IMG/VR virus record: IMGVR_UViG_3300020122_000089
Location: 40,059 to 104,058 of that record
Strand: one strand, 5' to 3'
DNA length: 64,000 nt
From: a virus
The position numbers and the translations under genes are program-made. The notes below the pieces were generated by a model. That model worked only from the letters and a program-made list of their open reading frames with translations, was not told the origin of the DNA and ran no database searches. Positions 1 to 64,000 of this stretch are shown here, piece by piece; the stretch's first letter is position 1; every line of letters begins with the position of its first letter.

Positions 1-101
1 TCAAATTCACGAAGAAGCTCAACGCCATCCTCTTCTTCTTTATCATTTAGAATAGAGAGGATTTTGAATCTAAGATCGTTTGCGCGTTGCGTTATATCCA
101 T
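1..101 (-). CDS. Unknown protein, 5' part only
   Basis: The first 33 codons of a minus-strand gene, starting at ATG 101-99 and running off the left edge. It begins directly after the TAA of the preceding tail gene, so it is probably translated from the same mRNA. The visible part is charged and helical, with an acidic run (DKEEEDG). No family is recognised. Confidence 0.6.
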   Translation of the reverse strand, partial: MDITQRANDLRFKILSILNDKEEEDGVELLREF

Positions 102-1235
102 TTAGGTTCCAATGAATCCGCCTACGGCAGGAACGTCGCCACCACCGCCACTGCCAAATTGCTGCTGCCCACCAATCCCACCGGTAGGGACTACGCTGAA
201 AGGCTCTGATGCAACAGGATTTCCCGCTGTAATGCCTAAAGAATTAGTGTTGCGCTCTTTTAGGTTCTTCCTTACAAACTGTACGGGGGTTTTACCCGTA
301 ACCTGCATCACCCTTGCGATTTGTAAGTATGGGCCTGCCGTGTTTATAGTAGTCGAAGTGCGGAAACAAAGATAAGTGTCCTTCGCCGTGAAGGCATCCG
401 CTCTAATCATTGCCGTAGCTTCTACATAGAGAGGGGTGGTGGTGAATAGTGTACTTCCAAGCGAGATAATATCAGACTGCTGGACGGCAGCATGGACGGT
501 TTGTACGGTCGCCGTTCCGCTAAGGTTTGGCGTTACTTCAAACGACTGATCGTTTGTAATTGAAAGGACGGTGCGGACGTCATTGTTGATCGCCACCTCA
601 GCGCCTACCCTTAGTTCGGAGGTTGCAAGACCTAATCCGTTGTGTGAATTAACGGTATGGAGGTTCGCGTTTATATCCCAAGTGTCTGTCAAATCAAAAA
701 GACTCGCCAGTAATAGGTCGAGATTAGCGGTTAAGCTGCTATTAGAGGATAAGAAGAAGGTCCAACTCTTGAAATCGCCTCTTACGATGTTGGTGAATAA
801 ATCCTGTATAATGTACGCCTTATTTGCGGCGGAATCATTTTGACGCCAAAACGCTAAGTGGTTCGCTTGATCCCACCGGCCACGAGTGCTACCGGTTCCA
901 ATTCCAACAAATCCGCCCGTGGATATTCGCCACTGCTGCCAATTGCCCATGGTGGTAGGGGTAGTGCCATCGTCGTTTGTAAAATCGCCATTCCATAGAT
1001 CGTTGTCAAATGCCGTGTTAGGCGAATAATCAATCTGTCCACTCAGGGCTGGTATCGCCACAGAGGCCGCGCTTGTAGTTTGACCAACTGAGTTAGTCAG
1101 TCGAAATTGGCATATAAGCTGGACGTCGCCAAACAGTTTCCTTAATCGTTTTAGCGAAATTGGAATGCTTACTATGGTACCACGATCCGTCACATCGTAA
1201 AATACTACACCTGCGGCGCTAGTTGGGTTATCCAA
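102..1235 (-). CDS. Tail structural protein, C-terminal part after an in-frame TAG
   Basis: This 377-codon ORF is the direct in-frame continuation of the ORF at 1236-2699; only the TAG at 1236-1238 separates them. The only possible start at the junction is a TTG with no Shine-Dalgarno site. The first residues (GVVFYDVTDRGTIVSIP to FRLTNSVGQTTSAASV) read as the second half of a fibronectin-III-like sheet begun upstream of the stop. The middle is beta-rich, and the C-terminus is Gly-rich (GGIGGQQQFGSGGGGDVP), as in tail-tip or fibre proteins. It could be made by readthrough, be a pseudogene fragment, or be a separate gene with a poor start. Confidence 0.6.
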   Translation of the reverse strand: MDNPTSAAGVVFYDVTDRGTIVSIPISLKRLRKLFGDVQLICQFRLTNSVGQTTSAASVAIPALSGQIDYSPNTAFDNDLWNGDFTNDDGTTPTTMGNWQQWRISTGGFVGIGTGSTRGRWDQANHLAFWRQNDSAANKAYIIQDLFTNIVRGDFKSWTFFLSSNSSLTANLDLLLASLFDLTDTWDINANLHTVNSHNGLGLATSELRVGAEVAINNDVRTVLSITNDQSFEVTPNLSGTATVQTVHAAVQQSDIISLGSTLFTTTPLYVEATAMIRADAFTAKDTYLCFRTSTTINTAGPYLQIARVMQVTGKTPVQFVRKNLKERNTNSLGITAGNPVASEPFSVVPTGGIGGQQQFGSGGGGDVPAVGGFIGT

Positions 1236-2699
1236 CTAGTTTAGATTCAAGCTAGTAGTCGCTGCAAAATCCGAGATGTTTAACTCTACCAATTTAACAG
1301 AAGCGATATTCGTAGCGTTCGCCATTGGCAGCTTGCAATGTAATTTGCCTCTTACAAAGAAAAACTTGGGCGCATCTGGAAGAACCGGCGCCGTTAAGTC
1401 CGCCGGTATATCGTCTGGTACGCCTGTCGAAAAAGAGGCTCGGGTAAATGTAAGCTGTAATCCACCTATCGCGGTAATTACCACCTGTAGATCGTAAGTC
1501 TGAGATGGCTTGAACCTTGCGCCATCTGCGATAACTATAGATTGGGCACCTGCGACTACTAATTCATTATGTTTCAAGGTGGTTTTGTCTATAAAAAGAA
1601 CATAAGCACCTACACTTTCAGAAGATAGCTTCCGGAAGACTTTGACATTTTTAGGCGCCACTGGCGTTGCAGGTTGCGTAAAATTTAAGGTTAACTTAGC
1701 CGCCTTTGAAGTGTAAGGAGGCGTTGTACTATCTATTGAAAGACTTGGGCTAGTCAGTAGTGTAGGGTCAACTGAAAACCCTCCGGCTGAAAAAGTGCAT
1801 CCACCGCCCGTACTTACGGATTTGTCATTTCCAATCCAGGTGATGTTTGCGGTCCAGTTTATTTGATCGCCTGGAATGTATCCTGTCTGTGTGATGTCTA
1901 CAAATCCTCGATTAACCTTAGTTGGGGAGTTTGGATCTACCTGTGTTAGCTCAACGCCATTCAAAACGTGTGTAATATGCTTTGCAACGAAACTACCTGA
2001 TTTAGCCACTACCACGACGGTATCAGAATTTGAAGCACCCCACGTTTGGGCATTACCAGATGCGTCGAGTGGTGCCCAAACCCTGTAAGTAACAATTGCT
2101 TTATAGTCTAGGTTTGGGTCTAATCCGTTTGCTGCAATTGCGCCTCCGACTATGCCACCCGTTATCCCTTGTATAAGTCCGCAGTTAGGATCCGATGGAA
2201 CGCCAAACAGTGACCCTAACGAAAACGTAATGAGATAATCAGATTCGTTTCTTGGTGAATCAGGAAAATCAATCGCAGGATTCTGTGTTCTCGCTCCATT
2301 TGAGTCTACAGAAACGAGCTTGATACAGCCATATTTCTTCCCTGCGTATAGCGGGATTGGAAAATCAAAGTCAAATACTGGCGGCGTCGGGGATGGTATT
2401 TCAATGTCGGCCGAGTTTATTCGCCATGTCACTGTGACGGGACTACCGGTACCTGTATACTCTTCTAATACCACCTTGAGCTTATTAGTATTGAACGGAA
2501 CTGCACATCTGAGAGTTACTATTACCCTGCCGTTTTTGCCAGGCTTTGTAGCCACAGGCCACGGGCCTATAGGCGTTAGGTCTGTAGGATTGCCCGCACC
2601 AGTAGTTCCTGTGCTTGAAGATTGCGCTGCAATTTGCTGGCGCAGGTCCTCAAGCATGTTCTGCGTCGTTGGATAATCTATGTCGCCGCCTATACCCAT
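1236..2699 (-). CDS. Tail structural protein, N-terminal part (fibronectin-like repeats)
   Basis: 487 codons of Thr/Ser/Pro-rich beta protein. Repeats of about 100 residues resemble fibronectin-III folds, for example YKAIVTYRVWAPLDASGN and LQVVITAIGGLQLTFTRASF, as in phage tail-tip and host-contact proteins. An N-terminal helix (LEDLRQQIAAQSSS) could be a short coiled coil. It ends at TAG 1236-1238 in the middle of what reads as a domain, and the frame stays open for 377 codons beyond. A degenerate palindrome core (cttccggaag, 1630-1639) lies inside. Role inferred from composition and place. Confidence 0.65.
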   Translation of the reverse strand: MGIGGDIDYPTTQNMLEDLRQQIAAQSSSTGTTGAGNPTDLTPIGPWPVATKPGKNGRVIVTLRCAVPFNTNKLKVVLEEYTGTGSPVTVTWRINSADIEIPSPTPPVFDFDFPIPLYAGKKYGCIKLVSVDSNGARTQNPAIDFPDSPRNESDYLITFSLGSLFGVPSDPNCGLIQGITGGIVGGAIAANGLDPNLDYKAIVTYRVWAPLDASGNAQTWGASNSDTVVVVAKSGSFVAKHITHVLNGVELTQVDPNSPTKVNRGFVDITQTGYIPGDQINWTANITWIGNDKSVSTGGGCTFSAGGFSVDPTLLTSPSLSIDSTTPPYTSKAAKLTLNFTQPATPVAPKNVKVFRKLSSESVGAYVLFIDKTTLKHNELVVAGAQSIVIADGARFKPSQTYDLQVVITAIGGLQLTFTRASFSTGVPDDIPADLTAPVLPDAPKFFFVRGKLHCKLPMANATNIASVKLVELNISDFAATTSLNLN

Positions 2700-2706
2700 T
2701 TCCTAC

Positions 2707-2735
2707 TTGACCTTTTGACGTAAATATGTTATATT
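2707..2735 (+). promoter_or_regulatory. Sigma-70-like promoter of the LAGLIDADG gene
   Basis: TTGACC (2707-2712), 17-nt spacer ending in TGT, and TATATT (2730-2735). The ATG follows after 8 nt, so the expected transcript starts at or next to the start codon (leaderless). Confidence 0.7.
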
Positions 2736-2743
2736 AAACACCG

Positions 2744-3646
2744 ATGACCAGAATACATACATTAAACGAGTCGCGTTTTGCACGGGTGGATTCTGAGGAT
2801 GCGGCCTATTGGTTAGGCTTTATTGCCGCTGATGGATGCGTGACCGACCAGGGTGATTTCGCCATACAGCTTGCCAGGCAGGATGAATGCCACCTCCATG
2901 ATTTACGAGATTGGTTTGGCAGTACACACGCCATCAGTCGTAAAGAACTACCATACCCTTCTTCATCTTTTACATTTCGATCACGTATAATCGCTGATAA
3001 TCTTGCCAGGTATGGGGTCACCCCTAGAAAATCCATAACCTTAAATTGGCCGTCAGAATTAAACCCCACCTTATATCGTCATTATATCCGTGGATATGTC
3101 GATGGCGGCGGAGGGTTATATTCCGGTAAGGCTCGATCAAACCAATCAACCTTCCATTTTAGCGTCATCGCCACTAAAACATTTGCAGATAAGCTACAGT
3201 CGGTGCTGATGTCAGAGTGTCGATTAAAGAAAACTAAGCTAGGTAAAAGTAAGGCTGGAATGGTTATTGTTGAATACGGAGGATTCTTGCAAGTTAAGAG
3301 AATTTTTCATTATCTTTACGATGGCGCTACTGTTTATTTATTGCGTAAACGATTTCCGATTCAATTAGCATTAAGCATGCACGTAAGACCTTCTAGCCAA
3401 CCAACCGACGAGCAGTATCAAAGGTGCGCAACATTGCCGCATGATGAAATTTGCCAACTATATATCGATGGTGATAGCACTGTTGACCTTTCTCGTAAAT
3501 ATAATGTTTCCATTGGCGCTATAACAAGTATAGTAAGGAAACATGGGCTATTAAGATCAACCAAGGAGGGTACGAGACTATACTGGGTAAGAAAGGGTAG
3601 CGAAATTCTTCCGGAGGAAATCAAATCCGAACTGGATGTTCTATGA
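2744..3646 (+). CDS. LAGLIDADG homing endonuclease
   Basis: 300 aa. Two LAGLIDADG-type helices are visible: AYWLGFIAADGCVTD (about 21-35) and HYIRGYVDGGGGLYSG (about 109-124). The first has the acidic residue at the expected place; the second has the D of GYVDGGG. The C-terminal 80 residues hold a short helix-turn-helix (DLSRKYNVSIGAITSIV), common in such enzymes for extra DNA contacts. It lies free-standing between two minus-strand tail genes with its own promoter. Its 3' end overlaps the convergent gene by 26 nt and carries a one-mismatch palindrome (3606-3619) that encodes ILPEE. It should cut DNA and promote its own spread. Confidence 0.85.
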   Translation: MTRIHTLNESRFARVDSEDAAYWLGFIAADGCVTDQGDFAIQLARQDECHLHDLRDWFGSTHAISRKELPYPSSSFTFRSRIIADNLARYGVTPRKSITLNWPSELNPTLYRHYIRGYVDGGGGLYSGKARSNQSTFHFSVIATKTFADKLQSVLMSECRLKKTKLGKSKAGMVIVEYGGFLQVKRIFHYLYDGATVYLLRKRFPIQLALSMHVRPSSQPTDEQYQRCATLPHDEICQLYIDGDSTVDLSRKYNVSIGAITSIVRKHGLLRSTKEGTRLYWVRKGSEILPEEIKSELDVL

Positions 3647-5333
3647 ACAAACCCTCCGCACCCACAACCTGCTTGCCGCCAGCATCGCTACCGCTCATCC
3701 CTATTGCAAAACTATGAATTTCCTGGATATCTAAATGCTTGAACTGGCCTGTTTGATTCGCACCTTGAGAAATGTTTGTTCCTTGCGCATTTGACGTTGA
3801 GAGATTAAGATCGCTATAGATATCGAGCCGGTGGGCAACGTCTGCAATCGACTCGGCGCCTATAAAGGTTTTTCCAAACGCGGCAAAATCACCTGCTTGA
3901 AATTGAGATACTAAACTCCAACCTGTACCGCCGCCTGTTTCGGGGGTGTAAAGATTACCTGCCGAGTCAGAGAACAAAGCCCTTCCGTTTACAGTATCAG
4001 TTACCGCTGTAACTATCGAGGCAGGCATGTCCATTGGGGTGTTCCATTGGGCGAGATAACGATTGTAGGAGATACCGATCGAGCCATTAACATAAAATAC
4101 ACTATCCGATGCGGGGTCGTAACATACCACCACGTTGCCAGCGGCATACCCGTTAGCAGCAAAAAATTGCATAACAGGGGCGGCGAAAGAGGTTGCTTCG
4201 TCGTTCGGGTCGCGATAAGAGCTGCCACCTAAACTGTATCTATCTCTGACAGGGCCGCGAGTGCCAAGCCAGGCGTATATCTCACCTCCAACGGTGGCGA
4301 TTTGATTTGCACTTACCACACCTGTGGTTGGCCAAATTGGGTAGACGTTTAATGGGCTAATAGTGCTCTGTGATGCTGATACAAGATTCACACTTGAAGC
4401 GGTACAAACAAGGACCCGACCTTCAACGCCACTTCCTTTTACAGCAGTAATCGTTCCACCGCCGGGAATGAATAATACAAAACTTACGGGATAGGCTTCT
4501 GGCTTGTTTGGGTACGAGGGGGATAATCCAGCACCACCATAACATCCTGCCGCTACTATGACAGAATTGATTGCAAAACAAAAACCACAGGTGGGCGGAA
4601 CGCTGAAGGTCTGAGGAGCTAAATCGCCAAGCTGCGCGTCTATCCATCCAGGGGTTGTGTCGTTTGGTACTTGAATCGTATATGGAAGAGTCGGAATAGT
4701 AGTGTCGTAAAGATGAAAGTAAGGACCGATAGAACCAAACCCGCGCTTTGTAGCGTAAATGCCTATCTTGTTTGCACCAGCAGGAAGGCCGGGAAGGGCT
4801 GTGATATTTATTCCATGATTAGTGACTGATATGACATTTGAAGGTGCGCTGACGCTCGATTCGCCACCTGTTAAGGACCTGATTCCAGTAACGGCAATTG
4901 AATAAGCACCATTGTTATGCCCGGCGACGCCACTATCGGCTATTGTTGGCGCGCCTGGTGGTAAGAGGCCAGCAGCTACGGCCGAGCTTCCTGTGTAAAT
5001 CGTTACCGATCCGCCTTGAACAGCGCCAAGCGTTACGCCGCCAACCCTTGCAAATCCAGAGCCAGCGAAGAAATAAATTCCATTGCCAAAAGCCTGTACT
5101 ATACTTCCGCCACCGCTTAACCCTCCATAAGTAGAGGCGACATTTAATAGCGGATTCACGCCACCTGAACTAGCAACGGACCCACCAAAGCCTTTCGAGG
5201 TAATTAGTAACCCTTTACCACGTACCCATAGATTTTTACCGGCCAATAGGGTATGTGGTACGCCAAAGATTGGCGCAGTAGAGGGCCAATAGCCGTTTTC
5301 AAAGAAAAATCTCGCGGGTATTCTATCGCTCAT
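3621..5333 (-). CDS. Beta-rich tail or head-tail structural protein
   Basis: 570 aa, Gly/Ser/Thr-rich, with many short beta motifs (GGEIYAWLGTRGPVRDRY, VVVCYDPASDSVFYVNG). This resembles the stabilising or tubular tail proteins of short-tailed phages, though no diagnostic motif is present. ATG 5333 lies 3 nt after GGAAG of an exact palindrome (5335-5348), which is the only plausible Shine-Dalgarno site. The 3' end overlaps the plus-strand endonuclease gene. Confidence 0.6.
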   Translation of the reverse strand: MSDRIPARFFFENGYWPSTAPIFGVPHTLLAGKNLWVRGKGLLITSKGFGGSVASSGGVNPLLNVASTYGGLSGGGSIVQAFGNGIYFFAGSGFARVGGVTLGAVQGGSVTIYTGSSAVAAGLLPPGAPTIADSGVAGHNNGAYSIAVTGIRSLTGGESSVSAPSNVISVTNHGINITALPGLPAGANKIGIYATKRGFGSIGPYFHLYDTTIPTLPYTIQVPNDTTPGWIDAQLGDLAPQTFSVPPTCGFCFAINSVIVAAGCYGGAGLSPSYPNKPEAYPVSFVLFIPGGGTITAVKGSGVEGRVLVCTASSVNLVSASQSTISPLNVYPIWPTTGVVSANQIATVGGEIYAWLGTRGPVRDRYSLGGSSYRDPNDEATSFAAPVMQFFAANGYAAGNVVVCYDPASDSVFYVNGSIGISYNRYLAQWNTPMDMPASIVTAVTDTVNGRALFSDSAGNLYTPETGGGTGWSLVSQFQAGDFAAFGKTFIGAESIADVAHRLDIYSDLNLSTSNAQGTNISQGANQTGQFKHLDIQEIHSFAIGMSGSDAGGKQVVGAEGLFIEHPVRI

Positions 5334-5356
5334 TTTCTTCCGGAAGAATTATTTTC

Positions 5357-5385
5357 TTGACATCTGATCGGAATTAACATATAGT
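5357..5385 (+). promoter_or_regulatory. Sigma-70-like promoter
   Basis: TTGACA (5357-5362), 17 nt, TATAGT (5380-5385). Unlike most plus-strand promoters here, it leaves a leader of about 40 nt with a Shine-Dalgarno site (gggaggg, around 5417) before ATG 5431. Confidence 0.7.
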
Positions 5386-5430
5386 TAATAACGTAGACGA
5401 TAGGAATCGTCAAAAGGGAGGGAAAGATCG

Positions 5431-5643
5431 ATGTCGTTCAACATTAAAGAAGAAATTGAAAAATTGCCGCTGTCGAAACAGCATGAATTACGTCACATCC
5501 TAGCGACCAATAGCTGGCCTGGATGGGACCTACTAAGACTTCTCGGAGAGGAATCAACATTGATGACCGTCGGTGAAGAATGGGTAGATGACGCTATGGG
5601 GTATTTTAATATTCCGCCTCATGGTACATCGTTTACGGGATAA
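5431..5643 (+). CDS. Small acidic protein, unknown
   Basis: 70 aa, beginning MSFNIKEEIEKLPLSKQHEL, predicted helical, with no known motif. It has its own promoter and strong Shine-Dalgarno site and sits as a moron between minus-strand genes. Its stop abuts the stop of the convergent gene. Confidence 0.7.
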   Translation: MSFNIKEEIEKLPLSKQHELRHILATNSWPGWDLLRLLGEESTLMTVGEEWVDDAMGYFNIPPHGTSFTG

Positions 5644-6216
5644 TCAAAATAGCTTAGGTCTGTCCATTGGGCGGCCGTTAACCTTTGCGGCCGTCCTTGC
5701 GTATTCAATCGCCATAGTGCTGGTTTGTACACCAGAATAAGCGGCATGGAGTTCGTCTATGTCACCTTCGATTGATTGAACATGGCCGCAAAGATGGCAT
5801 CTGTTAGCCCAAACCATCCCCCCATGGCTACTAGAGTAGTGGCGGAATATCCTTTGATAATGCGGATGCTGCTTTAGATCGGGCTCTCTTTCGCCTGCTT
5901 CGATTGCCTTTCCATGTTGAACGTAGTCCGTGGTATCAACCATGTGAACGCAATCACACCGCTCGCGATCGTCTATTTCTTCGCCGTCTTTTAATGATTG
6001 AATGAACTTTAGATTCTCAGGGTCAACTTCTATTACAAGGGCCTCATTCCAACGCCCCATCCTCATGAGTGCTTCTACAAGCTGGGCGCGGCTGCCTACC
6101 TCTTGGCGTTGCGAGACGATGAGAATCTTATCGTCGATAGTGAGAGACTCCATCTCCGCTAAACTGCGCGGTTCTTCTATCGGCATATATGGTATTTTTT
6201 CGCTTGCTTTTGGCAT
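5644..6216 (-). CDS. Unknown protein with possible metal-binding pairs
   Basis: 190 aa. Cysteines at CDC (about residue 103) and CHLCGH (about 160) with nearby histidines (HPHYQRIFRHYSSSH) could bind zinc. No family is recognised. The start at 6216 overlaps the promoter of the divergent gene; a second ATG (6186) is possible. It has no clear Shine-Dalgarno site. Confidence 0.55.
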   Translation of the reverse strand: MPKASEKIPYMPIEEPRSLAEMESLTIDDKILIVSQRQEVGSRAQLVEALMRMGRWNEALVIEVDPENLKFIQSLKDGEEIDDRERCDCVHMVDTTDYVQHGKAIEAGEREPDLKQHPHYQRIFRHYSSSHGGMVWANRCHLCGHVQSIEGDIDELHAAYSGVQTSTMAIEYARTAAKVNGRPMDRPKLF

Positions 6217-6232
6217 TTGGTTGTGCTATACT
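6204..6232 (+). promoter_or_regulatory. Sigma-70-like promoter with TGn extension
   Basis: TTGCTT (6204-6209), 17 nt ending TGTGC, TATACT (6227-6232). ATG 6243 follows after 10 nt. Confidence 0.65.
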
Positions 6233-6242
6233 AGCTCGCGTT

Positions 6243-7181
6243 ATGGATAGAAAACTTATTATCGAGGCGATGGACGGTAAATTAGCCGCAATAGCTAAGT
6301 GCGAATCCGATCTTCGTGTAAGAGCTGAATTGCGCCAACCGGAATATCGCCAAGAGGTTCAACGTGAACAAATGATGCTTGAGGCTGGCGAAATATATCG
6401 CTGGACGCAAGAAACGATTGGCATAGCAAAGGCTTCGACAGTAACATTTCCATTAGACGCCAAATTCGACAGGTCTTGGCTTTATACCCCTGCCGGATGG
6501 TGGTGGCTTGGTAGGGATGCAAATCTCATCGTGCATTCACCCGACCCTGCACATAACGGCATGCGCCAGCGTGTTTGCGCTATTTCGTATGGGCTATTTG
6601 ACGGCGGCGCTGCGGCATTTTTATCTGACCGATCCGCCATTAAAGATTCGCTCAATAGTAAGCCGCTCGTTCTACTCGGTGCATTTACCTATGACCACCT
6701 TGAGAAGCAGATCGGGCCAGTTCCTAGCTGGTACGGATTTTGGCCAGAAGGCGAAACACTAGAACAGACATTGAAGCGCGAGACTAGCACCCCTGATAAA
6801 TATCGAATATGGAGTAAAAACGGCATTCAGATTCTACCATTTTTCGCCGCCGCGAGCCTTTGGCTTCAGCAAAAGATTGTCTCTTTGCAATCTGTCAAGT
6901 ACGACGGTAAGGGCAATCCGCCACGGCGATTCAGACGTAAGGATGCGAAATGGAGCGTTCAAATTATTAGATTGCGCCGGCGTGAAAATATCTCGCAGTC
7001 TACTAATTCTCATGGCGATATTGAATGGACGTGTCATTGGGTCGTTAAAGGCCATTGGCGAAATCAATTTTATCCATCCACAAACACTCATCATCCGATA
7101 TGGATCGACCCTTACTTAAAAGGCGACGAGACAAAGCCATTAAAACTTCATCCTGATCGTGTTTACGTAGTACAAAGGTGA
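6243..7181 (+). CDS. Conserved hypothetical phage protein
   Basis: 312 aa from ATG 6243; the upstream in-frame ATG at 6189 lies before the promoter and is not used. The C-terminal segment (WTCHWVVKGHWRNQFYPS, then HHPIWIDPYLKG) resembles a family I recall from actinobacteria and their phages, of unknown function. That recollection has not been searched. It is the first gene of a plus-strand pair and has the moron layout. Confidence 0.7.
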   Translation: MDRKLIIEAMDGKLAAIAKCESDLRVRAELRQPEYRQEVQREQMMLEAGEIYRWTQETIGIAKASTVTFPLDAKFDRSWLYTPAGWWWLGRDANLIVHSPDPAHNGMRQRVCAISYGLFDGGAAAFLSDRSAIKDSLNSKPLVLLGAFTYDHLEKQIGPVPSWYGFWPEGETLEQTLKRETSTPDKYRIWSKNGIQILPFFAAASLWLQQKIVSLQSVKYDGKGNPPRRFRRKDAKWSVQIIRLRRRENISQSTNSHGDIEWTCHWVVKGHWRNQFYPSTNTHHPIWIDPYLKGDETKPLKLHPDRVYVVQR

Positions 7182-7188
7182 AACCGCC

Positions 7189-7554
7189 ATGCCAATAGAT
7201 TATGCCGCTATCGCAAAACGTCTTGATGAAAGAAAGAAGATTTACAATAAGCCGCATCCGTGGGAGGAAGGGTTTTCGATTGAATTGTATGCAATTGATT
7301 GGATGGAATACCGCATTCTAAAACTCAATAGAGAATCGGATGAATATGCTACGTGGTATGAATCCTATCGTGCCAATAATACAATGGGTAGATTCTTCCG
7401 AACGCATTGCGGCGTCTCTGCTATTGAATTACTCACAAAACTTCTTCATGGACAAATCACGCTACCGCACTCCGAACGCACGTTATGTCCTCGATGTAAT
7501 CTAATCCGTGAACAAAGAAAGATGGCAAAGAATCTAAAGTGGAGTAAATCATGA
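7189..7554 (+). CDS. Unknown protein with C-terminal Cys pair
   Basis: 121 aa, seven nucleotides behind the preceding gene and presumably co-transcribed. The C-terminus has CPRCNLIREQRK, a possible half zinc knuckle, followed by a basic tail that could bind nucleic acid. Convergent with the next minus gene. Confidence 0.65.
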   Translation: MPIDYAAIAKRLDERKKIYNKPHPWEEGFSIELYAIDWMEYRILKLNRESDEYATWYESYRANNTMGRFFRTHCGVSAIELLTKLLHGQITLPHSERTLCPRCNLIREQRKMAKNLKWSKS

Positions 7555-7563
7555 TGCCGCTTG

Positions 7564-8178
7564 CTATTGCGATGGTGCGCCAGGTAATTGGGGCGCTGCA
7601 TCTGCTGTTTCCGCTTGTCTAATTACTTCATTCAATGCGCCGCTTTCAAGTATAATCGCTGCGCCGATGTCCGCGATATTGTCAAATAATTCCCCGTCAA
7701 ATACTGCGTCTGTCAAATCCGCCGGAACTTTTTGCCCTACCAATTGAATTGAGGTTCCGGCAGGGATACTGCCTAGGTTATCACGGACAAAAAGATTTTG
7801 CTCAAAAAAGGTATAGTAGAGGTAGTCATTGTCGGGTATGGGCGGTGGGTTCATTAGGTCATGATACGTAGGTCTGAATTTAAGTCCAAATCGCACTCCG
7901 GTCATGGTAATACGGATGTGTTTTCTAGCCTTACGTGAGAGTAGTAAGGTAGGTGCTAGATTATGAACAGGCACCTGCCCTGCGTTTAAGGTTAAATCCC
8001 ATTCGTTTTGAAGAAGTGGAAAGAGATAGTCATCCGCCGCAACACGGTCGGCTAGTCTTTGTAGGGCGGTTGGGATAGTGGACTGTATAGAAACGCGCCA
8101 CAGTTTGCCTTGAGGTTGTGGAAGGCCTTTCGCCAGCCTTAGCCACACTGTATCTACATATTGCTGTACGGTTGCCAT
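7564..8178 (-). CDS. Probable head-tail connector or minor structural protein
   Basis: 204 aa of mixed alpha/beta sequence. It sits directly downstream of another probable head-tail gene in the structural operon. ATG 8178 is preceded by GGAAG in a one-mismatch palindrome (8183-8196) at 6-nt spacing. Function is inferred from position only. Confidence 0.5.
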   Translation of the reverse strand: MATVQQYVDTVWLRLAKGLPQPQGKLWRVSIQSTIPTALQRLADRVAADDYLFPLLQNEWDLTLNAGQVPVHNLAPTLLLSRKARKHIRITMTGVRFGLKFRPTYHDLMNPPPIPDNDYLYYTFFEQNLFVRDNLGSIPAGTSIQLVGQKVPADLTDAVFDGELFDNIADIGAAIILESGALNEVIRQAETADAAPQLPGAPSQ

Positions 8179-8196
8179 TTGTTTCTTCCGGGAGAA

Positions 8197-8907
8197 TTAA
8201 GCCGCCTGACCTGCCATTTTTGCGGCAATGTTCTCCCTTACCTGAGAAGGAATCGACCCTTCGCCACTTGCAATTGCGCTTAATCCTTGTTGGAACATTT
8301 GACCCCAACCACCCATTGGGCCTACATTTTCCCCTTCCACCGGAACGGCAAGTGACATAGCGCCACAAGTGACCACCCATCTGTATTCATCTGCCGCTTG
8401 ACAGGCTGAGGCTTGTGTGAATGTTGGGGCGGTTACATTAACACTCACCGATCCGCCGCCGCTACGAGCGGCTATCAAGGCACCGTTGTGGAAGATGACC
8501 TTGCCGTCTGTCGCATAGTGGCAATCGAAGTCTAGCCCTAATGGATTAGCCGAGACATGGGTTAATTCGTATTGTATCTCGGCAGGGTCCCATTCGATGC
8601 CTGGACGGTTGCCTGGCGCCGTCCCTCCTGTTACCACAAATACGACACTCGCCATTGGGCCGGCCATTGCCAATAGGGTGCCGCCATGCGCAAGACCGGA
8701 TTGGGTGGAGTAGTAGAGGGCCGATCTGCCATTATCCTTATTTCTAAAGGTGGCCGCGCAGACTATAGCGTCCGCGGTTAGGATTAGGTCGGTAACCTGA
8801 TTGGTATTCCAACGGGGGTCCACCACCACACCCGAATATTGGCCAGGGGTGCCGGCATTTAAGAGCGTGATGCAATCCGCGAGGACCGTTGCCAGGCTTA
8901 CAGCCAT
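8197..8907 (-). CDS. Probable minor head or head-tail protein
   Basis: 236 aa, beta-rich, with hydrophobic strands such as ASVVFVVTGG and a helical C-terminal end (MFQQGLSAIASG). The TAA lies within the palindrome copy that supplies the ribosome-binding site of the next gene. Its start region overlaps the divergent promoter of the HNH/AP2 gene. Confidence 0.5.
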   Translation of the reverse strand: MAVSLATVLADCITLLNAGTPGQYSGVVVDPRWNTNQVTDLILTADAIVCAATFRNKDNGRSALYYSTQSGLAHGGTLLAMAGPMASVVFVVTGGTAPGNRPGIEWDPAEIQYELTHVSANPLGLDFDCHYATDGKVIFHNGALIAARSGGGSVSVNVTAPTFTQASACQAADEYRWVVTCGAMSLAVPVEGENVGPMGGWGQMFQQGLSAIASGEGSIPSQVRENIAAKMAGQAA

Positions 8908-8914
8908 TTGCTAC

Positions 8915-8943
8915 TTGACTCCGTTTGGAAATAGTAGTATAAT
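8915..8943 (+). promoter_or_regulatory. Sigma-70-like promoter of the HNH/AP2 gene
   Basis: TTGACT (8915-8920), 17 nt, TATAAT (8938-8943). ATG 8951 comes 7 nt later, so the mRNA should be leaderless. Confidence 0.75.
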
Positions 8944-8950
8944 ATAGCCC

Positions 8951-9832
8951 ATGCGTAGATTTAACCGAATCAAAAAAGAGTGCCTACATGATAAAGAGCC
9001 GGACGGCGCGGTGCATATTCCACTTGGACATGGGCAATGTGCTATAGTTGACATGGAAGATTATCCGACATTGATAGCATACAACTGGATGGGTGGGCGA
9101 TATGCGTATACAGTCATCGGCGGACGTAAAAACCCCCAAAAAATTTACATGCATCAACTAATACTATCAACACCAAATGGGCGTCAGGTGGATCATAGAG
9201 ACAGGAATCGGATGAATAATAGACGTATAAATCTAAGGCCAGCCACCGCATCCGAACAGGGACATAACAAGTCGGTTAGTAGTTCTAGTACAACGGGCTA
9301 TAAAGGCGTGTCGCGCTCTGGCAATAATTTTTGTGCATATATTAAGACAAACGGGCATCGAATCATTCTTGGCACATTTATTACCGCAGAGGGTGCTGCG
9401 TATATCTATGACGATGCGGCTAGGATTCATTTTGGAGAATTTGCAGCCTGTAACCTTCCTCCCGATCCTCAGAAGGTAATTCAGGCAAAGCTCAGACAAT
9501 GCAAAAGAAGGGGCCACCCTCTCCATATCGGCGTATATCGTAGGGGCGATAAATGGGCGGCGCAGTTCAAAAAGGATGGCGCATGGATTCATTTAGGTCT
9601 ATTCGCGACAGAGCAAGAGGCGTACCAAGTAACGGTGTTGGCTACTAACGGAGATTTCACCAAAAAGAAACCAGGTGAAGCGCAAAGAAAATTCACAGCC
9701 GAACAGATACTGGATATCAGGAAAATGCGTCGCGACAAGGTGCCTTATTCTACCATCGCCACGTATTTCTCTACTTGTATTGCTACGATTCAAAGTATAG
9801 TTTCGTATAGGTCCTATAAGGATATCCCCTAA
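8951..9832 (+). CDS. HNH homing endonuclease with AP2-like domains
   Basis: 293 aa. The HNH core is QVDHRDRNRMNNRRINLRP (about 81-99), with VDH as first His, N residues and a downstream LRPAT. An AP2-type DNA-binding sheet follows (TGYKGVSRSGNNFCAYIK). A second degenerate AP2-like unit starts at HIGVYRRGDKWAAQFKKDG, and a helix-turn-helix lies near the end (YSTIATYFSTCIATIQSIV). This is a free-standing mobile endonuclease with its own leaderless promoter, inserted between structural genes. Confidence 0.85.
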   Translation: MRRFNRIKKECLHDKEPDGAVHIPLGHGQCAIVDMEDYPTLIAYNWMGGRYAYTVIGGRKNPQKIYMHQLILSTPNGRQVDHRDRNRMNNRRINLRPATASEQGHNKSVSSSSTTGYKGVSRSGNNFCAYIKTNGHRIILGTFITAEGAAYIYDDAARIHFGEFAACNLPPDPQKVIQAKLRQCKRRGHPLHIGVYRRGDKWAAQFKKDGAWIHLGLFATEQEAYQVTVLATNGDFTKKKPGEAQRKFTAEQILDIRKMRRDKVPYSTIATYFSTCIATIQSIVSYRSYKDIP

Positions 9833-9951
9833 CCAGCTAATTTCCACCCCTCACAATTTTCATTGCAATCATCAGCCAGCCACAACCTACCGCATTGGCA
9901 TTTGAATACGTGAACTGATTCGGGCGGTAGAATTCTCTTGCAAATGCACAT
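9829..9951 (-). CDS. Small Cys-rich protein (possible zinc ribbon)
   Basis: 40 aa, with cysteines in the pattern CIC...CQCG...CNENC, which could form one zinc site. It overlaps the 3' end of the HNH gene by four bases and the promoter of the next plus-strand gene. Support is the cysteine spacing and the open frame only; no Shine-Dalgarno site is clear. Confidence 0.45.
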   Translation of the reverse strand: MCICKRILPPESVHVFKCQCGRLWLADDCNENCEGWKLAG

Positions 9952-9967
9952 CGTTGTATGTTATAAT
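9938..9967 (+). promoter_or_regulatory. Sigma-70-like promoter
   Basis: TTGCAA (9938-9943), 18 nt, TATAAT (9962-9967). ATG 9974 follows after 6 nt, which decides the start of the gene against the earlier in-frame ATG at 9938. Confidence 0.7.
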
Positions 9968-9973
9968 GCGGCA

Positions 9974-10510
9974 ATGCTTTGGTGTTTATCTAACCGTTGT
10001 GATATACTTGCCTTACCGTTAGCTGATCGCCATTACAATCGCCAAAAGATAGGATCGCCACAATTCGTTCCGCCGGGCAGATGTATTGTCCTGCTAACCC
10101 CTCAAGCGGACGCTCTCTGGGTATCATCTTGGCCGTTAAAGGAATTCACAAAACATGCATGGTCTGGCGCATGGATCAATACATTATTCCGTAATGAATC
10201 TGATATTTTATCAAGCATACTAATTCAAGGGGCGGTAGCCATCACCCGTGGTATTTGGGGCGACCCACCCCGATTAGGTATGGTGACGTTCATTGATAAA
10301 ACCAAGGTAAAGAAGAAACGCGATTGGGGTAGATGCTACCGTCGAGCTGGATTTATTCCAGCGCAATGCCCGATTCATTATCCAGGGGTGACACGCGACT
10401 GCGCCTCTTGTCGTCATGAAACGTCTATCAACCATCTTTTTGCAGTACAGATGTTGCCGACGGCGATGCCCGAACCTAAGTATTTCCCGTCGTTATTTGA
10501 CTATCTTTAA
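9974..10510 (+). CDS. Conserved hypothetical phage protein
   Basis: 178 aa. Segments such as HAWSGAWINTLFRNE, RLGMVTFIDKTKVKKKRDWG and the Cys-containing C-terminus resemble a family I recall from actinobacteriophages, function unknown; this was not searched. Moron layout with a leaderless promoter. Its end overlaps the convergent minus gene by 35 nt. Confidence 0.7.
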   Translation: MLWCLSNRCDILALPLADRHYNRQKIGSPQFVPPGRCIVLLTPQADALWVSSWPLKEFTKHAWSGAWINTLFRNESDILSSILIQGAVAITRGIWGDPPRLGMVTFIDKTKVKKKRDWGRCYRRAGFIPAQCPIHYPGVTRDCASCRHETSINHLFAVQMLPTAMPEPKYFPSLFDYL

Positions 10511-11111
10511 CCTTTGCAACATTCGCTGGGACAAAGTAATCCGTGTGGCAATCTTTGCATTGATGAACGAATCCGCCTGTTTCGCCAAGGATTTGTTTGT
10601 GTGCGGCATCTTCTTGCATGCCGTATTTTTTCATTGTTGAATCTAGGCGTTCTTTGTACTTCGGGTTGTCGATTGGAGGGTGCCACGGCCCGGCGTCAGC
10701 ACCACACGAAGGGCATTTTCCAGGCCCGTCGGCGGCATGCACCATATCGCCTTCGTATACTTCGCGGCCGTCTACGATTAAGAATCCGTCACCGCAAGGG
10801 ATTTTCTCGATGTTTTCATCCTTTGACATATCTTCGGTGGGCTCTTCGCTTGCCGCCATAGCTTTTGGTTCTTCCGGAAGATTGACAAAAACGGTTAGGA
10901 TATCTTTGCCGTCAAATTGAAGTGTGTATGATTCTTGCGGATCGACAAGAATAGAGCCAGCAGCGCCAACCTCACCAACCCCAGTAATCTCTATCTTATT
11001 GACAGGGGCGGATAAATACCAAGTGAGGCGCACTTTATCGCCCTCTACCTTAGCGGTAAAGCAGCTGATGATACTAGGCGGTGGTGGTTGCTCTATGTTG
11101 TCATCTGGCAT
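10476..11111 (-). CDS. Unknown protein with Ig-like N-terminus and C-terminal zinc ribbon
   Basis: 211 aa. The N-terminal 75 residues look like a short beta sandwich (VRLTWYLSAPVNKIEITGVG), followed by an acidic linker in which a palindrome copy (10869-10882) encodes LPEE. The C-terminal part has CPSCGADAGPWHPP and, 60 residues on, CKDCHTDYFVP, which together could bind one zinc. It ends in a structural operon, so a minor virion role is possible. Confidence 0.55.
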   Translation of the reverse strand: MPDDNIEQPPPPSIISCFTAKVEGDKVRLTWYLSAPVNKIEITGVGEVGAAGSILVDPQESYTLQFDGKDILTVFVNLPEEPKAMAASEEPTEDMSKDENIEKIPCGDGFLIVDGREVYEGDMVHAADGPGKCPSCGADAGPWHPPIDNPKYKERLDSTMKKYGMQEDAAHKQILGETGGFVHQCKDCHTDYFVPANVAKVKDSQITTGNT

Positions 11112-11881
11112 TAGTAGCCCCCGGGCCAGCCCCTTCCAATTCTACCTGCACGGCTTTCGCCAAATATCTTGCGCCGTTGAGGCGTCTCACGCCTGAAGCC
11201 GCTCCAGCGAGCTTCTTCAAAGAGCGGGGCCCATTGCTGCACCTTCTTTTCTTGCGCCTGCGCTAGTAGTTTTTGCCGCTCGTTCAGCCCTTTATCTGGG
11301 TCTGCTAGAAATGCAAAAAGGTTTAATGCGCAGTCAGCTATTAGAAAGAAGTGCTGCTCCTCGATTGGGAATAATGATGTATCATCGAAGATAGGCGGTA
11401 CGCTCGCCGATCCGGTAGAATATGTTACCATATATACACAGGACTGGCTATGCGCGGGCGTCCATAGCATTTTCCATTGCCCATCTTCGTTGATTGGCGC
11501 AAAACAGGCTGCTACGTGAGGATGCGCCCATCCACCACCTATAGGTAAATTGTCAGGCCCGCTCCAGTAAGAGGTCATTTGATCGACCCTAACGGCGTCT
11601 ATCATTCTTGGAATGTGATATGGATTGTTAGGGTCGTATGTCTTTATCATTACCACTTCGGCGAAATCGCCTAGGGTGATATTTGTTTCAGCGGGCAGTC
11701 CTGCATTGACAGGCATTGGCCATCGTTTTACCGACCAGCTTTCATGTGTTAAACGTAGCTTCGTTCGGTAGAAGGCGGTAACACCCCAGGCCTCCATTAA
11801 GATTTGGTCGTCGCCTAACTCTTGCTCGGACGGGTAGCCTAAGGCTCGTCTGACTTCGCCAATGAAAACGGCCATTAGCAT
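11111..11881 (-). CDS. Possible head-tail joining protein
   Basis: 256 aa. The N-terminus (FIGEVRRALGYPSEQELGDDQILMEAWG) resembles the helical start of head-completion or adaptor proteins, but no family is certain. The C-terminal tail is basic. Two starts are possible, ATG 11881 or ATG 11875. The upstream region carries the divergent promoter of the next plus-strand gene. Confidence 0.5.
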   Translation of the reverse strand: MLMAVFIGEVRRALGYPSEQELGDDQILMEAWGVTAFYRTKLRLTHESWSVKRWPMPVNAGLPAETNITLGDFAEVVMIKTYDPNNPYHIPRMIDAVRVDQMTSYWSGPDNLPIGGGWAHPHVAACFAPINEDGQWKMLWTPAHSQSCVYMVTYSTGSASVPPIFDDTSLFPIEEQHFFLIADCALNLFAFLADPDKGLNERQKLLAQAQEKKVQQWAPLFEEARWSGFRRETPQRRKIFGESRAGRIGRGWPGGY

Positions 11882-11886
11882 TTTGC

Positions 11887-11915
11887 TTGACCCCTTAGAA
11901 CAAATGTGCTATACT
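11887..11915 (+). promoter_or_regulatory. Sigma-70-like promoter with TGn extension
   Basis: TTGACC (11887-11892), 17 nt ending TGTGC, TATACT (11910-11915). ATG 11923 follows after 7 nt. Confidence 0.7.
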
Positions 11916-11922
11916 ACGAAAC

Positions 11923-12039
11923 ATGGAATCTTCCGGAAGAAAGAATTTCATTGTTCAACATCCAAATGGCGACCTCACCCTCTGCGGGCCTGGTAGATCG
12001 AAAACCTTCAACATACCATCTAAAATCACTCAACAGTGA
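11923..12039 (+). CDS. 38-residue protein beginning in a palindrome
   Basis: MESSGRKNFIVQHPNGDLTL and so on, to TGA 12037-12039. The palindrome copy (11928-11941) encodes residues 2-7. The promoter-to-ATG spacing supports it as a real leaderless gene. GDLTLCGPGRSKTFNI could form a small beta unit. Function unknown. Confidence 0.55.
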   Translation: MESSGRKNFIVQHPNGDLTLCGPGRSKTFNIPSKITQQ

Positions 12040-12066
12040 ATACAGTTCCCATGCCTCAGAAGAAGC

Positions 12067-12315
12067 ATGCGGCACATCCTAGAACATGCTGAACCGTGCG
12101 AAGATGTACGGTATCAAGTAAAGATGGCGCTTTTGGTTGATGCCGCTCTTTTAGGGTGCGGCCAGCAAAACGATCCAGGTTGGCCGTACCTGCCTACTGA
12201 ACCCATAGCATGCCTGCCAGTTTCAGATTTGTGGTTGAATGAAATCCTGGCATTGCCGCATATTGCTGAACGGATACAGAAATCTCATGACCCACTTACA
12301 GTGCCAGCCGATTAA
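12067..12315 (+). CDS. Small unknown protein
   Basis: 82 aa, following the preceding short gene by 27 nt with a weak agaag upstream of the ATG. Mostly helical, with one Cys pair far apart. Its last codons overlap the stop of the convergent 512-codon gene. Confidence 0.6.
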   Translation: MRHILEHAEPCEDVRYQVKMALLVDAALLGCGQQNDPGWPYLPTEPIACLPVSDLWLNEILALPHIAERIQKSHDPLTVPAD

Positions 12316-13850
12316 CCGCCAAGAATAGACTTCAACACCTGATCCTTTGCACCTTTTGGATCAAGTCTAGCGGCTATCTTTTCTATGTCGGCTTCGTCTT
12401 CGGGGGATAGTTTTACGGGTGGAGCCATTGGCCCTACCGATTCGTCATCGTCTTCTTGATTTGATTCCGTCGCCAATGGCATCGCTTTGTCCATTTCAAT
12501 TGCCGCTTGAACGCCAGGCGATGGCTCGACAAAGGCCGTTGGCGCGTAGGGCGCTGCTGACTCACCTACTGGGCGGAATTCATACCCGCAATGGCGACAC
12601 TTGCGAGGCGGCCCTCCGTTGATTGTGTTGATCTCCTCTGCGCAATCTGGACATTGCATTTTTTGGATAGTCGAGGCGGTAGCCGCAGGCTGTCCATTTC
12701 CCGCATTCTTCGCCACAACTGTTTCGATGTACATCTTGATTTCTTCCGGAGAAAGACCGCCACGGGTGGTGGATTCAAGAGTACGGCTTAGTGCAGTACG
12801 TTCGGGTTTGCGACCTAATAGCCACGCGAGCTTGAAGTAGTAACGGTCGTAATTGTCCGTATTGTTAGGATTGCGCATCCTATCTTCAATTGCGGCTATT
12901 CTTGTTTCGGCGATGATTCTGAATTGGTCATTGGCGGGTATCATGTAATCCATTATTGCGCGGTGCCACGCATCGCGCAGGAACGGCCTTGCGTCAATCA
13001 CCCTGCGATGTGATTCAAGCATGCGGCCAGTTTCAAGACGTTCTACTGCATCTTGAAGCCAGCGGAGGCGGATGGCGAGCATACCTACCGCCTCTATCTC
13101 ATTTCGCATGTCGGCGGGTTTGTCGAGTTCTTTTACTCGCGAAGGTCGAATCATTTCATTCAACGTGCTGTATTCAACGTCTATCTTATCGAATGGTTCG
13201 ATATGCGCTAGGATATGTGACGTGATAGCGCGGTCTGATCTGAGGGCTTGAAGCGTAGTCCCGGCGGGGATTGCAATTACGTGCAACCTTCCTATCTCTT
13301 TTTGTTCGATTGGATGGCTTATCACCACCTCTTTGTGCGGAACGGCTTGGTCGAGCCTACCGGCTAATACGGATTCTTCAATAGCGCCAATCCTGAACAC
13401 TTCGCCGGCGGGGATTCTTGAATACGCAGGCGAGTGAAGCATTGGCTGTAACCCTTCTGCGTCAATGCCTGGAATGTAAACATAATACGGGCCGGGTTCG
13501 GCGGTATTGATATCCCGCACCGTGATGCGTGGTTGCATTTCGTTTGGCACCATCGCATCTTGCCCAAGATTGTCAAAAACACTCTTTTCAACTGTCGCGC
13601 TACTCATGGTTGGTCTCCTTAAACTCTTTTTCTTTCTTCCGGAAGAATTCTTTAGGGCCGCTCCGGTGATTTCGGCCATTTTATGACGGATGACTTCGTA
13701 GGTGTCTTTTGAGGTGTTTAATTCTGTTTCACCTGAAACGCTTGACGCCCATTCAAGAAGGATTAAAAGGTTTTCATCGTTGAAACTTTCATGCGGAGAG
13801 GTTTGACGTGCGTTAAACCAAACGTCGCGGAGGTATCTTTCCCATGCCAA
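12312..13850 (-). CDS. Structural-region protein, apparent in-frame fusion across a palindrome
   Basis: 512 codons in one frame. Residues 1-80 (MAWERYLRDVWFNARQ and on) look like a separate small helical protein. They run without a stop through an exact palindrome (13634-13647, coding NSSGRKK) into an internal ATG at 13607 that has a strong Shine-Dalgarno site. From there 431 aa follow, with helical middle segments and a zinc ribbon (CPDCAEEINTINGG then CRHCGYEF). Either two genes share a frame, or the protein is made in long and short forms. Function unknown. Confidence 0.65.
   Translation of the reverse strand: MAWERYLRDVWFNARQTSPHESFNDENLLILLEWASSVSGETELNTSKDTYEVIRHKMAEITGAALKNSSGRKKKSLRRPTMSSATVEKSVFDNLGQDAMVPNEMQPRITVRDINTAEPGPYYVYIPGIDAEGLQPMLHSPAYSRIPAGEVFRIGAIEESVLAGRLDQAVPHKEVVISHPIEQKEIGRLHVIAIPAGTTLQALRSDRAITSHILAHIEPFDKIDVEYSTLNEMIRPSRVKELDKPADMRNEIEAVGMLAIRLRWLQDAVERLETGRMLESHRRVIDARPFLRDAWHRAIMDYMIPANDQFRIIAETRIAAIEDRMRNPNNTDNYDRYYFKLAWLLGRKPERTALSRTLESTTRGGLSPEEIKMYIETVVAKNAGNGQPAATASTIQKMQCPDCAEEINTINGGPPRKCRHCGYEFRPVGESAAPYAPTAFVEPSPGVQAAIEMDKAMPLATESNQEDDDESVGPMAPPVKLSPEDEADIEKIAARLDPKGAKDQVLKSILGG
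13612..13620 (-). promoter_or_regulatory. Internal Shine-Dalgarno site
   Basis: AAGGAGACC on the minus strand, 4 nt upstream of the in-frame ATG at 13607-13605. It argues that the 431-aa form starting MSSATVEK is a real product. Confidence 0.65.
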
Positions 13851-13851
13851 G

Positions 13852-14799
13852 CTAATACACCTTTTGCCCTCCGCCTGCGGATGAGAATATCCAGGTAGAT
13901 TTGCCTTTCCTGCTGGTGAATCTTTGCTTGTGCGTATTGAAGGCCGATCTGATGCGTAGCCGCATAGCTTCGCGCTCTTTTGCTTTTAATTCTTTATCGG
14001 TATCGGCTATGCGCATTAGATTCTTTCGCATCGCTTCTGGCGTAGGGGATTCTCGCCAATCATGTGTGTGAGTTTCTGCGTAGTTACGTCGCCAGAGTGC
14101 TTGTACGTATTCGAGGTCGAGGTCGGATGGTTCACGATACAGCCCAAAACATTTTCTTCTTTCTAGTTTTGCGCGTTCGCAACATAGATGTGAAACGTGC
14201 CTCCAAATGCCGTGAAAGCCAAGAAAGTAAAACCCCTCGCGTGGCATTGGACCCATGTCCGCCTCTTGCCCGGGGTGTCCAAACGTACCCATTACACGAC
14301 GCCTCGCTTCATCCCATGGGCCTATGATTTCAGGCGGCGTGTATTGACTTACCCACCAACGAGGAACGCCAATCTCTTGGTTGTATACCATTTGCGGATA
14401 AGGAAGCCCGTATTCTTCACCGTCAGGAAGCATCGCCTTTAACTTACCGAATTCTTTTTTCAATGGGTAGGTTAAGGTTTTTACTGTTCTTCCGGAAGAA
14501 TCACAGACGTCTACATGCCAGCCGATTTGCTCCTGAAGGATTACCCTGTGTAGGTATTTCAACGCCCTTGTGAAGGGTGTCCATGTACAAATTGAACCCC
14601 ATTCCAATCTAAGCATTGGCAGTCCATTTGGGGTTAATCCTGCAATGTTTATCAATTGGCGTTGAAACCAATCACACCCTTGAGGTGGATTAAAGTTTCT
14701 TGGCGGTGGCCATATATCGTAAGGATTCTCGGACATTTGAGATGTACCGAGAACTAATGGCCTGTCTACGTCGATGAGGTATTTTTGTTCTGCGCTCAT
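13852..14799 (-). CDS. Unknown structural-region protein
   Basis: 315 aa, Trp- and Pro-rich N-terminus (NPYDIWPPPRNFNPPQG) and a basic C-terminus (KQRFTSRKGKSTWIF). An exact palindrome (14487-14500) lies mid-gene and encodes DSSGRT, one of few exact copies far from a gene end. The stop is two bases from the next start. No family recognised. Confidence 0.6.
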   Translation of the reverse strand: MSAEQKYLIDVDRPLVLGTSQMSENPYDIWPPPRNFNPPQGCDWFQRQLINIAGLTPNGLPMLRLEWGSICTWTPFTRALKYLHRVILQEQIGWHVDVCDSSGRTVKTLTYPLKKEFGKLKAMLPDGEEYGLPYPQMVYNQEIGVPRWWVSQYTPPEIIGPWDEARRRVMGTFGHPGQEADMGPMPREGFYFLGFHGIWRHVSHLCCERAKLERRKCFGLYREPSDLDLEYVQALWRRNYAETHTHDWRESPTPEAMRKNLMRIADTDKELKAKEREAMRLRIRSAFNTHKQRFTSRKGKSTWIFSSAGGGQKVY

Positions 14800-15446
14800 T
14801 TGATAAATGCCGTGTATGAAGGTGGGTAAGATATTGTCGATTGTGGAATTGAAGGGGCGACCCCTGCCGTCATCGGGCCATCAAAAGATACATCGATAGC
14901 GCATGGCGCTACGCCTTCGAGACGTTTATTCACCTCCATAAACTGCTTTAATTTCTTCTTTGGGATTGATAAACAAAATCTGCCGTATTCAGTAGTTGGA
15001 AACTCGTGGTCATTCCAGCCTTGCATCCATCGTATGGTTCTAGTGCCAACACTCCAAAACCCAAAATATATCTTCCACGTTCCACGGTCGGTGGCGATAC
15101 CAATAATAAAATCCTTGATGAAGAAGCTGATCTGGCAGCCCCATTCGTACACGTCTCTATCACTAGAACGCTGAAGCCCTATGCCGTATTGCCAAACGGC
15201 GGCGTTGCCCTTGCCCCACCATAAGATTCGGTGCTTACTACCTTTTGCGTTCCGTACTGGACTTCCTTTACCTTCAATACGGAAGAATGGCCATGCGAGA
15301 GAAAACCCTAGCCAGTGCGTCTTAGAGGATACTAGAATACAGCCACCCCAGCCCCACGGATTATATCTAGGGCGCAGGAAATACATGCGGCGATAATACA
15401 CGCCACCACTTTCGTCTGTTTTGAATTTCTTCCGGAAGAATTGCAT
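14796..15446 (-). CDS. Unknown Trp-rich beta protein
   Basis: 216 codons. The first residues (MQFFRKK) are encoded by an exact palindrome (15427-15440), so the true start may be later, at the GTG or ATG before RRMYFLRPRYNPWGWGG. The body is rich in aromatic beta strands (WKIYFGFWSVGTRTIRWMQG). Four-base overlap with the next gene suggests coupled translation. Function unknown. Confidence 0.55.
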   Translation of the reverse strand: MQFFRKKFKTDESGGVYYRRMYFLRPRYNPWGWGGCILVSSKTHWLGFSLAWPFFRIEGKGSPVRNAKGSKHRILWWGKGNAAVWQYGIGLQRSSDRDVYEWGCQISFFIKDFIIGIATDRGTWKIYFGFWSVGTRTIRWMQGWNDHEFPTTEYGRFCLSIPKKKLKQFMEVNKRLEGVAPCAIDVSFDGPMTAGVAPSIPQSTISYPPSYTAFIK

Positions 15447-15451
15447 TGTGG

Positions 15452-15913
15452 TTACTTTGTGATATTTTCCAGCATCTCACGCATGTGGTCTTTGAAACGG
15501 GATATGGAAGGGGTATTTTCAATCGGGATTTTACATCCAGGCCAAATTGGCATGATAGCACCTGGCGCTGCGTTTGCCAGCCCCGCTATGTTACACATCT
15601 TTTCATCCTGCGCCTGGTCTTGCATTTGCTGCCAGACGGCCGCCATTTCGCGCTGCTGTTTTCTGAATTCACGTTCTTTCCACTCTACTTCTGTCAGCCT
15701 TTCTTTTGGCATTTCACCCGCCAACCTTCGATTAACTTCGGCGGCCAGTTCATCTGAATAAAGCAGCGCGTTTAGAATTTCTCCTTCCGGAAGACCGGTT
15801 TGCTCGACAAGTTCGGATAACATTCGCCCTATCGCGGCGAATGCCCTATTGCTTTCGGCGGGTTCTAAGACGCGCTCGCGCTCTTGAACGTCGGGTTGTG
15901 ATTGGGTGTCCAT
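15452..15913 (-). CDS. Helical acidic protein, unknown
   Basis: 153 aa, strongly helical with coiled-coil-like stretches (EWKEREFRKQQREMAAVWQQ). A degenerate palindrome (15782-15795) encodes GLPEGEI. It sits between the SLOG-like gene and the Trp-rich gene. It could be a chaperone or minor head protein, but that is a guess. Confidence 0.55.
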   Translation of the reverse strand: MDTQSQPDVQERERVLEPAESNRAFAAIGRMLSELVEQTGLPEGEILNALLYSDELAAEVNRRLAGEMPKERLTEVEWKEREFRKQQREMAAVWQQMQDQAQDEKMCNIAGLANAAPGAIMPIWPGCKIPIENTPSISRFKDHMREMLENITK

Positions 15914-15914
15914 T

Positions 15915-16337
15915 TCAGACTATTATCACCTCGCCTGGCTTACCCATCTTCTTTGCTTCTTTTACGGTCCAGCACCCACCACTCTTCACATGTTCATTCG
16001 TACCGCAATGGTAGCAGAGCTTGAATCGCATACCGTCGTAATTTGGCGGTAGCTCTTTAACGGTAATACAAACAACCTTGTCGCTGTTTTGGGCTATCTT
16101 GAGATTGCGCTGTTTGTATCCACCTTCCCAGGATCGGCGCGCGGGAGGAAATTCCTCATATTCAAGCCCTAAAGATTTTGCCTCTTCTACGGCCCAAATA
16201 TCAATGCCACCTAAGTGACATGCGCCACTGACTACTATATCGCCATGGCTGAGTAATGAACGAATAGTCTGGCGGGCTTTTGCTTCTGTGTCGGATGTGA
16301 ACTTTGCAGCTTCGCTGCCAACGATTCCAATTCGCAT
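15915..16337 (-). CDS. SLOG/DprA-like nucleotide-binding protein
   Basis: 140 aa from the ATG before RIGIVGSE; an ATG five codons upstream is also possible. The N-terminal GIVGSE strand-loop, SGACHLGGIDIWAVEEAKSL (about 41-60) and KQRNLKIAQNSDKVVCI (about 80-96) match the Rossmann-like SLOG fold, in which SGG/SGA and the GID-A segment bind a nucleotide-type ligand. The Cys-rich C-terminus (CYHCGTNEHVKSGGC) is an addition. Its substrate cannot be told from sequence. Confidence 0.75.
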   Translation of the reverse strand: MRIGIVGSEAAKFTSDTEAKARQTIRSLLSHGDIVVSGACHLGGIDIWAVEEAKSLGLEYEEFPPARRSWEGGYKQRNLKIAQNSDKVVCITVKELPPNYDGMRFKLCYHCGTNEHVKSGGCWTVKEAKKMGKPGEVIIV

Positions 16338-16423
16338 GATTGCATTATGCAAGGGCCGTTACCTTATGTGCTATTTCATAAGAACCGTCTGGCTATTCAC
16401 CGCGATGACGGCCAGCCCTTGTT

Positions 16424-17152
16424 CTAGGGGCTCGATTTTCCACACTCTTTCGCTATGCGTTTGACGAATAAGATATCAGCCTTTCGCGTTTCTTCTGCAT
16501 CGGCGGCACGGCGAGCTTCTTGCGCTTCTTTTTCTTTATCTTCGGCTATCGCCTTTAATCGTTCTAGGTGCGTCTTACCGGCGTATTTATCTGGGGGTGG
16601 ATACGTCCATGTCGTGCCGCTGCCACTAAACGTGATTACGCCCGTTAGGCCGCCTAGGTCGACGTAGTCCGGTATCTGCCTCGCCGCCTTTTGAATGGCT
16701 AAAAGGAGATTTTCCCGTGTGCACTCGATATCATTGCCAGTCTTGGCGGTGGTGGCCTTAGTTGCCGCCTCGCAGCAATCGTTGAATTCTTTAGTACCGG
16801 GCACACCACCGCACCCACATAGCCATTGAGTCTGAGTGGGCGGAAGCGTGAACGCAACCACCCTTCCGGTCATGCGTGATGGCTCTTGGATGTGTAGCAC
16901 ATGTAGCGCTTCATCTCGCCGACGCACCATATTAGCCCACGTATTCTCGCGATTGAATTTCCTCCACTCTAAAACATCACCAATCTCAGGATGGGTGATG
17001 CCTTCACATTCAAGCGCCTTAGCCTCCCAAAGCATCGCTGCACGTTCCCATTTGCTTGTAGCGTCTTGCCATGCGGATACGGATTGCGCATTGGCGGCGG
17101 TATGGATTAACGATATCGCAACCGTTAAGAATAAGAGGATTCGTAATTTCAT
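16424..17152 (-). CDS. Secreted Cys-rich protein with GTKEFNDCC motif
   Basis: 242 aa from ATG 17152. A signal peptide is clear (MKLRILLFLTVAISLIHTAANA). The middle carries CGCGGVPGTKEFNDCC, nearly repeated in the island gene at 39357-40400. The C-terminus is a charged helix (EDKEKEAQEARRAADAEETR). It has its own promoter and a likely leaderless start. It should act outside the cytoplasm; function unknown. Confidence 0.7.
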   Translation of the reverse strand: MKLRILLFLTVAISLIHTAANAQSVSAWQDATSKWERAAMLWEAKALECEGITHPEIGDVLEWRKFNRENTWANMVRRRDEALHVLHIQEPSRMTGRVVAFTLPPTQTQWLCGCGGVPGTKEFNDCCEAATKATTAKTGNDIECTRENLLLAIQKAARQIPDYVDLGGLTGVITFSGSGTTWTYPPPDKYAGKTHLERLKAIAEDKEKEAQEARRAADAEETRKADILFVKRIAKECGKSSP

Positions 17153-17159
17153 GCAGAAC

Positions 17160-17188
17160 ATATTAACACACTATTTAGCATTTGTCAA
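17160..17188 (-). promoter_or_regulatory. Sigma-70-like promoter of the secreted protein
   Basis: On the minus strand TTGACA (17188-17183), 17 nt, TAATAT (17165-17160), then 7 nt to ATG 17152. A palindrome copy (17194-17207) lies immediately upstream of the -35 box. Confidence 0.75.
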
Positions 17189-17210
17189 GAGAAATCTTCC
17201 GGAAGAAAGT

Positions 17211-18221
17211 TCACTTAACACCAATTCCTATTAGGATTGCTACGCTTTGCGCGTCAATATCGGGGTGGTAATTATCTTCAAATGTCATCCGGATAGCTTC
17301 GCACATTGCTTGGTGTTTTTTTGGTGATGTTTCAGTGATTATTTGCGCCGCTTCTTCGGTTGAATGATTGTCTAGGTCGATACAGGTTTCACCATCACGC
17401 CAAAACACCCCCGATCGCTGTCCTTCGTAGTATCGGGCATGGCCTATTAGCGGCCTTCCTATTGCAGCCCATGAATGAATACAGTGGCCGAAACCGTCGC
17501 CGGTTGGTTTGTCATGATAAGCCCAAGATGAACGCGCCATCTTTTCTGCGATTGAGGCCACCGGAGTTAAAAACCCATCAGGGCATTTATGGCCGTAGGA
17601 TTTGAATTCGTAGCTTGGTAATAATTTTGACAGTTCGGCGAAAGGTTCATAGGATTCTGGAATTTGCGGGAGTAGATTAACAAAAGATGTAATCCTTTTC
17701 GATGCTTTTGGCGTACGGAAACGAAATATCGAAAGGCTATCAAATTCTTGTGAAATATGAACGTATTTGCCTTCCAATCGTCTGCTGGTGCTATCGAGTA
17801 TCAACGGGCTGAGTTCGTGATTGATTCCCTGCCCTGCATTGCCGAGATGGTAAAGATATTTTGCGCCAATTTCTTGTGCGAAATTGTGAAAACCTTGCTG
17901 GTTTTCTTGAACTGATGCTAGTATAAAATCAAGCGACATTGTGCGGGCGCGTTCTAGGGTAACGCCATATATTGGGTGTTCTGGATGGCATTGATCGAAT
18001 GTAATAAATAGCCCGGGTTCAACCTCTCGATATTTAGCGTCGATATTAAGGTATTGCCTAGCAAGTCGGTCGTCGCCAAAGCATTCGCCAAACCTCCATA
18101 TTCCTGCCGTCCACCATTCAAGTCCTAGTGGGGTATAAAGTTCGCATCCTAATCTGTCTTCAAATAGGCGCTGGAGGGAATAGTATAAATCTGAGTGATG
18201 TCGGTCGGCTAGGATGCGCAT
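17211..18221 (-). CDS. Putative glycosyltransferase
   Basis: 336 aa. N-terminal MRILADRHHSDLYYSLQRL and the late segment HSWAAIGRPLIGHARYYEGQ resemble two-lobed (GT-B type) phage glycosyltransferases. It forms a block with two other transferases and a methyltransferase that probably decorates virion proteins or DNA. A palindrome lies just past its stop. Confidence 0.6.
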   Translation of the reverse strand: MRILADRHHSDLYYSLQRLFEDRLGCELYTPLGLEWWTAGIWRFGECFGDDRLARQYLNIDAKYREVEPGLFITFDQCHPEHPIYGVTLERARTMSLDFILASVQENQQGFHNFAQEIGAKYLYHLGNAGQGINHELSPLILDSTSRRLEGKYVHISQEFDSLSIFRFRTPKASKRITSFVNLLPQIPESYEPFAELSKLLPSYEFKSYGHKCPDGFLTPVASIAEKMARSSWAYHDKPTGDGFGHCIHSWAAIGRPLIGHARYYEGQRSGVFWRDGETCIDLDNHSTEEAAQIITETSPKKHQAMCEAIRMTFEDNYHPDIDAQSVAILIGIGVK

Positions 18222-18227
18222 TTTAAC

Positions 18228-18806
18228 CTACCAGCAAGAAGGAGGGGTGGAACACCACCTCCTATGACGCCCCTTATTAGCCCGGCTGATCTTACGTCTT
18301 TCTTCTTCGGTGTGTCTCCGTCTCGTTCCGGCGACTGATAACTTCCTTCGCCACTCCTCAGAAAACGGTTCGCGAATCCTACCACGTAGAGATTTGGCAA
18401 TCTTGGCGGCATGTTCCGGCGTTAAGCGCCTGCCGGTATTACATAAACGATTCAGGTGTCGGGCCACGTCGGAGACGCCCTGACCGCCCGTCGTAGTGTT
18501 AGTTAATCGTAAGCCCTCTGATTTTAATTTTTTAATCCATCGCTTTTCCGCCCCGTCCGGATCGGCGACGTTACTTTCTAGTATAATCAGTCCTGGCGGC
18601 GATGAAAGTGACCGAATCCAACGGGCCCGATAGGTATCATCGGCACGCCTCACCGTGATATGTGATCTATACCGTTTTTCCGGTTCGATAGACTGGCCTA
18701 CGTATCTTATCTCACCCGTTTCCGGGTCGGTTAGTCCATATATCGAACTTCGTTTCGTTTCTATTGATTCTAACCTGCGGAGAATTGCAAGATAGTCAAT
18801 CGCCAT
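18228..18806 (-). CDS. GIY-YIG homing endonuclease
   Basis: 192 aa. The GIY-YIG module is SSIYGLTDPETGEIRYVGQS (about 17-36), with the conserved Y, VG and a following R/Y-rich helix. The C-terminal third holds NUMOD3-like repeats (TPEHAAKIAKSLRGR, SEEWRRKLSVAGTRRRHTEE) that bind DNA in such enzymes. Free-standing between two glycosyltransferase genes; same strand as its neighbours. Confidence 0.85.
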   Translation of the reverse strand: MAIDYLAILRRLESIETKRSSIYGLTDPETGEIRYVGQSIEPEKRYRSHITVRRADDTYRARWIRSLSSPPGLIILESNVADPDGAEKRWIKKLKSEGLRLTNTTTGGQGVSDVARHLNRLCNTGRRLTPEHAAKIAKSLRGRIREPFSEEWRRKLSVAGTRRRHTEEERRKISRANKGRHRRWCSTPPSCW

Positions 18807-18827
18807 TTATTACACCGTATAGCCTAC

Positions 18828-19832
18828 CTAGCCTAAAAACGCCTTCCACTCTTTTGCTATCTTTTCCTTTCCAAAAAGCTCAATAGCAATCCTGCGCTGT
18901 GCTTGAGATTGCCAATAGGCAGTTTCTTTACTCGATAATAGGCTTGACAGGATATTTCTTGCCTTTTTAGGATCGTCAGACCAGTATTGCGTAATTTGAT
19001 GTCCTTCAAATAGGTCGGGACCGTAAGGAAATACCTGCATCCAGGAAGGGCCTATAGATACCACCGGAATACCCGTCATCATCGCTTCGATTAGCCCTAG
19101 CGTATAACTGGCGGGCTGTGTCCCGCAATATAAGTACGCCCTGTTACATCGAAGCGATTGCTTCATGTCGTCAAAGGACATTTCGCCTTTTCCACGGATA
19201 GATTCAGAGCCAGGCCCAATGGCTACGGCGTCTAATCCTTCGGTTGCTTCATCCCAGAAACTCCAGTTCGTATATGGCTCTCTCTGAAAAAGATTTTGAG
19301 TAATATTTATGACGGCGGGGATTTGGCCGGTCCAACCTTTCCATTCTTCTGGGTCTTTATAAAATCTAATCCTGGCATCAGACCCAGCATATCCCGGAAT
19401 GTTTACCTCCTTTGGCGAATATCTGACAATTTGAAGACCCTCTTTTCTAAGTGGCGCCATCATCCTTTCATTGCTTTCTACTGACTGCCCGACCGTTCTC
19501 CATATCACCCGCTTGTGTTTAATCCTGCTCCATTGGGGAAAAATCCAAGCGTGTTCGTAGTGATGGCATATAATCGTGTCGCACCAGTCAAGTATGTCAT
19601 CTGGTATGTACTGTTTTGCTGCTGCGATATTATCCTGCGTATTTAACCCATCAACTATAGCCTGTAATTCTGGATGGTGTTTGACATCTGGTAATGCCGG
19701 GCGTTTTGGGTCGTGCGGGTGTGCGGGGTTGATGTATCCGCCAAGGCTAAAGCAATCATACCCAAGTTCGGATAAGAGTTTTAATTGGTCAAATTCCTCC
19801 ACACTATGAGCAAGGAGCAGTAGTATGTTCAT
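18828..19832 (-). CDS. Glycosyltransferase (GT-B fold)
   Basis: 334 aa. The start MNILLLLAHSVEEFDQLKLL is a first Rossmann strand, and the late AYLYCGTQPASYTLGLIEAM with TGIPVVSIGP is the donor-sugar binding end typical of GT-B enzymes. The ATG is 4-5 nt after GGAAAG in a palindrome with one extra T (19835-19849). Member of the glycan block. Confidence 0.75.
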   Translation of the reverse strand: MNILLLLAHSVEEFDQLKLLSELGYDCFSLGGYINPAHPHDPKRPALPDVKHHPELQAIVDGLNTQDNIAAAKQYIPDDILDWCDTIICHHYEHAWIFPQWSRIKHKRVIWRTVGQSVESNERMMAPLRKEGLQIVRYSPKEVNIPGYAGSDARIRFYKDPEEWKGWTGQIPAVINITQNLFQREPYTNWSFWDEATEGLDAVAIGPGSESIRGKGEMSFDDMKQSLRCNRAYLYCGTQPASYTLGLIEAMMTGIPVVSIGPSWMQVFPYGPDLFEGHQITQYWSDDPKKARNILSSLLSSKETAYWQSQAQRRIAIELFGKEKIAKEWKAFLG

Positions 19833-19852
19833 AATTCTTTCCGGAAGAATTT

Positions 19853-20578
19853 CTATCGCTTCACAGCCTTAAAGCCGCCGGGCCCTTCTGGCGGACCTTC
19901 AAATGTTAAGACGTGCGTTTTATCTAAAAGCCAATATAGTTCGGTTTGTGTTTTACCATTGCAGGGGTGCCATTCGCCTACGATTATTGGAACCTCTACT
20001 GCCGACGTGTCTTCTAATGCTGACCACTCGCAACCTTCGCAGTCCATTTTTAGAAAGCCGATCTCGCCATACGACCTAACGATTTCAGAAATAGAAATGC
20101 AAGGAACTTCTTCTTCTTCAAATGCTACGCCGGTAGCGCCGGCGCCGGTGACTAAAGAGGCGTTGCCAATAAACGCATGGTGGTTAGCGTTTTCTGAGCC
20201 TTGATATCGCCAGCGGATTTTTGTAGAATCAACATCAGGGCCTGCAACGCCTACTGGAAGTACCATTACTTGCTGCGTTAGATTGTTTTCTTGAATGTTC
20301 AATCTTAGTAAGGTGACATTTTCGGGGACTGGTTCTATACATAGCACTATAAGGTCTGGATTATCCATCGCCATTGCAATGCCAACAGAGCCAATGTGCG
20401 ATCCTATATCCACCGCTAACCCTGATTGCGGGGCGTTTTCTTTTAAGTGATATTCATCTGCCGCCATTGAGGATTGAATTGTATTCCAATCGTTTGTTTC
20501 GAGACGGTAGTGCATGTGCGCGATGTTGCCATGCGGGGTTATAAAATCCTGTATTGCTTGTTCGTAGTGAATTCGCAT
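19853..20578 (-). CDS. FkbM-like methyltransferase
   Basis: 241 aa. AdoMet motif I is VDIGSHIGSVGIAMA (about 56-70), then the acidic loop IEPVPENVTLLRLNI, and FLKMDCEGCEWSAL matches the FkbM family signature (K-D-EG-E). It probably O-methylates a sugar added by the flanking transferases. It overlaps the preceding gene by one base. Confidence 0.85.
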   Translation of the reverse strand: MRIHYEQAIQDFITPHGNIAHMHYRLETNDWNTIQSSMAADEYHLKENAPQSGLAVDIGSHIGSVGIAMAMDNPDLIVLCIEPVPENVTLLRLNIQENNLTQQVMVLPVGVAGPDVDSTKIRWRYQGSENANHHAFIGNASLVTGAGATGVAFEEEEVPCISISEIVRSYGEIGFLKMDCEGCEWSALEDTSAVEVPIIVGEWHPCNGKTQTELYWLLDKTHVLTFEGPPEGPGGFKAVKR

Positions 20579-21795
20579 CAGATTACCGCTGCTCCGCTTA
20601 TTTCAGTTGAATCTACTTCTAAGAATGGCTCGGCGTGAAATTCTCTCGCGCTGTTAATATCCACTTCCACTTCTTCTAGGAACGGACGCCAGTATTTATC
20701 TCTCACTACCTGCCAAGAGAGTTCTTGTTTTACAGTTTCAGCAGCTTGCAGTCCTTGTTCTGCGTATAAATCTTGATTGAGATAAATCTCTTTAATTGCT
20801 CGCGTAATTGCCGGTATAGAGGGAATTGCTTGCCAGCAGGCATTCATATTCCAGAATCTTTGTACGCTTGGTACTTTAATTCCAGCAAAAAGGTATTCTG
20901 GGCTTGCAGAGAAATCATGAACGATAACGGGCGTTCCGCATGCCTGTGCCTCCGCTTGGCAAAGGCCAAATCCTTCGCCATATGACGCCCCTAGTAAAAC
21001 ATCGGCGGCACTGTACATCATCGCCATGCGGTCATCGGATAATCCCATCGCTATGTCGTAGTCTGGCGTGTTGCAGGTGCAATCACCTAACCCGAGATTG
21101 CGGACTAAATCGTTTAAGTCAAGGCCGCCATCATTTGTAGTGGGGGTTAATGCGGTATGTAATAGCAAATCTGAATCGGGATATTCTTTGTGGAATGCGG
21201 CAAATGCTGCCATTTGTTCTGGAAATGCTTTCCTTGAAGGATAGTAGAAGTTTGCTGCCGCTATCAAGCAAATGAATTTATCCTCGCGAATTCCTAATTC
21301 CTTACGGGCCGCTTTTTTGTCTCTGGGGTAATAAATATCTGTATTAATCGCATGTGGAATGTAGATGCTAGGGATGCCAGACTTCCGCATTTCGCGTTTA
21401 CCAAATTGCGACATTGCTACAACATGTTTCGCTTCTTTCAGTATCCTTACCAATCGAGGAGGTGTCGGTATTGAATCTACCGGACTATAAGTGATCCAAG
21501 GAACACTGAACAGTCTTGGGAAGTCGCGGCTAAGCGTCCAAACATCGTGGAACGAGATTAAGCAGTCGGCCCTAGTAACCTTTACGTGCTCGCCAACTAT
21601 ATCATGACCCCAACTATCACGAAATGTTGGGAGGTATTCAACATCGTCAATCCTAGCCGGGCCGCCTTTATACCCCCAATGCGGCATGAAAAATACCTCA
21701 TGCCCTAAATCCTTAAAGGCACGGATAAGGAAGCGGGACTGAGTGCCGTATCCAGAGTTCACAAAATGGGCCACGGAGGACAAAAGGATTCGCAT
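20578..21795 (-). CDS. Glycosyltransferase, GT4-like
   Basis: 405 aa. N-terminal Gly-rich start (SSVAHFVNSGYGTQSRFLIR), central VAMSQFGKREMRKSG, and the C-terminal E-x7-E type motif EGFGLCQAEAQACGTPVIV that contacts the nucleotide sugar. ATG 21795 has GGAAG of a palindrome (21802-21815) 8 nt upstream. Likely transfers a sugar onto a virion or DNA acceptor. Confidence 0.85.
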   Translation of the reverse strand: MRILLSSVAHFVNSGYGTQSRFLIRAFKDLGHEVFFMPHWGYKGGPARIDDVEYLPTFRDSWGHDIVGEHVKVTRADCLISFHDVWTLSRDFPRLFSVPWITYSPVDSIPTPPRLVRILKEAKHVVAMSQFGKREMRKSGIPSIYIPHAINTDIYYPRDKKAARKELGIREDKFICLIAAANFYYPSRKAFPEQMAAFAAFHKEYPDSDLLLHTALTPTTNDGGLDLNDLVRNLGLGDCTCNTPDYDIAMGLSDDRMAMMYSAADVLLGASYGEGFGLCQAEAQACGTPVIVHDFSASPEYLFAGIKVPSVQRFWNMNACWQAIPSIPAITRAIKEIYLNQDLYAEQGLQAAETVKQELSWQVVRDKYWRPFLEEVEVDINSAREFHAEPFLEVDSTEISGAAVI

Positions 21796-21796
21796 T

Positions 21797-21925
21797 TTAA
21801 TTTCTTCCGGAAGATTTCTTTCTTTCGACGTGTCGCAATATCAAGTATACGATAAAAGCCCCTACCGCAGCGCAAATCACCGCTGCGCTGAATATTTCAA
21901 GCATGTCTCGAAACGGATGGTTCAT
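21797..21925 (-). CDS. Single-span small membrane protein
   Basis: 42 aa. One hydrophobic helix (IFSAAVICAAVGAFIVYLIL) is flanked by a charged C-terminus that ends SSGRN, encoded by the palindrome at 21802-21815. Its ATG overlaps the TGA of the preceding gene (ATGA), which suggests coupled translation. Function unknown. Confidence 0.6.
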   Translation of the reverse strand: MNHPFRDMLEIFSAAVICAAVGAFIVYLILRHVERKKSSGRN

Positions 21926-22614
21926 CGCGGCATATTACGAAAGCTACGCACCGGATCGAATCCGTGCTGCGCAATACGGTATTTATCAGGAACTGTACCT
22001 GGATCGCCCTGTCGCGCCAATTGATTGCCTAGGTACATTGCAATTTCCTGAAAGGCGGTGTAGGGTTCAACCATTTTATAGAACTGGAAGTCTTTCAGGC
22101 AATCGTTTGGTATAAGGTTCAGGTATCGAGATTCATCTCTGGTAATAGTTAATACCGGAACGCCGAGTTCGATAAACAGAGGATGTATTTCTATCGGTGG
22201 ATTATTTAGAAAATCTTCGCGACGTTTGCGATTCCAGTTAAGCCCGCGTTGACGACCTAGCCGTCCGATAAGTCTGCGCTCTCGTTTTAATTCATCGCGA
22301 TAGCTCGGAGATGATTCCCTCAGCCCGTCTACGTTATAGACGCTAATCGGGTTTTTCTGCTCGCCTATAGATATGCGAATACAGGGATACAACCTGCCGC
22401 AAAATCCTACTATTACACGCTCGTTCATTTCTTTAAATTTATCATTTGAAGTCCATCCCCATCGTGAAATTTGCTCAGTAAGTTTTCGCGGTGGTTTATT
22501 TTTTAGGCGCTCATAATCTACGGTGAAACTACGGCGGTTATAATGTAGCTTTGGATCCAATCCAAAACCCATAGCGCCGTCATAGTAATCCTTTTTACCG
22601 CCGTGAATTTTCAT
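21922..22614 (-). CDS. Conserved-looking phage protein, unknown
   Basis: 230 aa, starting MKIHGGKKDYYDGAMGFGLD. Aromatic and basic, with a possible CGRLYPCI pair. It starts 5 nt after the GGAAG of an exact palindrome (22618-22631), which also forms the stop region of the DNA methyltransferase. No family assigned; it stands between DNA methylation and glycan genes. Confidence 0.6.
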   Translation of the reverse strand: MKIHGGKKDYYDGAMGFGLDPKLHYNRRSFTVDYERLKNKPPRKLTEQISRWGWTSNDKFKEMNERVIVGFCGRLYPCIRISIGEQKNPISVYNVDGLRESSPSYRDELKRERRLIGRLGRQRGLNWNRKRREDFLNNPPIEIHPLFIELGVPVLTITRDESRYLNLIPNDCLKDFQFYKMVEPYTAFQEIAMYLGNQLARQGDPGTVPDKYRIAQHGFDPVRSFRNMPR

Positions 22615-23475
22615 TTATTCTTCCGGAAGAAACATATCCAACAACGAGTGTTTGGGTTTTATCAGCGACACTGGATGAATAGCGATAGGTGGTATATCCA
22701 TCTGCTCAATATCACAATCTGAATGGTTGCCATTACCGGAGGATAAATCAAGCACTTCTTGATTCATTCTATTGGCGGCGATTTCACAATAGCGCTCTTC
22801 GATTTCGATGCCAATGGCATGGAATCCCAAATTCTTAGCAGCTCGAAGAGTAGTACCGGATCCAAGGAACGGATCAAGGACAATACCGTCAGGCGGCATG
22901 GAAAGTGATAGCAGATGGGTAAATAAAGATAAAGGCTTTTGAGTTGGGTGGTCTAACTTGCCGGGCTGGCCATGGCGGTAACTATCAGCCTTAAAATAAT
23001 TTGGGCACGTCCCGGGACGTAAATTATTCCAGGATTTACCGGTTTTATACGCAAACACGCAAAGCTCCACACCAGAATCAAATCCAGCATGCGGTGCTGC
23101 TGGGACTGGTACGGCCTTAACCAGGACAAATGGCCTGGTCTTCCAACCTTCCCCTTCTAGCGTTGAGACAATGTCACCGAATTGTCGATGTCCGCACCAA
23201 GCGTAAATTGTATTGCTACATAAACGTGAGGCTAGTAAGATCGACCCAACTGCGCGGGCGGTACTGGCGCCCCAGTCGCTATCGTCGTTGAAAAAATCAA
23301 GTGAACGTTTCCCTTTACCCGGTTGGCGCACATGGGTGGCGCTGTTACCTAGACTAATCGAGTAAGGCGGGTCGGTTAATACTAGATCGACGGGTTCTAG
23401 CCGTGGGAGGATTTCCCTACAATCGCCGTGGTAGATTGTAATTCCACCATGTTCATAGTAGGGCGTCAACGGCAT
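22615..23475 (-). CDS. DNA adenine or N4-cytosine methyltransferase
   Basis: 286 aa from ATG 23475. The catalytic motif TDPPYS (about 34-39) precedes the AdoMet motif DPFLGSGTTLRAAK (about 208-221), the beta-class order, with HPTQKP before it. It probably methylates phage DNA against host restriction. The promoter places the start after an upstream in-frame ATG (23511). The C-terminus (DMFLPEE) is encoded by a palindrome. Confidence 0.9.
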   Translation of the reverse strand: MPLTPYYEHGGITIYHGDCREILPRLEPVDLVLTDPPYSISLGNSATHVRQPGKGKRSLDFFNDDSDWGASTARAVGSILLASRLCSNTIYAWCGHRQFGDIVSTLEGEGWKTRPFVLVKAVPVPAAPHAGFDSGVELCVFAYKTGKSWNNLRPGTCPNYFKADSYRHGQPGKLDHPTQKPLSLFTHLLSLSMPPDGIVLDPFLGSGTTLRAAKNLGFHAIGIEIEERYCEIAANRMNQEVLDLSSGNGNHSDCDIEQMDIPPIAIHPVSLIKPKHSLLDMFLPEE

Positions 23476-23482
23476 GATAAGA

Positions 23483-23511
23483 AGTATAACACAAATCAAA
23501 AACATTTGCAA
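23483..23511 (-). promoter_or_regulatory. Sigma-70-like promoter of the DNA methyltransferase
   Basis: Minus strand TTGCAA (23511-23506), 17 nt, TATACT (23488-23483), and ATG 23475 after 7 nt. An exact palindrome (23547-23560) lies upstream. Confidence 0.7.
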
Positions 23512-23585
23512 GTGTTATTTTTGCGGCCGACCGCCCCTTCCTCCGTTTCTTCCGGAAGAAGGGGCAAATCGGGTTAGTTCGGTGA

Positions 23586-23861
23586 TTAGTATCGCCCTTC
23601 AAGTCGGATGCGATACAGTGTAGCGGTGCGGACGCCCGGACTAAGTTGCAGAATCAGCTTGTTACCACTGATCTGATACGTAGTAGGCGCCGATCCGTTA
23701 TATGACTCAACATCGAAGTCATCGATCTTCGTGATATAACGGGCCGTTATAGTGCCTGGACCGGAGTCGGTCGCAAGCGCTGTTGCGGTCCACCGCTCTA
23801 TCTTCTTGGTGCCCGCGTAATCGGGAGCCAAGGTGTCGACCAATGTCGGTGTAAACGCCAT
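23586..23861 (-). CDS. Small beta-rich head protein, unknown
   Basis: 91 aa, directly behind the capsid gene with a strong Shine-Dalgarno site (AAGGAGGAG). The sequence alternates short strands (NKLILQLSPGVRTATLYRIRL), as expected for a capsid decoration or stabilising protein. That role is inferred from position. Confidence 0.6.
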   Translation of the reverse strand: MAFTPTLVDTLAPDYAGTKKIERWTATALATDSGPGTITARYITKIDDFDVESYNGSAPTTYQISGNKLILQLSPGVRTATLYRIRLEGRY

Positions 23862-23888
23862 GATATGGCTCCTCCTTCTTTTTCCAGA

Positions 23889-26800
23889 TTACGCGAATGC
23901 TACGGCCGGTCCTGGCAGGTTTGTAATGTCGGAATTACTAATGAGCCAGTGGCAGCCGAAGCGGGTAGCCCCGCCTTGTGTTAGCTTATGGTTCGATTTT
24001 CCATAAGAGCAGACTATCGCATCGCCTATTTTAGGCGCCTCTTCGTTTAGTCGTTCACGCTGATTATCTTGCGCCCTGTTTGGGTTCTCACCATTCAAGT
24101 CTATTAGAAGAGGTTTTCGCATATCATTATCTCTAACAATATGGCCCCATCGGTGGAGGTCGTACTTACAGCCAAGGAACCCTATCCACTGATCGTAATA
24201 AGTCCCCCCGCTGGTGTACTGCCTGACCTGAAGCGTATCACGCGCATACGCCCCGAACTTCATTCATCTGTAATCTCCGGTTTTCACCGGAGTGTCGGAC
24301 TATATTATCGGCTGTAAACATTACAGTCGCCGGGCGCTCTAGCTGGTAAATTAAAGGGACTAAACCCTTCCAGTAGTCTCTACACCTTCCGAGGGTGTAC
24401 CCTCGACTTGGCTCGGTATTACCATACTATTTATTTCGTTTAGGCTTCACCGAATTCACCCGGTTAATTTCCCCTAGCATCACTGCTAGGTGAGCCAATT
24501 GTTAGTTTAGCTCGTACACATTGATTTCCGCCGGATTCACACCGTACGTCCTGTCCGGGTCAATCGCGACATGGGTTTCCCAGGTAATGCCTTCTCCAAA
24601 TTTCACGTCAGTGAACGTTTTGTTACTTCCCTTTCGGGAGGGTATATCATTTCTGTATACCTCTGTATGTTTCCATACAGCCCAGACTATCTCATATTCT
24701 CACTTGACAATGGCGCCTGTTTCATGTTATAATGTTTGGCATTATGCCACAAAAATTCGGACGCTTAACTGTTCTGGGTAGGTCTTACAACAATCCATCT
24801 AAATTTCAATTCGCCAGATGGACCTGTTTATGCGATTGCGGAAACATCGTAGAGCCACTTGCAATTCATGTGCGATCTGGAAACACCCAATCCTGCGGAT
24901 GCTTGCAGCGCGAAGCTGCGAGCAGACAGGGTAAGGCGAATGCTACGCATGGACTGTCGGGTACGCCTGAGGCCTACATCTACTATGCAATGCTTCAAAG
25001 GTGTTTTAACCCGGAGCATCCTAGCTATCAAAACTATGGCGGCCGTGGTATTACGGTATGTGAAAGATGGATTGGTGCTGAAGGATTGGCCAACTTTCTC
25101 GCCGATCTCGGGCCGCGCCCTAGTTCTGATTTGACACTCGAACGCAAGAATAACGATGGAAACTACGATCCCGATAATTGTAAATGGGATACACGCGATA
25201 ATCAGAATCGCAATTATCGTCGCAACCGATTTCTTACCTTTAATGAAAAGACGCAGTGTATCGCCGATTGGGCCAGCGAAACAGGTCTCTCTCATGATAC
25301 AATTAGCTATCGGTTGGCTCATGGATGGTCCGTCGAAAAGACTCTAACTACACCTACCAAAAACAGTCTCAAGTAAGAACCGGGGCGTTATTAGGCTCTT
25401 ATTGGATTGACTCCTCAAGCCTTAGTCGTTGCACCTGCCCGCCTACTTTTACGTCATTCGGCGAGATTGGCTCAGGATTTCCATGTCTCAAATTAACGAG
25501 ATTTAGGATTCCCTGAATTAACCCCGTTTGCTTACAGATGTTACCACCTGTAGGGACTTCTTTACAGAAATCCATTCTTAGCGATCCACCGCCCCCGTCA
25601 AAACGTTGCAAATTATATCCGTTCGTTGCTGTTATCCGGCCTACGCCGAAACTGGTCATTTCTGCCAGTTTCTTGCGGTTATTTTTCCCGCAAGACCAGA
25701 ACATTGCATCATCCTTATAGGATGTCGCCTCATTTGTTCGTTCACGCTGATTTCTTCCGGAAGAAACCTTGCGCCTCGTTGGCATTTCAGCCTCCGGGTC
25801 GATTACAGGCGATTTGCATCCCCGTATCACTACAGGACGGTCCAGGATTCCAGACATGTAGGCAGCTTTTTGGGTCGGGGAGGAAAGGATCAAAGTGTTA
25901 CCTGGGTTGTCGGTCCGATACCTGAGGCTAAAGTGCACCTCTACGAGCAATGCTACCTGCAATCTCTGTTGAGATGCATTTAGAACAATGCTCTTTAGGT
26001 ATGGACGGTTGGATCTGAGTTGACCTTGGATTTCCCCCTTATGTGTTAGCTTACGATTTTTCTTTTCGTAAGAACAGACTATCGCATCATCCTGACGTGC
26101 ATACAGGACGCCTTCTCGTTTAGTCGTTCACGGTAGATTCTTCCGGAAGAATTATCCTTCCGCCCTATCAGCATTGCAGCTTTTAAGTCGATCAGAGAAG
26201 GTTTTCTATTCATCGTCACCGATGAATGCACCCGAGATTGAGTGTCATTGTTTACAAGATCGGTCACAATCTGTTACCTCTTCCTTGTGGAAGCGGGCGA
26301 GTCGTTTCCGCTCACCTCTGCATGTTACCATGCAGTTCAGACTATATCTTTCTGAGTTTTCTTGATAAGCATTCTTAGCGCCTCCGTATCCGGAAAACCC
26401 TTCTTGATTAGGTAATGAATCGCCGCCGCTTTTACGTTCAATGTTTCAGCCCAAGCGGTGATACATTGCGTAACGTCATCGAGTGTTATCATGTGATTAC
26501 GCCGCGTATTACGCATCTGCTCTTTCTTGGTTGCCCACTTCACATTCCCTGGTTCGTAATTGCCGTTGTTGTCAATGCGCTCAAGAGAATGTTCTGGTGA
26601 TGGCCTTTCACCTACATCGGCGATCCAGTTTTCAAAGCCGTGCTCGCCAATCCACCTATCGGCAACCTTTATGCCACGTCCACCGTAATTTGGATAAGAA
26701 ATCCCCGATTTTCTACGGCAGCGTGTAAGCATGGCGCAGTACAATTCATACTCCACCGTATGCGAACGTCCATGCGTTCGGTTACCTGCCGCGGCGGCTT

Positions 26801-29594
26801 CCCGCTGTTTCTGTCCTTTATTGCGCTCTATTAATTCCTCTGTGCGTAAACAGCCGCAAGATTTAGTGACGCGATCATAGAGGCGCCTGGGCCGTGCAAG
26901 GATTTCGTTACCGCAATCACACTTACAAACATATCGAGTACGTACGTACCGTCCGATGGCAACCTGAACCCTCCGTATGACTGTCAGGCGGCCTACCCTG
27001 GGCGGAATTGGAAGCGCTGGATACATGCTTACTCAAACCTCAGACCGGGCATTGGCACGGGGTTATTAGTTTAGCCTCTTCACCCGTTAGTCGTTGAACG
27101 TTCCTGCCTACTGCTAAGCTATTCGGCAGGCTTCGCTGCTGATTGTCCTTTGAAAGGAGTTCCCAGCAATTAACCCGGTTTATCCTGGGCTGTTGATTCA
27201 ACCCATGTGGAGCCTTTAGCGCCGACCCCTCATAAGTGAGGTAATCATTCGCCGTAGTCCCCGTTGGCACTGTGTCGCACGTGATGACGCTCGTTGAGCG
27301 GTTGTTACCACCTGGGTCAACAACCACTCCGGTTGTAGGAGCGCCACGCGCTACGTTTGTAGTACCGTTTACGAAGTGAATACGTGCTCCGTCTTTTACT
27401 TTGAAGGAGCCGAACGTGCCGCCGTCTGCTACGGTTACGGCGCAGGTTACTGTACCGTTAGCACCTGTAGTAGCACTCTTGACTACCGCTATTGCACCGT
27501 TCTTAGAACCTGCAATTTGGAAGTCCAAAGTCTTCTTGGAGGCTTCGGTTTGGAGGAGGTAGAGGTCGCTGATTTTGTCAATCAGTGCATCGCCTCCGAT
27601 GTTGTCGAACACGTCCCCCGAAATAAGGAACGCGGTTGCGTATCTTGCTGGAAAAATCCGCATGTCATTACGGTCCTCCAACGGTTCAATTTCCGTTGGC
27701 CCGGGCCATCGCATCGTCTTGAACAGACGCCTCTCCGTTTGGTCTCTCACGCTACTAGATTCTTCCGGAAGAATTAGTTTGCGCCCCGTTCCCGTTTCAG
27801 GGTCCGAGTCTATTAGGGGTGGTTTACATAATCCACGTCGCCGTAGATTGAGTCCAATGTTTGAACTGCGGATTATCGGCAACTGGCATTGCTCCGCCTT
27901 CAGTGAAGTCGGTCTTGTTACTAGCTCTTTTTGTAAAGAGCCGGACGGGTCATTTCTGCCCATCTCTGCATTTTTCAATGCAGCCCGGACTATATCATAA
28001 ACTTTACCTTGATTTTCCTCAAGAAATGTGCTATAATGACGCACATGTATAAAGCGAAAAGCCTTGTCGGCCAAAGATTCGGACGTCTCATCGTTGTTGC
28101 GTTCTCGCATAGAAACGACAAGAAGAGGTCGAACCATTGGCTCTGTCAATGTGATTGTGGTGGGACGGCTACGCCATCCTCTTACGCCTTGAATTCTGGT
28201 CATACCCAATCCTGCGGATGTTATCACGCAGATTGCGCACGTGCTCAAGGTCATAAAAGTCGCAAACATGGAATGTCTAGGACGGCTGAATACTACGCTT
28301 GGAATTCCATGAAGGGTCGCGTTCTTTTTTCTCATCATCCTGGATATCCGGATTATGGCGGTCGAGGTATCACTATCTGCGACCGCTGGCTTGATCCGGA
28401 GCATGGGTTTGAGAATTTTTTGGAGGATATGGGGCCACGGCCTCATGATCAACTCTCTGTAGAACGCATGAATAACCACGGTAATTACGAGCCAGGAAAT
28501 TGCAAGTGGGGAACGGATACTGAACAGGCTCGAAATAAGCGCAGTAATCATCCTCTGACTTTTAACAACAAAACCCAGCCTATGTCCGCCTGGGCGGAGG
28601 AAACTGGATTGCCATATCACATTATCAGCCATCGTATTCGTGCTGGCTGGAGTGTCGAACGGGCGCTGACTGAACCTATCAATCAATCGTATTCCCGTCG
28701 AAAAAGGTAAAGCCCTGGGGCGCTGTTTGGCGTTACTAAGATTAGCTCTTTCGGCCATAGTCTCTGGACCTTCCTACCTACTTTTATGCTATTCGGTAGG
28801 CTTGGCTGCTGATTACCATATCTCGCGGTTGAGATTTAGGCTTCCAGCAATTCACCCCATTCATGTTAGATGTCACCATCTAACAGCCCATTGTGCATAG
28901 GAGTCGGATGCCGGCGGGCGGTCGTAGAAAGGAATTCTGTAACCCCGTTGATTGACCTGTATGGCCTTCCCTTTATGGAAGCGGTTGTACAATTTTTGTT
29001 GCGTTCCTTAGAACGGATGGATATTTTCATTCCACCTCTTACGGTTCAGATTTCCGCAAGATCGGACTGTTGCATAACCTAACAAATCAGGCCCCTCTTC
29101 GCTCAGTCTCTCACGGTAAAGATTTTTCTCTTTTTCCGCCTCGTTACCATGTTGCAGGTTTCGAGTCAATAAGAAGAGGTTTTCATCTATCGTTTTCACG
29201 GTAAATGCCCCGTATTTTGATGCCCAGGGTTTGGCTCTCTTCGAACTGTTTTTCAATCTCGGGATTGACAGCAGTCCTCACTACGGCTTCAAATTGGCTA
29301 AAAACAAGCTCCCGGTTTCTGGCGATTTTTCTTTTTCGCCAGCCCAGACTGTCGCATCACCCTTTTGGGCGCCTTCTCGCTCAGTCGTTTACGCCGCTCG
29401 GATTCATACCGCTCGTATAACGTTGGTCTCGTTAATTCGGATTCAACAATCCGTCCTAACTGTTTCCAAAGTTTATCTGCCAATACTTCATCCTGCTTGC
29501 GCATTGTTCCCGTTTCAGGATTCAACTCAATCAGAGAAGGTTGTTTTCCAAAGGAGGCTGTATCGCTACAGGGCTGGCCGAGCTTTTCAGCCAT
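23889..29594 (-). CDS. Major capsid protein gene split by ten group I introns
   Basis: Start ATG 29594, stop TAA 23891-23889. Capsid peptide is found in short exons between intron cores: about 29545-29594 (MAEKLGQPCSDTASFG); 29215-29305 (FEAVVRTAVNPEIEKQFEES); 28885-29015 (KLYNRFHKGKAIQVNQRGYR then IPFYDRPPASDSYAQW); 27830-27915 (EGGAMPVADNPQFKHWTQST); 27200-27670 (RYATAFLISGDVFDNIGG to YEGSALKAPHGLN); 26215-26275 (IVTDLVNNDTQSRVHSS); 25830-26030 (LILSSPTQKAAYMS); 25540-25650 (VGRITATNGYNLQRFDGGGG); 24505-24615 (FGEGITWETHVAIDPDRTYG); 24150-24265 (FGAYARDTLQVRQYTSGG then TYYDQWIGFLGCKYDL); 23889-23970 (CHWLISNSDITNLPG). The order and motifs match a phage major capsid protein as I know it. Splice sites are approximate. 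Confidence 0.8.
23970..24150 (-). ncRNA. Group I intron 10 of the capsid gene (compact type)
   Basis: R element GTGAACGACTAAACG (24059-24045) and S element GCGATAGTCTG pair as GACTA/TAGTC (P7). P8 is GCCTAAAATAGGC and P9 is CTTATGG...CCATAAG. No ORF of its own and no palindrome. The coding frame happens to stay open through it. Ends approximate. Confidence 0.75.
24265..24505 (-). ncRNA. Group I intron 9 of the capsid gene (classic core, no ORF)
   Basis: Canonical P (GAATTCGGTGAAGCCTAA), Q (AATACCGAGCCAAG), R (GTGTAGAGACTAC) and S (AATATAGTCCG) blocks are all present in order on the minus strand in about 240 nt. GACTA/TAGTC forms P7. This is the clearest complete core in the set. Confidence 0.85.
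24704..24733 (+). promoter_or_regulatory. Promoter of the antisense intronic HNH gene
   Basis: TTGACA (24704-24709), 18 nt, TATAAT (24728-24733), ATG 24744 after 10 nt. It starts within 12 nt of the intron's S element. Confidence 0.75.
24744..25376 (+). CDS. HNH homing endonuclease in intron 8, antisense
   Basis: 210 aa. N-terminal Cys ribbon (CLCDCGN ... SCGCL), then the family core YGGRGITVCERW, LADLGPRPSSDLTLERKNN and NGNYDPDNCKWDTRDNQNRN (about 120-180), giving the H/E-N-N pattern of these phage HNH enzymes. A C-terminal helix-turn-helix (ADWASETGLSHDTISYRL) probably reads target DNA. Own promoter; the intron and capsid gene are transcribed from the other strand. Confidence 0.85.
   Translation: MPQKFGRLTVLGRSYNNPSKFQFARWTCLCDCGNIVEPLAIHVRSGNTQSCGCLQREAASRQGKANATHGLSGTPEAYIYYAMLQRCFNPEHPSYQNYGGRGITVCERWIGAEGLANFLADLGPRPSSDLTLERKNNDGNYDPDNCKWDTRDNQNRNYRRNRFLTFNEKTQCIADWASETGLSHDTISYRLAHGWSVEKTLTTPTKNSLK
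25650..25830 (-). ncRNA. Group I intron 7 of the capsid gene (compact, holds a palindrome)
   Basis: R GTGAACGAACAAATG and S GCAATGTTCTGG pair as GAACA/TGTTC, a compensated variant of the usual P7 pair. P8 is ATCCTATAAGGAT and P9 CTTGCGG...CCGCAAG. An exact palindrome (25752-25765) sits just upstream of R, in the place of a peripheral hairpin. Confidence 0.75.
26030..26215 (-). ncRNA. Group I intron 6 of the capsid gene (compact, holds a palindrome)
   Basis: R GTGAACGACTAAACG, S GCGATAGTCTG (P7 GACTA/TAGTC), P8 around TCCTG...CAGGA, P9 CTTACGA...TCGTAAG. An exact palindrome (26138-26151) lies directly before R. Confidence 0.75.
26275..27200 (-). ncRNA. Group I intron 5 of the capsid gene, with sense HNH gene
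   Basis: P (GGGTTAATTGCTGGGAAC), Q (AATCAGCAGCGAAGCC) and R (GTTCAACGACTAACGG) at about 27185-27085; S (AAGATATAGTCTGAAC) at about 26349-26334. The HNH gene fills the P8 position in the same orientation as the intron, and its last codons overlap S. Confidence 0.85.
26337..27026 (-). CDS. HNH homing endonuclease in intron 5, sense
   Basis: 229 aa of the same family as the other two intronic enzymes: Cys ribbon (CKCDCGNEI ... SCGCL), YGGRGIKVADRW, IADVGERPSPEHSLERIDNN, NGNYEPGNVKWATKKEQMRN. The C-terminus (KDIV, stop TGA) is encoded by the intron's S sequence, so catalytic RNA and protein end share bases. No promoter is seen; probably made from the capsid transcript. Confidence 0.85.
   Translation of the reverse strand: MYPALPIPPRVGRLTVIRRVQVAIGRYVRTRYVCKCDCGNEILARPRRLYDRVTKSCGCLRTEELIERNKGQKQREAAAAGNRTHGRSHTVEYELYCAMLTRCRRKSGISYPNYGGRGIKVADRWIGEHGFENWIADVGERPSPEHSLERIDNNGNYEPGNVKWATKKEQMRNTRRNHMITLDDVTQCITAWAETLNVKAAAIHYLIKKGFPDTEALRMLIKKTQKDIV
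27670..27830 (-). ncRNA. Group I intron 4 of the capsid gene (compact, holds a palindrome)
   Basis: R GTGAGAGACCAAACG and S GCGATGGCCCGG give a weaker P7 (GACCA/TGGCC, one mismatch). P8 is GTCTGTTCAAGAC and P9 CCAACGG...CCGTTGG. An exact palindrome (27760-27773) precedes R. It shares the AATAGACTCGGACCCTGAAA block of the compact family. Confidence 0.7.
28009..28037 (+). promoter_or_regulatory. Promoter of the antisense intronic HNH gene
   Basis: TTGATT (28009-28014), 17 nt ending TGTGC, TATAAT (28032-28037), ATG 28045 after 7 nt. Starts within about 10 nt of the intron's S element, as in intron 8. Confidence 0.75.
28045..28710 (+). CDS. HNH homing endonuclease in intron 3, antisense
   Basis: 221 aa. 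Cys ribbon (CQCDCGGTA ... SCGCY), YGGRGITICDRW, LEDMGPRPHDQLSVERMNN, NGNYEPGNCKWGTDTEQARN, and a C-terminal helix-turn-helix (SAWAEETGLPYHIISHRI). Closely related to the enzyme of intron 8 and in the same antisense arrangement, which suggests the intron-plus-gene unit was copied or that both entered the same way. Confidence 0.85.
   Translation: MYKAKSLVGQRFGRLIVVAFSHRNDKKRSNHWLCQCDCGGTATPSSYALNSGHTQSCGCYHADCARAQGHKSRKHGMSRTAEYYAWNSMKGRVLFSHHPGYPDYGGRGITICDRWLDPEHGFENFLEDMGPRPHDQLSVERMNNHGNYEPGNCKWGTDTEQARNKRSNHPLTFNNKTQPMSAWAEETGLPYHIISHRIRAGWSVERALTEPINQSYSRRKR
29015..29215 (-). ncRNA. Group I intron 2 of the capsid gene (compact type)
   Basis: R GTGAGAGACTGAGCG and S GCAACAGTCCG pair as GACTG/CAGTC (compensated P7). 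P8 is GCCTGATTTGTTAGGT and P9 CTTGCGG...CCGTAAG. No palindrome. Confidence 0.75.
29305..29545 (-). ncRNA. Group I intron 1 of the capsid gene (compact type)
   Basis: R GTAAACGACTGAGCG and S GCGACAGTCTGGG pair as GACTG/CAGTC. P8 is GCCCAAAAGGGT and P9 CTGGCGA...TCGCCAG. It has about 70-100 extra nt before R compared with the other compact introns. Exon 1 is very short. Confidence 0.75.
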
Positions 29595-29673
29595 ACCGTA
29601 ATCCCCCTTTCTTTCCTAATCCTTGCCTACGCTTTTCTTCCGGAAGAACCGGAATACTCGGCGCGTTACTCAT
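29587..29673 (-). CDS. 28-residue peptide upstream of the capsid gene
   Basis: MSNAPSIPVLPEEKRRQGLG and on to TGA 29589-29587; its last codons overlap the capsid start (ATGGCTGA). LPEE is encoded by an exact palindrome (29635-29648). It may be a coupling or leader peptide for capsid translation, or chance. Confidence 0.4.
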   Translation of the reverse strand: MSNAPSIPVLPEEKRRQGLGKKGGLRYG

Positions 29674-29854
29674 GCTCTTGATTACGGTGACGATTCCGTG
29701 GTACGTCAAACATTTCTTTTTGTTTCCGCTTCAATCCATTTGGCCGGAGGCGAGTCGGCGGTACGCCTTTTTTGGATTGAAACTGAGGGGTGCGGATGGC
29801 GAATCCGCGAGTACGCCTATTAGTGATCTTTATAGGATCATGGAATAAGGCGAT
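29666..29854 (-). CDS. Open frame without standard start
   Basis: About 62 basic codons ending at TAA 29668-29666, overlapping the start of the 28-residue peptide (ATGAGTAA). It lies in the same frame directly after the TAA of the gene at 29855-30094. Only a late ATG (KEMFDVPRNRH) exists. It could be readthrough, a non-AUG gene, or not coding. Confidence 0.2.
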   Translation of the reverse strand: MALFHDPIKITNRRTRGFAIRTPQFQSKKGVPPTRLRPNGLKRKQKEMFDVPRNRHRNQEHE

Positions 29855-30094
29855 TTAATATCGTTGTAGAATTTCAGTATCGCGCCATATTGGTTTTACC
29901 AAGAAGAATGCCGCCCTTAAATTCTTTCTCCTTTTAATGACGTAGGGGGTGGTATGTGTCAATAGCCGCCAAATCGCTCTAATATGACGTATAACCGGAA
30001 GCCTCTTCCATGGTGGCTGTCTGTATAGACGTCCTGCGGCAAAAAGCGAATCTAGGTATGCCTGTCCTTTTGGCGTAAGAGATATTTTCTCCAT
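29855..30094 (-). CDS. Small basic protein, unknown
   Basis: 79 aa. MEKISLTPKGQAYLDSLFAAG looks like a short winged-helix-type start, and the C-terminal half is basic and aromatic (YVIKRRKNLRAAFFLVKPIW). It lies between scaffold and capsid genes. No family recognised. Confidence 0.5.
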   Translation of the reverse strand: MEKISLTPKGQAYLDSLFAAGRLYRQPPWKRLPVIRHIRAIWRLLTHTTPYVIKRRKNLRAAFFLVKPIWRDTEILQRY

Positions 30095-30100
30095 GGCGAT

Positions 30101-30301
30101 TTAATAAAACCCGCATCTTGCACCGCGGTCACGGTCCTTCCCACTAATAAGATCCTCAACGGTAGATTGTCGCTGAATCGTCACGTTGACGTTCACATTG
30201 TTGCGGGCGATGTCTGTAATTGCCTGAGCAAGTATTTTGGCATCGCGATCACTATTCCACTCCTGACTAATAATCGTAATTGTTTTTGTAGGTGTCTCCA
30301 T
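30101..30301 (-). CDS. Small protein, unknown
   Basis: 66 aa, alpha/beta (TKTITIISQEWNSDRDAKIL, NNVNVNVTIQRQSTVEDL). A palindrome copy (30314-30327) lies upstream, but its GGAAG is 14 nt from the ATG, too far for normal initiation. Function unknown. Confidence 0.55.
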   Translation of the reverse strand: METPTKTITIISQEWNSDRDAKILAQAITDIARNNVNVNVTIQRQSTVEDLISGKDRDRGARCGFY

Positions 30302-30757
30302 ATTGAACGCCTATTCTTCCGGAAGATTTAATTCCTTGAATCCGCACCGGCCAGAACGTATACGTTTTACTAGCGATCACTCGACCTATCGTCCATTTTC
30401 AAACCCGGCGATCAGCCCGAGCGCGATAGGCATCACGTCCCGTTTATACCTTGTCGGCCGCCGGAAATTCAAAAGGAAGGCTAACTATCCCGTCTTCGGG
30501 CTGCCGGTACAGCGTGACGGGCTCTCCTTCTGAATAGCCATAACACTCACGGCGGTGCGGATTCAAGGAACAGTGACGTTAGCACGGGGTCGGTCGCTAC
30601 TCCGACCTAACCCCTGGGATTACGCTCGCTTCATCCAAAGGTATCTAATACCCTCGCGGGCTACATTTCTCACTCAACAACTTGCGATCATTGTAGAGTG
30701 GACGTGTCTTGCATTCCCACGCCGCCCGTGCCGTACGCCTCACCTTCAATGGCAATA
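30302..30757 (-). other. Transcribed gap with an inverted repeat and tiny ORFs
   Basis: About 450 nt downstream of a strong minus-strand promoter, with no gene above 40 codons. An 18-bp inverted repeat, TTCCTTGAATCCGCACCG at 30332-30349 and its complement at 30553-30570, encloses about 200 nt. Tiny frames inside include a GTG-started 37-codon ORF (IASKTYTFWPVRIQGIKSSG) and a TTG-started 40-codon ORF (EGEPVTLYRQPEDGIVSLPF). It may be an RNA leader for the capsid operon. Confidence 0.45.
30332..30570. repeat. 18-bp inverted repeat with 203-nt loop
   Basis: Arms 30332-30349 and 30553-30570 are perfect complements. As RNA they would close a long stem around the gap between the scaffold promoter and the first capsid-operon gene. 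Confidence 0.7.
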
Positions 30758-30786
30758 ATAATAACACATTCCGGGTTGTTTGTCAA
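30758..30786 (-). promoter_or_regulatory. Sigma-70-like promoter of the capsid operon
   Basis: Minus strand TTGACA (30786-30781), 17 nt ending ATGTGT, TATTAT (30763-30758). It lies between the scaffold stop and the capsid-region genes; a palindrome copy (30792-30805) is 5 bp upstream of the -35 box. Confidence 0.75.
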
Positions 30787-30812
30787 GTGTTTTCTTCCGG
30801 AAGATTTTCGCA

Positions 30813-32312
30813 CTAACCCGGAAGCCCTAACCCTGCTTGCTTCAATCTTGCCCTTACGGCGGCGCGAGTGCCTTCGATGTCGCCGGGCTGCGTTTGTGCT
30901 GGTTTTGGTGCACCGGAAGGAGGGTTCGACCCGCCAGGAATCTCTACCCTCTTTCTTGTGTTATCGGATTTTTGTTTTGCTTCACGCGCCTTAGCTACGA
31001 TTGGGCCAAATAGTTCTTTCGCCTCTTCAGCCATTGCGTTTGCGCGAAGGGTAGAGATGACCGCCATAGCGTCAAGTCCCCGCTGTTCATACTTTTGGCG
31101 GTTCTCAATAGTCGAAGCCGTTGCGGCTTGCTTGAGCCATTTCTTTGCGGTGGCCTTCGCGGTCTGAAAGTTTGGGTCGCTTGCCAATCTTTCTTTCGTC
31201 AGCGTCTTGAGGCGATCAGCGAGCCCGGGTCTGTCTTTTGGAACCGAAGATTGATACGTTTCTTTCAAGTCTTTGTCTAACGCATCTGCAAGGTATTGCT
31301 CGACCCTTGATTCGGCACGGCGCTCTGCTTCTTCTGCGGATTGCCCTTGAATTTTTTCTTGCCCGCCACGGAGATTTTCAATCTCTTTTCTAAGTGCTTC
31401 TGTTTCACGGCGGCGCGTGTCAAGCTCTTGCTGGATGCGGGACTGTTGAAGAAGGGCCCGTTGCTGTTCATCTCTGATGCCATCAATAGTGCGAACATGT
31501 ACAGGGTCGCTGAGATCAAGTTGAAGCCTTTGGGCGATTTGCTGTGGCGTTTCTACACCCTGCGGCCCTTGCTGCGGCGGTTGCTGATTGAGTGGCATAG
31601 CACTCGTTCCGCCATTTATGCGCGAGTAGATCGCTTGCATGATGTCGGGACTTTTCGCAACTACGTTGATGATGTTGTACATCGTCTCGCCATCGGTACC
31701 CGCAACCCGTTTGGACATGAAATCCCAAACTTGATTTAGTTGCTCGAACTGAAAGCGCCCTTCGTCGGTATTAAGATCAAGGGGTTGACCTTCTAACGCT
31801 TTTATCCTGCCTGCAATCTCGGGCCAGAATTGCGCCTCCATGACCGTGTCAACCAAAGCGTCGTGATATTCTGGCTCTTCGGTGGCCATCTTCGCCAACC
31901 CCTCGGCGGGCTTGAAATCCTCAAACGGAACGTCGGTTGAAAGATAGACACCACGACCCTGAGAGGATCGGGTAGTCTCTAGCTCCTGCTTGAAAGCATC
32001 ACGTTCGCGTACGGCTTCGTCGCGTTCGTATTTGCGCTTTTCATACGCAGAGCGAAACTCTGTTAATCCTTCAGATTTTGAAAGATCGAGCTTAGAGATT
32101 TCTTCGTCGGATAAAGGTTGTCCGGATTGGCGCTGCCCTTCATCTGTTGCGGGCGGTGTTTCTTGCTGACCGTCTGTTCCTGCCGCCACTGAAGCGGATG
32201 GCGCACTGCGATCCGCTTGTGGTGGTGGCTGATTACCCGACGCCGGCGGCGGACTGCTTTCACCACCCCCTAAGCCAAGATCGATTTCAGATTCTACAAA
32301 TGATCCGTCCAT
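30813..32312 (-). CDS. Probable scaffold protein
   Basis: 499 aa. The N-terminus is acidic and Pro/Gln-rich (disordered), followed by long charged helices (YEKRKYERDEAVRERDAFKQ, QQSRIQQELDTRRRETEALR) and a basic Pro-rich C-terminus. This composition and the place just before the capsid gene are typical of scaffold proteins. It lies at the left border of the palindrome-free island. Confidence 0.7.
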   Translation of the reverse strand: MDGSFVESEIDLGLGGGESSPPPASGNQPPPQADRSAPSASVAAGTDGQQETPPATDEGQRQSGQPLSDEEISKLDLSKSEGLTEFRSAYEKRKYERDEAVRERDAFKQELETTRSSQGRGVYLSTDVPFEDFKPAEGLAKMATEEPEYHDALVDTVMEAQFWPEIAGRIKALEGQPLDLNTDEGRFQFEQLNQVWDFMSKRVAGTDGETMYNIINVVAKSPDIMQAIYSRINGGTSAMPLNQQPPQQGPQGVETPQQIAQRLQLDLSDPVHVRTIDGIRDEQQRALLQQSRIQQELDTRRRETEALRKEIENLRGGQEKIQGQSAEEAERRAESRVEQYLADALDKDLKETYQSSVPKDRPGLADRLKTLTKERLASDPNFQTAKATAKKWLKQAATASTIENRQKYEQRGLDAMAVISTLRANAMAEEAKELFGPIVAKAREAKQKSDNTRKRVEIPGGSNPPSGAPKPAQTQPGDIEGTRAAVRARLKQAGLGLPG

Positions 32313-32362
32313 GATGTTGAATTACCCCTCCTTTTTCGTTTCTTCCGGAAGAAAAACTACCA

Positions 32363-32851
32363 CTACTTACCCAGCACAGCCTGCATTGCCGCGCTCTGCT
32401 TCTTGACGTAATCCGCTAGTTCTCGCTCTGTCTTTGGTGCATTCGGGCTTGCTGCCGGAGCCGAGCTATAGAATGCCTCGACTGTGCTGATGGTCGCATT
32501 CAGAATTATCCCTGCCGTGCCTAGCTGTGGGACATTGGCGAAGTCGCCTACTATCGGCGTGACCGTGTTGGCAAACTTCCTCACCGCCTCAAACTTATCG
32601 ACCTTAGTCTTCGCTATATTGAAGTCGCTTTCGAGCACGCCGAACGCATCAAGTAGTTTGTTGGTATCTGCGGTATAGGCGTCGCGTTGAGCCGGAGTGA
32701 TCTTATGCTGATCCACTAGTATTTGGATGACCGGAGTGAACGCGGTGATAGCGGACTTGAGTGGCGCGATTGGTATTCCGCACGCCACGGTAAACACGCT
32801 CATAGTCCAGATCAGGGTGGCGAGTGATGCAGCGGTTAGTTTACGAGTCAT
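32363..32851 (-). CDS. Putative lipoprotein
   Basis: 162 aa. A signal sequence with lipobox-like VACG (MTRKLTAASLATLIWTMSVF then TVACG) predicts membrane attachment at Cys 23. The rest is helical. Good Shine-Dalgarno (AAGGAGAAC). First gene of the island; function unknown, possibly lysis-related. Confidence 0.65.
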   Translation of the reverse strand: MTRKLTAASLATLIWTMSVFTVACGIPIAPLKSAITAFTPVIQILVDQHKITPAQRDAYTADTNKLLDAFGVLESDFNIAKTKVDKFEAVRKFANTVTPIVGDFANVPQLGTAGIILNATISTVEAFYSSAPAASPNAPKTERELADYVKKQSAAMQAVLGK

Positions 32852-32869
32852 TTTGGTTCTCCTTTTGAG

Positions 32870-33058
32870 TTAGCAGGGTTCTGGTCCAATATAATCAACA
32901 ACGTCAATCTTACCCTCGAACGATTTGATATCATCGTTGAAGTCGCGCTTTAGCTGATGATTGAATCCAGCTAGAGACTCGGCAAAGCGATTGACACCTT
33001 CTATGTTGTCTTCATTTACAACAAAATGGATTGCTACCTTGATCTCTTTCAGCTTCAC
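32870..33058 (-). CDS. Small protein, unknown
   Basis: 62 aa, charged (LKEIKVAIHFVVNEDN), preceded by AAGGAGAACCAAGG. The same leader form precedes the next gene, so they are probably read from one mRNA. Confidence 0.6.
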   Translation of the reverse strand: MKLKEIKVAIHFVVNEDNIEGVNRFAESLAGFNHQLKRDFNDDIKSFEGKIDVVDYIGPEPC

Positions 33059-33083
33059 CTTGGTTCTCCTTTTCGTTGGGACA

Positions 33084-33371
33084 CTATGGAATAGTCAACG
33101 TAAACGGCAGCGACATTGCTCCATCTGGGTTCCGACAGATCAGCACATGAGCGCCCGGCGCAAGATCGAGATGCTTAGCACTGCGAAATGAATCATCAAA
33201 CGGTTGCGCCGGCGTCATCTCGATATCCATTCCATCTAGTGTAAACCTCGCGATATACGGTGCATTCGTTGTGTAGGCGACGATCCTCTGTTTGTTACGC
33301 CGATAGTGAGTCTCAGGGTCGATGACTGGTCCGCCGGTCCCCAGGCAGCCTCGCGCATCGCAGACTAACAC
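33084..33371 (-). CDS. Small beta protein, unknown
   Basis: 95 aa from a GTG start. C-terminal half reads as an Ig-like strand set (APGAHVLICRNPDGAMSLPF). The start is uncertain; no Shine-Dalgarno site. Contains CDARGC near the N-terminus. Confidence 0.5.
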   Translation of the reverse strand: MLVCDARGCLGTGGPVIDPETHYRRNKQRIVAYTTNAPYIARFTLDGMDIEMTPAQPFDDSFRSAKHLDLAPGAHVLICRNPDGAMSLPFTLTIP

Positions 33372-33444
33372 GAATCACACACAGAGGAAAGTGTGATTGA
33401 TTGGCCGTAGTATAGCACAGATTGCGAGAGAAGCGGTGAACTAC

Positions 33445-33780
33445 TCACTGACCACTGACGCGTTGTTGCAGCAACACCATTCGCTGATCATGTGCCGCAG
33501 CCAGCTCAATCGCTATTGCCTGTCCTGTTAGCCCAAACGCGGCAGCATCAAGATAGTCATGCGCTCCGGTCGGAATAGTAGCGATGTTGGCCTCAGTCCA
33601 CTGATCCCGCCAGTCTTTAGGCACAGGCACAAAGTCGTTGGACATTTCTTTGTGATCCTGTCCAACAGTGTCAATGTAGAAAATGATCCCTTCATTTACA
33701 GTGCCGTCGATGTCGTAGCGAGGCGCTACGATCTCTCCAGTTGCACTGCCGATACTCGTGAAACATGTGAATTGTCCCAT
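33445..33780 (-). CDS. Small protein, unknown
   Basis: 111 aa with a good Shine-Dalgarno (AAAGGAGAAC). No recognised family. N-terminal beta, C-terminal helix (IAIELAAAHDQRMVLLQQRV). Confidence 0.6.
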   Translation of the reverse strand: MGQFTCFTSIGSATGEIVAPRYDIDGTVNEGIIFYIDTVGQDHKEMSNDFVPVPKDWRDQWTEANIATIPTGAHDYLDAAAFGLTGQAIAIELAAAHDQRMVLLQQRVSGQ

Positions 33781-33790
33781 TAGTTCTCCT

Positions 33791-33931
33791 TTAGCTTTTT
33801 GCCCGATGAACCGTCTTACAGTGCATTAGCACTTGAAAGAAGCTGCCAAACCGCAGGCCGTAGAATGAGCACTTTCGCGGGTCTCGGCTCTGCTTCCATG
33901 GCCAATGGTTTGGATTAAACTTCTTGAACAC
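33791..33931 (-). CDS. Small basic aromatic protein
   Basis: 46 aa from GTG 33931, rich in F, K and W (FKKFNPNHWPWKQSRDPRKC). Its stop sits inside the next gene's Shine-Dalgarno region. No Shine-Dalgarno of its own; modest support. Confidence 0.4.
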   Translation of the reverse strand: MFKKFNPNHWPWKQSRDPRKCSFYGLRFGSFFQVLMHCKTVHRAKS

Positions 33932-33935
33932 GGTG

Positions 33936-34139
33936 TTACGTACTTGAACCTATCGTCAAATCTGTCTTTGCCGTGATGCGTCCGATGACCGTCAGAATCG
34001 CGCCGCAGGCGAGGATCAGATTATCTGCAAGTCCGTCAGCGTCTATGCCGCTGAATACCTTTGGAAACGCCTTAGCTGCGATCATAATCACGACGCCCCA
34101 AAGCGTCTTACTGAGCAGGAAGTTTTTGGTTTGCTCCAT
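33936..34139 (-). CDS. Holin-like membrane protein
   Basis: 67 aa with two hydrophobic segments (LWGVVIMIAAKAF and LADNLILACGAILTVIGRI) separated by a short acidic turn (SGIDADG), the layout of small phage holins. Clear Shine-Dalgarno (TTAGGAGGACAGA). Part of a group of small membrane genes in the island. Confidence 0.65.
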   Translation of the reverse strand: MEQTKNFLLSKTLWGVVIMIAAKAFPKVFSGIDADGLADNLILACGAILTVIGRITAKTDLTIGSST

Positions 34140-34199
34140 TCTGTCCTCCTAATCGTAATACTCGCGATGTCGCGGCGGCTCGCCCCCTCCAACGACTAT

Positions 34200-34283
34200 C
34201 TAGTGCATAGCCAACACACCAGCCGCGACAGGTGCTACTAGTCCGAACAGCCAAACCGGCGTGATGATTATCGTGACGATCAT
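34200..34283 (-). CDS. 27-residue membrane peptide
   Basis: MIVTIIITPVWLFGLVAPVA then AGVLAMH: one hydrophobic helix. AAGGA lies 5 nt upstream of the ATG. Could be a holin regulator or a chance frame. Confidence 0.45.
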   Translation of the reverse strand: MIVTIIITPVWLFGLVAPVAAGVLAMH

Positions 34284-34439
34284 CGTTGTCCTTAATCGCG
34301 GCAACGCCCGGATTACTCACGCATTAACCGACGTCCGAGGTCTTTCCAGTAGCGTGACAGCCGTGCCGCGAAGATCATGCCCGCCCGCCGCAGGCTTAGA
34401 ATCGCTTATGATCGGGTGAGCAGCGGGACGGGCACACTG

Positions 34440-34898
34440 TTAAGCATTCTCCGCCAACGTAATCGACACGCTCGCAGCCGCGCCGCTGATAACCTCAACG
34501 TCGGCGGTACCGGTAAGCGGCGGTGTCACATCGTTATCGGCAAACTGCACCTGAGCGGTCCCAAGCGGACCGACCGGCGCAATGACCGCACTCATTCCGT
34601 TAGCGGAAGGCGTGACAGTAAGGATCTTCGGATCGCTCGATCCCCAAGTCGCCGCCTTCACGGTGGTTGGATTCCCCTTGCTGTCCTTTGCTGACAACGT
34701 CGCTGTCGCCGTCTTATCATCGTGTAGCTGAAATGCCATGATCTCTCCTCTGATCGTCACGCCATCAAGCGTGAGAGTTGAAATGAAAATGCGCGGCTGT
34801 TGGTCGCTTCCCCGAACAAGCACAAGCAGTTCGTCTATCTTGCGCTCGATTCGCCTGAGACGGTGCCCGTCTTCCATCGTTGCGGCCCCCCCCCGCAT
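34440..34898 (-). CDS. Big2-like Ig-domain protein
   Basis: The C-terminal 100 residues (ATLSAKDSKGNPTTVKAATW, DVEVISGAAASVSITLAEN) form a bacterial Ig-like (Big2-type) domain as found on virion surfaces. The start is unsettled: ATG 34739 (MAFQLHDDKT) has a strong Shine-Dalgarno (GAGGAGAG), but the frame stays open to an upstream ATG with a helical N-terminus (HRLRRIERKIDELLVLV). Two overlapping products are possible. Confidence 0.65.
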   Translation of the reverse strand: MRGGAATMEDGHRLRRIERKIDELLVLVRGSDQQPRIFISTLTLDGVTIRGEIMAFQLHDDKTATATLSAKDSKGNPTTVKAATWGSSDPKILTVTPSANGMSAVIAPVGPLGTAQVQFADNDVTPPLTGTADVEVISGAAASVSITLAENA

Positions 34899-34922
34899 TG
34901 TATCAAGGTTTTGCGTGTCTGG

Positions 34923-35081
34923 CTACCGCAAAAGCGTGATCATCTTGCTAAGCTGCAATAAGAAGGCCAACAGTCCCATCGCGTAAGCAATTCGACCGAT
35001 CTCCGCAAACTTCGGATTTGTGCTCAAGGCATAAACCAAGAGCCCGATCACCGATACTAGCAGTGCTAGGTAAATCTCCAT
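34923..35081 (-). CDS. Small two-helix membrane protein, holin-like
   Basis: 52 aa: MEIYLALLVSVIGLLVYALS and a second hydrophobic stretch (IAYAMGLLAFLLQLSK) with NPKFAEIGR between. This short phage membrane form is common near lysis genes. Shine-Dalgarno GGAGG 8 nt upstream. Confidence 0.65.
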   Translation of the reverse strand: MEIYLALLVSVIGLLVYALSTNPKFAEIGRIAYAMGLLAFLLQLSKMITLLR

Positions 35082-35185
35082 TACTCTGCCTCCGCTTTAC
35101 TCGGTCCACAAAATCTCGCCCGACTCAATCCCGTATCCAAGAACGACGCTGAAACTTTAGCCCCTGGACTGAGTCGGGCAAAGTG

Positions 35186-35407
35186 TTACGGCACGACCTT
35201 GTCAGTGACCATCTTCTCCATTGCTTCGGTCACTTCCTGCAAGGTGTCGCGAAAAGGAACGTAGGCTGCTTTCAGTTTTGCGTCGAGGTCTTTACATTGG
35301 CCGAGTAGGTCGTGCCTCTCAACCTGTGCGCCCGCATGTACGGCCGCCTTAAACATTCCTTCCAGCACAAAGTTCTTGATAATGATGTCGTCAACTATCC
35401 CCGGCAA
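35186..35407 (-). CDS. Small helical protein
   Basis: 73 aa, amphipathic helices (IIIKNFVLEGMFKAAVHAGA, FRDTLQEVTEAMEKMV). No family recognised. Confidence 0.6.
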   Translation of the reverse strand: MPGIVDDIIIKNFVLEGMFKAAVHAGAQVERHDLLGQCKDLDAKLKAAYVPFRDTLQEVTEAMEKMVTDKVVP

Positions 35408-35411
35408 ATCT

Positions 35412-35885
35412 CTACCTCCGCTTTTTACTATCGTCTATCCGACTGACATTGCCCTCGGTATCAACAAGCCAACCATACGCAGCCATGTTGTTGCGCAGCT
35501 TTTCATTCCAAGTTTTCAAATAGGTTAGCTCACTGTTGATTCGTTTGTTGTCTTCTAGGAGCGTACTGACCGCTTGGCTTGTATCGCGCTCCGTGCCGCG
35601 TGTCCACCAAACAATGTTGAAAGCGAGCGGCGTAAAAGCAATAAGTAGTGCCGCGATGATCGTGTTTCGTTGGGTCTTTCCGTTGCCGTTCGGAGTTGCC
35701 TCCTTCTTGATGAGCATCGTTACGCCAAGCATCAGTGCGTGTGTGGCCTCGCGCATCTCCGCTTCTTCGGCTTTCGTCATTGATTGCTCGTAGCTTACGT
35801 CACTATCCAGTACCGGCTTGAGTTTTCCTGTATTGACCTTCGGCTGCGGGAATCCAAATACTTCACCTGTCGCAGCGTTTCCCAT
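35412..35885 (-). CDS. Membrane protein with coiled coil, spanin- or holin-like
   Basis: 157 aa: charged N-terminus, a central transmembrane helix (NTIIAALLIAFTPLAFNIVW), then a coiled coil (TLLEDNKRINSELTYLKTWN) that would lie outside the cytoplasm. Spanins often look like this, but no partner is proven. Confidence 0.6.
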   Translation of the reverse strand: MGNAATGEVFGFPQPKVNTGKLKPVLDSDVSYEQSMTKAEEAEMREATHALMLGVTMLIKKEATPNGNGKTQRNTIIAALLIAFTPLAFNIVWWTRGTERDTSQAVSTLLEDNKRINSELTYLKTWNEKLRNNMAAYGWLVDTEGNVSRIDDSKKRR

Positions 35886-35958
35886 AAATCTCTCCCCAAC
35901 CCAGAGGGAACATCGGTCTCACTTCCCCGGCGCAAGAGTTCGGCCTGTAGGTCTATGC

Positions 35959-36735
35959 CTACTTAGAAAGTGGCCCACACACTATGGTCTGTGAGCTTCC
36001 ACTTACCTCGCTGGCAGTGTTCTCAAACTTGATCTTGATGTTGTGCGGCGCGCTGTTTCGGAATTGTGGCTCAAGTGGAATCGAGAATCCGTGGTCGCCG
36101 TTGTCGGGAAAGTTCCAGCTTTGAAACCAGTCGGCCACGTCCTGTCTATGCAGTCGTGCAACGACGGTATCAACTAGAACGTCATCGTAGTACACGCCTA
36201 CGGTAATTGGAATCGACGGACGACTCATATCAGCAGCCCATCCACGGAATGCTTGGCACTCAATCTTATCGACATTGCCAGCGTAAACTGGCGCGGCAGG
36301 TGGCGGGCTGCAATCTACGGTCTGTCCACCAAAGATGATCATCGACCCGTGTGCGATGACCACTGATATCATCGCGAAGCCATGATCTACCGAGATCCGT
36401 GTGTCGCCCTCAACCGAATGAAAGAACAAAACTAAGGGCTCTACTGACTCAACCGTTGCTTTCCCGCTGACTTCTGTATGACCTACTGCGTCAATAACAA
36501 AGTCACCGGCACTGTCAAAGCGAGCGGAGTTGTGAGCGGAGTCAGTCACACAAACGAAGCCCGACTGTTGCGCGAATTTGAACGGAGAAGCGTCGCGAGG
36601 AAGTATAAGGCCAAGACGAGTCCAGTCCGTGTCTACCCAATCCGTCGTTGGCGGATGTTGTGTAGGGCTCTGCGCGAGGGCCATCGAAGCCCACAGCGCG
36701 AGAATCGGTAACGCAAAGCCGATTGATCTTTTCAT
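35959..36735 (-). CDS. Secreted beta protein, unknown
   Basis: 258 aa with signal peptide (MKRSIGFALPILALWASMAL then AQ). Beta-rich body with a repeated Cys (VDCSPPPAAP, IECQAFRG). May be a virion surface or host-interaction factor. Start overlaps the preceding gene (ATGA). Confidence 0.65.
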   Translation of the reverse strand: MKRSIGFALPILALWASMALAQSPTQHPPTTDWVDTDWTRLGLILPRDASPFKFAQQSGFVCVTDSAHNSARFDSAGDFVIDAVGHTEVSGKATVESVEPLVLFFHSVEGDTRISVDHGFAMISVVIAHGSMIIFGGQTVDCSPPPAAPVYAGNVDKIECQAFRGWAADMSRPSIPITVGVYYDDVLVDTVVARLHRQDVADWFQSWNFPDNGDHGFSIPLEPQFRNSAPHNIKIKFENTASEVSGSSQTIVCGPLSK

Positions 36736-36887
36736 TTGGTCTCCTTCTTCCTTTTACGTTCTTCCTCAACGGTCTCGATTGAATTAAATACATCGCAGTA
36801 TCCGGAGAGAAGATGATGCTTGAGACCGATTCCATCAAAGTCGGGCTCACTACAAAACGGACAGGTATAGACGCTGAAATCGCTCAT
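36732..36887 (-). CDS. Small C2H2-like zinc protein
   Basis: 51 aa: CPFC, then HHLLSGYC 15 residues on, a possible zinc site, and a charged C-terminal tail. Overlaps both neighbours by ATGA-type junctions. Confidence 0.6.
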   Translation of the reverse strand: MSDFSVYTCPFCSEPDFDGIGLKHHLLSGYCDVFNSIETVEEERKRKKETK

Positions 36888-37012
36888 TGTGGTACTTTCA
36901 TCGTTGGATCGATCTTAATCATATTGGCATACACCGCCGCAATCTCAGCTAGTTGCTCATTGCTCTGAGCTGCTGCGAGTTGCCGTAGAAGAGCTCGAAG
37001 TGTCCAGTGCAT
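36884..37012 (-). CDS. Small helical protein
   Basis: 42 aa, helical (LRALLRQLAAAQSNEQLAEI). Start and stop both overlap neighbouring genes, which supports a translated unit. Confidence 0.55.
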   Translation of the reverse strand: MHWTLRALLRQLAAAQSNEQLAEIAAVYANMIKIDPTMKVPQ

Positions 37013-37449
37013 TAGTGCCCTTTCGCAAGTGAGATTAAGAACATAATTATCGCTGCCAGTATAGCACCGGCAATCGCTCCAAGCACGGTATCACGACCCT
37101 TGTTTTGACTACGTGACTCACGCAGCCCCTGTAACTCCTTCTTGATATCCTCGAACTTCTCATCGGTTCGCTGAAACTGAGCCTGCGCTTCCGTGCGCGG
37201 AATCATCTGCTTGTACTGGTCGTCCATCTTGCGGGTGAGGTCGTTGTGTGTTGCATTGTACTGTTTCTGTCCCTCTTCCTGCTTGATGATCGCTTCTTTG
37301 CTTGACGCAAATGCCGCCTCTACCGCTCGCTGTCTTGATTCGTCGCGTTCTTTGTAGCGATCGTGGCGCTCGTTGACCAACTCTTTCAGCGCTTCAAGTT
37401 TGATGTCCAACTCGCGAGGACTGGAAACATGATCTGTTGAGTTGGGCAT
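37012..37449 (-). CDS. Coiled-coil protein with C-terminal membrane anchor
   Basis: 145 aa, long coiled coil (KLEALKELVNERHDRYKERD to FEDIKKELQGLRESRS) ending in a transmembrane helix (VLGAIAGAILAAIIMFLISL). I recall similar phage proteins near holins, unassigned in function. Confidence 0.65.
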   Translation of the reverse strand: MPNSTDHVSSPRELDIKLEALKELVNERHDRYKERDESRQRAVEAAFASSKEAIIKQEEGQKQYNATHNDLTRKMDDQYKQMIPRTEAQAQFQRTDEKFEDIKKELQGLRESRSQNKGRDTVLGAIAGAILAAIIMFLISLAKGH

Positions 37450-37458
37450 TCCGTAACG

Positions 37459-37626
37459 CTACCTCACAACTGCTAGTCCGCGCATCGGGCACCTGCACGG
37501 CCGCTCATAGCGATTGTCATTCTTGCACGAGCCGCCGCTGTCGGTGTGGTCTTCATGATTGCCGACCCTACAAGCTGAGCATAGTTGATTCGGGTCGACC
37601 TGGCGCTTTGGTTCAGGCTCGCTCAT
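37459..37626 (-). CDS. Small Cys-rich protein
   Basis: 55 aa beginning MSEPEPK; CSAC and CRCP with an intervening histidine and C, possible zinc binding. Overlaps the end of the next gene upstream. The MSEP start recurs in two other island genes. Confidence 0.55.
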   Translation of the reverse strand: MSEPEPKRQVDPNQLCSACRVGNHEDHTDSGGSCKNDNRYERPCRCPMRGLAVVR

Positions 37627-37876
37627 AGGTCAGCTCGAAGATATCAGGCTTGCAAGGATAGAACTCGCCTTTAACACCTTTGATAATCCAGTCGCCGGGA
37701 GAGGCAACCATTAGACCTTCACTGGTGCCTATGTCCACGTACCGACCTTTCACCCAACCTGCCGCTGCGTCTTTTGTTTGCATTAAGAACGCCTGTACCT
37801 CGCGGGCATTCTCTCCTGTCCATCGAATCGCCTCAATCACTACGGGCTTCTTTCTAAACCTCTCAGGCTCGCTCAT
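37613..37876 (-). CDS. Conserved small phage protein (RFRKKPVVIEAIRW family)
   Basis: 87 aa from ATG 37876 after a strong Shine-Dalgarno (GGAGGGAAG). FRKKPVVIEAIRWTGEN and SPGDWIIKGVKGEFYPCKPD belong to a widespread phage family of unknown function that I recall well. The product is complete. Confidence 0.75.
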   Translation of the reverse strand: MSEPERFRKKPVVIEAIRWTGENAREVQAFLMQTKDAAAGWVKGRYVDIGTSEGLMVASPGDWIIKGVKGEFYPCKPDIFELTYERA

Positions 37877-37986
37877 CTTCCCTCCACCCACACCGTTCCA
37901 ACAAACGCGAGCATGGTGAAAGCGCCCAGAACAACCGCCAGCACGATGAGGGCGATCGCAGCTTTTCGCCCTCGTTCATCGCTCAT
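37873..37986 (-). CDS. Small membrane protein
   Basis: 37 aa with one hydrophobic helix (AAIALIVLAVVLGAFTMLAF). The TGA overlaps the following ATG and its own ATG overlaps the preceding stop, so all three are likely translated together. Confidence 0.6.
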   Translation of the reverse strand: MSDERGRKAAIALIVLAVVLGAFTMLAFVGTVWVEGR

Positions 37987-38288
37987 TTTGAACCCATCAC
38001 GAGATATTTCTTGATGCCAGGATGTACTACCGATGCCGCTGAGCGCGTCTCTATGGCGGTCACGTCCTCTGCTGTATCGACGCAGATTTTTATGACTATA
38101 ACACCGCCAAACAGAACCCGTAACCGATCTTTCCAATCAAGTACAACATCGACCTCTGTTGAGACGCCGTAAGATAACTGCTTGTTCTTCCATGGCCAAT
38201 CAGGATAGCCAGAAAAGATCGTGAAGCGGATCAGGCGATTAAGCCAGCTTCGTTGCTTTAGAGGCGCGGTCATGTTTATTGATTCCAT
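37983..38288 (-). CDS. Unknown protein
   Basis: 101 aa from ATG 38288 (MESINMTAPLK), with Shine-Dalgarno GGGGGAGA. Contains two beta stretches (VDVVLDWKDRLRVLFGGVIV). An earlier in-frame ATG (38312) is possible. Confidence 0.6.
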   Translation of the reverse strand: MESINMTAPLKQRSWLNRLIRFTIFSGYPDWPWKNKQLSYGVSTEVDVVLDWKDRLRVLFGGVIVIKICVDTAEDVTAIETRSAASVVHPGIKKYLVMGSK

Positions 38289-38289
38289 A

Positions 38290-38382
38290 TCATTCTCCCC
38301 CTCTCCGTTCATTCTTCACCCGCCACGTTAACACGAACAGGATGGCAAGTACTAGAATTAAGAAGGCGACTAATGCAGCCAA
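38290..38382 (-). CDS. Small membrane peptide (TTG start)
   Basis: 30 aa, one hydrophobic helix (LVAFLILVLAILFVLTW) then a basic end. TTG with GAGG 7 nt upstream, and stop overlapping the next start. Modest support. Confidence 0.45.
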   Translation of the reverse strand: MAALVAFLILVLAILFVLTWRVKNERRGGE

Positions 38383-38384
38383 TT

Positions 38385-38585
38385 CTATCCTCGCTCCAGC
38401 TGAGCACGGAATGCGTCAAGCGCTTGAAGAAACGATCTATGAAAGCGAATCTCTGGAGATTCGTAAGAGGGTAACATGTCGTCCATCCGATACGCGCCTA
38501 TCGTTTCATAGATCGTACCTAGTCGCGAATAAATATCCCGACCAATGCTGTCTAATCCATCCGGTATCGGTGCTGCCATTTTCAA
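38385..38585 (-). CDS. Small protein, unknown
   Basis: 66 aa, helical, no family. The stop region carries the Shine-Dalgarno site of the following TTG gene. Confidence 0.6.
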   Translation of the reverse strand: MKMAAPIPDGLDSIGRDIYSRLGTIYETIGAYRMDDMLPSYESPEIRFHRSFLQALDAFRAQLERG

Positions 38586-38795
38586 TTACCTCCGCTTCAA
38601 TACTTTTAGATCGTACAAGTCAATCTCATCACAGAAGCTACATGTCCCATCAAGATGGATGACTGCCCTTTTCTCGCTGTTGATATAGTCTATCACACCG
38701 CGCCTGCCGTCCGGTAACAGCACCCGCTGTCCTTCGTGCCAGCCACGATGACAGGCGGAGAAGAGGCAGATAAGGATGAGTAATGTGAGTTTCAT
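38586..38795 (-). CDS. Putative small lipoprotein
   Basis: 69 aa with signal sequence and lipobox (MKLTLLILICLFSAC). Mature part is beta-rich (EGQRVLLPDGRRGVIDYIN), resembling an SH3-like fold. A second Cys pair (CSFC) is present. Lipoproteins near holins sometimes act as outer-membrane spanins, but this is inference. Confidence 0.65.
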   Translation of the reverse strand: MKLTLLILICLFSACHRGWHEGQRVLLPDGRRGVIDYINSEKRAVIHLDGTCSFCDEIDLYDLKVLKRR

Positions 38796-38995
38796 ACGGT
38801 TATGAAACTTTCCCTTGCCATGTCTAATGCTTCCTCCCAGGAAAAGCCCATAAAGCCCTGATAGGGGCCCGGTATCTTAGGGCATGCACCGACATAATAG
38901 CGTACACGCTTGCCGTGATCGTCGGACTCGGTGAAAGAATCCTCGCCGAAGAGCTTGATTGTTTCGACTTCCGCTTCTTCCGGTGTCATCATCAT
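38792..38995 (-). CDS. Small acidic protein
   Basis: 67 aa, acidic N-terminus (TPEEAEVETIKLFGEDSF). Overlaps the next gene by ATGA. No family. Confidence 0.6.
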   Translation of the reverse strand: MMMTPEEAEVETIKLFGEDSFTESDDHGKRVRYYVGACPKIPGPYQGFMGFSWEEALDMARESFITV

Positions 38996-38996
38996 T

Positions 38997-39170
38997 CTAT
39001 CCTCGTTTCGGAATCTCCAACTCTTCCAGCCTCACTAGGTAGAACTCGCCGCCCTGTTCGCAGTGGTAGATCAGTGCCCCGTTATGGGTACGTTGTAATC
39101 GAAGCGTCAGATGTCGATGGTTGCCCTGATCGTCTTCGTTCTCGCTCTCATCTTCAAGCGGCTCGCTCAT
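38997..39170 (-). CDS. Small protein, unknown
   Basis: 57 aa starting MSEPLEDESENED. Ends TAG just before the next gene. C-terminal RLQRTHNGALIYHCEQGG is conserved-looking but unassigned. Its ATG overlaps the TGA of the gene upstream. Confidence 0.6.
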   Translation of the reverse strand: MSEPLEDESENEDDQGNHRHLTLRLQRTHNGALIYHCEQGGEFYLVRLEELEIPKRG

Positions 39171-39357
39171 TTGGTAGCCTCTCTAAGCTCTCTAAGCACG
39201 CTTCGGCAAGCAGTATGCACTCAGCCTGCTCATAGCTCTTCGCCTGCTGCCAGACTCGCGTGTCTTGTTCACCCGACCACGCGTCGGCATTTCTGGCAAG
39301 CTGCATGTGATGCCAGATTTGTTGGGCGAGGGAGGCGACGATATCGTTGCGGGGCAT
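39154..39357 (-). CDS. Small helical protein
   Basis: 67 aa from ATG 39357 (MPRNDIVASLAQQIWHHMQL); start overlaps the TGA of the preceding gene. Contains a small Cys and acidic C-terminus. No family. Confidence 0.6.
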   Translation of the reverse strand: MPRNDIVASLAQQIWHHMQLARNADAWSGEQDTRVWQQAKSYEQAECILLAEACLESLERLPNERAA

Positions 39358-40400
39358 CACTTCACCAGCCCTCGATTGTGAAAAATCCCAAACAGCCCGT
39401 AGCCAATTGGCCCGAGCTTGAACCATCGAATGATCTTTCGCTTCTCAGGGTATTTGTACTGCAAGTAATCTGTAGTTCCAATCAGCGCAAAGCTGATCGT
39501 AGTCCTCGCGTTTGTCGATGGAATAGGGATTGTTTCGTAGCATGTTGGGCAATGTTTCAACGCATATGTCGTTGAGAGTCTATCCCCTATCGCGGCTGCG
39601 GCCCAGGCTGCGTCGAAGGTGAAGTCGAGTGGCGTGTACCAGCGTTCTTTTCCTGTTGCGCCAGTTGATAACCACAGCCTTGGCATTGAAAAGCGAGGCG
39701 GACGTATAGCGATCGACTGTTCACCCTCCCGAGAGCTTACTGAGAAGTCGTGTCCATTGGAGCAGGTGAACGTGCAAGTTGTCCAATTCGGATCGCTGTG
39801 ATGATATACGCCCTTTTCATCGTAGTAGTCGTAAGTCGCCATCAATGTACAGGTGCATCCGAGTCCGCTTGGATAAACCTTGCTCTCTTTTCCCTGCTTG
39901 ACACAAACCGGACAGCGATGATCCCAACCTATTTGAGTGGCAGCTACTGTTAGCTTGCTTCCTGACGTAGTAGCACCCAAACAGCAGTCGTTAAATTCTT
40001 TTGTGCCCGACAGCCCGCCACGGCCGCAAATCATCGGCGATGTCAGAGTCTTGCTTGGTGTAGACTCTTGCCCGTAGGCGAGAAGGGGAAGGGCGAGAAG
40101 TAGCAACAGGGTAGGTAGAGCCTTTGACCTTAGAATACGGTCAATCTCTGCGGCGATTAGCGCTCCCGCTATAACAAGAGACCGCACAGCGTCATCACCG
40201 TGTTTGGCAATCAATCCCCGGGCATCACCCTCCGCGTCGCCATCATATTCGGCGCGGCAATTTGGTGTACCCCGCCCGAGTGGATCACAAACGGTGGCAT
40301 CGGTCCCGTGGACAGCAAGCGCAGCCTCAATATCGGCCCAATCTAGCGGCTTGGAAAGCTCAGTTCCCATTGGCGACAGTTCGATTGAATGTCCGCTCAT
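39357..40400 (-). CDS. Unknown protein with internal signal-like segment and GTKEFNDCC
   Basis: 347 codons. Residues 1-88 look cytoplasmic (acidic, AHGTDATVCDPLGRG). At about 89-112 comes a typical signal peptide (SKALPTLLLLLALPLLAYGQ), followed by a Cys-rich exported-looking body with CGRGGLSGTKEFNDCC and CPVC/CTC pairs. Either two genes share a frame with a non-ATG internal start, or the segment is an internal anchor. The GTKEFNDCC motif also occurs in the gene at 16424. Confidence 0.6.
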   Translation of the reverse strand: MSGHSIELSPMGTELSKPLDWADIEAALAVHGTDATVCDPLGRGTPNCRAEYDGDAEGDARGLIAKHGDDAVRSLVIAGALIAAEIDRILRSKALPTLLLLLALPLLAYGQESTPSKTLTSPMICGRGGLSGTKEFNDCCLGATTSGSKLTVAATQIGWDHRCPVCVKQGKESKVYPSGLGCTCTLMATYDYYDEKGVYHHSDPNWTTCTFTCSNGHDFSVSSREGEQSIAIRPPRFSMPRLWLSTGATGKERWYTPLDFTFDAAWAAAAIGDRLSTTYALKHCPTCYETIPIPSTNARTTISFALIGTTDYLQYKYPEKRKIIRWFKLGPIGYGLFGIFHNRGLVK

Positions 40401-41605
40401 TTGCCAACCTCCCCGCGCGAGAGGCAGTAGGCGGTAAGAATCTGCGCGATTGCCGGATCAAACATCGCAATAAGCATTTCTCGACTTTTTCCCGGCAAGA
40501 GTCCGTTGACGTTGAGCACTTCCGCACATTTCTCAGCCGATAGATTCGCGGGGTCTACGGCTGTCGGCGATTGAGCAAGGACTCTCCTGACGTGGTCCTT
40601 CGCGGCATCTACGGCGATCATTCGATGAGTATAGGGCGGTATCTCGAATCCACCTTCATCAAGGGCGTTGGTTATGTCGCTCACAACGCCAGCGGCGGCT
40701 ATCGACGGTTGGGCGCGGCGTTCACCCGCAGCATACGCCTCAAGCATGTGTCGATAATCATGATCGCTGTCGATTCTGTGAATCTCGGCATATTCGGCGA
40801 ACCACCTGTTGAATTGGATTACCACCCGGGCGGTTTCTGGCAACTCAGGCTTTGCATCTTCGGCGGCTTGCCCGCCCTGAATATCGAAATGCTTACGTAC
40901 TTCGTTCGCGACCTCGGCCACAAGATTAGCAGTTCGGGTATAGCAACAGGCAATAGCCGGATCGTTAATCGCCCTCACCTGCCAAGGCCCAACGGGATCG
41001 GTTGGCGGCGCTGAACCTATCAGGGCTCCGACATGCTGTGAACACGAATAGGTAACGCCCATATCGGGTCGGCGCTCGCCTTCGTCGAATATCTCAAAAT
41101 CGGCTTGAGCAGTGCAGGCTTGCTCGCTGGCTGCTTGAGTAGGGGCCAACGGCTCAACGATAGGATTTTCCCACTCCCAAGTTCGGCCCGAGCCGTCAGG
41201 ACATAGTGCCGCTTTGTTATCGTGACGACCGTGAACTTGACCACAGTGAGTGCACGTTACCTCTCGCTCGATTTGCGGATCTGAGATTGGCGCTGAGATA
41301 GACTTTGGCTCACGGCTCTGTTTATGCCAAGGATCGGAACAGTTAAACGACCTCGGAGGATATCCGTGACAGGTAGGGCACCACTTAGTAGGTTGCTCTA
41401 CGGCTTGTTGCGTTGTAGCCAGAGCTACACGAAGAACTTCTTCAACATAAGAACAGGTTGGGGCTTCCCCGTTTCCGCCAATCGAACTGCGCAGTTCATG
41501 TCGTACGTCTTCGATGCTGTGACCGGCTTTAAGCATCTCCAGTGCGGCGCTGAGAAAATGCATCTGTGGTTCTTGCTTCTGAATTTCCGATGCGGTAGGA
41601 TTCAT
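40397..41605 (-). CDS. Multi-zinc-site protein, unknown
   Basis: 402 aa with Cys pairs (CPTCHGYPPRSFNCSD; CTHCGQVHGRHDNKAALC) and a helical C-terminus (AEKCAEVLNVNGLLPG). Shine-Dalgarno uncertain. Four-base overlap with the downstream gene. No family. Confidence 0.6.
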   Translation of the reverse strand: MNPTASEIQKQEPQMHFLSAALEMLKAGHSIEDVRHELRSSIGGNGEAPTCSYVEEVLRVALATTQQAVEQPTKWCPTCHGYPPRSFNCSDPWHKQSREPKSISAPISDPQIEREVTCTHCGQVHGRHDNKAALCPDGSGRTWEWENPIVEPLAPTQAASEQACTAQADFEIFDEGERRPDMGVTYSCSQHVGALIGSAPPTDPVGPWQVRAINDPAIACCYTRTANLVAEVANEVRKHFDIQGGQAAEDAKPELPETARVVIQFNRWFAEYAEIHRIDSDHDYRHMLEAYAAGERRAQPSIAAAGVVSDITNALDEGGFEIPPYTHRMIAVDAAKDHVRRVLAQSPTAVDPANLSAEKCAEVLNVNGLLPGKSREMLIAMFDPAIAQILTAYCLSRGEVGK

Positions 41606-41609
41606 TTGC

Positions 41610-41696
41610 TCACCATCCTTCTTTCATGAGACTTTGGTGGGTTTCAGCAGGGGCGGCTAGTTTCGACCGGTCGCCTTGTGCTGTCTCTGGGCTCAT
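41610..41696 (-). CDS. Small peptide
   Basis: 28 aa (MSPETAQGDRSKLAAPAETH and on) with GAGGTG upstream of the ATG; stop five bases from the next start. Low complexity, modest support. Confidence 0.4.
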   Translation of the reverse strand: MSPETAQGDRSKLAAPAETHQSLMKEGW

Positions 41697-41730
41697 TGTA
41701 ACACCTCGCTCCCGCATTGCAAGCTGAATC

Positions 41731-41943
41731 CTACGGCAATATCTCATTGCAGTTCGAAATCGTGATACACCCGCTTGAATCAGCGTACAGGCTGATGTAG
41801 ACGGTTTGGCCTGCCGAGTTTGTGTAGGACGTTACAACATGTTCATTTGGCTGATAGCTGCAGTCCGAACAGGTTGAGCTATCACACGCACCGATGAACA
41901 GAATTGAGAGAGCGAGTACGAGAATTAAGATTGATCGTTTCAT
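41731..41943 (-). CDS. Putative small lipoprotein
   Basis: 70 aa from ATG 41943 (MKRSILILVLALSILFIGAC), a clean lipobox at GAC. Mature part Cys-rich (CSDCSYQP, SGCITISNC) and beta. Overlaps the next gene by one base. Could be a lysis or superinfection protein. Confidence 0.65.
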   Translation of the reverse strand: MKRSILILVLALSILFIGACDSSTCSDCSYQPNEHVVTSYTNSAGQTVYISLYADSSGCITISNCNEILP

Positions 41944-42275
41944 TAGTGCCTCCAATTCTTGAACGCTACTCCAATATGAACCCCGCCAACAACGTAACGT
42001 AGGATGTTCATTGCTCGCGGATGATTCTTCTGAAAGAACAGCGTCGTGCCGTAGCCCGCTGCGTTTAATCCGAAGTACAAACCACCATTGACCTGTCCGT
42101 TACTGCGGATGAATGGGTTGCCCTCCGTTCGCTTATAGCTTGAAGCGTAGTCAGCGGACACGCTGCCCCAAAACACAACGCTTGACGATTTGAAATTCCA
42201 GTCCCAAGTTGACTTGACGGGCTGTTGAGCAAAACAGGAACAGCAAAGTACGAGAATTACTAGCATCGTCTTCAT
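41943..42275 (-). CDS. Small secreted or membrane protein
   Basis: 110 aa with signal peptide (MKTMLVILVLCCSCFAQQ). Body aromatic and glycine-rich (YFGLNAAGYGTTLFFQK), possibly an outer-membrane-type hairpin. Function unknown. Confidence 0.6.
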   Translation of the reverse strand: MKTMLVILVLCCSCFAQQPVKSTWDWNFKSSSVVFWGSVSADYASSYKRTEGNPFIRSNGQVNGGLYFGLNAAGYGTTLFFQKNHPRAMNILRYVVGGVHIGVAFKNWRH

Positions 42276-42283
42276 AAAAATCC

Positions 42284-44773
42284 TTACTTCGCGGGAACAA
42301 TCGACATTGGCTTAGGCTGTGTCAGTGTCTGAATATCGCGGTGAAACTGCTCCGTTTCGGCCTGTTGCATCTTTATGGTCTTTAGTTCTCTTAGTTCTTG
42401 GACCTCACGGCGGAGCTGTTCAATCTCCATTTGCTGATCTTGAATCGCACGGATCAACAGCGCTGGCATTTTGATATAATCAACGCTGTGCAGTTCGCCT
42501 CTTCGGTCTCGGATCGCAAGCCGCTCGTCAACCCGTGCCACTTCTTCTGCGATCAATCCAACCTGTCTTGACCCGCCTGTTTTGTAGTTGAACGCGACGG
42601 GCCGCAGTCTCATCACTTCATCAAGACCGTTTGTTAAAGGCTCGATGTGATCTTTGAATTTTAAGGCCGAGACGATACATGCTGCGTTGTCGTTGACTAG
42701 CTCGCCATTCGAGGCGACGCACATATAGGTAGTTCCTGAGCCAGAAGTAGAAAGGCCATCCATCCATACTCTCTTACGGATCGCTGCCCCACCTGCAACT
42801 TGTAGGGCTCCGGTTGTTGTGGACGTGGAGTCAGTTGTACTAGTTACAATAATGTTATTAAGTTTTAGATCGCCAGCAAAGCTACCTTGGGAACCTGTGC
42901 CGATTCCAACCAGGCCCGCAGAGATTCGCCCGATTCCAGTATCTTGACCTCCAGCAGCCTCCCAACTATTAGTATTCGCCCACACAAGTGACATATTTTG
43001 TGCAAGTCCAAACCGATTTCCTCCTGTATATATTTCAAAGACTGACCCCGTTCCCTCTACATAAAAGTCAAATACAGTTCCCGTCCGACGATACCAGCCC
43101 TGAGTCTCTCCGGCGAACTTGAATCCTTCTACTGCCCCATTAGCTATAACAAGCTGTCCGGCGATAGAAAGGTTTCCACTTGAATCTAGTGTGGTAGTAG
43201 CAGATGGGGTTTGTAGAGTTGTTGTGCCGCCGCCTGTCACAAGAGCAGTCGAAGTTAAACTACCCGCGCCAACAACCGTAACTGTTCCGCTTCCACCTCC
43301 CGCTGCTGCCCACTTCACCCCATTTGTACTTGCTGCATCTGCGGTCAACACTTGACCATCACTACCCACCGCAAGTTTATTCAGGCTTGCTCCACCCGGA
43401 GCGGTCAGCAAGTCACCTTTCGTATAGGCGGTCTGACCTGTCCCGCCGACCGCCACTGTAACTGTATTCAACGCCGCTGCAAGAATCTTTCCCGCTGCAT
43501 CGGTGTGGGTAGTAGGGCCAGAGCCGACTTTCAATACTCCCGCAACAAGTAGATTAGTTGCTCCGGCATCAGATGTAGAGCCTATACTCACGCCACCGCT
43601 ATCGTTTATCCTCGCCGCTTCCGTCCCTCCATTGTTCCCGACCGTGAATTTGATGAGGTCGGTTGTGCCAACACCGGAGGTCGAGCGAATCTCAGCCGAA
43701 GCCCCAACTGCTGTGCCGCCTATGACCGATGGGGTGGTGACAGAACTTGGGGTAATCGCTCCAAGGGTGACGGTCAGGGATGGGGTTGCGCCTCCGCTTG
43801 AAATGCCACTGACTCCATTTGCTGTAGTGATTCCGATAGTCTTAACAAACGTGCTTGAAAGTGAGCCGTCAGCAATTCCACTTACAGTCAACACCCCCGC
43901 ACTTGACAGCGAGAACGTCGCACCTGATCCGCTCAAGCCCACTGGCGCGTAGGCTGTTCCTCCGGCATTACCAGCAAGGATTTGGCCGGCCGATGGCGCG
44001 GTGTTGGGAACGATGCTGGCTTTCGTTTGAGCGTCGTTAGTGACTGCGCTCAACCCGACATCGGTCTTCGAGGGTGTCGAGTAAACGAACACGCCCGCTC
44101 CATCGTTGTGCAACCAACCAGCGCCGTTCGCCAGTGCTGCGATAGTCGTGAGGTTTGTGTTAAGTGGCTGTGCATCTGTGATTCCATACCCACTCAGTGT
44201 CGTTGGCTTGCTCGCGATATTTGCGAAGATGTAACCGGTGCCCGCTGCAAGGTTGCCCGATGCAATCGTGCCGAGGATTGGCGCTGTGAACGTCTGTTGT
44301 CCACCCCATGAATGCGCCGTCGAAAACACATCCGCGTTGAGCATTGCAGAGGTAACTTTAGTCGCGCCTATGGCGGTGGTTTTTCCGCCTGACGTACTAA
44401 CATCGCCGGTTAAATCGCCTACGGCGGTTGCTTGACTGCCGGCGCCGAAAACAAGCTGGTTTAACGTAAGGGACGCCGCGGAGGTGACGCAGGTAGCGCA
44501 GGCAATGGTTCCTGTAGTTGTAATTACACCGCCGGTTATTGGAGAGGTGGTTGAAATGCTGGTTACAGTTCCCGACCCACCGCCACCTGCCACGGTGACC
44601 ACACCACCTGTAATGGTGAGTGATCCGTCTGCGAATACAAGATTGGTGGCGTTTGTTCTTCCAACCCCTGTAGTTGCTTCGCGTATTGTCAGCGGTGGAT
44701 GGCTTTGCGCCTTTACCGTCCTACTACAAGCTATTGTAAGCATGAAGGCGAGAATGAAAAGGATTTTTTTCAT
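42284..44773 (-). CDS. Large tail fibre with C-terminal S74 chaperone
   Basis: 829 aa. Signal-like N-terminus (MKKILFILAFMLTIAC) is odd for a virion fibre. Then long Ser/Thr/Gly beta repeats (TTAIGATKVTSAMLNADVFS, AALNTVTVAVGGTGQTAYTK). The C-terminus (about 705-790) carries a peptidase S74 chaperone: SALKFKDHIEPLTNGLDEV, LRPVAFNYKTGGSRQVGLIA; the S-K pair is the autocleavage dyad in this family. It trimerises such fibres, then is cut off. The ATG has GGAAG 8 nt upstream from an exact palindrome (44780-44793), the right border of the island. Confidence 0.85.
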   Translation of the reverse strand: MKKILFILAFMLTIACSRTVKAQSHPPLTIREATTGVGRTNATNLVFADGSLTITGGVVTVAGGGGSGTVTSISTTSPITGGVITTTGTIACATCVTSAASLTLNQLVFGAGSQATAVGDLTGDVSTSGGKTTAIGATKVTSAMLNADVFSTAHSWGGQQTFTAPILGTIASGNLAAGTGYIFANIASKPTTLSGYGITDAQPLNTNLTTIAALANGAGWLHNDGAGVFVYSTPSKTDVGLSAVTNDAQTKASIVPNTAPSAGQILAGNAGGTAYAPVGLSGSGATFSLSSAGVLTVSGIADGSLSSTFVKTIGITTANGVSGISSGGATPSLTVTLGAITPSSVTTPSVIGGTAVGASAEIRSTSGVGTTDLIKFTVGNNGGTEAARINDSGGVSIGSTSDAGATNLLVAGVLKVGSGPTTHTDAAGKILAAALNTVTVAVGGTGQTAYTKGDLLTAPGGASLNKLAVGSDGQVLTADAASTNGVKWAAAGGGSGTVTVVGAGSLTSTALVTGGGTTTLQTPSATTTLDSSGNLSIAGQLVIANGAVEGFKFAGETQGWYRRTGTVFDFYVEGTGSVFEIYTGGNRFGLAQNMSLVWANTNSWEAAGGQDTGIGRISAGLVGIGTGSQGSFAGDLKLNNIIVTSTTDSTSTTTGALQVAGGAAIRKRVWMDGLSTSGSGTTYMCVASNGELVNDNAACIVSALKFKDHIEPLTNGLDEVMRLRPVAFNYKTGGSRQVGLIAEEVARVDERLAIRDRRGELHSVDYIKMPALLIRAIQDQQMEIEQLRREVQELRELKTIKMQQAETEQFHRDIQTLTQPKPMSIVPAK

Positions 44774-44800
44774 TTCTTTTTCTTCCGGAAGAAACTCAGG

Positions 44801-45286
44801 CTACTGGCCAAACATTCTCTTGATACGCACAGTCACCAATGGCGAGCCACCGCCACTAAATGTCGTGGTTACGCGAGCACGGATGTATCCTAACGGGCCG
44901 GGATATGTAAAGAATTGCTTTGAAGGGGCAGTGGCGAAACTCGTTCCTACGGTTTCTTTATCAAGCTGCGCCCAAGTACCAGAATATCCACTCACAGCAG
45001 AATGCTCTAAAACAACAACACCGGCAGTTGTGCCGGTTGAGATTTCATATTCTACTGCTACTTGAGTACCGCCACCTAATTGGACTTCAGTACCGGTTCC
45101 TATAGCGGCGCTGAGTTCGGTGATCCACTGTGAATCTACGTTAGCGGCAGGTGGGTTGGAAATAGAAATAGCCGGAGGGTTAGCGCTGCCGTAGCTGGGG
45201 CGCGTAATTGTAAAATCGCCTATACCCCATCCCGCAAGAAACGCTAGGATGCTAATAGTTATTACCCTTACTAATGTTTTCGCCAT
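44801..45286 (-). CDS. Small membrane-anchored beta protein
   Basis: 161 aa. N-terminal hydrophobic helix (VITISILAFLAGWGIGDF), then a beta-rich body (LGGGTQVAVEYEISTGTTAG). Overlaps the preceding gene by one base. Unknown. Confidence 0.6.
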   Translation of the reverse strand: MAKTLVRVITISILAFLAGWGIGDFTITRPSYGSANPPAISISNPPAANVDSQWITELSAAIGTGTEVQLGGGTQVAVEYEISTGTTAGVVVLEHSAVSGYSGTWAQLDKETVGTSFATAPSKQFFTYPGPLGYIRARVTTTFSGGGSPLVTVRIKRMFGQ

Positions 45287-45696
45287 TACTTATTCCCTCC
45301 TTGCGCCGCCTCTTGAGGCGTCTTTGCTCTGTAAGCACCTTTTGTCCAATCGAACACAAAATCCTTTGGCACGTTAGATAAGTATCTTGTATTTGTTTCA
45401 GTAGCAATCCAAGCATTTTGCTTTGCGGCGGCGTTTGTTTCAAATGTTCTTACAACACGCACGTCGCAATCTTCTTTGCCGGTAAATAAGCGTTTTGCTT
45501 CATTCAACGCTTCGCTTGAAGCTATTGCATCAGAGTAAATCTGACGCATTTGCTGAAGCGTGTTTGGGTCTACCGAGATGTCGCTAGTTGGTGGTTTTGC
45601 TTTGTCGTCGGCGTGTATTGCATCGTACATGCATAAACAACAGAATAGTATCATTACTCCAATTATCATGCTTAGTGCGCTTTGTGTTATTTTCAT
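45286..45696 (-). CDS. Small membrane protein
   Basis: 136 aa with an N-terminal transmembrane segment (SMIIGVMILFCCLCMYDAIH), then a helical body and QTTP-rich tail. Overlaps the preceding gene by four bases. Unknown. Confidence 0.6.
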   Translation of the reverse strand: MKITQSALSMIIGVMILFCCLCMYDAIHADDKAKPPTSDISVDPNTLQQMRQIYSDAIASSEALNEAKRLFTGKEDCDVRVVRTFETNAAAKQNAWIATETNTRYLSNVPKDFVFDWTKGAYRAKTPQEAAQGGNK

Positions 45697-46163
45697 ACCC
45701 TCACCTGTCCTAATCCTAACCTTTCTCTTACGCCGCGGTGGGCGGCCGGATCACGGGTGTCGTTGCTTACATTGTTCGCTGGGATTGCCACGTTGAGATT
45801 TGATATCAAAGCGAACCCCTGCCCTGATTCGCATTTGACACGTATTTCATCTTGAGGAATTGAATTTGTAACAATAATCTCGGATACGCGGTCTAGTGGG
45901 TTGACTATAAAGCTATTTTTTGTGTCTAGCTGCTCTCTTGTGAACTTCATTAGTTGACATCTCAGTATCGCGTCTCTGTGTGGTGTTAAAATCAGCACCA
46001 GCCTTTCATCGCCTACTATCGCTTGCATTTCGTTGATTACGCGATGAAGAAGGTATAGTGTAATTTCAGCGAAGCAAGCATCCATCTTATAAAGGGTAAG
46101 AATCTCTGCGGCCGACCCAATAGGATATTCCAGTCTGTCGTACTGTTGTTTTGTTGCTGACAT
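45693..46163 (-). CDS. Unknown virion-region protein
   Basis: 156 aa. ATG 46163 lies 3 nt from GGAAG in an exact palindrome (46165-46178). Predicted mixed alpha/beta, no family. Confidence 0.6.
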   Translation of the reverse strand: MSATKQQYDRLEYPIGSAAEILTLYKMDACFAEITLYLLHRVINEMQAIVGDERLVLILTPHRDAILRCQLMKFTREQLDTKNSFIVNPLDRVSEIIVTNSIPQDEIRVKCESGQGFALISNLNVAIPANNVSNDTRDPAAHRGVRERLGLGQVRV

Positions 46164-46184
46164 ATTCTTCCGGAAGAATTAAAA

Positions 46185-48941
46185 TTACATTGCGGCCCGT
46201 TGAGGAATCCCCGGTAAAGGTGGTACCTGAGGATATCCAGAAGCCAATGCGTTGTGCATACCCGCTTGCGACTGGCCTGGATGTTCGAGTGTTGGAGGTT
46301 TTAACGCCGCGTCAATTGCGCCTTTAGTGATTGTCTCGGCTAATCGGTGTTTGTGTTGCTGCGCTTCTCTATCTTTGTCTAACAGGTGCTCAAATGCGCT
46401 GTCTCGCATTGTATTGTCTACAGGAGGTGGCTGTATGTTCACGGCCGGAGCGGGTGTAGCCATTGCTTTTGCATGATCGGCGAGACCTTTAGCGCCAATC
46501 TCGTTTAAGCGTCCTTCCTGTCTGGTTTTTTCAAGGGCTATATCGCCTTGAGTCTTACTACTAGCCTTCACACCCTCCATCGCTTGAGCTAGTTGTATCT
46601 GATGCTGTTCGTCTTGTTGCTGCTGCTGTTGTACGATTTGACGATATTGCATCCACTGACTTCTAATTGCCGAGACGGCGATTGGGTCGGCCGCTTTAGA
46701 TTCATCCCCTCGCAGCCACGCTTTCATCTCGGTTTCATAAGATTGTGCGTCGTCGAGGTCTGAATCTACAGGGTGCATGCTTGATAGGATCTGCCCTGCG
46801 AGTTGTGCAATGTTGTTTTCGTCTGTTATCCCCATCGTAGACCGTTGTAGATGCCATTCTGCTATCTGTTTTGCTTCACCTACCGAGGTACATAATTGCT
46901 CTATGCGGATTTTAGCATTGCGACTTTCAATACTAAAATCACCCATTGGCATATCCCCTAGCCCATAAAGGGTGGCAATAAATTGTTTCGCTTCTGGCGG
47001 TGTCTGCGGATTTACAAATAACTGCCCAAACACAGACCACATATTCTGTAATGCAGCTTGCTTTTCTTCGCGAGGATGCGGTATCCAACTCCCAGGGCGT
47101 GGGTAGACATGAAAATCGCCCTCCATGTCGGCGCCGTTTAGAGATACCCATTCGGCGGTGCCGGTGTCGCCCCTGAGCGGCACCGGAACGTCCTCGGTAA
47201 CATTCTCGCGAAACATTTCTATCCACTGCTCTACCGCACGAGCCTGTCCAAAAGCGAGTGGCATGAGTTTTGGCCCTTGCAAGCCCATCGCTTTAGCATT
47301 CATTATCATCATGCCACGGGCGGTGTCAGTGCCACCCATTTCCATCGCGTTTGGATCGCCCGTTGTATTTGGGCTTACTACTTGGGCCATTACTTGCATT
47401 TCGCCCGACATCGTGTTTGGGTATGCTGCAAGGCCCGGGTCGGACGGGGGATATTGCCCTTGATAAATTAGCTCTTGAACAGGAGGTGCGCCAAATGGAA
47501 GTTCTGTTATACCTGCTGGGCTTCCATCGTAATCAGCGGCAGATAGTGGGGCTTTTATAATAGTTGGCATTCCGCCAGCGCGCGCCATATAATAAAGATA
47601 TTGAAGACTGCGAGCTTTTATCATCTCCATTTGTGGCTCGCACATGTCTGATAGCGTGGTCCTTCCGTCTGTTTTGTGCGGAACATAAACGTAAGGAACG
47701 TAAACCCAATGCCTCCGGAAGTCTTCTTCGTAATGATCTACCCAATCCGACCCTAGTCGAGTCATGCGAAGGCCTTTTGGGAATACCTCACCAAGCCTAG
47801 TATAGGCAGGGACCGTGGTTTCTTCTTGCCCTACAAATACTATATCTTGATTAAATTCTATGTGCGAGTATTTTGAAGGGCGGAACCACCAGTCTTCTGC
47901 TACTGTACGATCACCTGTAGCATCCGCCGAGCCTGCCGCCACTAAACTGGCTGGCGTCATTCCGGTAGGGCGTCGGGCTAATTCTTCCGATCTTATTCCG
48001 GCATCGTCCATGCCGGCGCCTTTTTTAGAAGAGCCAGGCTCCCACCAGGGCATTATTTCAGCCGCCGCATCACTGTCCACTAACCTCTTCCAACGAAGCC
48101 ATTCACCACTCATGTAATGAGCGGCGGTGCGGTCGCCTTTCATTTGTAGCGGGCTTACGCATCTAAGGGAGGGAAATCCTGCGTCCTGTTTTTCATATCC
48201 AATTATTTCTTGAATAGAAGTTTCTGGGCCATGAAAGAATTGCTGACGTTGACTTCCGCAGTCGGGGCATTTCCTGCCGTAGCCGGTATCTATTAACCTA
48301 GCAAGAGGGCCCATGCCGCCACACTCGCACATAAAAGAGGTCTGAGCGGACGTTTGTTTCCACGATTCTTCGTAGATTGGGTGTTCAATCCAAAGCCTAC
48401 CGGCATCGTAAGACCATTGTGAGTACCACCAAACACCACTGTAAAGCTGACGTGTTTTTTCTGACTCGAGGCGAAATTCCTCCGTCAGCAGTTCTTGTTC
48501 ATTGTAATCGGCTAGTCTTTGTGCTGCCGACGCAGATTCAGCGGTTTTAGAATCTCTTCCTGCGGGGTCTATGATAATGTCGGGGGTTGCTTCTAATGCT
48601 GCTGCTACTGATAGGTCGGTGAAGTAGGCGTACCAATTGTGAGGGTAAAATGGGTCTTCTGATGAATGCGGTAAATCTCTGACAGAATCATCGTACTCAG
48701 AGAACCGCCAAAAGTATTCGCCTTCGTAATACTTTTGGTTCCTAACACCCTCTCTATATTTAATTCTGTCAAAGCTCTTTTCAGTGTCTTCTAGTTTTGA
48801 AGCTAGAGAATCAAAATACTTGTCCCAATCGTCTTCTATCACCCTAGGATCGCGGCGCTGCGCACGTTCGCGGGATTGAGGCGTAGCGCCACTTCCTGGC
48901 GGGCGATTCGGGCGGGAAATGTCTAAGACGGAGGTTGACAT
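46185..48941 (-). CDS. Portal protein
   Basis: 918 aa. Acidic N-terminus, then helices rich in YFDSLASKLEDTEKSFDRIK, the aromatic central domain (DYNEQELLTEEF; YSQWSYDAGRLWIEHPIY), an inserted zinc ribbon (CECGGMGPLARL ... CPDCGS), and a C-terminal helix with a Gln run (YRQIVQQQQQQDEQHQIQLA). Size and place beside terminase and scaffold genes identify a portal. No Shine-Dalgarno near ATG 48941; the palindrome's GGAAG is 15 nt away, so the start may be used differently. Confidence 0.8.
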   Translation of the reverse strand: MSTSVLDISRPNRPPGSGATPQSRERAQRRDPRVIEDDWDKYFDSLASKLEDTEKSFDRIKYREGVRNQKYYEGEYFWRFSEYDDSVRDLPHSSEDPFYPHNWYAYFTDLSVAAALEATPDIIIDPAGRDSKTAESASAAQRLADYNEQELLTEEFRLESEKTRQLYSGVWWYSQWSYDAGRLWIEHPIYEESWKQTSAQTSFMCECGGMGPLARLIDTGYGRKCPDCGSQRQQFFHGPETSIQEIIGYEKQDAGFPSLRCVSPLQMKGDRTAAHYMSGEWLRWKRLVDSDAAAEIMPWWEPGSSKKGAGMDDAGIRSEELARRPTGMTPASLVAAGSADATGDRTVAEDWWFRPSKYSHIEFNQDIVFVGQEETTVPAYTRLGEVFPKGLRMTRLGSDWVDHYEEDFRRHWVYVPYVYVPHKTDGRTTLSDMCEPQMEMIKARSLQYLYYMARAGGMPTIIKAPLSAADYDGSPAGITELPFGAPPVQELIYQGQYPPSDPGLAAYPNTMSGEMQVMAQVVSPNTTGDPNAMEMGGTDTARGMMIMNAKAMGLQGPKLMPLAFGQARAVEQWIEMFRENVTEDVPVPLRGDTGTAEWVSLNGADMEGDFHVYPRPGSWIPHPREEKQAALQNMWSVFGQLFVNPQTPPEAKQFIATLYGLGDMPMGDFSIESRNAKIRIEQLCTSVGEAKQIAEWHLQRSTMGITDENNIAQLAGQILSSMHPVDSDLDDAQSYETEMKAWLRGDESKAADPIAVSAIRSQWMQYRQIVQQQQQQDEQHQIQLAQAMEGVKASSKTQGDIALEKTRQEGRLNEIGAKGLADHAKAMATPAPAVNIQPPPVDNTMRDSAFEHLLDKDREAQQHKHRLAETITKGAIDAALKPPTLEHPGQSQAGMHNALASGYPQVPPLPGIPQRAAM

Positions 48942-48942
48942 T

Positions 48943-49146
48943 TTATAGATGTGGTGCTTCCGGAAGAAATCTAAACGGAGTGTCTATCGGCCTGGTCATC
49001 GGGTAGATTTTCATTTCAATAGCGCACTCCGCCGGTGCTTCATCTTGCGTTAGTCCGCACCAATAACAACGCTGGCCTATCTTGCATACCGTCGCTTCTG
49101 GCGTGACAATATGTTCAACGCAATCTGTAAACCAACAGTGTTGCAT
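48943..49146 (-). CDS. Small Cys-rich protein
   Basis: 67 aa with CVEHIVTPEATVCKIGQRCYWCGLT, possible zinc site, and a palindrome-encoded C-terminus (RFLPEAPHL). Directly upstream of the portal gene. Function unknown. Confidence 0.55.
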   Translation of the reverse strand: MQHCWFTDCVEHIVTPEATVCKIGQRCYWCGLTQDEAPAECAIEMKIYPMTRPIDTPFRFLPEAPHL

Positions 49147-49149
49147 CGA

Positions 49150-49452
49150 TTACAATTCAATGCGCTGCAATAGATCGCGCTGCATTTGAACCAATTGGCC
49201 TAGCATGTTCGATTTATCGTTGAGCGTGTCGGCAATAGCGACTAGCACCTCCGCAGGTCTGGCTTTTTCGTTTGAAAGTGTCGGCGTTGGAGGTCTGGTA
49301 ACGGCGGTCAACCGCCCTTCTATTTGATGCTGGAGGTTTAATGCCTCTTCTACAAGAGCGCAAACACGGTCAAGGTGAACACTCGCCTGTCCGCGGTCTC
49401 TTTCTTGTGCGTGCCCTGCCGTTGTGTTCGCGTATTTTGCGTCTTCGTACAT
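49150..49452 (-). CDS. Helical protein, unknown
   Basis: 100 aa, coiled-coil-like C-terminus (DKSNMLGQLVQMQRDLLQRI). Could be a minor head or chaperone protein. Stop 3 bases from the next gene. Confidence 0.6.
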   Translation of the reverse strand: MYEDAKYANTTAGHAQERDRGQASVHLDRVCALVEEALNLQHQIEGRLTAVTRPPTPTLSNEKARPAEVLVAIADTLNDKSNMLGQLVQMQRDLLQRIEL

Positions 49453-49455
49453 CTG

Positions 49456-49920
49456 TCATTCTCCTTTTGGTATTGAATTATCCCAACCATCCTCAATAGC
49501 CGCTTCTCGTATCACTGAAAATGCTACGTTACGACAAAGTGCATCGAGGTCAATAAAGTCGTAGTCTGGTTTTGGCGTATCGTATCGAGAAACAAATACC
49601 ATTGTATGATTGCCAATCTTTGGGCAGTTCCAGTCCATTATAACCGAGATACCTTCAATCGCAGCGCGTAACTGATTACGTAATACCCGTCCGTCGGTTT
49701 GTAACATTTCATTCGCATCGAATGAAGGTCTTAATTCGTCGCGTAATAGGATAATCGCTTCGCTTAGATTGTCTGGTACGGTGTATGGGCTTTGTCTGAT
49801 AGCACAAGCGGCAAAATACCCTAACACCATTTTCAATGTAACCCAGGCCGGCCTTTCTGTCTCGGCGAGGGCTCGGTTAGTTAGTTCGGCGTATTGATCT
49901 TCTTTGTATGCAACGGACAT
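49456..49920 (-). CDS. Unknown protein
   Basis: 154 aa, helical N-terminus (LTNRALAETERPAWVTLKMV). Shine-Dalgarno GAGGAAAG. Overlaps the preceding gene by 44 nt in a different frame, so one of the two may be short of its true start. Confidence 0.55.
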   Translation of the reverse strand: MSVAYKEDQYAELTNRALAETERPAWVTLKMVLGYFAACAIRQSPYTVPDNLSEAIILLRDELRPSFDANEMLQTDGRVLRNQLRAAIEGISVIMDWNCPKIGNHTMVFVSRYDTPKPDYDFIDLDALCRNVAFSVIREAAIEDGWDNSIPKGE

Positions 49921-50128
49921 GGCGTTTTTCTTTCCTCAATCTTTTTTCTCTATTTACACGGATCCGTCCAATGCCAGGATCGGTGCGCGGCGTGCCTGTT
50001 AGGGACGCTAGATCGTCAAGCATGGCGTCTAATTGCAGTATACGTCCTTCGATAGCGTCTTGCCTAGACACCTGTACGGCCAGCTCCTCTTCGGCGGCGG
50101 TCAATGCGTCTTCGTATACCTTACTCAC
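49877..50128 (-). CDS. Coiled-coil protein
   Basis: 83 aa, coiled coil (AAEEELAVQVSRQDAIEGRI) with basic C-terminus. Overlaps the following gene by 44 nt. Supported by an immediate join to the preceding gene. Confidence 0.5.
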   Translation of the reverse strand: MSKVYEDALTAAEEELAVQVSRQDAIEGRILQLDAMLDDLASLTGTPRTDPGIGRIRVNREKRLRKEKRHVRCIQRRSIRRTN

Positions 50129-50719
50129 TCACATAACCTCAACGCCCATTCCTATATCCAAACTCCGCTCAAGTTCAGCGTCTTTTGCTAATAGGGCGTT
50201 AAATCTCTTGAGAACTTCTTTGTCTTTTTGCCTTGGGGAAGCGGCTAGGTCGTCAATACGTTCGAGGACGTCTTTATCGCCTCGCTGCATTGCTTCAAGT
50301 AGCCTGTCGGCTTCGGTGTCGAGTTCTATTGAACGGGCGCTGACGATGCGGTTCACCTGAGTCGCGCTACCTGGTGCCGATCTTTGAGTTGTAGGGACTG
50401 GCGTCCCCGACGCAGGAAGCATCCCTTGCCTTAGTAGTACAGAATCAGAAAGCGATCCGTATCTGTCACGCCACCAATTCAACTCTTCGTTTTGCCTCTG
50501 TAAGAGTTGATCCTTTTCCGCGATCCTTGTCTCTAAATCACGGGTGTTGCCAACAAGTAATCCTAAAAGGCGAGAGGTTGATTGACGTGCGACCCAAGCG
50601 GCAAATATGTGCAGTGGTGACTTGGTGCGCGTTTCTTGCCTCTCGCCTTCTTGTGGCCGCTGAAGCTCTGGACCCGTGATTGCGCCCTCAGCGGATTCTT
50701 TGCTGTTGGTTTCTTCCAT
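50129..50719 (-). CDS. Helical protein, possible assembly factor
   Basis: 196 aa, coiled coil (IAEKDQLLQRQNEELNWWRD) and charged tail. ATG 50719 is 7 nt after GGAAG of an exact palindrome (50725-50738). Helicity and place suggest scaffold-type or minor capsid role, not proven. Confidence 0.55.
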   Translation of the reverse strand: MEETNSKESAEGAITGPELQRPQEGERQETRTKSPLHIFAAWVARQSTSRLLGLLVGNTRDLETRIAEKDQLLQRQNEELNWWRDRYGSLSDSVLLRQGMLPASGTPVPTTQRSAPGSATQVNRIVSARSIELDTEADRLLEAMQRGDKDVLERIDDLAASPRQKDKEVLKRFNALLAKDAELERSLDIGMGVEVM

Positions 50720-50757
50720 TTCGATTCTTCCGGAAGAATAACCTTCCTGTTGGCCGT

Positions 50758-51099
50758 CTACGCTGTCTGCGTATTCATTTCAGTGGCGGTAAGGGCAGCG
50801 CCAGTGCCAGCGCCAGTATCGAAGGTTAATAGGAACGTTCTTAGCCCTGACACGCTTCCGGCGGCTGCTACACCTGCGTCAGTGATAGCGCCAATCGCTT
50901 GCAAGCGGTCAATGCGCTTCTGATACATTTCATAGAAGCGACGGGATGTTTCGTAACCGCTGAAAGTAATAGCGCGCAGACCGGCAACGGTTGTAAGCGC
51001 TGCAACTACGGCGTCAGTCAATGTACCAAGCGCGACCTGTAGGTTCACGGCATGCAAACCGTGCCGTAGAAATCCTTGCTGTACTTCATAAATTGCCAT
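50758..51099 (-). CDS. Small alpha/beta protein, unknown
   Basis: 113 aa; aromatic helical middle (FSGYETSRRFYEMYQKRIDR) and a small beta end. Overlaps the next gene start by 14 nt. Function unknown. Confidence 0.6.
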   Translation of the reverse strand: MAIYEVQQGFLRHGLHAVNLQVALGTLTDAVVAALTTVAGLRAITFSGYETSRRFYEMYQKRIDRLQAIGAITDAGVAAAGSVSGLRTFLLTFDTGAGTGAALTATEMNTQTA

Positions 51100-51286
51100 G
51101 ATTGATTCCTCCTGCCACCTTTTCGGCGGCGGTTATTGAAGCTGCCGCCTGAACGGCATCTATGATTGCTTTACCTGCGAGTTCGCCGGCTAGAAGTTTA
51201 CTAATTATTAAAGCACCGGCTTCGTCGTAGGTGTTTACTGTCACCTGCTGCGGGTTTTGTTCGATTAAGATTTGATGGGTAAGCAT
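51086..51286 (-). CDS. Small protein, unknown
   Basis: 66 aa. ATG 51286 is 7 nt after GGAAG of a palindrome copy (51292-51305). Hydrophobic beta/alpha mix (ISKLLAGELAGKAIIDAVQA). Confidence 0.6.
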   Translation of the reverse strand: MLTHQILIEQNPQQVTVNTYDEAGALIISKLLAGELAGKAIIDAVQAAASITAAEKVAGGINHGNL

Positions 51287-51305
51287 GAATTATCTTCCGG
51301 AAGAA

Positions 51306-52196
51306 TTAACCCGCCAATTCTTCTTGCTGTTCGCGGATTTGTTGAGTACGCGCTGAGATATGCGCATATGACGGCGCCGGCTTTGCGTTGTCGTGTAATG
51401 CTTTTGCCGTCTTTTCACCCATGCACTGCCCGCATACAGCGTAAGGACTGCGACCCATTGGCCCGTGACATTTCGAGCATTCTTTTTGTTGTTCTTTTAC
51501 TCGCTCGCGGTAGGATTTTAGTTCGTCATGCTTTTGACGTCCTTGCTCGGCTTTCTGTTGAACTATTTTTTTAATTTGTTCAATGCGAGGCTTTGCGGCT
51601 TCAACTTCTGCATCGGCAAGGATGACCGATTCTTTGTTCTTAGTGTCAGGGAAATTCTTAGAACGGATAACCTCAATCTGCTTGTCGGCGTCTTTTAGCG
51701 ATTTGTCTATGCTGATTGAATCATCGGGCGGCGTTGCTTGTTTCAAGTCGGCGCGACGACAAAGGCCGCGATGCTTTTTCTTGCCACACTTGTTGCAAAT
51801 TCTTGGCTCATCATCACGTATTACGCTCGCGCGGCATTTTGAGTTCTTGCATCTATAGCGCCCGCCTTCTTCGATGCGCATTTCACTTTGACACTTAGGA
51901 CGTATCTTCGATGCAACGGATTCAGGATCGGCTTTCTCTAAGAATTTCTCGAACGTGTTGTGCGCTACCTGTATAGCGTTGAAGGGGTTTGATTGTTTCG
52001 ACTTCACGGTTGGCGTTTGCCGCGAAGCGTTGTTTTCTACGTCAACGGCAATCAAATGCTCTAGGGCTTCAATACCCCTCCGTAGCGCTTCATCTTCGGC
52101 GGAAAGCGAGCGTATTTCGGCTTCTACGTCAGCTAGAGTGGCGCGCATTTCATCAAGGGTATCTTGAAAGCGGTGTTTTTGCGCTGTGGCTTTCAT
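51306..52196 (-). CDS. Zinc-ribbon coiled-coil protein
   Basis: 296 aa. Coiled coils at both ends (TLDEMRATLADVEAEIRSLS; RVKEQQKECSK) with multiple zinc ribbons (CQSEMRIEEGGRYRCKNSKC; CNKCGKKKHRGLC; CSKCHGPMGRSPYAVCGQC). It may bind nucleic acid or act as an assembly chaperone. No family is certain. Confidence 0.65.
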   Translation of the reverse strand: MKATAQKHRFQDTLDEMRATLADVEAEIRSLSAEDEALRRGIEALEHLIAVDVENNASRQTPTVKSKQSNPFNAIQVAHNTFEKFLEKADPESVASKIRPKCQSEMRIEEGGRYRCKNSKCRASVIRDDEPRICNKCGKKKHRGLCRRADLKQATPPDDSISIDKSLKDADKQIEVIRSKNFPDTKNKESVILADAEVEAAKPRIEQIKKIVQQKAEQGRQKHDELKSYRERVKEQQKECSKCHGPMGRSPYAVCGQCMGEKTAKALHDNAKPAPSYAHISARTQQIREQQEELAG

Positions 52197-52205
52197 GCTA
52201 AATCT

Positions 52206-52667
52206 TTACGCCCTACCAAAAGGAGCGGGCCTGCGCATATGCTCCCTAACCCGACGCCCTTGGTCAACAACCTTTTTTAGCTCTGGGCGTTCGTGTTCAG
52301 GTCTAGTTTTCAAGTATCTCGACGCAGCTTCGGTCATTGGTGAATGCGTGGCAGAGTAGCCACAAGAAGGACACTTGCCGCCTTCCATTTTAGCGCCACA
52401 TTCGGGGCAAGTACCGGTGTCGGTTGCCGCAGGCTGTGGAGGTCCGCCTTGCGCTGACACCTGATCCGACGGGCCACCTGGCGCGCCAGCCGCAGCGCCC
52501 TGGGCCAATTGTGCGGCGTCATTGTCAGAATCGCCAGGGGCAAATTTTGTTCAGCATGAAGGACAGACCACCATGGCATCATTGTCGCCATCATGGTCGG
52601 GGTCTGATACGCCAGCACCGCCCTGCGGCATTGCGGCTGCTATATTTGAAGCGTTTAACATTGACAT
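52206..52667 (-). CDS. Zinc-ribbon protein interrupted by TGA
   Basis: From ATG 52667 (strong Shine-Dalgarno AAGGAGAGG) the frame runs 38 codons to ...VVCPSC, meets TGA (52553-52551), and continues in the same frame as TKFAPGDSDNDAAQ to the stop at 52206. Downstream are CPECGAKMEGGKCPSCG and ASRYLKTRPE. Replacing the TGA by a sense codon gives a normal-looking zinc ribbon, so this is a recent nonsense change, a readthrough site or a sequence error. Other genes here use TGA as a stop, so the code is not altered genome-wide. Confidence 0.6.
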
Positions 52668-52927
52668 TATTCCTCTCCTTGATCGGTATAAAACGGGATG
52701 CGAATACCGCGTGAATAGATTATCTCGCCGCTGCTTAATCGGTCATATATCTTTTGCTCGCGGCTAAACCTCTCTGAAGGTGTCTCCATATAGCGCATTG
52801 CGAATTTTGCTATATCCTCTAATGAATCACTTTCCGGTGCTGATAAAGAGCGCTGGTGTAATATATCGCGCTCTAATTCGGCTAAGTGCTCGCCGCACGG
52901 CTCGTATTCATTACATTCGCAGGGCAT
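52667..52927 (-). CDS. Small protein, unknown
   Basis: 86 aa with N-terminal CECNEYEPCGEH. ATG 52927 is 6 nt after GGAAG of a palindrome copy (52932-52945). Ends with a TAATG overlap into the interrupted gene. Confidence 0.6.
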   Translation of the reverse strand: MPCECNEYEPCGEHLAELERDILHQRSLSAPESDSLEDIAKFAMRYMETPSERFSREQKIYDRLSSGEIIYSRGIRIPFYTDQGEE

Positions 52928-52945
52928 AAATTTCTTCCGGAAGAT

Positions 52946-53218
52946 TCAAAATAGAGCATGTACAACTTTAAGGGGTGTCAAGGGGGATGGATTTGCATAG
53001 CCATCTTCGTATTTGAATACGTGGATGCGTTCACGGTTTTTAGAGTATGTCATTAAGTGCAATAACTGGCTATACTCTCGTCGTTTTGTAATCTCAGTCG
53101 CGGCGCGTGAGGCGGTGATAGCGGTGCAGTCTAACGCTTTGTAGCCTTCGTCCTTCCATCGTTGAATATGCTCTGGCAATTCTATAGCGGTTATGTTTTC
53201 TACTGTAAACATGCGCAT
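52946..53218 (-). CDS. Small protein, unknown
   Basis: 90 aa. ATG 53218 is 5 nt after GGAAG of a palindrome copy (53222-53235). Alpha/beta pattern; no motif. Confidence 0.6.
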   Translation of the reverse strand: MRMFTVENITAIELPEHIQRWKDEGYKALDCTAITASRAATEITKRREYSQLLHLMTYSKNRERIHVFKYEDGYANPSPLTPLKVVHALF

Positions 53219-53234
53219 TGTTTCTTCCGGAAGA

Positions 53235-53441
53235 TTACTTATGAAATCCGCCTAATGTCTTAGCAAGATTAGCCCGCTGTGCGGTCTTTTTGCCATATCT
53301 ACCAGCGCGAGCGGCGGCGAGCTTTGAGGTGGGAATTTTCTCGCCCTGCGGTACGCCTAAATCCCTGTGTAGTTGTCCGGGTTTTCGGATAGCTTTCCCG
53401 ATCCATCTCTTTGAGTAGTTCGAGCCGTTATACTTTGCCAT
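53235..53441 (-). CDS. Small basic protein
   Basis: 68 aa, strongly basic (KYNGSNYSKRWIGKAIRKPG, RYGKKTAQRANLAKTLGGF), probably nucleic-acid binding. Overlaps the preceding gene by 14 nt. Short ARAGRYGKK resembles DNA-binding helices. Confidence 0.65.
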   Translation of the reverse strand: MAKYNGSNYSKRWIGKAIRKPGQLHRDLGVPQGEKIPTSKLAAARAGRYGKKTAQRANLAKTLGGFHK

Positions 53442-54129
53442 TTTGCTCTCCGGTTTGAAAGAGTTCTTGACAATGCACTACCCAACGGCCGTTAGGTAAC
53501 ACTGCGTAGCGGGCTAGTCTATCGTCAAGCATGCGGAAGGTTTTGTCGAGTGATATTATCTGATAGGGCCGCTCTGTGGTGACTGGAAACCGCCCACTCT
53601 CGCTAAAATAGAAGGCGCTTGGATTATCATCTCTTTTGTGGTAAACAAACCTATTACCACTCGATTTGATTACGGGAATCGCATAGCTGCATTCCGCCAT
53701 TTCATCTTGATACGATAGAAAGCAGAATCGGACAACGGATTCGGAAATGGATTTGTCAAAGGATCGTATCATTTCAGGGGTTGCAACGCCAATGCGGCCG
53801 TCAGCGGTACCGAGAAGTTCTTTTCGATATGAAACATAATCCTCAAGATGGTCGCCATCGAGTAGTGTTAGTGGAAGGCTGTCTTTCCAAACATACATAT
53901 CTTGCTGATTGCCATTTCTTCCTGATATCAGCATTGCTACAGGCTGTTCGCCTTCAAGATATCTCGAAACAATGTATACGCGACAGTCCGGAGAATGATG
54001 CCTCGAAATATCACCCTCTAACATAGGCGCTTGAGCAAGGTATTTCTTTTGAAACCATTGATCGCAGCAGTAGCCTGGAATCTCAAATACGGCGGCTTGT
54101 GTTTCTTCCGGAAGTATTGCTGCGCTCAT
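53428..54129 (-). CDS. Unknown protein, palindrome in its first codons
   Basis: 233 aa. Residues 5-9 (ILPEE) come from a palindrome copy (54103-54116). Body is mixed; a Cys pair (GYCCDQ) is near the start. No recognised family. Confidence 0.55.
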   Translation of the reverse strand: MSAAILPEETQAAVFEIPGYCCDQWFQKKYLAQAPMLEGDISRHHSPDCRVYIVSRYLEGEQPVAMLISGRNGNQQDMYVWKDSLPLTLLDGDHLEDYVSYRKELLGTADGRIGVATPEMIRSFDKSISESVVRFCFLSYQDEMAECSYAIPVIKSSGNRFVYHKRDDNPSAFYFSESGRFPVTTERPYQIISLDKTFRMLDDRLARYAVLPNGRWVVHCQELFQTGEQNGKV

Positions 54130-54130
54130 T

Positions 54131-54310
54131 TTAGACCTTGCTTCTTTTCGTAATGCTTAATGGTTCGAGGGGCATAATCGGGGAGGTTTTTAGGTGACTG
54201 CCCCTCGTGTATTCGGCGGCCTTTGAACGGGATAATCCTTTCGGGGCGGGGATGCTTCCCGACTGGATCGCTTTCATGTAGCCAAATTGGGCTTTACTCA
54301 CGCTTGGCAT
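54131..54310 (-). CDS. Small Lys/Arg-rich protein
   Basis: 59 aa: KAQFGYMKAIQSG and SRSKAAEYTRG resemble a family of short phage proteins seen beside head genes, function unknown (recalled, not searched). Shine-Dalgarno CGGAGGAA. Confidence 0.6.
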   Translation of the reverse strand: MPSVSKAQFGYMKAIQSGSIPAPKGLSRSKAAEYTRGSHLKTSPIMPLEPLSITKRSKV

Positions 54311-54312
54311 AA

Positions 54313-55089
54313 CTATTCCTCCGAAAGAAATGAACGCCCGGCACCCGCATACCGCTTGAGACTATTCATATCTATGTCATATGCGCGGTCGCTAGAACGT
54401 AATCTTTTCCAATCCGGCGGCTCCTGTTTCGACCATTGTCGAATTGTCGATGTGCGGAACCTTACATTCGTAACATGCGACGAAGCCCTAATCCCGTCCC
54501 TGCATAACACTTTCAACTTTTCTAGTTGGTATTGCATGCCGGGCTGTAACCCTTCAAATTCATAATCAACACGCCCGCCGTTCATTGTAGGGATGGGTGT
54601 TTCTATTTCCGATCGGATGATCTGATTATCAATACCGCGCAACACCGTCCTTAACCTCTCCGTGCCGGCAGGAATCCAGGCGGACAGCGTGGCGGCTACA
54701 TTACGATGTGTGTCAAATCTTTCGGCGATCTTAAAAGGCGTCAGCGGCTTCGGAAGTGGCAGACTGTTTATGCTTGAAGCGTCAAGCGCCACCATAGCCC
54801 TAAACGACTGCGCTGCTTTTTGAAGTTCGCGGGCTAGTTCAGTAGACGCAAGCCAAGCACCTTCTTCGGCGTAATAGATCGCTTTCATGTCTAGGTCAAG
54901 AGGTACTTCCCATTCCATACCAGACGGTAAAGTACCTTTGACCACTAAGCGTGGCGCGCCTAACCCATCAACAATGTCAGGTCCGTATTGCGTGTTCAGC
55001 CTAGCATCATGAACTTCGTTAGGCATCATCGCCTGTAATGAAGCCGAAGCTACAGATTCAAGATTTGCGGCCATATCTATAGCACTCAT
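54313..55089 (-). CDS. Unknown structural-region protein
   Basis: 258 aa from ATG 55089, which overlaps the preceding TGA. Mixed alpha/beta (TLPSGMEWEVPLDLDMKAIY; RVDYEFEGLQPGMQYQLEKL) and a Ig/fibronectin-like C-terminal half. It may be a minor virion protein. Confidence 0.6.
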   Translation of the reverse strand: MSAIDMAANLESVASASLQAMMPNEVHDARLNTQYGPDIVDGLGAPRLVVKGTLPSGMEWEVPLDLDMKAIYYAEEGAWLASTELARELQKAAQSFRAMVALDASSINSLPLPKPLTPFKIAERFDTHRNVAATLSAWIPAGTERLRTVLRGIDNQIIRSEIETPIPTMNGGRVDYEFEGLQPGMQYQLEKLKVLCRDGIRASSHVTNVRFRTSTIRQWSKQEPPDWKRLRSSDRAYDIDMNSLKRYAGAGRSFLSEE

Positions 55090-55220
55090 TGCCAATACCT
55101 GTCGCCTTGAATTTTTGAGGTGTCAATTCGGAGCATGAAGGATAGAAGCCAAAATACAAAAACAACACCAATTGTCAGGACGATTAAGATTCCGATAGAT
55201 AACAGGATTGCAGCGAGCAT
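55086..55220 (-). CDS. Small membrane protein
   Basis: 44 aa with one long hydrophobic helix (MLAAILLSIGILIVLTIGVV, FVFWLLSFML). Its TGA overlaps the next ATG, and its ATG follows the preceding TAG at once. Unknown function. Confidence 0.6.
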   Translation of the reverse strand: MLAAILLSIGILIVLTIGVVFVFWLLSFMLRIDTSKIQGDRYWQ

Positions 55221-55577
55221 CTAATACATCCTCATAGGGGAATAAGGCGAAACGCCACGGAAGTTGGCGTATGGTTCTGGCGAGTTTGCGCCCGCCGTTG
55301 GAAAGCCTATCGGCCTTTCAGGTGAAGGCGCTGCAAGTGGTGGTAGTGCTTTGCCGCCTAAGTCTGGCGCTTGCTGGCTGAAAGATTGATTCGGTTGCTG
55401 TCCGTAAGGCTGTATTGACATCGTATCAGGTGTTGCACTGGCTAGTGGCTTTGCACCGCCAAGAGGATTCGCGTACATACCCTGCCCGTTACCTGCGCCG
55501 CCGCCAAAAGACATTCCGCCTTGCGAGAAGTCTGGCTGGCCGTATGCTTGCTGATTGTATTGGAAAGGGGATCCCAT
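55221..55577 (-). CDS. Gly/Gln/Pro-rich protein
   Basis: 118 aa of low complexity (FGGGAGNGQGMYANPLGGAK, PYGQQPNQSFSQQ), probably disordered. Similar proteins in phages are minor virion or scaffold-tail pieces. Ends TAG. Confidence 0.6.
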   Translation of the reverse strand: MGSPFQYNQQAYGQPDFSQGGMSFGGGAGNGQGMYANPLGGAKPLASATPDTMSIQPYGQQPNQSFSQQAPDLGGKALPPLAAPSPERPIGFPTAGANSPEPYANFRGVSPYSPMRMY

Positions 55578-55584
55578 TTCTTTA

Positions 55585-55761
55585 CTAATCCGCCACTATC
55601 GCTGTTGCTTTCGATAGCTGATTGAGAATTGCTGTGGTGAGTTTCATCCTTCCAGATGCTTCTAAAAATACGCACGCGGTCTCATGTGAAACCCTAGCGC
55701 CACACTTACATCGAAAAAAACATTGAACCGCATCATCTACCCAATCGTGAAGGTGTTGCAT
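55585..55761 (-). CDS. Small protein, unknown
   Basis: 58 aa (MQHLHDWVDDAVQCFFRCKC and on), with a CxC and a helical C-terminus. Shine-Dalgarno GGAGG from a degenerate palindrome (55769-55782), 9 nt upstream. Confidence 0.55.
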   Translation of the reverse strand: MQHLHDWVDDAVQCFFRCKCGARVSHETACVFLEASGRMKLTTAILNQLSKATAIVAD

Positions 55762-55901
55762 TTCCTATTTCCTCCGGAAGATTTTTCATTGTCTCCTTAC
55801 GTACCACGTATTCTAGTACGATTAACGTAAGTGGGTATTTTAGAGGCGCGCAACACTCTCGGAAATTTTATCCGAGAAGATTTCACGGCTCGATTATGAT
55901 G
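55762..55901 (-). promoter_or_regulatory. Leader of the 55.8-kb operon with hairpins and a short uORF
   Basis: About 140 nt from the promoter to ATG 55761. It contains a hairpin TCTCGGA...TCCGAGA, a second TTACGT...ACGTAA, and an 18-codon frame (MKNLPEEIGNATPSRLGR) with AAGGAGA upstream, whose LPEE is palindrome-coded. The uORF overlaps the start of the next gene and could control it. Confidence 0.5.
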
Positions 55902-55930
55902 ATTATAGCATAATACGGGGATGTTGTCAA
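55902..55930 (-). promoter_or_regulatory. Sigma-70-like promoter
   Basis: Minus strand TTGACA (55930-55925), 17 nt ending TATGC, TATAAT (55907-55902). A palindrome copy (55948-55961) is 17 bp upstream of the -35 box, as at 30.79 and 17.19 kb. Confidence 0.75.
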
Positions 55931-55939
55931 GTGTTATTT

Positions 55940-56152
55940 TCAATACTTTCTTCCGGAAGATTCAATTTCTTCTTGTTTCGCACTCGCTTTATCAAGACAT
56001 TCTTGACAATAATTGCCGCCAATACACGGGTCGCCACATTGTGCACATCCATGATAGCGACACCAGGCATCGCTGTTGCTTCTGGGAGGATTACCGCAAA
56101 ATGGGACTAGGCACTGTAAATTACCTTCGGTTGTGGACGTATTATCGTTCAT
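55940..56152 (-). CDS. Small zinc-ribbon protein
   Basis: 70 aa from ATG 56152 with CLVPFCGNPPRSNSDAWCRYH and CAQCGDPCIGGNYCQEC, clearly metal binding, and a C-terminus SSGRKY encoded by a palindrome. The longer in-frame start (56317) overlaps another gene and is less likely. Confidence 0.65.
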   Translation of the reverse strand: MNDNTSTTEGNLQCLVPFCGNPPRSNSDAWCRYHGCAQCGDPCIGGNYCQECLDKASAKQEEIESSGRKY

Positions 56153-56156
56153 CTTA

Positions 56157-56528
56157 TCAATAAAGCCTCCGCTGTGGAAATGGCATCGCCATCGCTGGAT
56201 AGTCATCTTGTTGATGCTGTAATGGAACAAATGGCGCATTGACGTCCACCTGGCCGCCTCGCAACTGACCTGACGATCCCGGTCCCTGCCCGGTAAAATC
56301 ATACGCAAGGCCACCACCCATATCTAGTGGTAGCGCGTATGGCGCGGGTTGGTAGTTTGCCTTCGCCATCGCCTTCATTAACGCCATCTTGACGTAATCG
56401 TTATGCAGCGCGGGGTTTTGCTGTACTGTCGATTGCGCTGGTATCGTACCGGTACGCGGGGTTCCGTGGCGCGCCTGATCCGCGAGGATCATATATCTCC
56501 GCTCTATTTCATTACGGGGTGTGCTCAT
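56157..56528 (-). CDS. Unknown protein with Gly/Pro-rich C-terminus
   Basis: 123 aa. Helical N-terminus (NEIERRYMILADQARHGTPR), low-complexity end. Overlaps the terminase end by 4 bases. Unknown. Confidence 0.6.
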   Translation of the reverse strand: MSTPRNEIERRYMILADQARHGTPRTGTIPAQSTVQQNPALHNDYVKMALMKAMAKANYQPAPYALPLDMGGGLAYDFTGQGPGSSGQLRGGQVDVNAPFVPLQHQQDDYPAMAMPFPQRRLY

Positions 56529-58105
56529 TTCATCCCTAGCTTCTTCATAAAATCTCCCTTGCCTTTCTTTGCTTCGCGGGCTTCATCTAGGAATTCTCGC
56601 ATCCAAAAGGCGGAGCTTACCTCCGCCATTGGGTGTGGATTGAAAGGCAAATTCTCGGGTTTTAGTGATTCGTCCAATCTCATCGTTGCTTTAGCGCGTT
56701 CGTCGTAATCAAGGCCCGTCATGTACTTTCTTGCACGGGCCCAACCTTCAGAAAGTGCGGAGATGATGTCATCATGGGCACCGGTTTGTGCGCCATAACG
56801 AATACGGCCGGAAGCAAGACGTTCCATCCCGTAAGATTCAAGCTCGGAGAGTAGCGTCGCATCGTTGGGGATAGAAATTTCCTTCCGTTCAAATGCTAAT
56901 ACAAGAGCCTGTACGGCTTCTTCTTTTGTTGCGTTCGTTACTGTAAAGCCTCGAACAGGAAGACCTTCTTCGCGCCCTTGACGCCCACGCCCTGACTTTG
57001 CGCGGTATTTCATCATCGAGAGGGCATCGGCAAGGGCGAGATTTCCTTGCTCCTCAGATACTATCTCTGCCGGTTGAAATGCTTCGCATAATGCAATAAG
57101 TCGAGCAATCTGTAATGTGTATTCTATTTGATTGAAACGGTCGATCTTGACTACTGATTTAGTTGAAGCGTCAATAACTACGAATACTGAGAAATCTTGT
57201 AGCTTTGCCCAGTCACAGCCTATTACGTAAACGTGGTAGGGCTCTGCCGATTCACGTTCGATACCTTGCTTGATACACGCATGTACGTTGCGGAATACAG
57301 CACCGCCATCCTCCAGAAATTCTGCGAGATATTCTTGTCGGAAAACATCTTCGGGGTACTCTTTTCTTGCTCTCTCAATTTCACTTGCCTTGATATAGGG
57401 ATTTGCTGAGGTTGGGAATTTCCAACTCATCCAATCGGTTTCTGCCGGGTCTTGCCCTTTGAGCCATAGTTTGTAGAATCCGCCCTTACCTGAAGGGGTG
57501 GAGGTAAACCACGCATCGCCTTCTAGGTCTATTAACGTAGGGGCGATGGCAAAGTTAAACGCCGCCTCTAGGTTTGGTATTAGCGCAGCTTCGTCTATTG
57601 CAACCCGTTTGTATTTACGACTACGGCCGGCCTTGTATTTGCCGGCGCTACCAGTCTCGCTGTCGAGCGACCACGCTTCAATGATTCCGCCTGTACTCAA
57701 TTCAATCCTGTGCTCTGAATCATTGGCACGTACTATCAGCGGTTCGGCGGCAGCCTTAATATCACGCCAGCCTTCGAGAAGAAACTTATAGGTGGGCGCA
57801 AAGTAACCTACAGGATATCCAGCCTCGGCCATCTCAACAAGTAGATTACTGTCGAGCTTTGTTTTACCGATACGACGACCGGCCGAGATTACGTTGAACC
57901 TTCTTGATTCAGCTACAATCTGCGCTTGTGCAGGGTGAAGAGCGAGCCTATGCGTCTTTGGCGCTTTAGCAGCAGCCTCTTGAGCCTCTAATGCCCGCCA
58001 CCGCTCCATATACGGAGCTAATAGTTCGTAAGGAGATGGTCTTTGATTTGCAGGCTGACTCATGCTGATTGTTGCTAGAAGTAATATGGCGGATAGGATT
58101 GGCAT
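56525..58105 (-). CDS. terL: Terminase large subunit
   Basis: 526 codons. Walker A is SAGRRIGKTKLDS (about 78-90), Walker B with catalytic acid is VAIDEAAL (about 165-172), then the TSTPSGKGGF coupling motif. The C-terminal nuclease shows the acidic residues of an RNase H-like fold: GCDWAKLQDFSV (about 296-307), SEEQGN, and GAHDDIISALSE (about 469). It pumps DNA into heads using ATP and cuts it. Two starts compete: MPILSAIL (GGAAG of a palindrome 7 nt upstream) and the in-frame MSQPANQR (58063), which lacks a Shine-Dalgarno site. Confidence 0.93.
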   Translation of the reverse strand: MPILSAILLLATISMSQPANQRPSPYELLAPYMERWRALEAQEAAAKAPKTHRLALHPAQAQIVAESRRFNVISAGRRIGKTKLDSNLLVEMAEAGYPVGYFAPTYKFLLEGWRDIKAAAEPLIVRANDSEHRIELSTGGIIEAWSLDSETGSAGKYKAGRSRKYKRVAIDEAALIPNLEAAFNFAIAPTLIDLEGDAWFTSTPSGKGGFYKLWLKGQDPAETDWMSWKFPTSANPYIKASEIERARKEYPEDVFRQEYLAEFLEDGGAVFRNVHACIKQGIERESAEPYHVYVIGCDWAKLQDFSVFVVIDASTKSVVKIDRFNQIEYTLQIARLIALCEAFQPAEIVSEEQGNLALADALSMMKYRAKSGRGRQGREEGLPVRGFTVTNATKEEAVQALVLAFERKEISIPNDATLLSELESYGMERLASGRIRYGAQTGAHDDIISALSEGWARARKYMTGLDYDERAKATMRLDESLKPENLPFNPHPMAEVSSAFWMREFLDEAREAKKGKGDFMKKLGMK

Positions 58106-58130
58106 TGCAATTCTTCCGGAAGATTTAGCA

Positions 58131-58256
58131 CTATCGGTAGGCTGCGAAAAACATTGCCGTAAGAATCAATACAAGTATCACATGCACTACGTATACAAGT
58201 TGATCTGCGTATCTTTCGGCGTCTCGTTGCGTCATTGATGATTCAGCCTTGATCAT
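58131..58256 (-). CDS. Small membrane protein before terL
   Basis: 41 aa (MIKAESSMTQRDAERYADQL then VYVVHVILVLILTAMFFAA), charged head and one hydrophobic helix. Its ATG abuts the 75-nt structured RNA element. A later in-frame ATG (MTQRDAER) is possible. Function unknown. Confidence 0.55.
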   Translation of the reverse strand: MIKAESSMTQRDAERYADQLVYVVHVILVLILTAMFFAAYR

Positions 58257-58331
58257 CCGCCCGCGAGCGGCACCGCAAGGAATTCCTTCAAAGACAGTCC
58301 GTTAGCCGTCCCTTGCAGAACTCGCGGGCGG
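58257..58331 (-). ncRNA. 75-nt structured RNA element upstream of terL
   Basis: Perfect 11-bp outer stem (CCGCCCGCGAG at 58257-58267 with its complement at 58321-58331). On the minus strand a second stem CUGCAAGG/CCUUGCGG (8 bp with one U-G pair) and a third GACGG/CUGUC stack inside. The G-U pair would be A-C on the other strand, so structure favours minus-strand RNA. No U-run follows, so it is not a simple terminator. It could be a regulatory or packaging-related RNA. Confidence 0.6.
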
Positions 58332-58340
58332 AAACCTTTG

Positions 58341-58811
58341 TTACGCATTAGCGGCGGCATCCGCGGCCGCAAGTGCGTCAGTGATTGTTTGCCGGCTTTG
58401 TGCTACTGGTTCTGGTAGGGTTATCTTTGTCAAGTCGGCGTCGCGAAGCTCTTCAAATGTGTCAATACCTTCGCCGTTCAAAATACCGGCGAAAGGAAAG
58501 CTCAACGGGATAATGCCAATCGCTTGCTTCGCTAGAGGTGCTGGCGTCGGTGTTGGTGTCGGTGCTGGCGGCGTGAACGCGCTAGGGTCGGCAGCCTTCA
58601 CGGCGTCGTCCATCTTCTTCACATCGTCGCTTAACCCGCTGACGGCGGTAGCGATGCCCTGCAATGTGTCGAGTTGCGGCATGTCCCTGCCTATCTGCGT
58701 TTTCAAGTCAGTGACGGCGGTTTGCAGGTCTGCACTGAGGGTTGCGAGACTATCTTTCAAATCCACTAGCCCCTGGCTGATCGTATTCAGAACATCTTGT
58801 GCGGTTGACAT
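58341..58811 (-). CDS. Helical protein with Pro-rich linker
   Basis: 156 aa from ATG 58811 (AAAGGAGAT 9 nt upstream). N-terminal coiled coil (VDLKDSLATLSADLQTAVTD style), a PTPTPTPAP linker, and a short C-terminal domain. The longer ORF reaching 58919 passes through an exact palindrome (58894-58907) and is not needed. Possible assembly protein. Confidence 0.6.
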   Translation of the reverse strand: MSTAQDVLNTISQGLVDLKDSLATLSADLQTAVTDLKTQIGRDMPQLDTLQGIATAVSGLSDDVKKMDDAVKAADPSAFTPPAPTPTPTPAPLAKQAIGIIPLSFPFAGILNGEGIDTFEELRDADLTKITLPEPVAQSRQTITDALAAADAAANA

Positions 58812-58918
58812 TTTATGCTGTATCTCCTTTACTAGAACTCGAACAGAGAAAATAAGTTCATATAATGCGTCAAGACCAAAATAGTGGCGGATTTTCTTCC
58901 GGAAGAATTCATAAGGCA

Positions 58919-59104
58919 TTATACTACCTGACGGCGAGCGGCTTCGCGTAGTTTACGCTTCAAACATTCATCGCAAGACATGTATCTAACGCCTTGAGCA
59001 TTGTGGCGTTTTGTGCGTGGATTCTTAAAACAAGAGGCGCACATGTTCATGCGGATAGCATGCGCCCTGCGGATTTTGGTTTGTAATGGGCCGGGAGGAA
59101 TCAT
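58919..59104 (-). CDS. Small zinc-binding protein
   Basis: 61 aa with CASCFKNPRTKRHNAQGVRY and CDEC, a likely zinc site, and a basic tail. Overlaps neighbours by a few bases. Function unknown. Confidence 0.65.
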   Translation of the reverse strand: MIPPGPLQTKIRRAHAIRMNMCASCFKNPRTKRHNAQGVRYMSCDECLKRKLREAARRQVV

Positions 59105-59574
59105 GCGCCCTCCATGCTATTTATTCGTGCTAACACTTGTAAGCGTTCACGGATTTTCTGTAATCTGATTTGCATTTTCATACGGCCTGGATTTTCCTTG
59201 TGGCGTTTGCCAGGCCCTAATCCGTGACCCATTTTGTTATCACGAAGGAAGGATACTTGCCTTCTGAAAATCTCATGACAGTGATTGCAATCGGTAGGAA
59301 GATGTGGAAGTTTTTCTTCGCCTCTCATAATGCGCATGTAAGATACCATGCCATCTGCGGAAAGCCAAGGGTGAGGATCGGCGGGCTGATGAGAATGAAA
59401 TTCAACCCTATTAAAATGGCTGCCGTGTATAACCCAAGTATTTGCACCTGGCGGTAGTGTTGGCGCGACAACCGATAGCACACGCCCGTTACCACTAACC
59501 AGCATCCCGTTAGGCGCTAGATTGGTTAGTGGTTTCAGGCTGTTAATATCGTAAGTTGGACTATTGGCGGACAT
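59101..59574 (-). CDS. Unknown protein with Cys-His pairs
   Basis: 157 aa; C-terminal half has DCNHCHEIFRRQVSFLRDN and a basic helix, resembling a zinc site. N-terminal beta (ANTWVIHGSHFNRVEFHSHQ). Unassigned. Confidence 0.6.
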   Translation of the reverse strand: MSANSPTYDINSLKPLTNLAPNGMLVSGNGRVLSVVAPTLPPGANTWVIHGSHFNRVEFHSHQPADPHPWLSADGMVSYMRIMRGEEKLPHLPTDCNHCHEIFRRQVSFLRDNKMGHGLGPGKRHKENPGRMKMQIRLQKIRERLQVLARINSMEGA

Positions 59575-59576
59575 TG

Positions 59577-59780
59577 TTACGCAGCCTCACTTTCGTTTCT
59601 TCCGGAGGATAATTCGCGGAGTTTGGCGGATATCTTCTTTCTTTGAGGCGATAGGCTTAATGCACCACGGGCACCTAAACGAGAGCCAAGCCCACGTAAT
59701 GCTTTTAGCTGTAACTCAAAGGCATTTCTACAGTCAGAACATTTCGCTGGCTCGTGCGGTAGCTCTATTTCGCCTCGCAT
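59577..59780 (-). CDS. Small basic protein with Cys pair
   Basis: 67 aa, CSDC near the N-terminus and a basic core (RLGARGALSLSPQRKKISAK). C-terminal SSGRN comes from a two-mismatch palindrome (59597-59610). Unknown. Confidence 0.55.
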   Translation of the reverse strand: MRGEIELPHEPAKCSDCRNAFELQLKALRGLGSRLGARGALSLSPQRKKISAKLRELSSGRNESEAA

Positions 59781-59795
59781 TAGCTGGGTGTAGGA

Positions 59796-59951
59796 CTAGA
59801 GGCCGTCTGGTTCGAGCCAGGGGTGAGGACTGGAAAATCTACCCGCCCAACTATCATAGATTTTTTGATCGCGCTCAAATTGCTGCTTGATAATAGGATT
59901 GATTGCTTTAGAGAGCCCCACCTCGATGTCTTTGAAATTCAAATCACTCAT
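59796..59951 (-). CDS. Small acidic protein
   Basis: 51 aa (MSDLNFKDIEVGLSKAINPI and on, ending SPHPWLEPDGL). Start lies just before the terS end. Support is the clean frame and position only. Confidence 0.5.
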   Translation of the reverse strand: MSDLNFKDIEVGLSKAINPIIKQQFERDQKIYDSWAGRFSSPHPWLEPDGL

Positions 59952-60567
59952 GATCGCCACTCCCCGCCACTGCTCCTTCCGGAAGATGATAAACGCCGTC
60001 TCCGTTATTGCTTCCGTTATTTGTCAAGATTAAATCTTCTTGTCTTAATAACTGGAGGTGTTCCTTGGGGACGCCCATAGAAACTACATACTTTAATGCT
60101 TCAGCGATAGCAAAACCTGCCTCTAATTGTACGCGGATCATTCCAGCTACTACCTCCCGCCTTTTTTCTGTTACGTCTTCTATTTGAATTGGGCCGCCAT
60201 TAGCACCTACATGCTCTACGGTGTTCTTTTCAAAATAACCACCCTTGGTTTTGAGCCATAATGATACGGCCCAAGGCTCTCTGCGCTTAATGGACTCAAT
60301 GAGCTTTATTTCGGAGAAGTCGGTGATATAAGTTCTTGCTTCATCCCTAGCCTTTGCCAATTGCGGATAAACATTGAGGTACCTATGAATGGTCTTTTGT
60401 GAGCATTGTAATGTTTTAGCGGTTGGTATAACTAATCCCTTATTTCTACGTAGCGCCCACTCTACTTGTTCAATAGTGAATTTTTCTTGTAAACGTGTAG
60501 AATATGAAGCCAACGGGAAACCATTACCGCCATTATTATCTATTGTGGATTGTTGTTGAGTGTCCAT
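59944..60567 (-). CDS. terS: Terminase small subunit
   Basis: 207 aa from ATG 60567. N-terminal helix-turn-helix (FTIEQVEWALRRNKGLVIPT then AKTLQCSQKTIHRYL) is the DNA-binding domain that recognises the packaging site. A helical oligomerisation part follows (YITDFSEIKLIESIKRREPW), then a C-terminal tail. Lies upstream of terL as usual, although six small genes intervene. A two-mismatch palindrome (59974-59987) is near its 3' end. Confidence 0.75.
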   Translation of the reverse strand: MDTQQQSTIDNNGGNGFPLASYSTRLQEKFTIEQVEWALRRNKGLVIPTAKTLQCSQKTIHRYLNVYPQLAKARDEARTYITDFSEIKLIESIKRREPWAVSLWLKTKGGYFEKNTVEHVGANGGPIQIEDVTEKRREVVAGMIRVQLEAGFAIAEALKYVVSMGVPKEHLQLLRQEDLILTNNGSNNGDGVYHLPEGAVAGSGDHE

Positions 60568-60580
60568 AAGTACAACCATT

Positions 60581-61395
60581 CTAAGTGGTCAAAAGAAATT
60601 GCTTAATTCTTCTTCCAATAAACTCTGCAACGTTTGGGGTGACGGCGTTACCGATTCCTTTGTAACCACCCACCCAATCGGAAAGCCTCCCACCATCTCG
60701 GCTTCGCCTATCGTCAAGTAACGCGGGCCCCTCGCCGTTTCTATGTACGGGCATGGCGTCCGGTGTATTATACAAGTCGTAAGCGTTGGCTTCTCGCTTG
60801 CTAATTGCATCCATCCACGCTTTATCGCTCTCAATATAGGGGCATCGCTATGAAGTATTGAGGCGCTACAAGACCCTCCGGGATAGGCAACAATGAAGAC
60901 TCTACGGCGTCTTTGGGGTACTCCAAAGAATTGACTATCGAGCACTCTCCATTCCGCATCATACCCGATTTCGGCCAAGGCCCCAAGAACTCGGTCAATT
61001 CCTCGAAGAAGGAGCGCTGCCACGTTCTCCACGAGGACAACTCTCGGTCGTAATGCGTGAACGATTCTAAGGTATTCAACCCATAGTCCGCTTCTTGCAC
61101 CATCGATGCCTTCTCTATTTCCGGCGTTACTAATATCTTGACACGGGAATCCTCCGGCGAGGCAATCAACCCGCTCAAGCCCTCCGGCGTTAATAGTCCG
61201 AATGTCCCCGTATCGCTTGACGGTCGGCCAATGTTGCTTGAGGATTGTTCTTGCATAATCGTTTATCTCCACCTGCCAACGGCAAGACATCCCGGATCGT
61301 TCTAACCCTAAATCCAACCCTCCAATTCCCGAAAACAAACTACCAAACATTGGGGTGTTATTGCCATTATTAGACCGTGATAGATTGGCGCTCAT
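60581..61395 (-). CDS. C5 cytosine DNA methyltransferase with a frameshift
   Basis: The N-terminal frame has SLFSGIGGLDLGLE (motif I), FPCQDIS (catalytic Cys, motif IV), ENVAAL (VI) and QRRRRVF (VIII), then LTIGEAEMVGGFPIGW. The conserved last motif, GIGNAVTPNVAEFIGRRI (X), lies in the -1 frame and starts about 20 bases later. A single -1 shift near 60665-60680, in accaccCACCCA-type repeats, would join them. This is a frameshift mutation, a sequence error or programmed slippage. Without motif X the enzyme should be weak or inactive. Confidence 0.8.
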
Positions 61396-61613
61396 TATGA
61401 TTTCTTCTCTAAAGGCTTTTGAACTAACGTACCGGGTAATACGATAATACCTTGCGCTTGGCCTACTAGGTATACGGATACGTTATCAGGCTGGCTAAAC
61501 CTATAAGATGAGACGGCTGCTGTGATACACTCTAGGAGTCTTTCATGGACCGCAATTCGGTCGTATTGTATGTTGTTAATAGGTAAAGAGTATTGTGATA
61601 TGTTCGTACTCAT
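61395..61613 (-). CDS. Small protein, unknown
   Basis: 72 aa with two beta strands (NVSVYLVGQAQGIIVLPGTL). Stop overlaps the methyltransferase start (TAATG). Function unknown. Confidence 0.6.
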   Translation of the reverse strand: MSTNISQYSLPINNIQYDRIAVHERLLECITAAVSSYRFSQPDNVSVYLVGQAQGIIVLPGTLVQKPLEKKS

Positions 61614-61627
61614 GCCGTTGCCGCCTT

Positions 61628-61897
61628 TTATAACATTCCAAACAAATCATTCTGCCCGCTTGCGCGGTGTTTTTGAAACTGCTTGCCGTGTGCGATGGCT
61701 TTGTCAATTTGGGTTTCGATTAAGAATTGACGCCAAGTGCCAATTAGGAAATCTTCAATAAGTTTTCGGTTATATCTCATACGTGGCGCTATTGCGTTCA
61801 TGATGGCATCTTCGTTGCTGTCAATTAGAATGCCTACCTTACCGCTAAGGTATTTCAGATATTCCTTATCGGTATTGTGATTTACGTTGGTGGTCAT
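61628..61897 (-). CDS. Small helical protein
   Basis: 89 aa, helical (KLIEDFLIGTWRQFLIETQI). Its ATG overlaps the TGA of the preceding gene. Unassigned. Confidence 0.6.
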   Translation of the reverse strand: MTTNVNHNTDKEYLKYLSGKVGILIDSNEDAIMNAIAPRMRYNRKLIEDFLIGTWRQFLIETQIDKAIAHGKQFQKHRASGQNDLFGML

Positions 61898-62076
61898 CTA
61901 TGCTGCCCCCGTAGTTTTCGGAAATAGATATTCTGAAGAGATTGAATCTCCGCAAGGCTCTCACCGTAGGCGACTAGATCATAGGTTGATACTGGCCACT
62001 TTGAGACGTGATGCGTAAAATTGCGGCGCAACGGTCGCCTGCCCCGTTCTCTGCGCTTCGGGACACCCAATAACAT
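61894..62076 (-). CDS. Small basic protein
   Basis: 60 aa, basic N-terminus and an acidic C-terminal helix. The ATGA overlap with the next gene supports it. A competing frame (61979-62176) covers the same bases; only one is likely to be real. Confidence 0.45.
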   Translation of the reverse strand: MLLGVPKRRERGRRPLRRNFTHHVSKWPVSTYDLVAYGESLAEIQSLQNIYFRKLRGQHR

Positions 62077-62114
62077 GCGGATGTGTGTTCAGGCTATCCG
62101 GCCTTGCGCCGTAT

Positions 62115-62387
62115 TCACAGGTCGCCGTCGAGATCGCCATTTTCTTTTGTAATTTCGCTTTCATTTGCGCATTCATCAGTTTGCGTTTCCTCTTTGGCGT
62201 CTAACGGCTTTTGGAAAAATTCATATCCGCATCTAGCGCAAGAACGGACTATGTGTTGGTCCTGCCCTTGATAAGAACATAGAATGACAGAACATCCTTC
62301 TTCTTCAAAACTTTCATCGTGATAGGAGGTGCGGAGAACATTACATCCGCACTTAGGGCAATCGCTGTCGATTTTGTAAGGGTCCAC
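62115..62387 (-). CDS. Small zinc-ribbon protein
   Basis: 90 aa from a GTG start. CPKCGCNVLRTSYHDE and CARCGYEFF form a complete Cys4 ribbon, then an acidic tail. Starts just behind the NusG-like gene. Could bind nucleic acid. Confidence 0.6.
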   Translation of the reverse strand: MDPYKIDSDCPKCGCNVLRTSYHDESFEEEGCSVILCSYQGQDQHIVRSCARCGYEFFQKPLDAKEETQTDECANESEITKENGDLDGDL

Positions 62388-62388
62388 A

Positions 62389-62913
62389 TTATTTCATTTC
62401 TTCCGGAAGAAGATGCGCGATTTCTTTAACAGAAACGTCGTGCTTGAAGTTGCTCATTATTCCTGTGCCCGATAAAAGAATGCGGACCCTATCACTTTCT
62501 TTTAGTCGCTTATCAAATAGGCCAGTCATACCGCTGTAGATCCCTGTACCTATCACCTTTACCGGATCGTTATGCCTAAACCCATAATCCGATACATCAT
62601 CGCGAATATCATCAAGCATTACAAAGCCGTCTCGCATTCTTGATTGGATTAGAACTATGTCGTAAACAGGAATAATTGCTGGAGCGCCGGCGAATTCAAC
62701 TATCGAACGAAAGCCCTGGGCGCGTCTGATGATTGCAAGATTGTCACCGTCGTTGAGATTGACACAGGCGAAAACGTATCGAGGTAAGAATGGGTAGATT
62801 CGTTTTCTCGACTCTTTAACTCTAGGTGCCATTGCAATGATATTTTCAGATTCAAGCGCATGTTTTAATCGCTGTTCTTGGGAGGGGTGGGTGTGTAGGA
62901 TATGCCAAGCCAT
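62389..62913 (-). CDS. NusG/RfaH-like transcription factor
   Basis: 174 aa from the ATG before AWHILHTHPSQEQRL. The N-terminal NGN domain is recognisable: WHILHTHPSQEQRLKHALES, YPFLPRYVFACVNL, AQGFRSIVEFAGAPAII. A KOW-type C-terminus follows (NDPVKVIGTGIYSGMTGLFD, RVRILLSGTG). The family binds RNA polymerase and prevents pausing or couples to ribosomes. C-terminal LPEE is from an exact palindrome (62398-62411). An in-frame N-terminal extension exists upstream; no Shine-Dalgarno site marks the start. Confidence 0.8.
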   Translation of the reverse strand: MAWHILHTHPSQEQRLKHALESENIIAMAPRVKESRKRIYPFLPRYVFACVNLNDGDNLAIIRRAQGFRSIVEFAGAPAIIPVYDIVLIQSRMRDGFVMLDDIRDDVSDYGFRHNDPVKVIGTGIYSGMTGLFDKRLKESDRVRILLSGTGIMSNFKHDVSVKEIAHLLPEEMK

Positions 62914-63021
62914 GATTTTAAGTATGCGCAGCCGTTTACGGCGACTTCCCGTATTCTGAATTCTTCCGGAAGATTTCCCGCCACCGCCCTCTAGGTGGCG
63001 TTGCTGAGACTGCATAAACAC

Positions 63022-63054
63022 GGAAAGGCGCCCTTTGGCAAGGCGCCTACGATT
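63022..63054 (-). terminator. Hairpin in the NusG leader, possible attenuator
   Basis: Minus-strand AGGCGCC, 9-nt loop, GGCGCCT, then TTTCC. About 90-120 nt after the promoter start and upstream of the NusG-like gene. The U-run is short, so full termination is uncertain. A possible 32-codon leader frame overlaps it. Confidence 0.5.
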
Positions 63055-63140
63055 TTCGTCAGGATGCGCGTTGAATTCCTATGCATTCTCGCGTCCGATG
63101 ATTGTTTGTGCTTGAAAGTTACTACTCCAACTACTCTTGT

Positions 63141-63169
63141 AGTATAACATACTCCGGGCTGCTTGTCAA
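63141..63169 (-). promoter_or_regulatory. Sigma-70-like promoter of the NusG/terminase region
   Basis: Minus strand TTGACA (63169-63164), 17 nt ending TATGT, TATACT (63146-63141). An exact palindrome (63187-63200) is 18 bp upstream of the -35 box. It is the most upstream minus-strand promoter seen. Confidence 0.8.
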
Positions 63170-63254
63170 GTAAAAAATACACTGTTTTCTTCCGGAAGAA
63201 TTCAAAACTGACAAAATTTGATAGAAAATAATCGACCGGGTAGGCGGTTTTTAC

Positions 63255-63283
63255 TTGACAAACATCCTTACTGAGCGCATAAT
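63255..63283 (+). promoter_or_regulatory. Sigma-70-like promoter
   Basis: TTGACA (63255-63260), 17 nt, CATAAT (63278-63283). Divergent from the NusG-region promoter; a leader of about 40 nt with AAAGGAG follows. Confidence 0.7.
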
Positions 63284-63323
63284 GTCCTTGCGATTGAGAA
63301 TTGATAGAAAAAAGGAGATGAAC

Positions 63324-63656
63324 ATGAGCAAGAATGGCAAAAACACCAAAACGGCAAAGCGAGTGCATAAGCTCTCTTTGTCAAAGGCTTTTGAAAGCGG
63401 AGCGATCAAGCCCGGTCAGCGCGTTCGAGCGTTCTACCGCGATCACGAGATTGTGGGATTTCTTCGCAAGGATGCGACAATCAAACTGTCGGCGCCTACG
63501 CTGCCCGACATTGACAATCAGGTGTTTGGGACGATTTCTGGCGCCGCGAATGCAATCTGCGCCGCCGCCGGAAAGCCGACTCAGAGAAGCGGGTATTATT
63601 TCTTCGGAACCGTTGTCAATGGCAAGACGGTGCGACTCGCTGATCTCTGTCAGTAA
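63324..63656 (+). CDS. Unknown basic protein
   Basis: 110 aa from ATG 63324 (AAAGGAG 6 nt upstream; MNM two codons earl ier is possible). N-terminus is basic and disordered (KNGKNTKTAKRVHKLSLSKA), followed by alpha/beta sequence (KPGQRVRAFYRDHEIVGFLR; GTISGAANAICAAAGKPTQR). GAANAICAAAG resembles part of a small DNA-binding fold seen in restriction-linked proteins, but this is not secure. Confidence 0.7.
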   Translation: MSKNGKNTKTAKRVHKLSLSKAFESGAIKPGQRVRAFYRDHEIVGFLRKDATIKLSAPTLPDIDNQVFGTISGAANAICAAAGKPTQRSGYYFFGTVVNGKTVRLADLCQ

Positions 63657-63660
63657 GCGC

Positions 63661-63690
63661 ACCTTAACCGCTTTTAGCGGGTTGAGCGTA
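63661..63690 (+). terminator. Weak stem-loop after the gene
   Basis: ACCGC-TTTTA-GCGGGT forms a 5-6 bp stem just after the stop. The following sequence lacks a long T-run, so it is at best a weak terminator. Confidence 0.3.
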
Positions 63691-63730
63691 TCAGCCCGCT
63701 TGATTTTCAGATAAGAGAGAGGGGGGTATA

Positions 63731-64000
63731 ATGATTGAAATTAAGCATAGAAACGGGACGGTGCTACGAGTGATTAACGCCGATACCTTGAGCGGCTCGG
63801 ACTTGAGCTACTCGGACTTGCGCGGCTCGGACTTGCGCGGCTCGGACTTGCGCGGCTCGGACTTGCGCGACTCGGACTTGCGCGGCTCGGACTTGCGCGG
63901 CTCGGACTTGCGCGGCTCGGACTTGCGCGGCTCGGACTTGCGCGGCTCGGACTTGCGCGGCTCGGACTTGCGCGGCTCGGACTTGCGCGGCTCGGACTTG
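63731..64000 (+). CDS. Pentapeptide-repeat protein, 5' part
   Basis: Starts MIEIKHRNGTVLRVINADTL, then repeats of five residues (L-S/R-G/Y-S-D) to the window edge, at least 14 units. The Leu/Phe centre and the five-residue step match the pentapeptide-repeat family, whose right-handed beta helix mimics DNA in known members. A ribosome-binding site (AGAGAGGGGGG) precedes ATG 63731. The gene runs off the right edge. Confidence 0.85.
   Translation, partial: MIEIKHRNGTVLRVINADTLSGSDLSYSDLRGSDLRGSDLRGSDLRDSDLRGSDLRGSDLRGSDLRGSDLRGSDLRGSDLRGSDLRGSDL
63788..64000 (+). repeat. 15-bp tandem repeat in the pentapeptide gene
   Basis: The unit CGCGGCTCGGACTTG recurs about 14 times, nearly identical at DNA level (only AGC/TAC and GAC variants). 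Identical DNA rather than just protein suggests recent expansion. The contig ends inside it. Confidence 0.9.

Follow-up and report, generated by a model that had tools for sequence, protein, structure and literature searches.

Intron-rich capsid genes and group I introns in phages

In crAss-like phages, introns are reported in core genes of the Delta group, the major capsid protein (MCP) gene among them, and in the Zeta and Delta groups the MCP gene is described with four insertions and five fragments (PMC7886860). The MCP gene of Faustovirus E12 is reported to hold 12 introns, two of them with homing endonuclease ORFs, and exons from 13 nt upwards (PMC6247863), and in mirusviruses introns are described as enriched in virion genes including the MCP gene, variable in position between close relatives and associated with homing endonucleases (PMC12768974). 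Outside viruses, 18 group I introns are given for the mitochondrial cox1 of Agaricus bisporus (PMC2987802). Among phages with many group I introns, splicing is reported as supported for 37 of 76 introns in three genomes of Jug phages (PMC12363816), and in Bastillevirinae 45 introns are described in 37 genes, with terL in 2–3 fragments and splicing supported in eight of nine genes tested (PMC11878797).

The locus described here lies in a 64,000-nucleotide stretch of viral DNA (hereafter the window), bases 40059–104058 of a 104,058-base virus record. As in crAss-like phages, a phage capsid gene has several insertions, but it has eleven exons and ten introns as against the five fragments and four insertions reported for their MCP gene; moreover, up to 14 introns per genome are given for crAss-like phages (PMC7886860), whereas all introns detected in the window phage lie in one gene. 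With Faustovirus E12 it shares an intron-rich viral capsid gene with very short exons; Faustovirus, however, is a giant virus of amoebae, and five of its 12 introns are described as group I and seven as spliceosome-like (PMC6247863). With mirusviruses it shares an intron-enriched capsid gene, variable sites and homing endonucleases, but mirusvirus introns are spliceosomal, belong to viruses of eukaryotes and are said to be without group I signatures (PMC12768974). Group I introns are likewise numerous in the genomes or taxa of Jug phages and Bastillevirinae, but they are described there in terL, nrdD, DNA polymerase and similar genes (PMC12363816, PMC11878797), and cox1 of A. bisporus is likewise one gene with many group I introns, but of a fungal organelle (PMC2987802). 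In the literature found there is neither a phage gene with ten or more group I introns nor a report of a group I intron class that favours capsid genes; most subscription papers lay outside this search, which makes both results weak evidence. The first-pass annotation of this DNA had called ten introns in one capsid gene exceptional, and this agrees with the literature found, in which no phage gene has more and the fungal cox1 has 18. Ten is at most a record for viruses or phages, not an overall one, and the split capsid gene is a new and extreme variant of something already known, group I introns in phage genes. Each virion needs many copies of this protein, and for a phage gene of that kind the intron load reached here is a high mark.

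Structure of the split capsid gene

Very probably, ten group I ribozymes of two classes splice the capsid gene, on the minus strand of the window, to a message for a 421-aa MCP, as would be expected from the intron family to which they belong. We refer to the two classes as RF00028/IA-like (hereafter IA-like), after the Rfam group I model RF00028, and compact. The gene model is as follows.

23889..29594, minus: split MCP gene, 11 exons, 421 aa
29594 and 23889, minus: start codon and end of the stop codon of the MCP gene
29589..29594, minus: exon 1, 6 nt, ATG GCT
29312..29588, minus: intron 1, compact, 277 nt
29225..29311, minus: exon 2, 87 nt
28990..29224, minus: intron 2, compact, 235 nt; each end +/-1 nt, protein unchanged
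28899..28989, minus: exon 3, 91 nt
27910..28898, minus: intron 3, IA-like, 989 nt
27864..27909, minus: exon 4, 46 nt
27671..27863, minus: intron 4, compact, 193 nt
27201..27670, minus: exon 5, 470 nt
26267..27200, minus: intron 5, IA-like, 934 nt
26241..26266, minus: exon 6, 26 nt
26038..26240, minus: intron 6, compact, 203 nt
25852..26037, minus: exon 7, 186 nt
25624..25851, minus: intron 7, compact, 228 nt; frame open throughout
25570..25623, minus: exon 8, 54 nt
24616..25569, minus: intron 8, IA-like, 954 nt
24509..24615, minus: exon 9, 107 nt
24265..24508, minus: intron 9, IA-like, 244 nt, without endonuclease gene
24157..24264, minus: exon 10, 108 nt
23974..24156, minus: intron 10, compact, 183 nt; frame open throughout
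23889..23973, minus: exon 11, 85 nt, includes the stop codon

The two classes are interleaved along the gene (IA-like 3, 5, 8 and 9; compact 1, 2, 4, 6, 7 and 10). Joined, the 11 exons of the spliced gene model give a 421-aa open frame with no internal stop, and the two ends of this model coincide with the span that had been proposed from the letters alone, 23889–29594. The same proposal had capsid peptide lying in order between the introns, which is borne out by the open frame, by its gap-free 91% identity to the likewise 421-aa spliced MCP of a relative from IMG/VR (L008, a 29-kb contig, after removal of eight introns, four compact and four IA-like) and by a match to phrog_14242 ‘major head protein’ (residues 9–379, E=3.5e-7). 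Its estimate of about 50 nt for the shortest exons was too high, the shortest being 6, 26 and 46 nt. The division into two classes, the antisense endonuclease genes, the first exon of 6 nt and the occurrence of compact introns in capsid genes elsewhere go beyond that proposal. No Pfam match to the spliced MCP was found with E up to 0.1. A second relative, L009 (a 104-kb contig), has an uninterrupted MCP gene of 419 aa with 76% identity in the best segment. The junction of exon 1 was placed after the second codon because the L009 and L008 proteins start M-x-E (the N-terminus of the L009 MCP is MAEMVFSQF); an exon 1 ending at a later CCCT was rejected because it would not be in frame with exon 2. 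Each message would have to undergo ten precise splicing events, beginning with a first exon of 6 nt and in a cell in which ribosomes follow the polymerase, as judged from established knowledge of such introns together with the present gene model.

The frame of exon 1 stays open across the whole of intron 1, which has a long P6 insert (29298–29594, minus; 98-aa ORF), so that an unspliced message would yield a 98-aa peptide of exon 1 and intron 1. Directly 3' of the capsid gene, the window, L008 and L009 each encode a small protein of 91–93 aa (window 23586–23861, minus; L008 11496–11774; L009 8330–8611); the three are similar by eye, and the window copy has no PHROG match.

Splice sites and proposed splicing pathway

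Splice sites were placed by P1 pairing, a U before the intron, a terminal G, an open frame and agreement with relatives; equal product length, P1 and terminal G are partly built in because the junctions were chosen with these in view. In all 18 introns of the window and L008, P1 has a U at -1, a U-G pair and at least three exon–guide pairs, and in 15 of them at least four (three pairs in window introns 3 and 10 and L008 intron 4), the guide having been sought 8–14 nt into the intron and the sites picked with P1 in mind. At the other T positions of the two loci (n=2366), at least three pairs occur at 476 (20%) and at least four at 189 (8%). Intron 2 of the window has such a P1 only in an alternative register, cut one base earlier, and its last base is then U. 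In this intron a terminal G rules out a U at -1: the G holds only with a 5' exon ending in G, and either a G at -1 or a 3'-end U is needed. G is the last intron base in 18/18 introns of the chosen model, which required it. Just before the 3' end, a UAACA-like motif (variants UUACA and CAACA) can be seen by eye in 16 of the 18 introns, the same inspection finding none near the 3' ends of window introns 1 and 4.

By analogy with the family, P1 would form between the last exon bases and the intron guide, a U-G pair marking the 5' splice site. The P3–P8 core would fold, and an external guanosine would attack the 5' site. The freed exon would then attack after the terminal intron G, ten such ligations giving a 1266-nt message.

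Intron gain and loss among relatives

In coding coordinates, the introns of the window are inserted at 6, 93, 184, 230, 700, 726, 912, 966, 1073 and 1181, and those of L008 at 26, 74, 225, 293, 729, 919, 1073 and 1138. Site 1073, that of window intron 9, is the sole one in common among 17 distinct sites, and on this ground the introns of the two phages were rejected as orthologues. The unequal neighbouring sites 230/225, 726/729 and 912/919 may be hot spots. In L009, no group I intron was found at the Rfam gathering score in the locus, nor by RF00028 or by R1, a model of the compact class described below, in the whole record. The three relatives have 10 (window), 8 (L008) and 0 (L009) introns, and with one site in common the capsid gene appears to gain and lose introns fast, a conclusion that we hold jointly with the splicing of the gene, and just as firmly. 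These counts, in near-identical proteins of 421, 421 and 419 aa, provide a natural experiment in how introns are gained and lost and where they insert.

Two further loci, L010 and L012, duplicate the contigs of L008 and L009 and did not enter the counts. In GenBank phages, tblastn found no match to the L009 MCP, nor to a partly incorrect fusion of exon 2 to exon 3, and one tail-fibre match to a piece of exon 5 (E=0.8) was disregarded. Among genome contigs, 379 stretches fit a pattern and none encodes a relative; a terminase query gave one relative at 23% (L011), which was left out. No relative was found among PDB sequences, and a structure predicted by AlphaFold for the L009 MCP together with 19 further rows, with the HK97 fold in view, had a mean pLDDT of 31.9, too low for use.

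Endonuclease genes and probable routes of intron spread

Three of the four IA-like introns of the window contain an HNH endonuclease gene, two of them with promoter-like sites.

28009..28710, plus: HNH endonuclease gene in intron 3, antisense to the capsid gene
28009..28037, plus: sigma-70-like promoter match of the intron 3 endonuclease gene, TTGATT-17-TATAAT, 10 of 12
26337..27026, minus: HNH endonuclease gene in intron 5, sense
24732..25376, plus: HNH endonuclease gene in intron 8, antisense
24704..24733, plus: perfect sigma-70 promoter match where the intron 8 endonuclease gene begins, TTGACA-18-TATAAT, 12 of 12

All three ORFs match phrog_374 (HNH; E 3e-65 to 6.2e-54), and against Pfam no family scored above the cut-off. 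The endonucleases of introns 3 and 8 are 49% identical. In both genes the listed ORF start overlaps the promoter-like site, and in-frame ATGs lie at 28045 and 24744, respectively. The intron 3 gene occupies a loop that matches a large insert of the RF00028 alignment. A promoter scan gave 8 sites against 8.6 expected, no excess, and the two endonuclease sites are the best two. Intron 5 of L008 has an antisense endonuclease gene, 43% identical in product to the window intron 5 endonuclease, at which the scan found no promoter-like site. The compact introns of the window have no endonuclease gene, and one of the four in L008 has one: a sense endonuclease-like ORF in compact intron 3 (L008 6819–7637), unlike the HNH-type genes, shows helix-turn-helix matches and a Phage_endo_I/Holliday-resolvase-like end. 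Expression of an endonuclease from the opposite strand would keep ribosomes off the folding intron.

The HNH-type enzymes of the IA-like introns probably spread introns by cutting intron-free capsid alleles, and transfer would take place between co-infecting relatives, by analogy with known homing. For the compact introns, the probable means of spread is co-conversion with an endonuclease intron nearby, or else transposition to guide-matching sites. HNH homing with co-conversion of the adjoining compact introns is the plainest account of the spread.

A different route, which we consider possible but rather unlikely, is that the compact introns multiplied in the gene mainly by reverse splicing into abundant capsid mRNA and then returned to DNA. 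The capsid gene of L008 has only two copies of CAGTTCGAAG, each occupied by a compact intron whose guide is GGACU; intron 4 of the window sits at CAGTT, again with guide GGACU, and reverse splicing in theory is said to need only four to six complementary bases (PMC3984707). However, the same ten bases, CAGTTCGAAG, are present at 74 in the window with no intron there. In L008, CAGTT at 230, 633 and 746 is without a compact intron. Reverse splicing would moreover require reverse transcription, and DNA-level ectopic homing or co-conversion fits the same pattern. Nor do trees cluster the introns by genome: in either class the tree lacks resolution and intermingles introns from the two genomes, which gives no support to a recent burst in one genome (for the IA-like introns, alignment A3, row L8 forms a long branch in a poor position).

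Coding constraint on the exons

The window and L008 differ at 53, 30 and 231 sites in first, second and third codon positions, so that third positions hold 231 of the 314 differences; by codon, 213 differences are synonymous and 37 non-synonymous. As dS between the two is saturated, no dN/dS ratio is given. Equal protein length is no independent test of the gene model because the junctions were chosen with relatives in view; the excess at third positions is one, and indicates that the exons are under strong purifying selection. These differences bear on the suggestion that the gene is decayed, the insertions being remnants and the capsid gene unexpressed. Ten insertions are a heavy load, and introns 2 and 4 are off the canonical pattern, but the constraint on the exons, and their joining without a stop into a product of the same length as in L008, make a dead gene very improbable.

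Two intron classes and their cores

A group I core from P3 to P9 with the P3/P7 pseudoknot is supported by RF00028 for the four IA-like introns and by covariation for the six compact ones. At the gathering score, RF00028 (curated cut-off 50 bits) matches introns 3, 5, 8 and 9 with 66.1 to 91.3 bits, and in a one-genome search all seven of its matches fall on these four. Six of the ten window introns and four of the eight L008 introns score below the cut-off; with E up to 10, intron 6 alone of the six compact introns is added (16.8 bits, E=1.1). The RF00028 alignments of the IA-like introns have an extra stretch between P7 and P3', which we take to be the feature of subgroup IA. In the compact class three alignment columns separate P7 from P3', and there is therefore no room for P7.1/P7.2.

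For the compact class, P2 to P9 with the P3/P7 pseudoknot were drawn on ten introns, six from the window and four from L008. Standard pairs fill 96.2% of the 420 cells; shuffled versions give 73.0%, and slid controls reach no more than 45.2%. Two-sided changes occur at 39 of the 42 proposed base pairs, P3 and P7 included. P2 is capped by a four-base loop in 9 of 10 alignment rows (by eye), presumably of the GNRA type. The first-pass annotation had described P7 pairing in each intron, and in the six compact introns of the window P7 indeed consists of standard pairs throughout, save for one A-C cell in intron 4 (mismatches in that intron: 2 of 7 pairs in P3 and 1 of 5 in P7).

A covariance model, R1, was built from the ten compact introns of both phages, P7 left out. 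In the window, L008 and L009 its only matches are these ten and two weak ones to end portions of IA-like introns (E 0.014 and 0.1). Across the complete records of all three phages, neither R1 nor RF00028 has a match outside the capsid gene. A second model, R2, was built from the four compact introns of L008 alone and is independent of the window. Searched against the window and L009 (79,257 bases, E up to 1), R2 gave six matches, exactly the six compact introns of the window (E 2.2e-25 to 8.3e-20). The ten group I introns first proposed for this minus-strand capsid gene are thus recovered as ten cores, four by RF00028 and six by R2. An Infernal search with RF00028 had been put forward as the check on all ten cores, with misses at several sites to be taken as a sign that the count was wrong: RF00028 does place four of the ten above its cut-off and six below, and taken literally that sign is present, yet R2 finds the six. 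We read the misses as a gap in the model and not as a wrong count because of R2, the two-sided changes, P1 and the intron-free relative. The Rfam model is called clearly incomplete in a study of Bastillevirinae, and the six misses fit that statement (PMC11878797). It is hardly credible that there are fewer introns, for example the four accepted by Rfam with the six compact stretches as in-frame protein insertions or remnants: RF00028 stays below its cut-off at six of ten sites and introns 7 and 10 are open in frame, but P2–P9 with the P3/P7 pseudoknot covaries, the L008-only model recovers all six compact stretches, and these are absent from L009 and, at these sites, from L008.

The compact class in other phages

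An exact pattern of the compact core was searched against IMG/VR, and at least 118 loci were fetched. R1 matches all 118 of those listed, by selection, because the loci were fetched by the compact-core pattern; its 195 matches amount to one to five per locus in 69, 27, 17, 4 and 1 loci, respectively. When 14 of the 22 listed loci with at least three cores were compared with Rfam, RF00028 gave two hits against 48 R1 cores, one of them on an R1 core.

Capsid-like pieces were sought by a local HMM search with six capsid seeds, a core being counted as in or beside such a piece within a loose window of 500 nt before to 700 nt after. Among the matches listed, 77 of the 118 loci have capsid-like pieces on the intron strand, and in 67 a core lies in or beside one, as against a mean of 31.1 and a maximum of 44 in 2000 runs of random placement on the same loci. 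If each cluster of similar cores is represented by a single locus, the figures are 51 of 97 against a random mean of 24.9, again among the matches listed. Under a strict rule, capsid-like pieces flank both sides of 26 of the 195 cores, in 17 loci (matches listed). Of the listed loci, 41 showed no capsid-like piece in this search and 10 more have one further off. The 77 pieces of the listed loci match phrog_1357 (44), phrog_14242 (9) and phrog_544 (1), three families of ‘major head protein’; a single piece matches a family whose function is unknown, and members may match several families. An initial tally took one flanking piece per locus from 114 of the 118 listed loci, four being dropped (<30 aa). 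Three major-head families lead it with 23, 5 and 3 members, and portal, ribonucleotide reductase (RNR), head–tail adaptor and endonuclease families also appear among the matches listed; in Pfam, the pieces of this tally hit four capsid families by one member apiece, three portal families by 3–4 and RNR by 2 (matches listed). Ten pieces from listed multi-intron loci comprise four of phrog_1357, one of an unknown family and five without a match.

Of two query cores, one had a match among GenBank phages, in MW202674.1 (L131), a complete genome of 36.6 kb. There, within the P22-type coat gene region 3691–5206, the core is flanked by two CDSs that bear the annotation ‘P22 coat protein’, its own annotation being ‘hypothetical protein’; R1 scores it at 82.5 bits (E=1.6e-19), and by this match the ‘hypothetical protein’ between the coat CDSs is a predicted compact group I intron. 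Because the compact class largely escapes an Rfam search, split capsid genes of other phages may be entered in annotations as broken genes, MW202674.1 being an example. Judging from these matches, the class occurs commonly among other phages, with an apparent preference for shell-protein genes, and the larger point of this analysis is likely to be a compact, capsid-favouring intron class. A more far-reaching reading, for and against which we see the balance as even, is that the class is widespread, largely missed by Rfam and specialised on MCP genes of unrelated capsid families, where it piles up by repeated local transposition, the capsid gene acting as an intron nursery. The reason for the preference for capsid genes is now a testable question.

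Dispersed repeats

A dispersed 14-nt palindrome, TTCTTCnnGAAGAA, occurs in 17 exact copies in the window, all with centre CG (0.004 expected), for example at 5335, 13634, 23547, 29635, 46165 and 63187. Three of the copies lie in P6 loops of compact introns, at 25752 (intron 7), 26138 (intron 6) and 27760 (intron 4). The L008 locus has 12 copies, with centre CA or TG, and the intron-free L009 locus none. Only 7 of the 17 window copies lie at most 40 nt upstream of the ATG of an ORF of at least 60 aa, as against 26% at random. Close to the end of the window, at 63742–63996, there is a tandem array with a 15-base unit.
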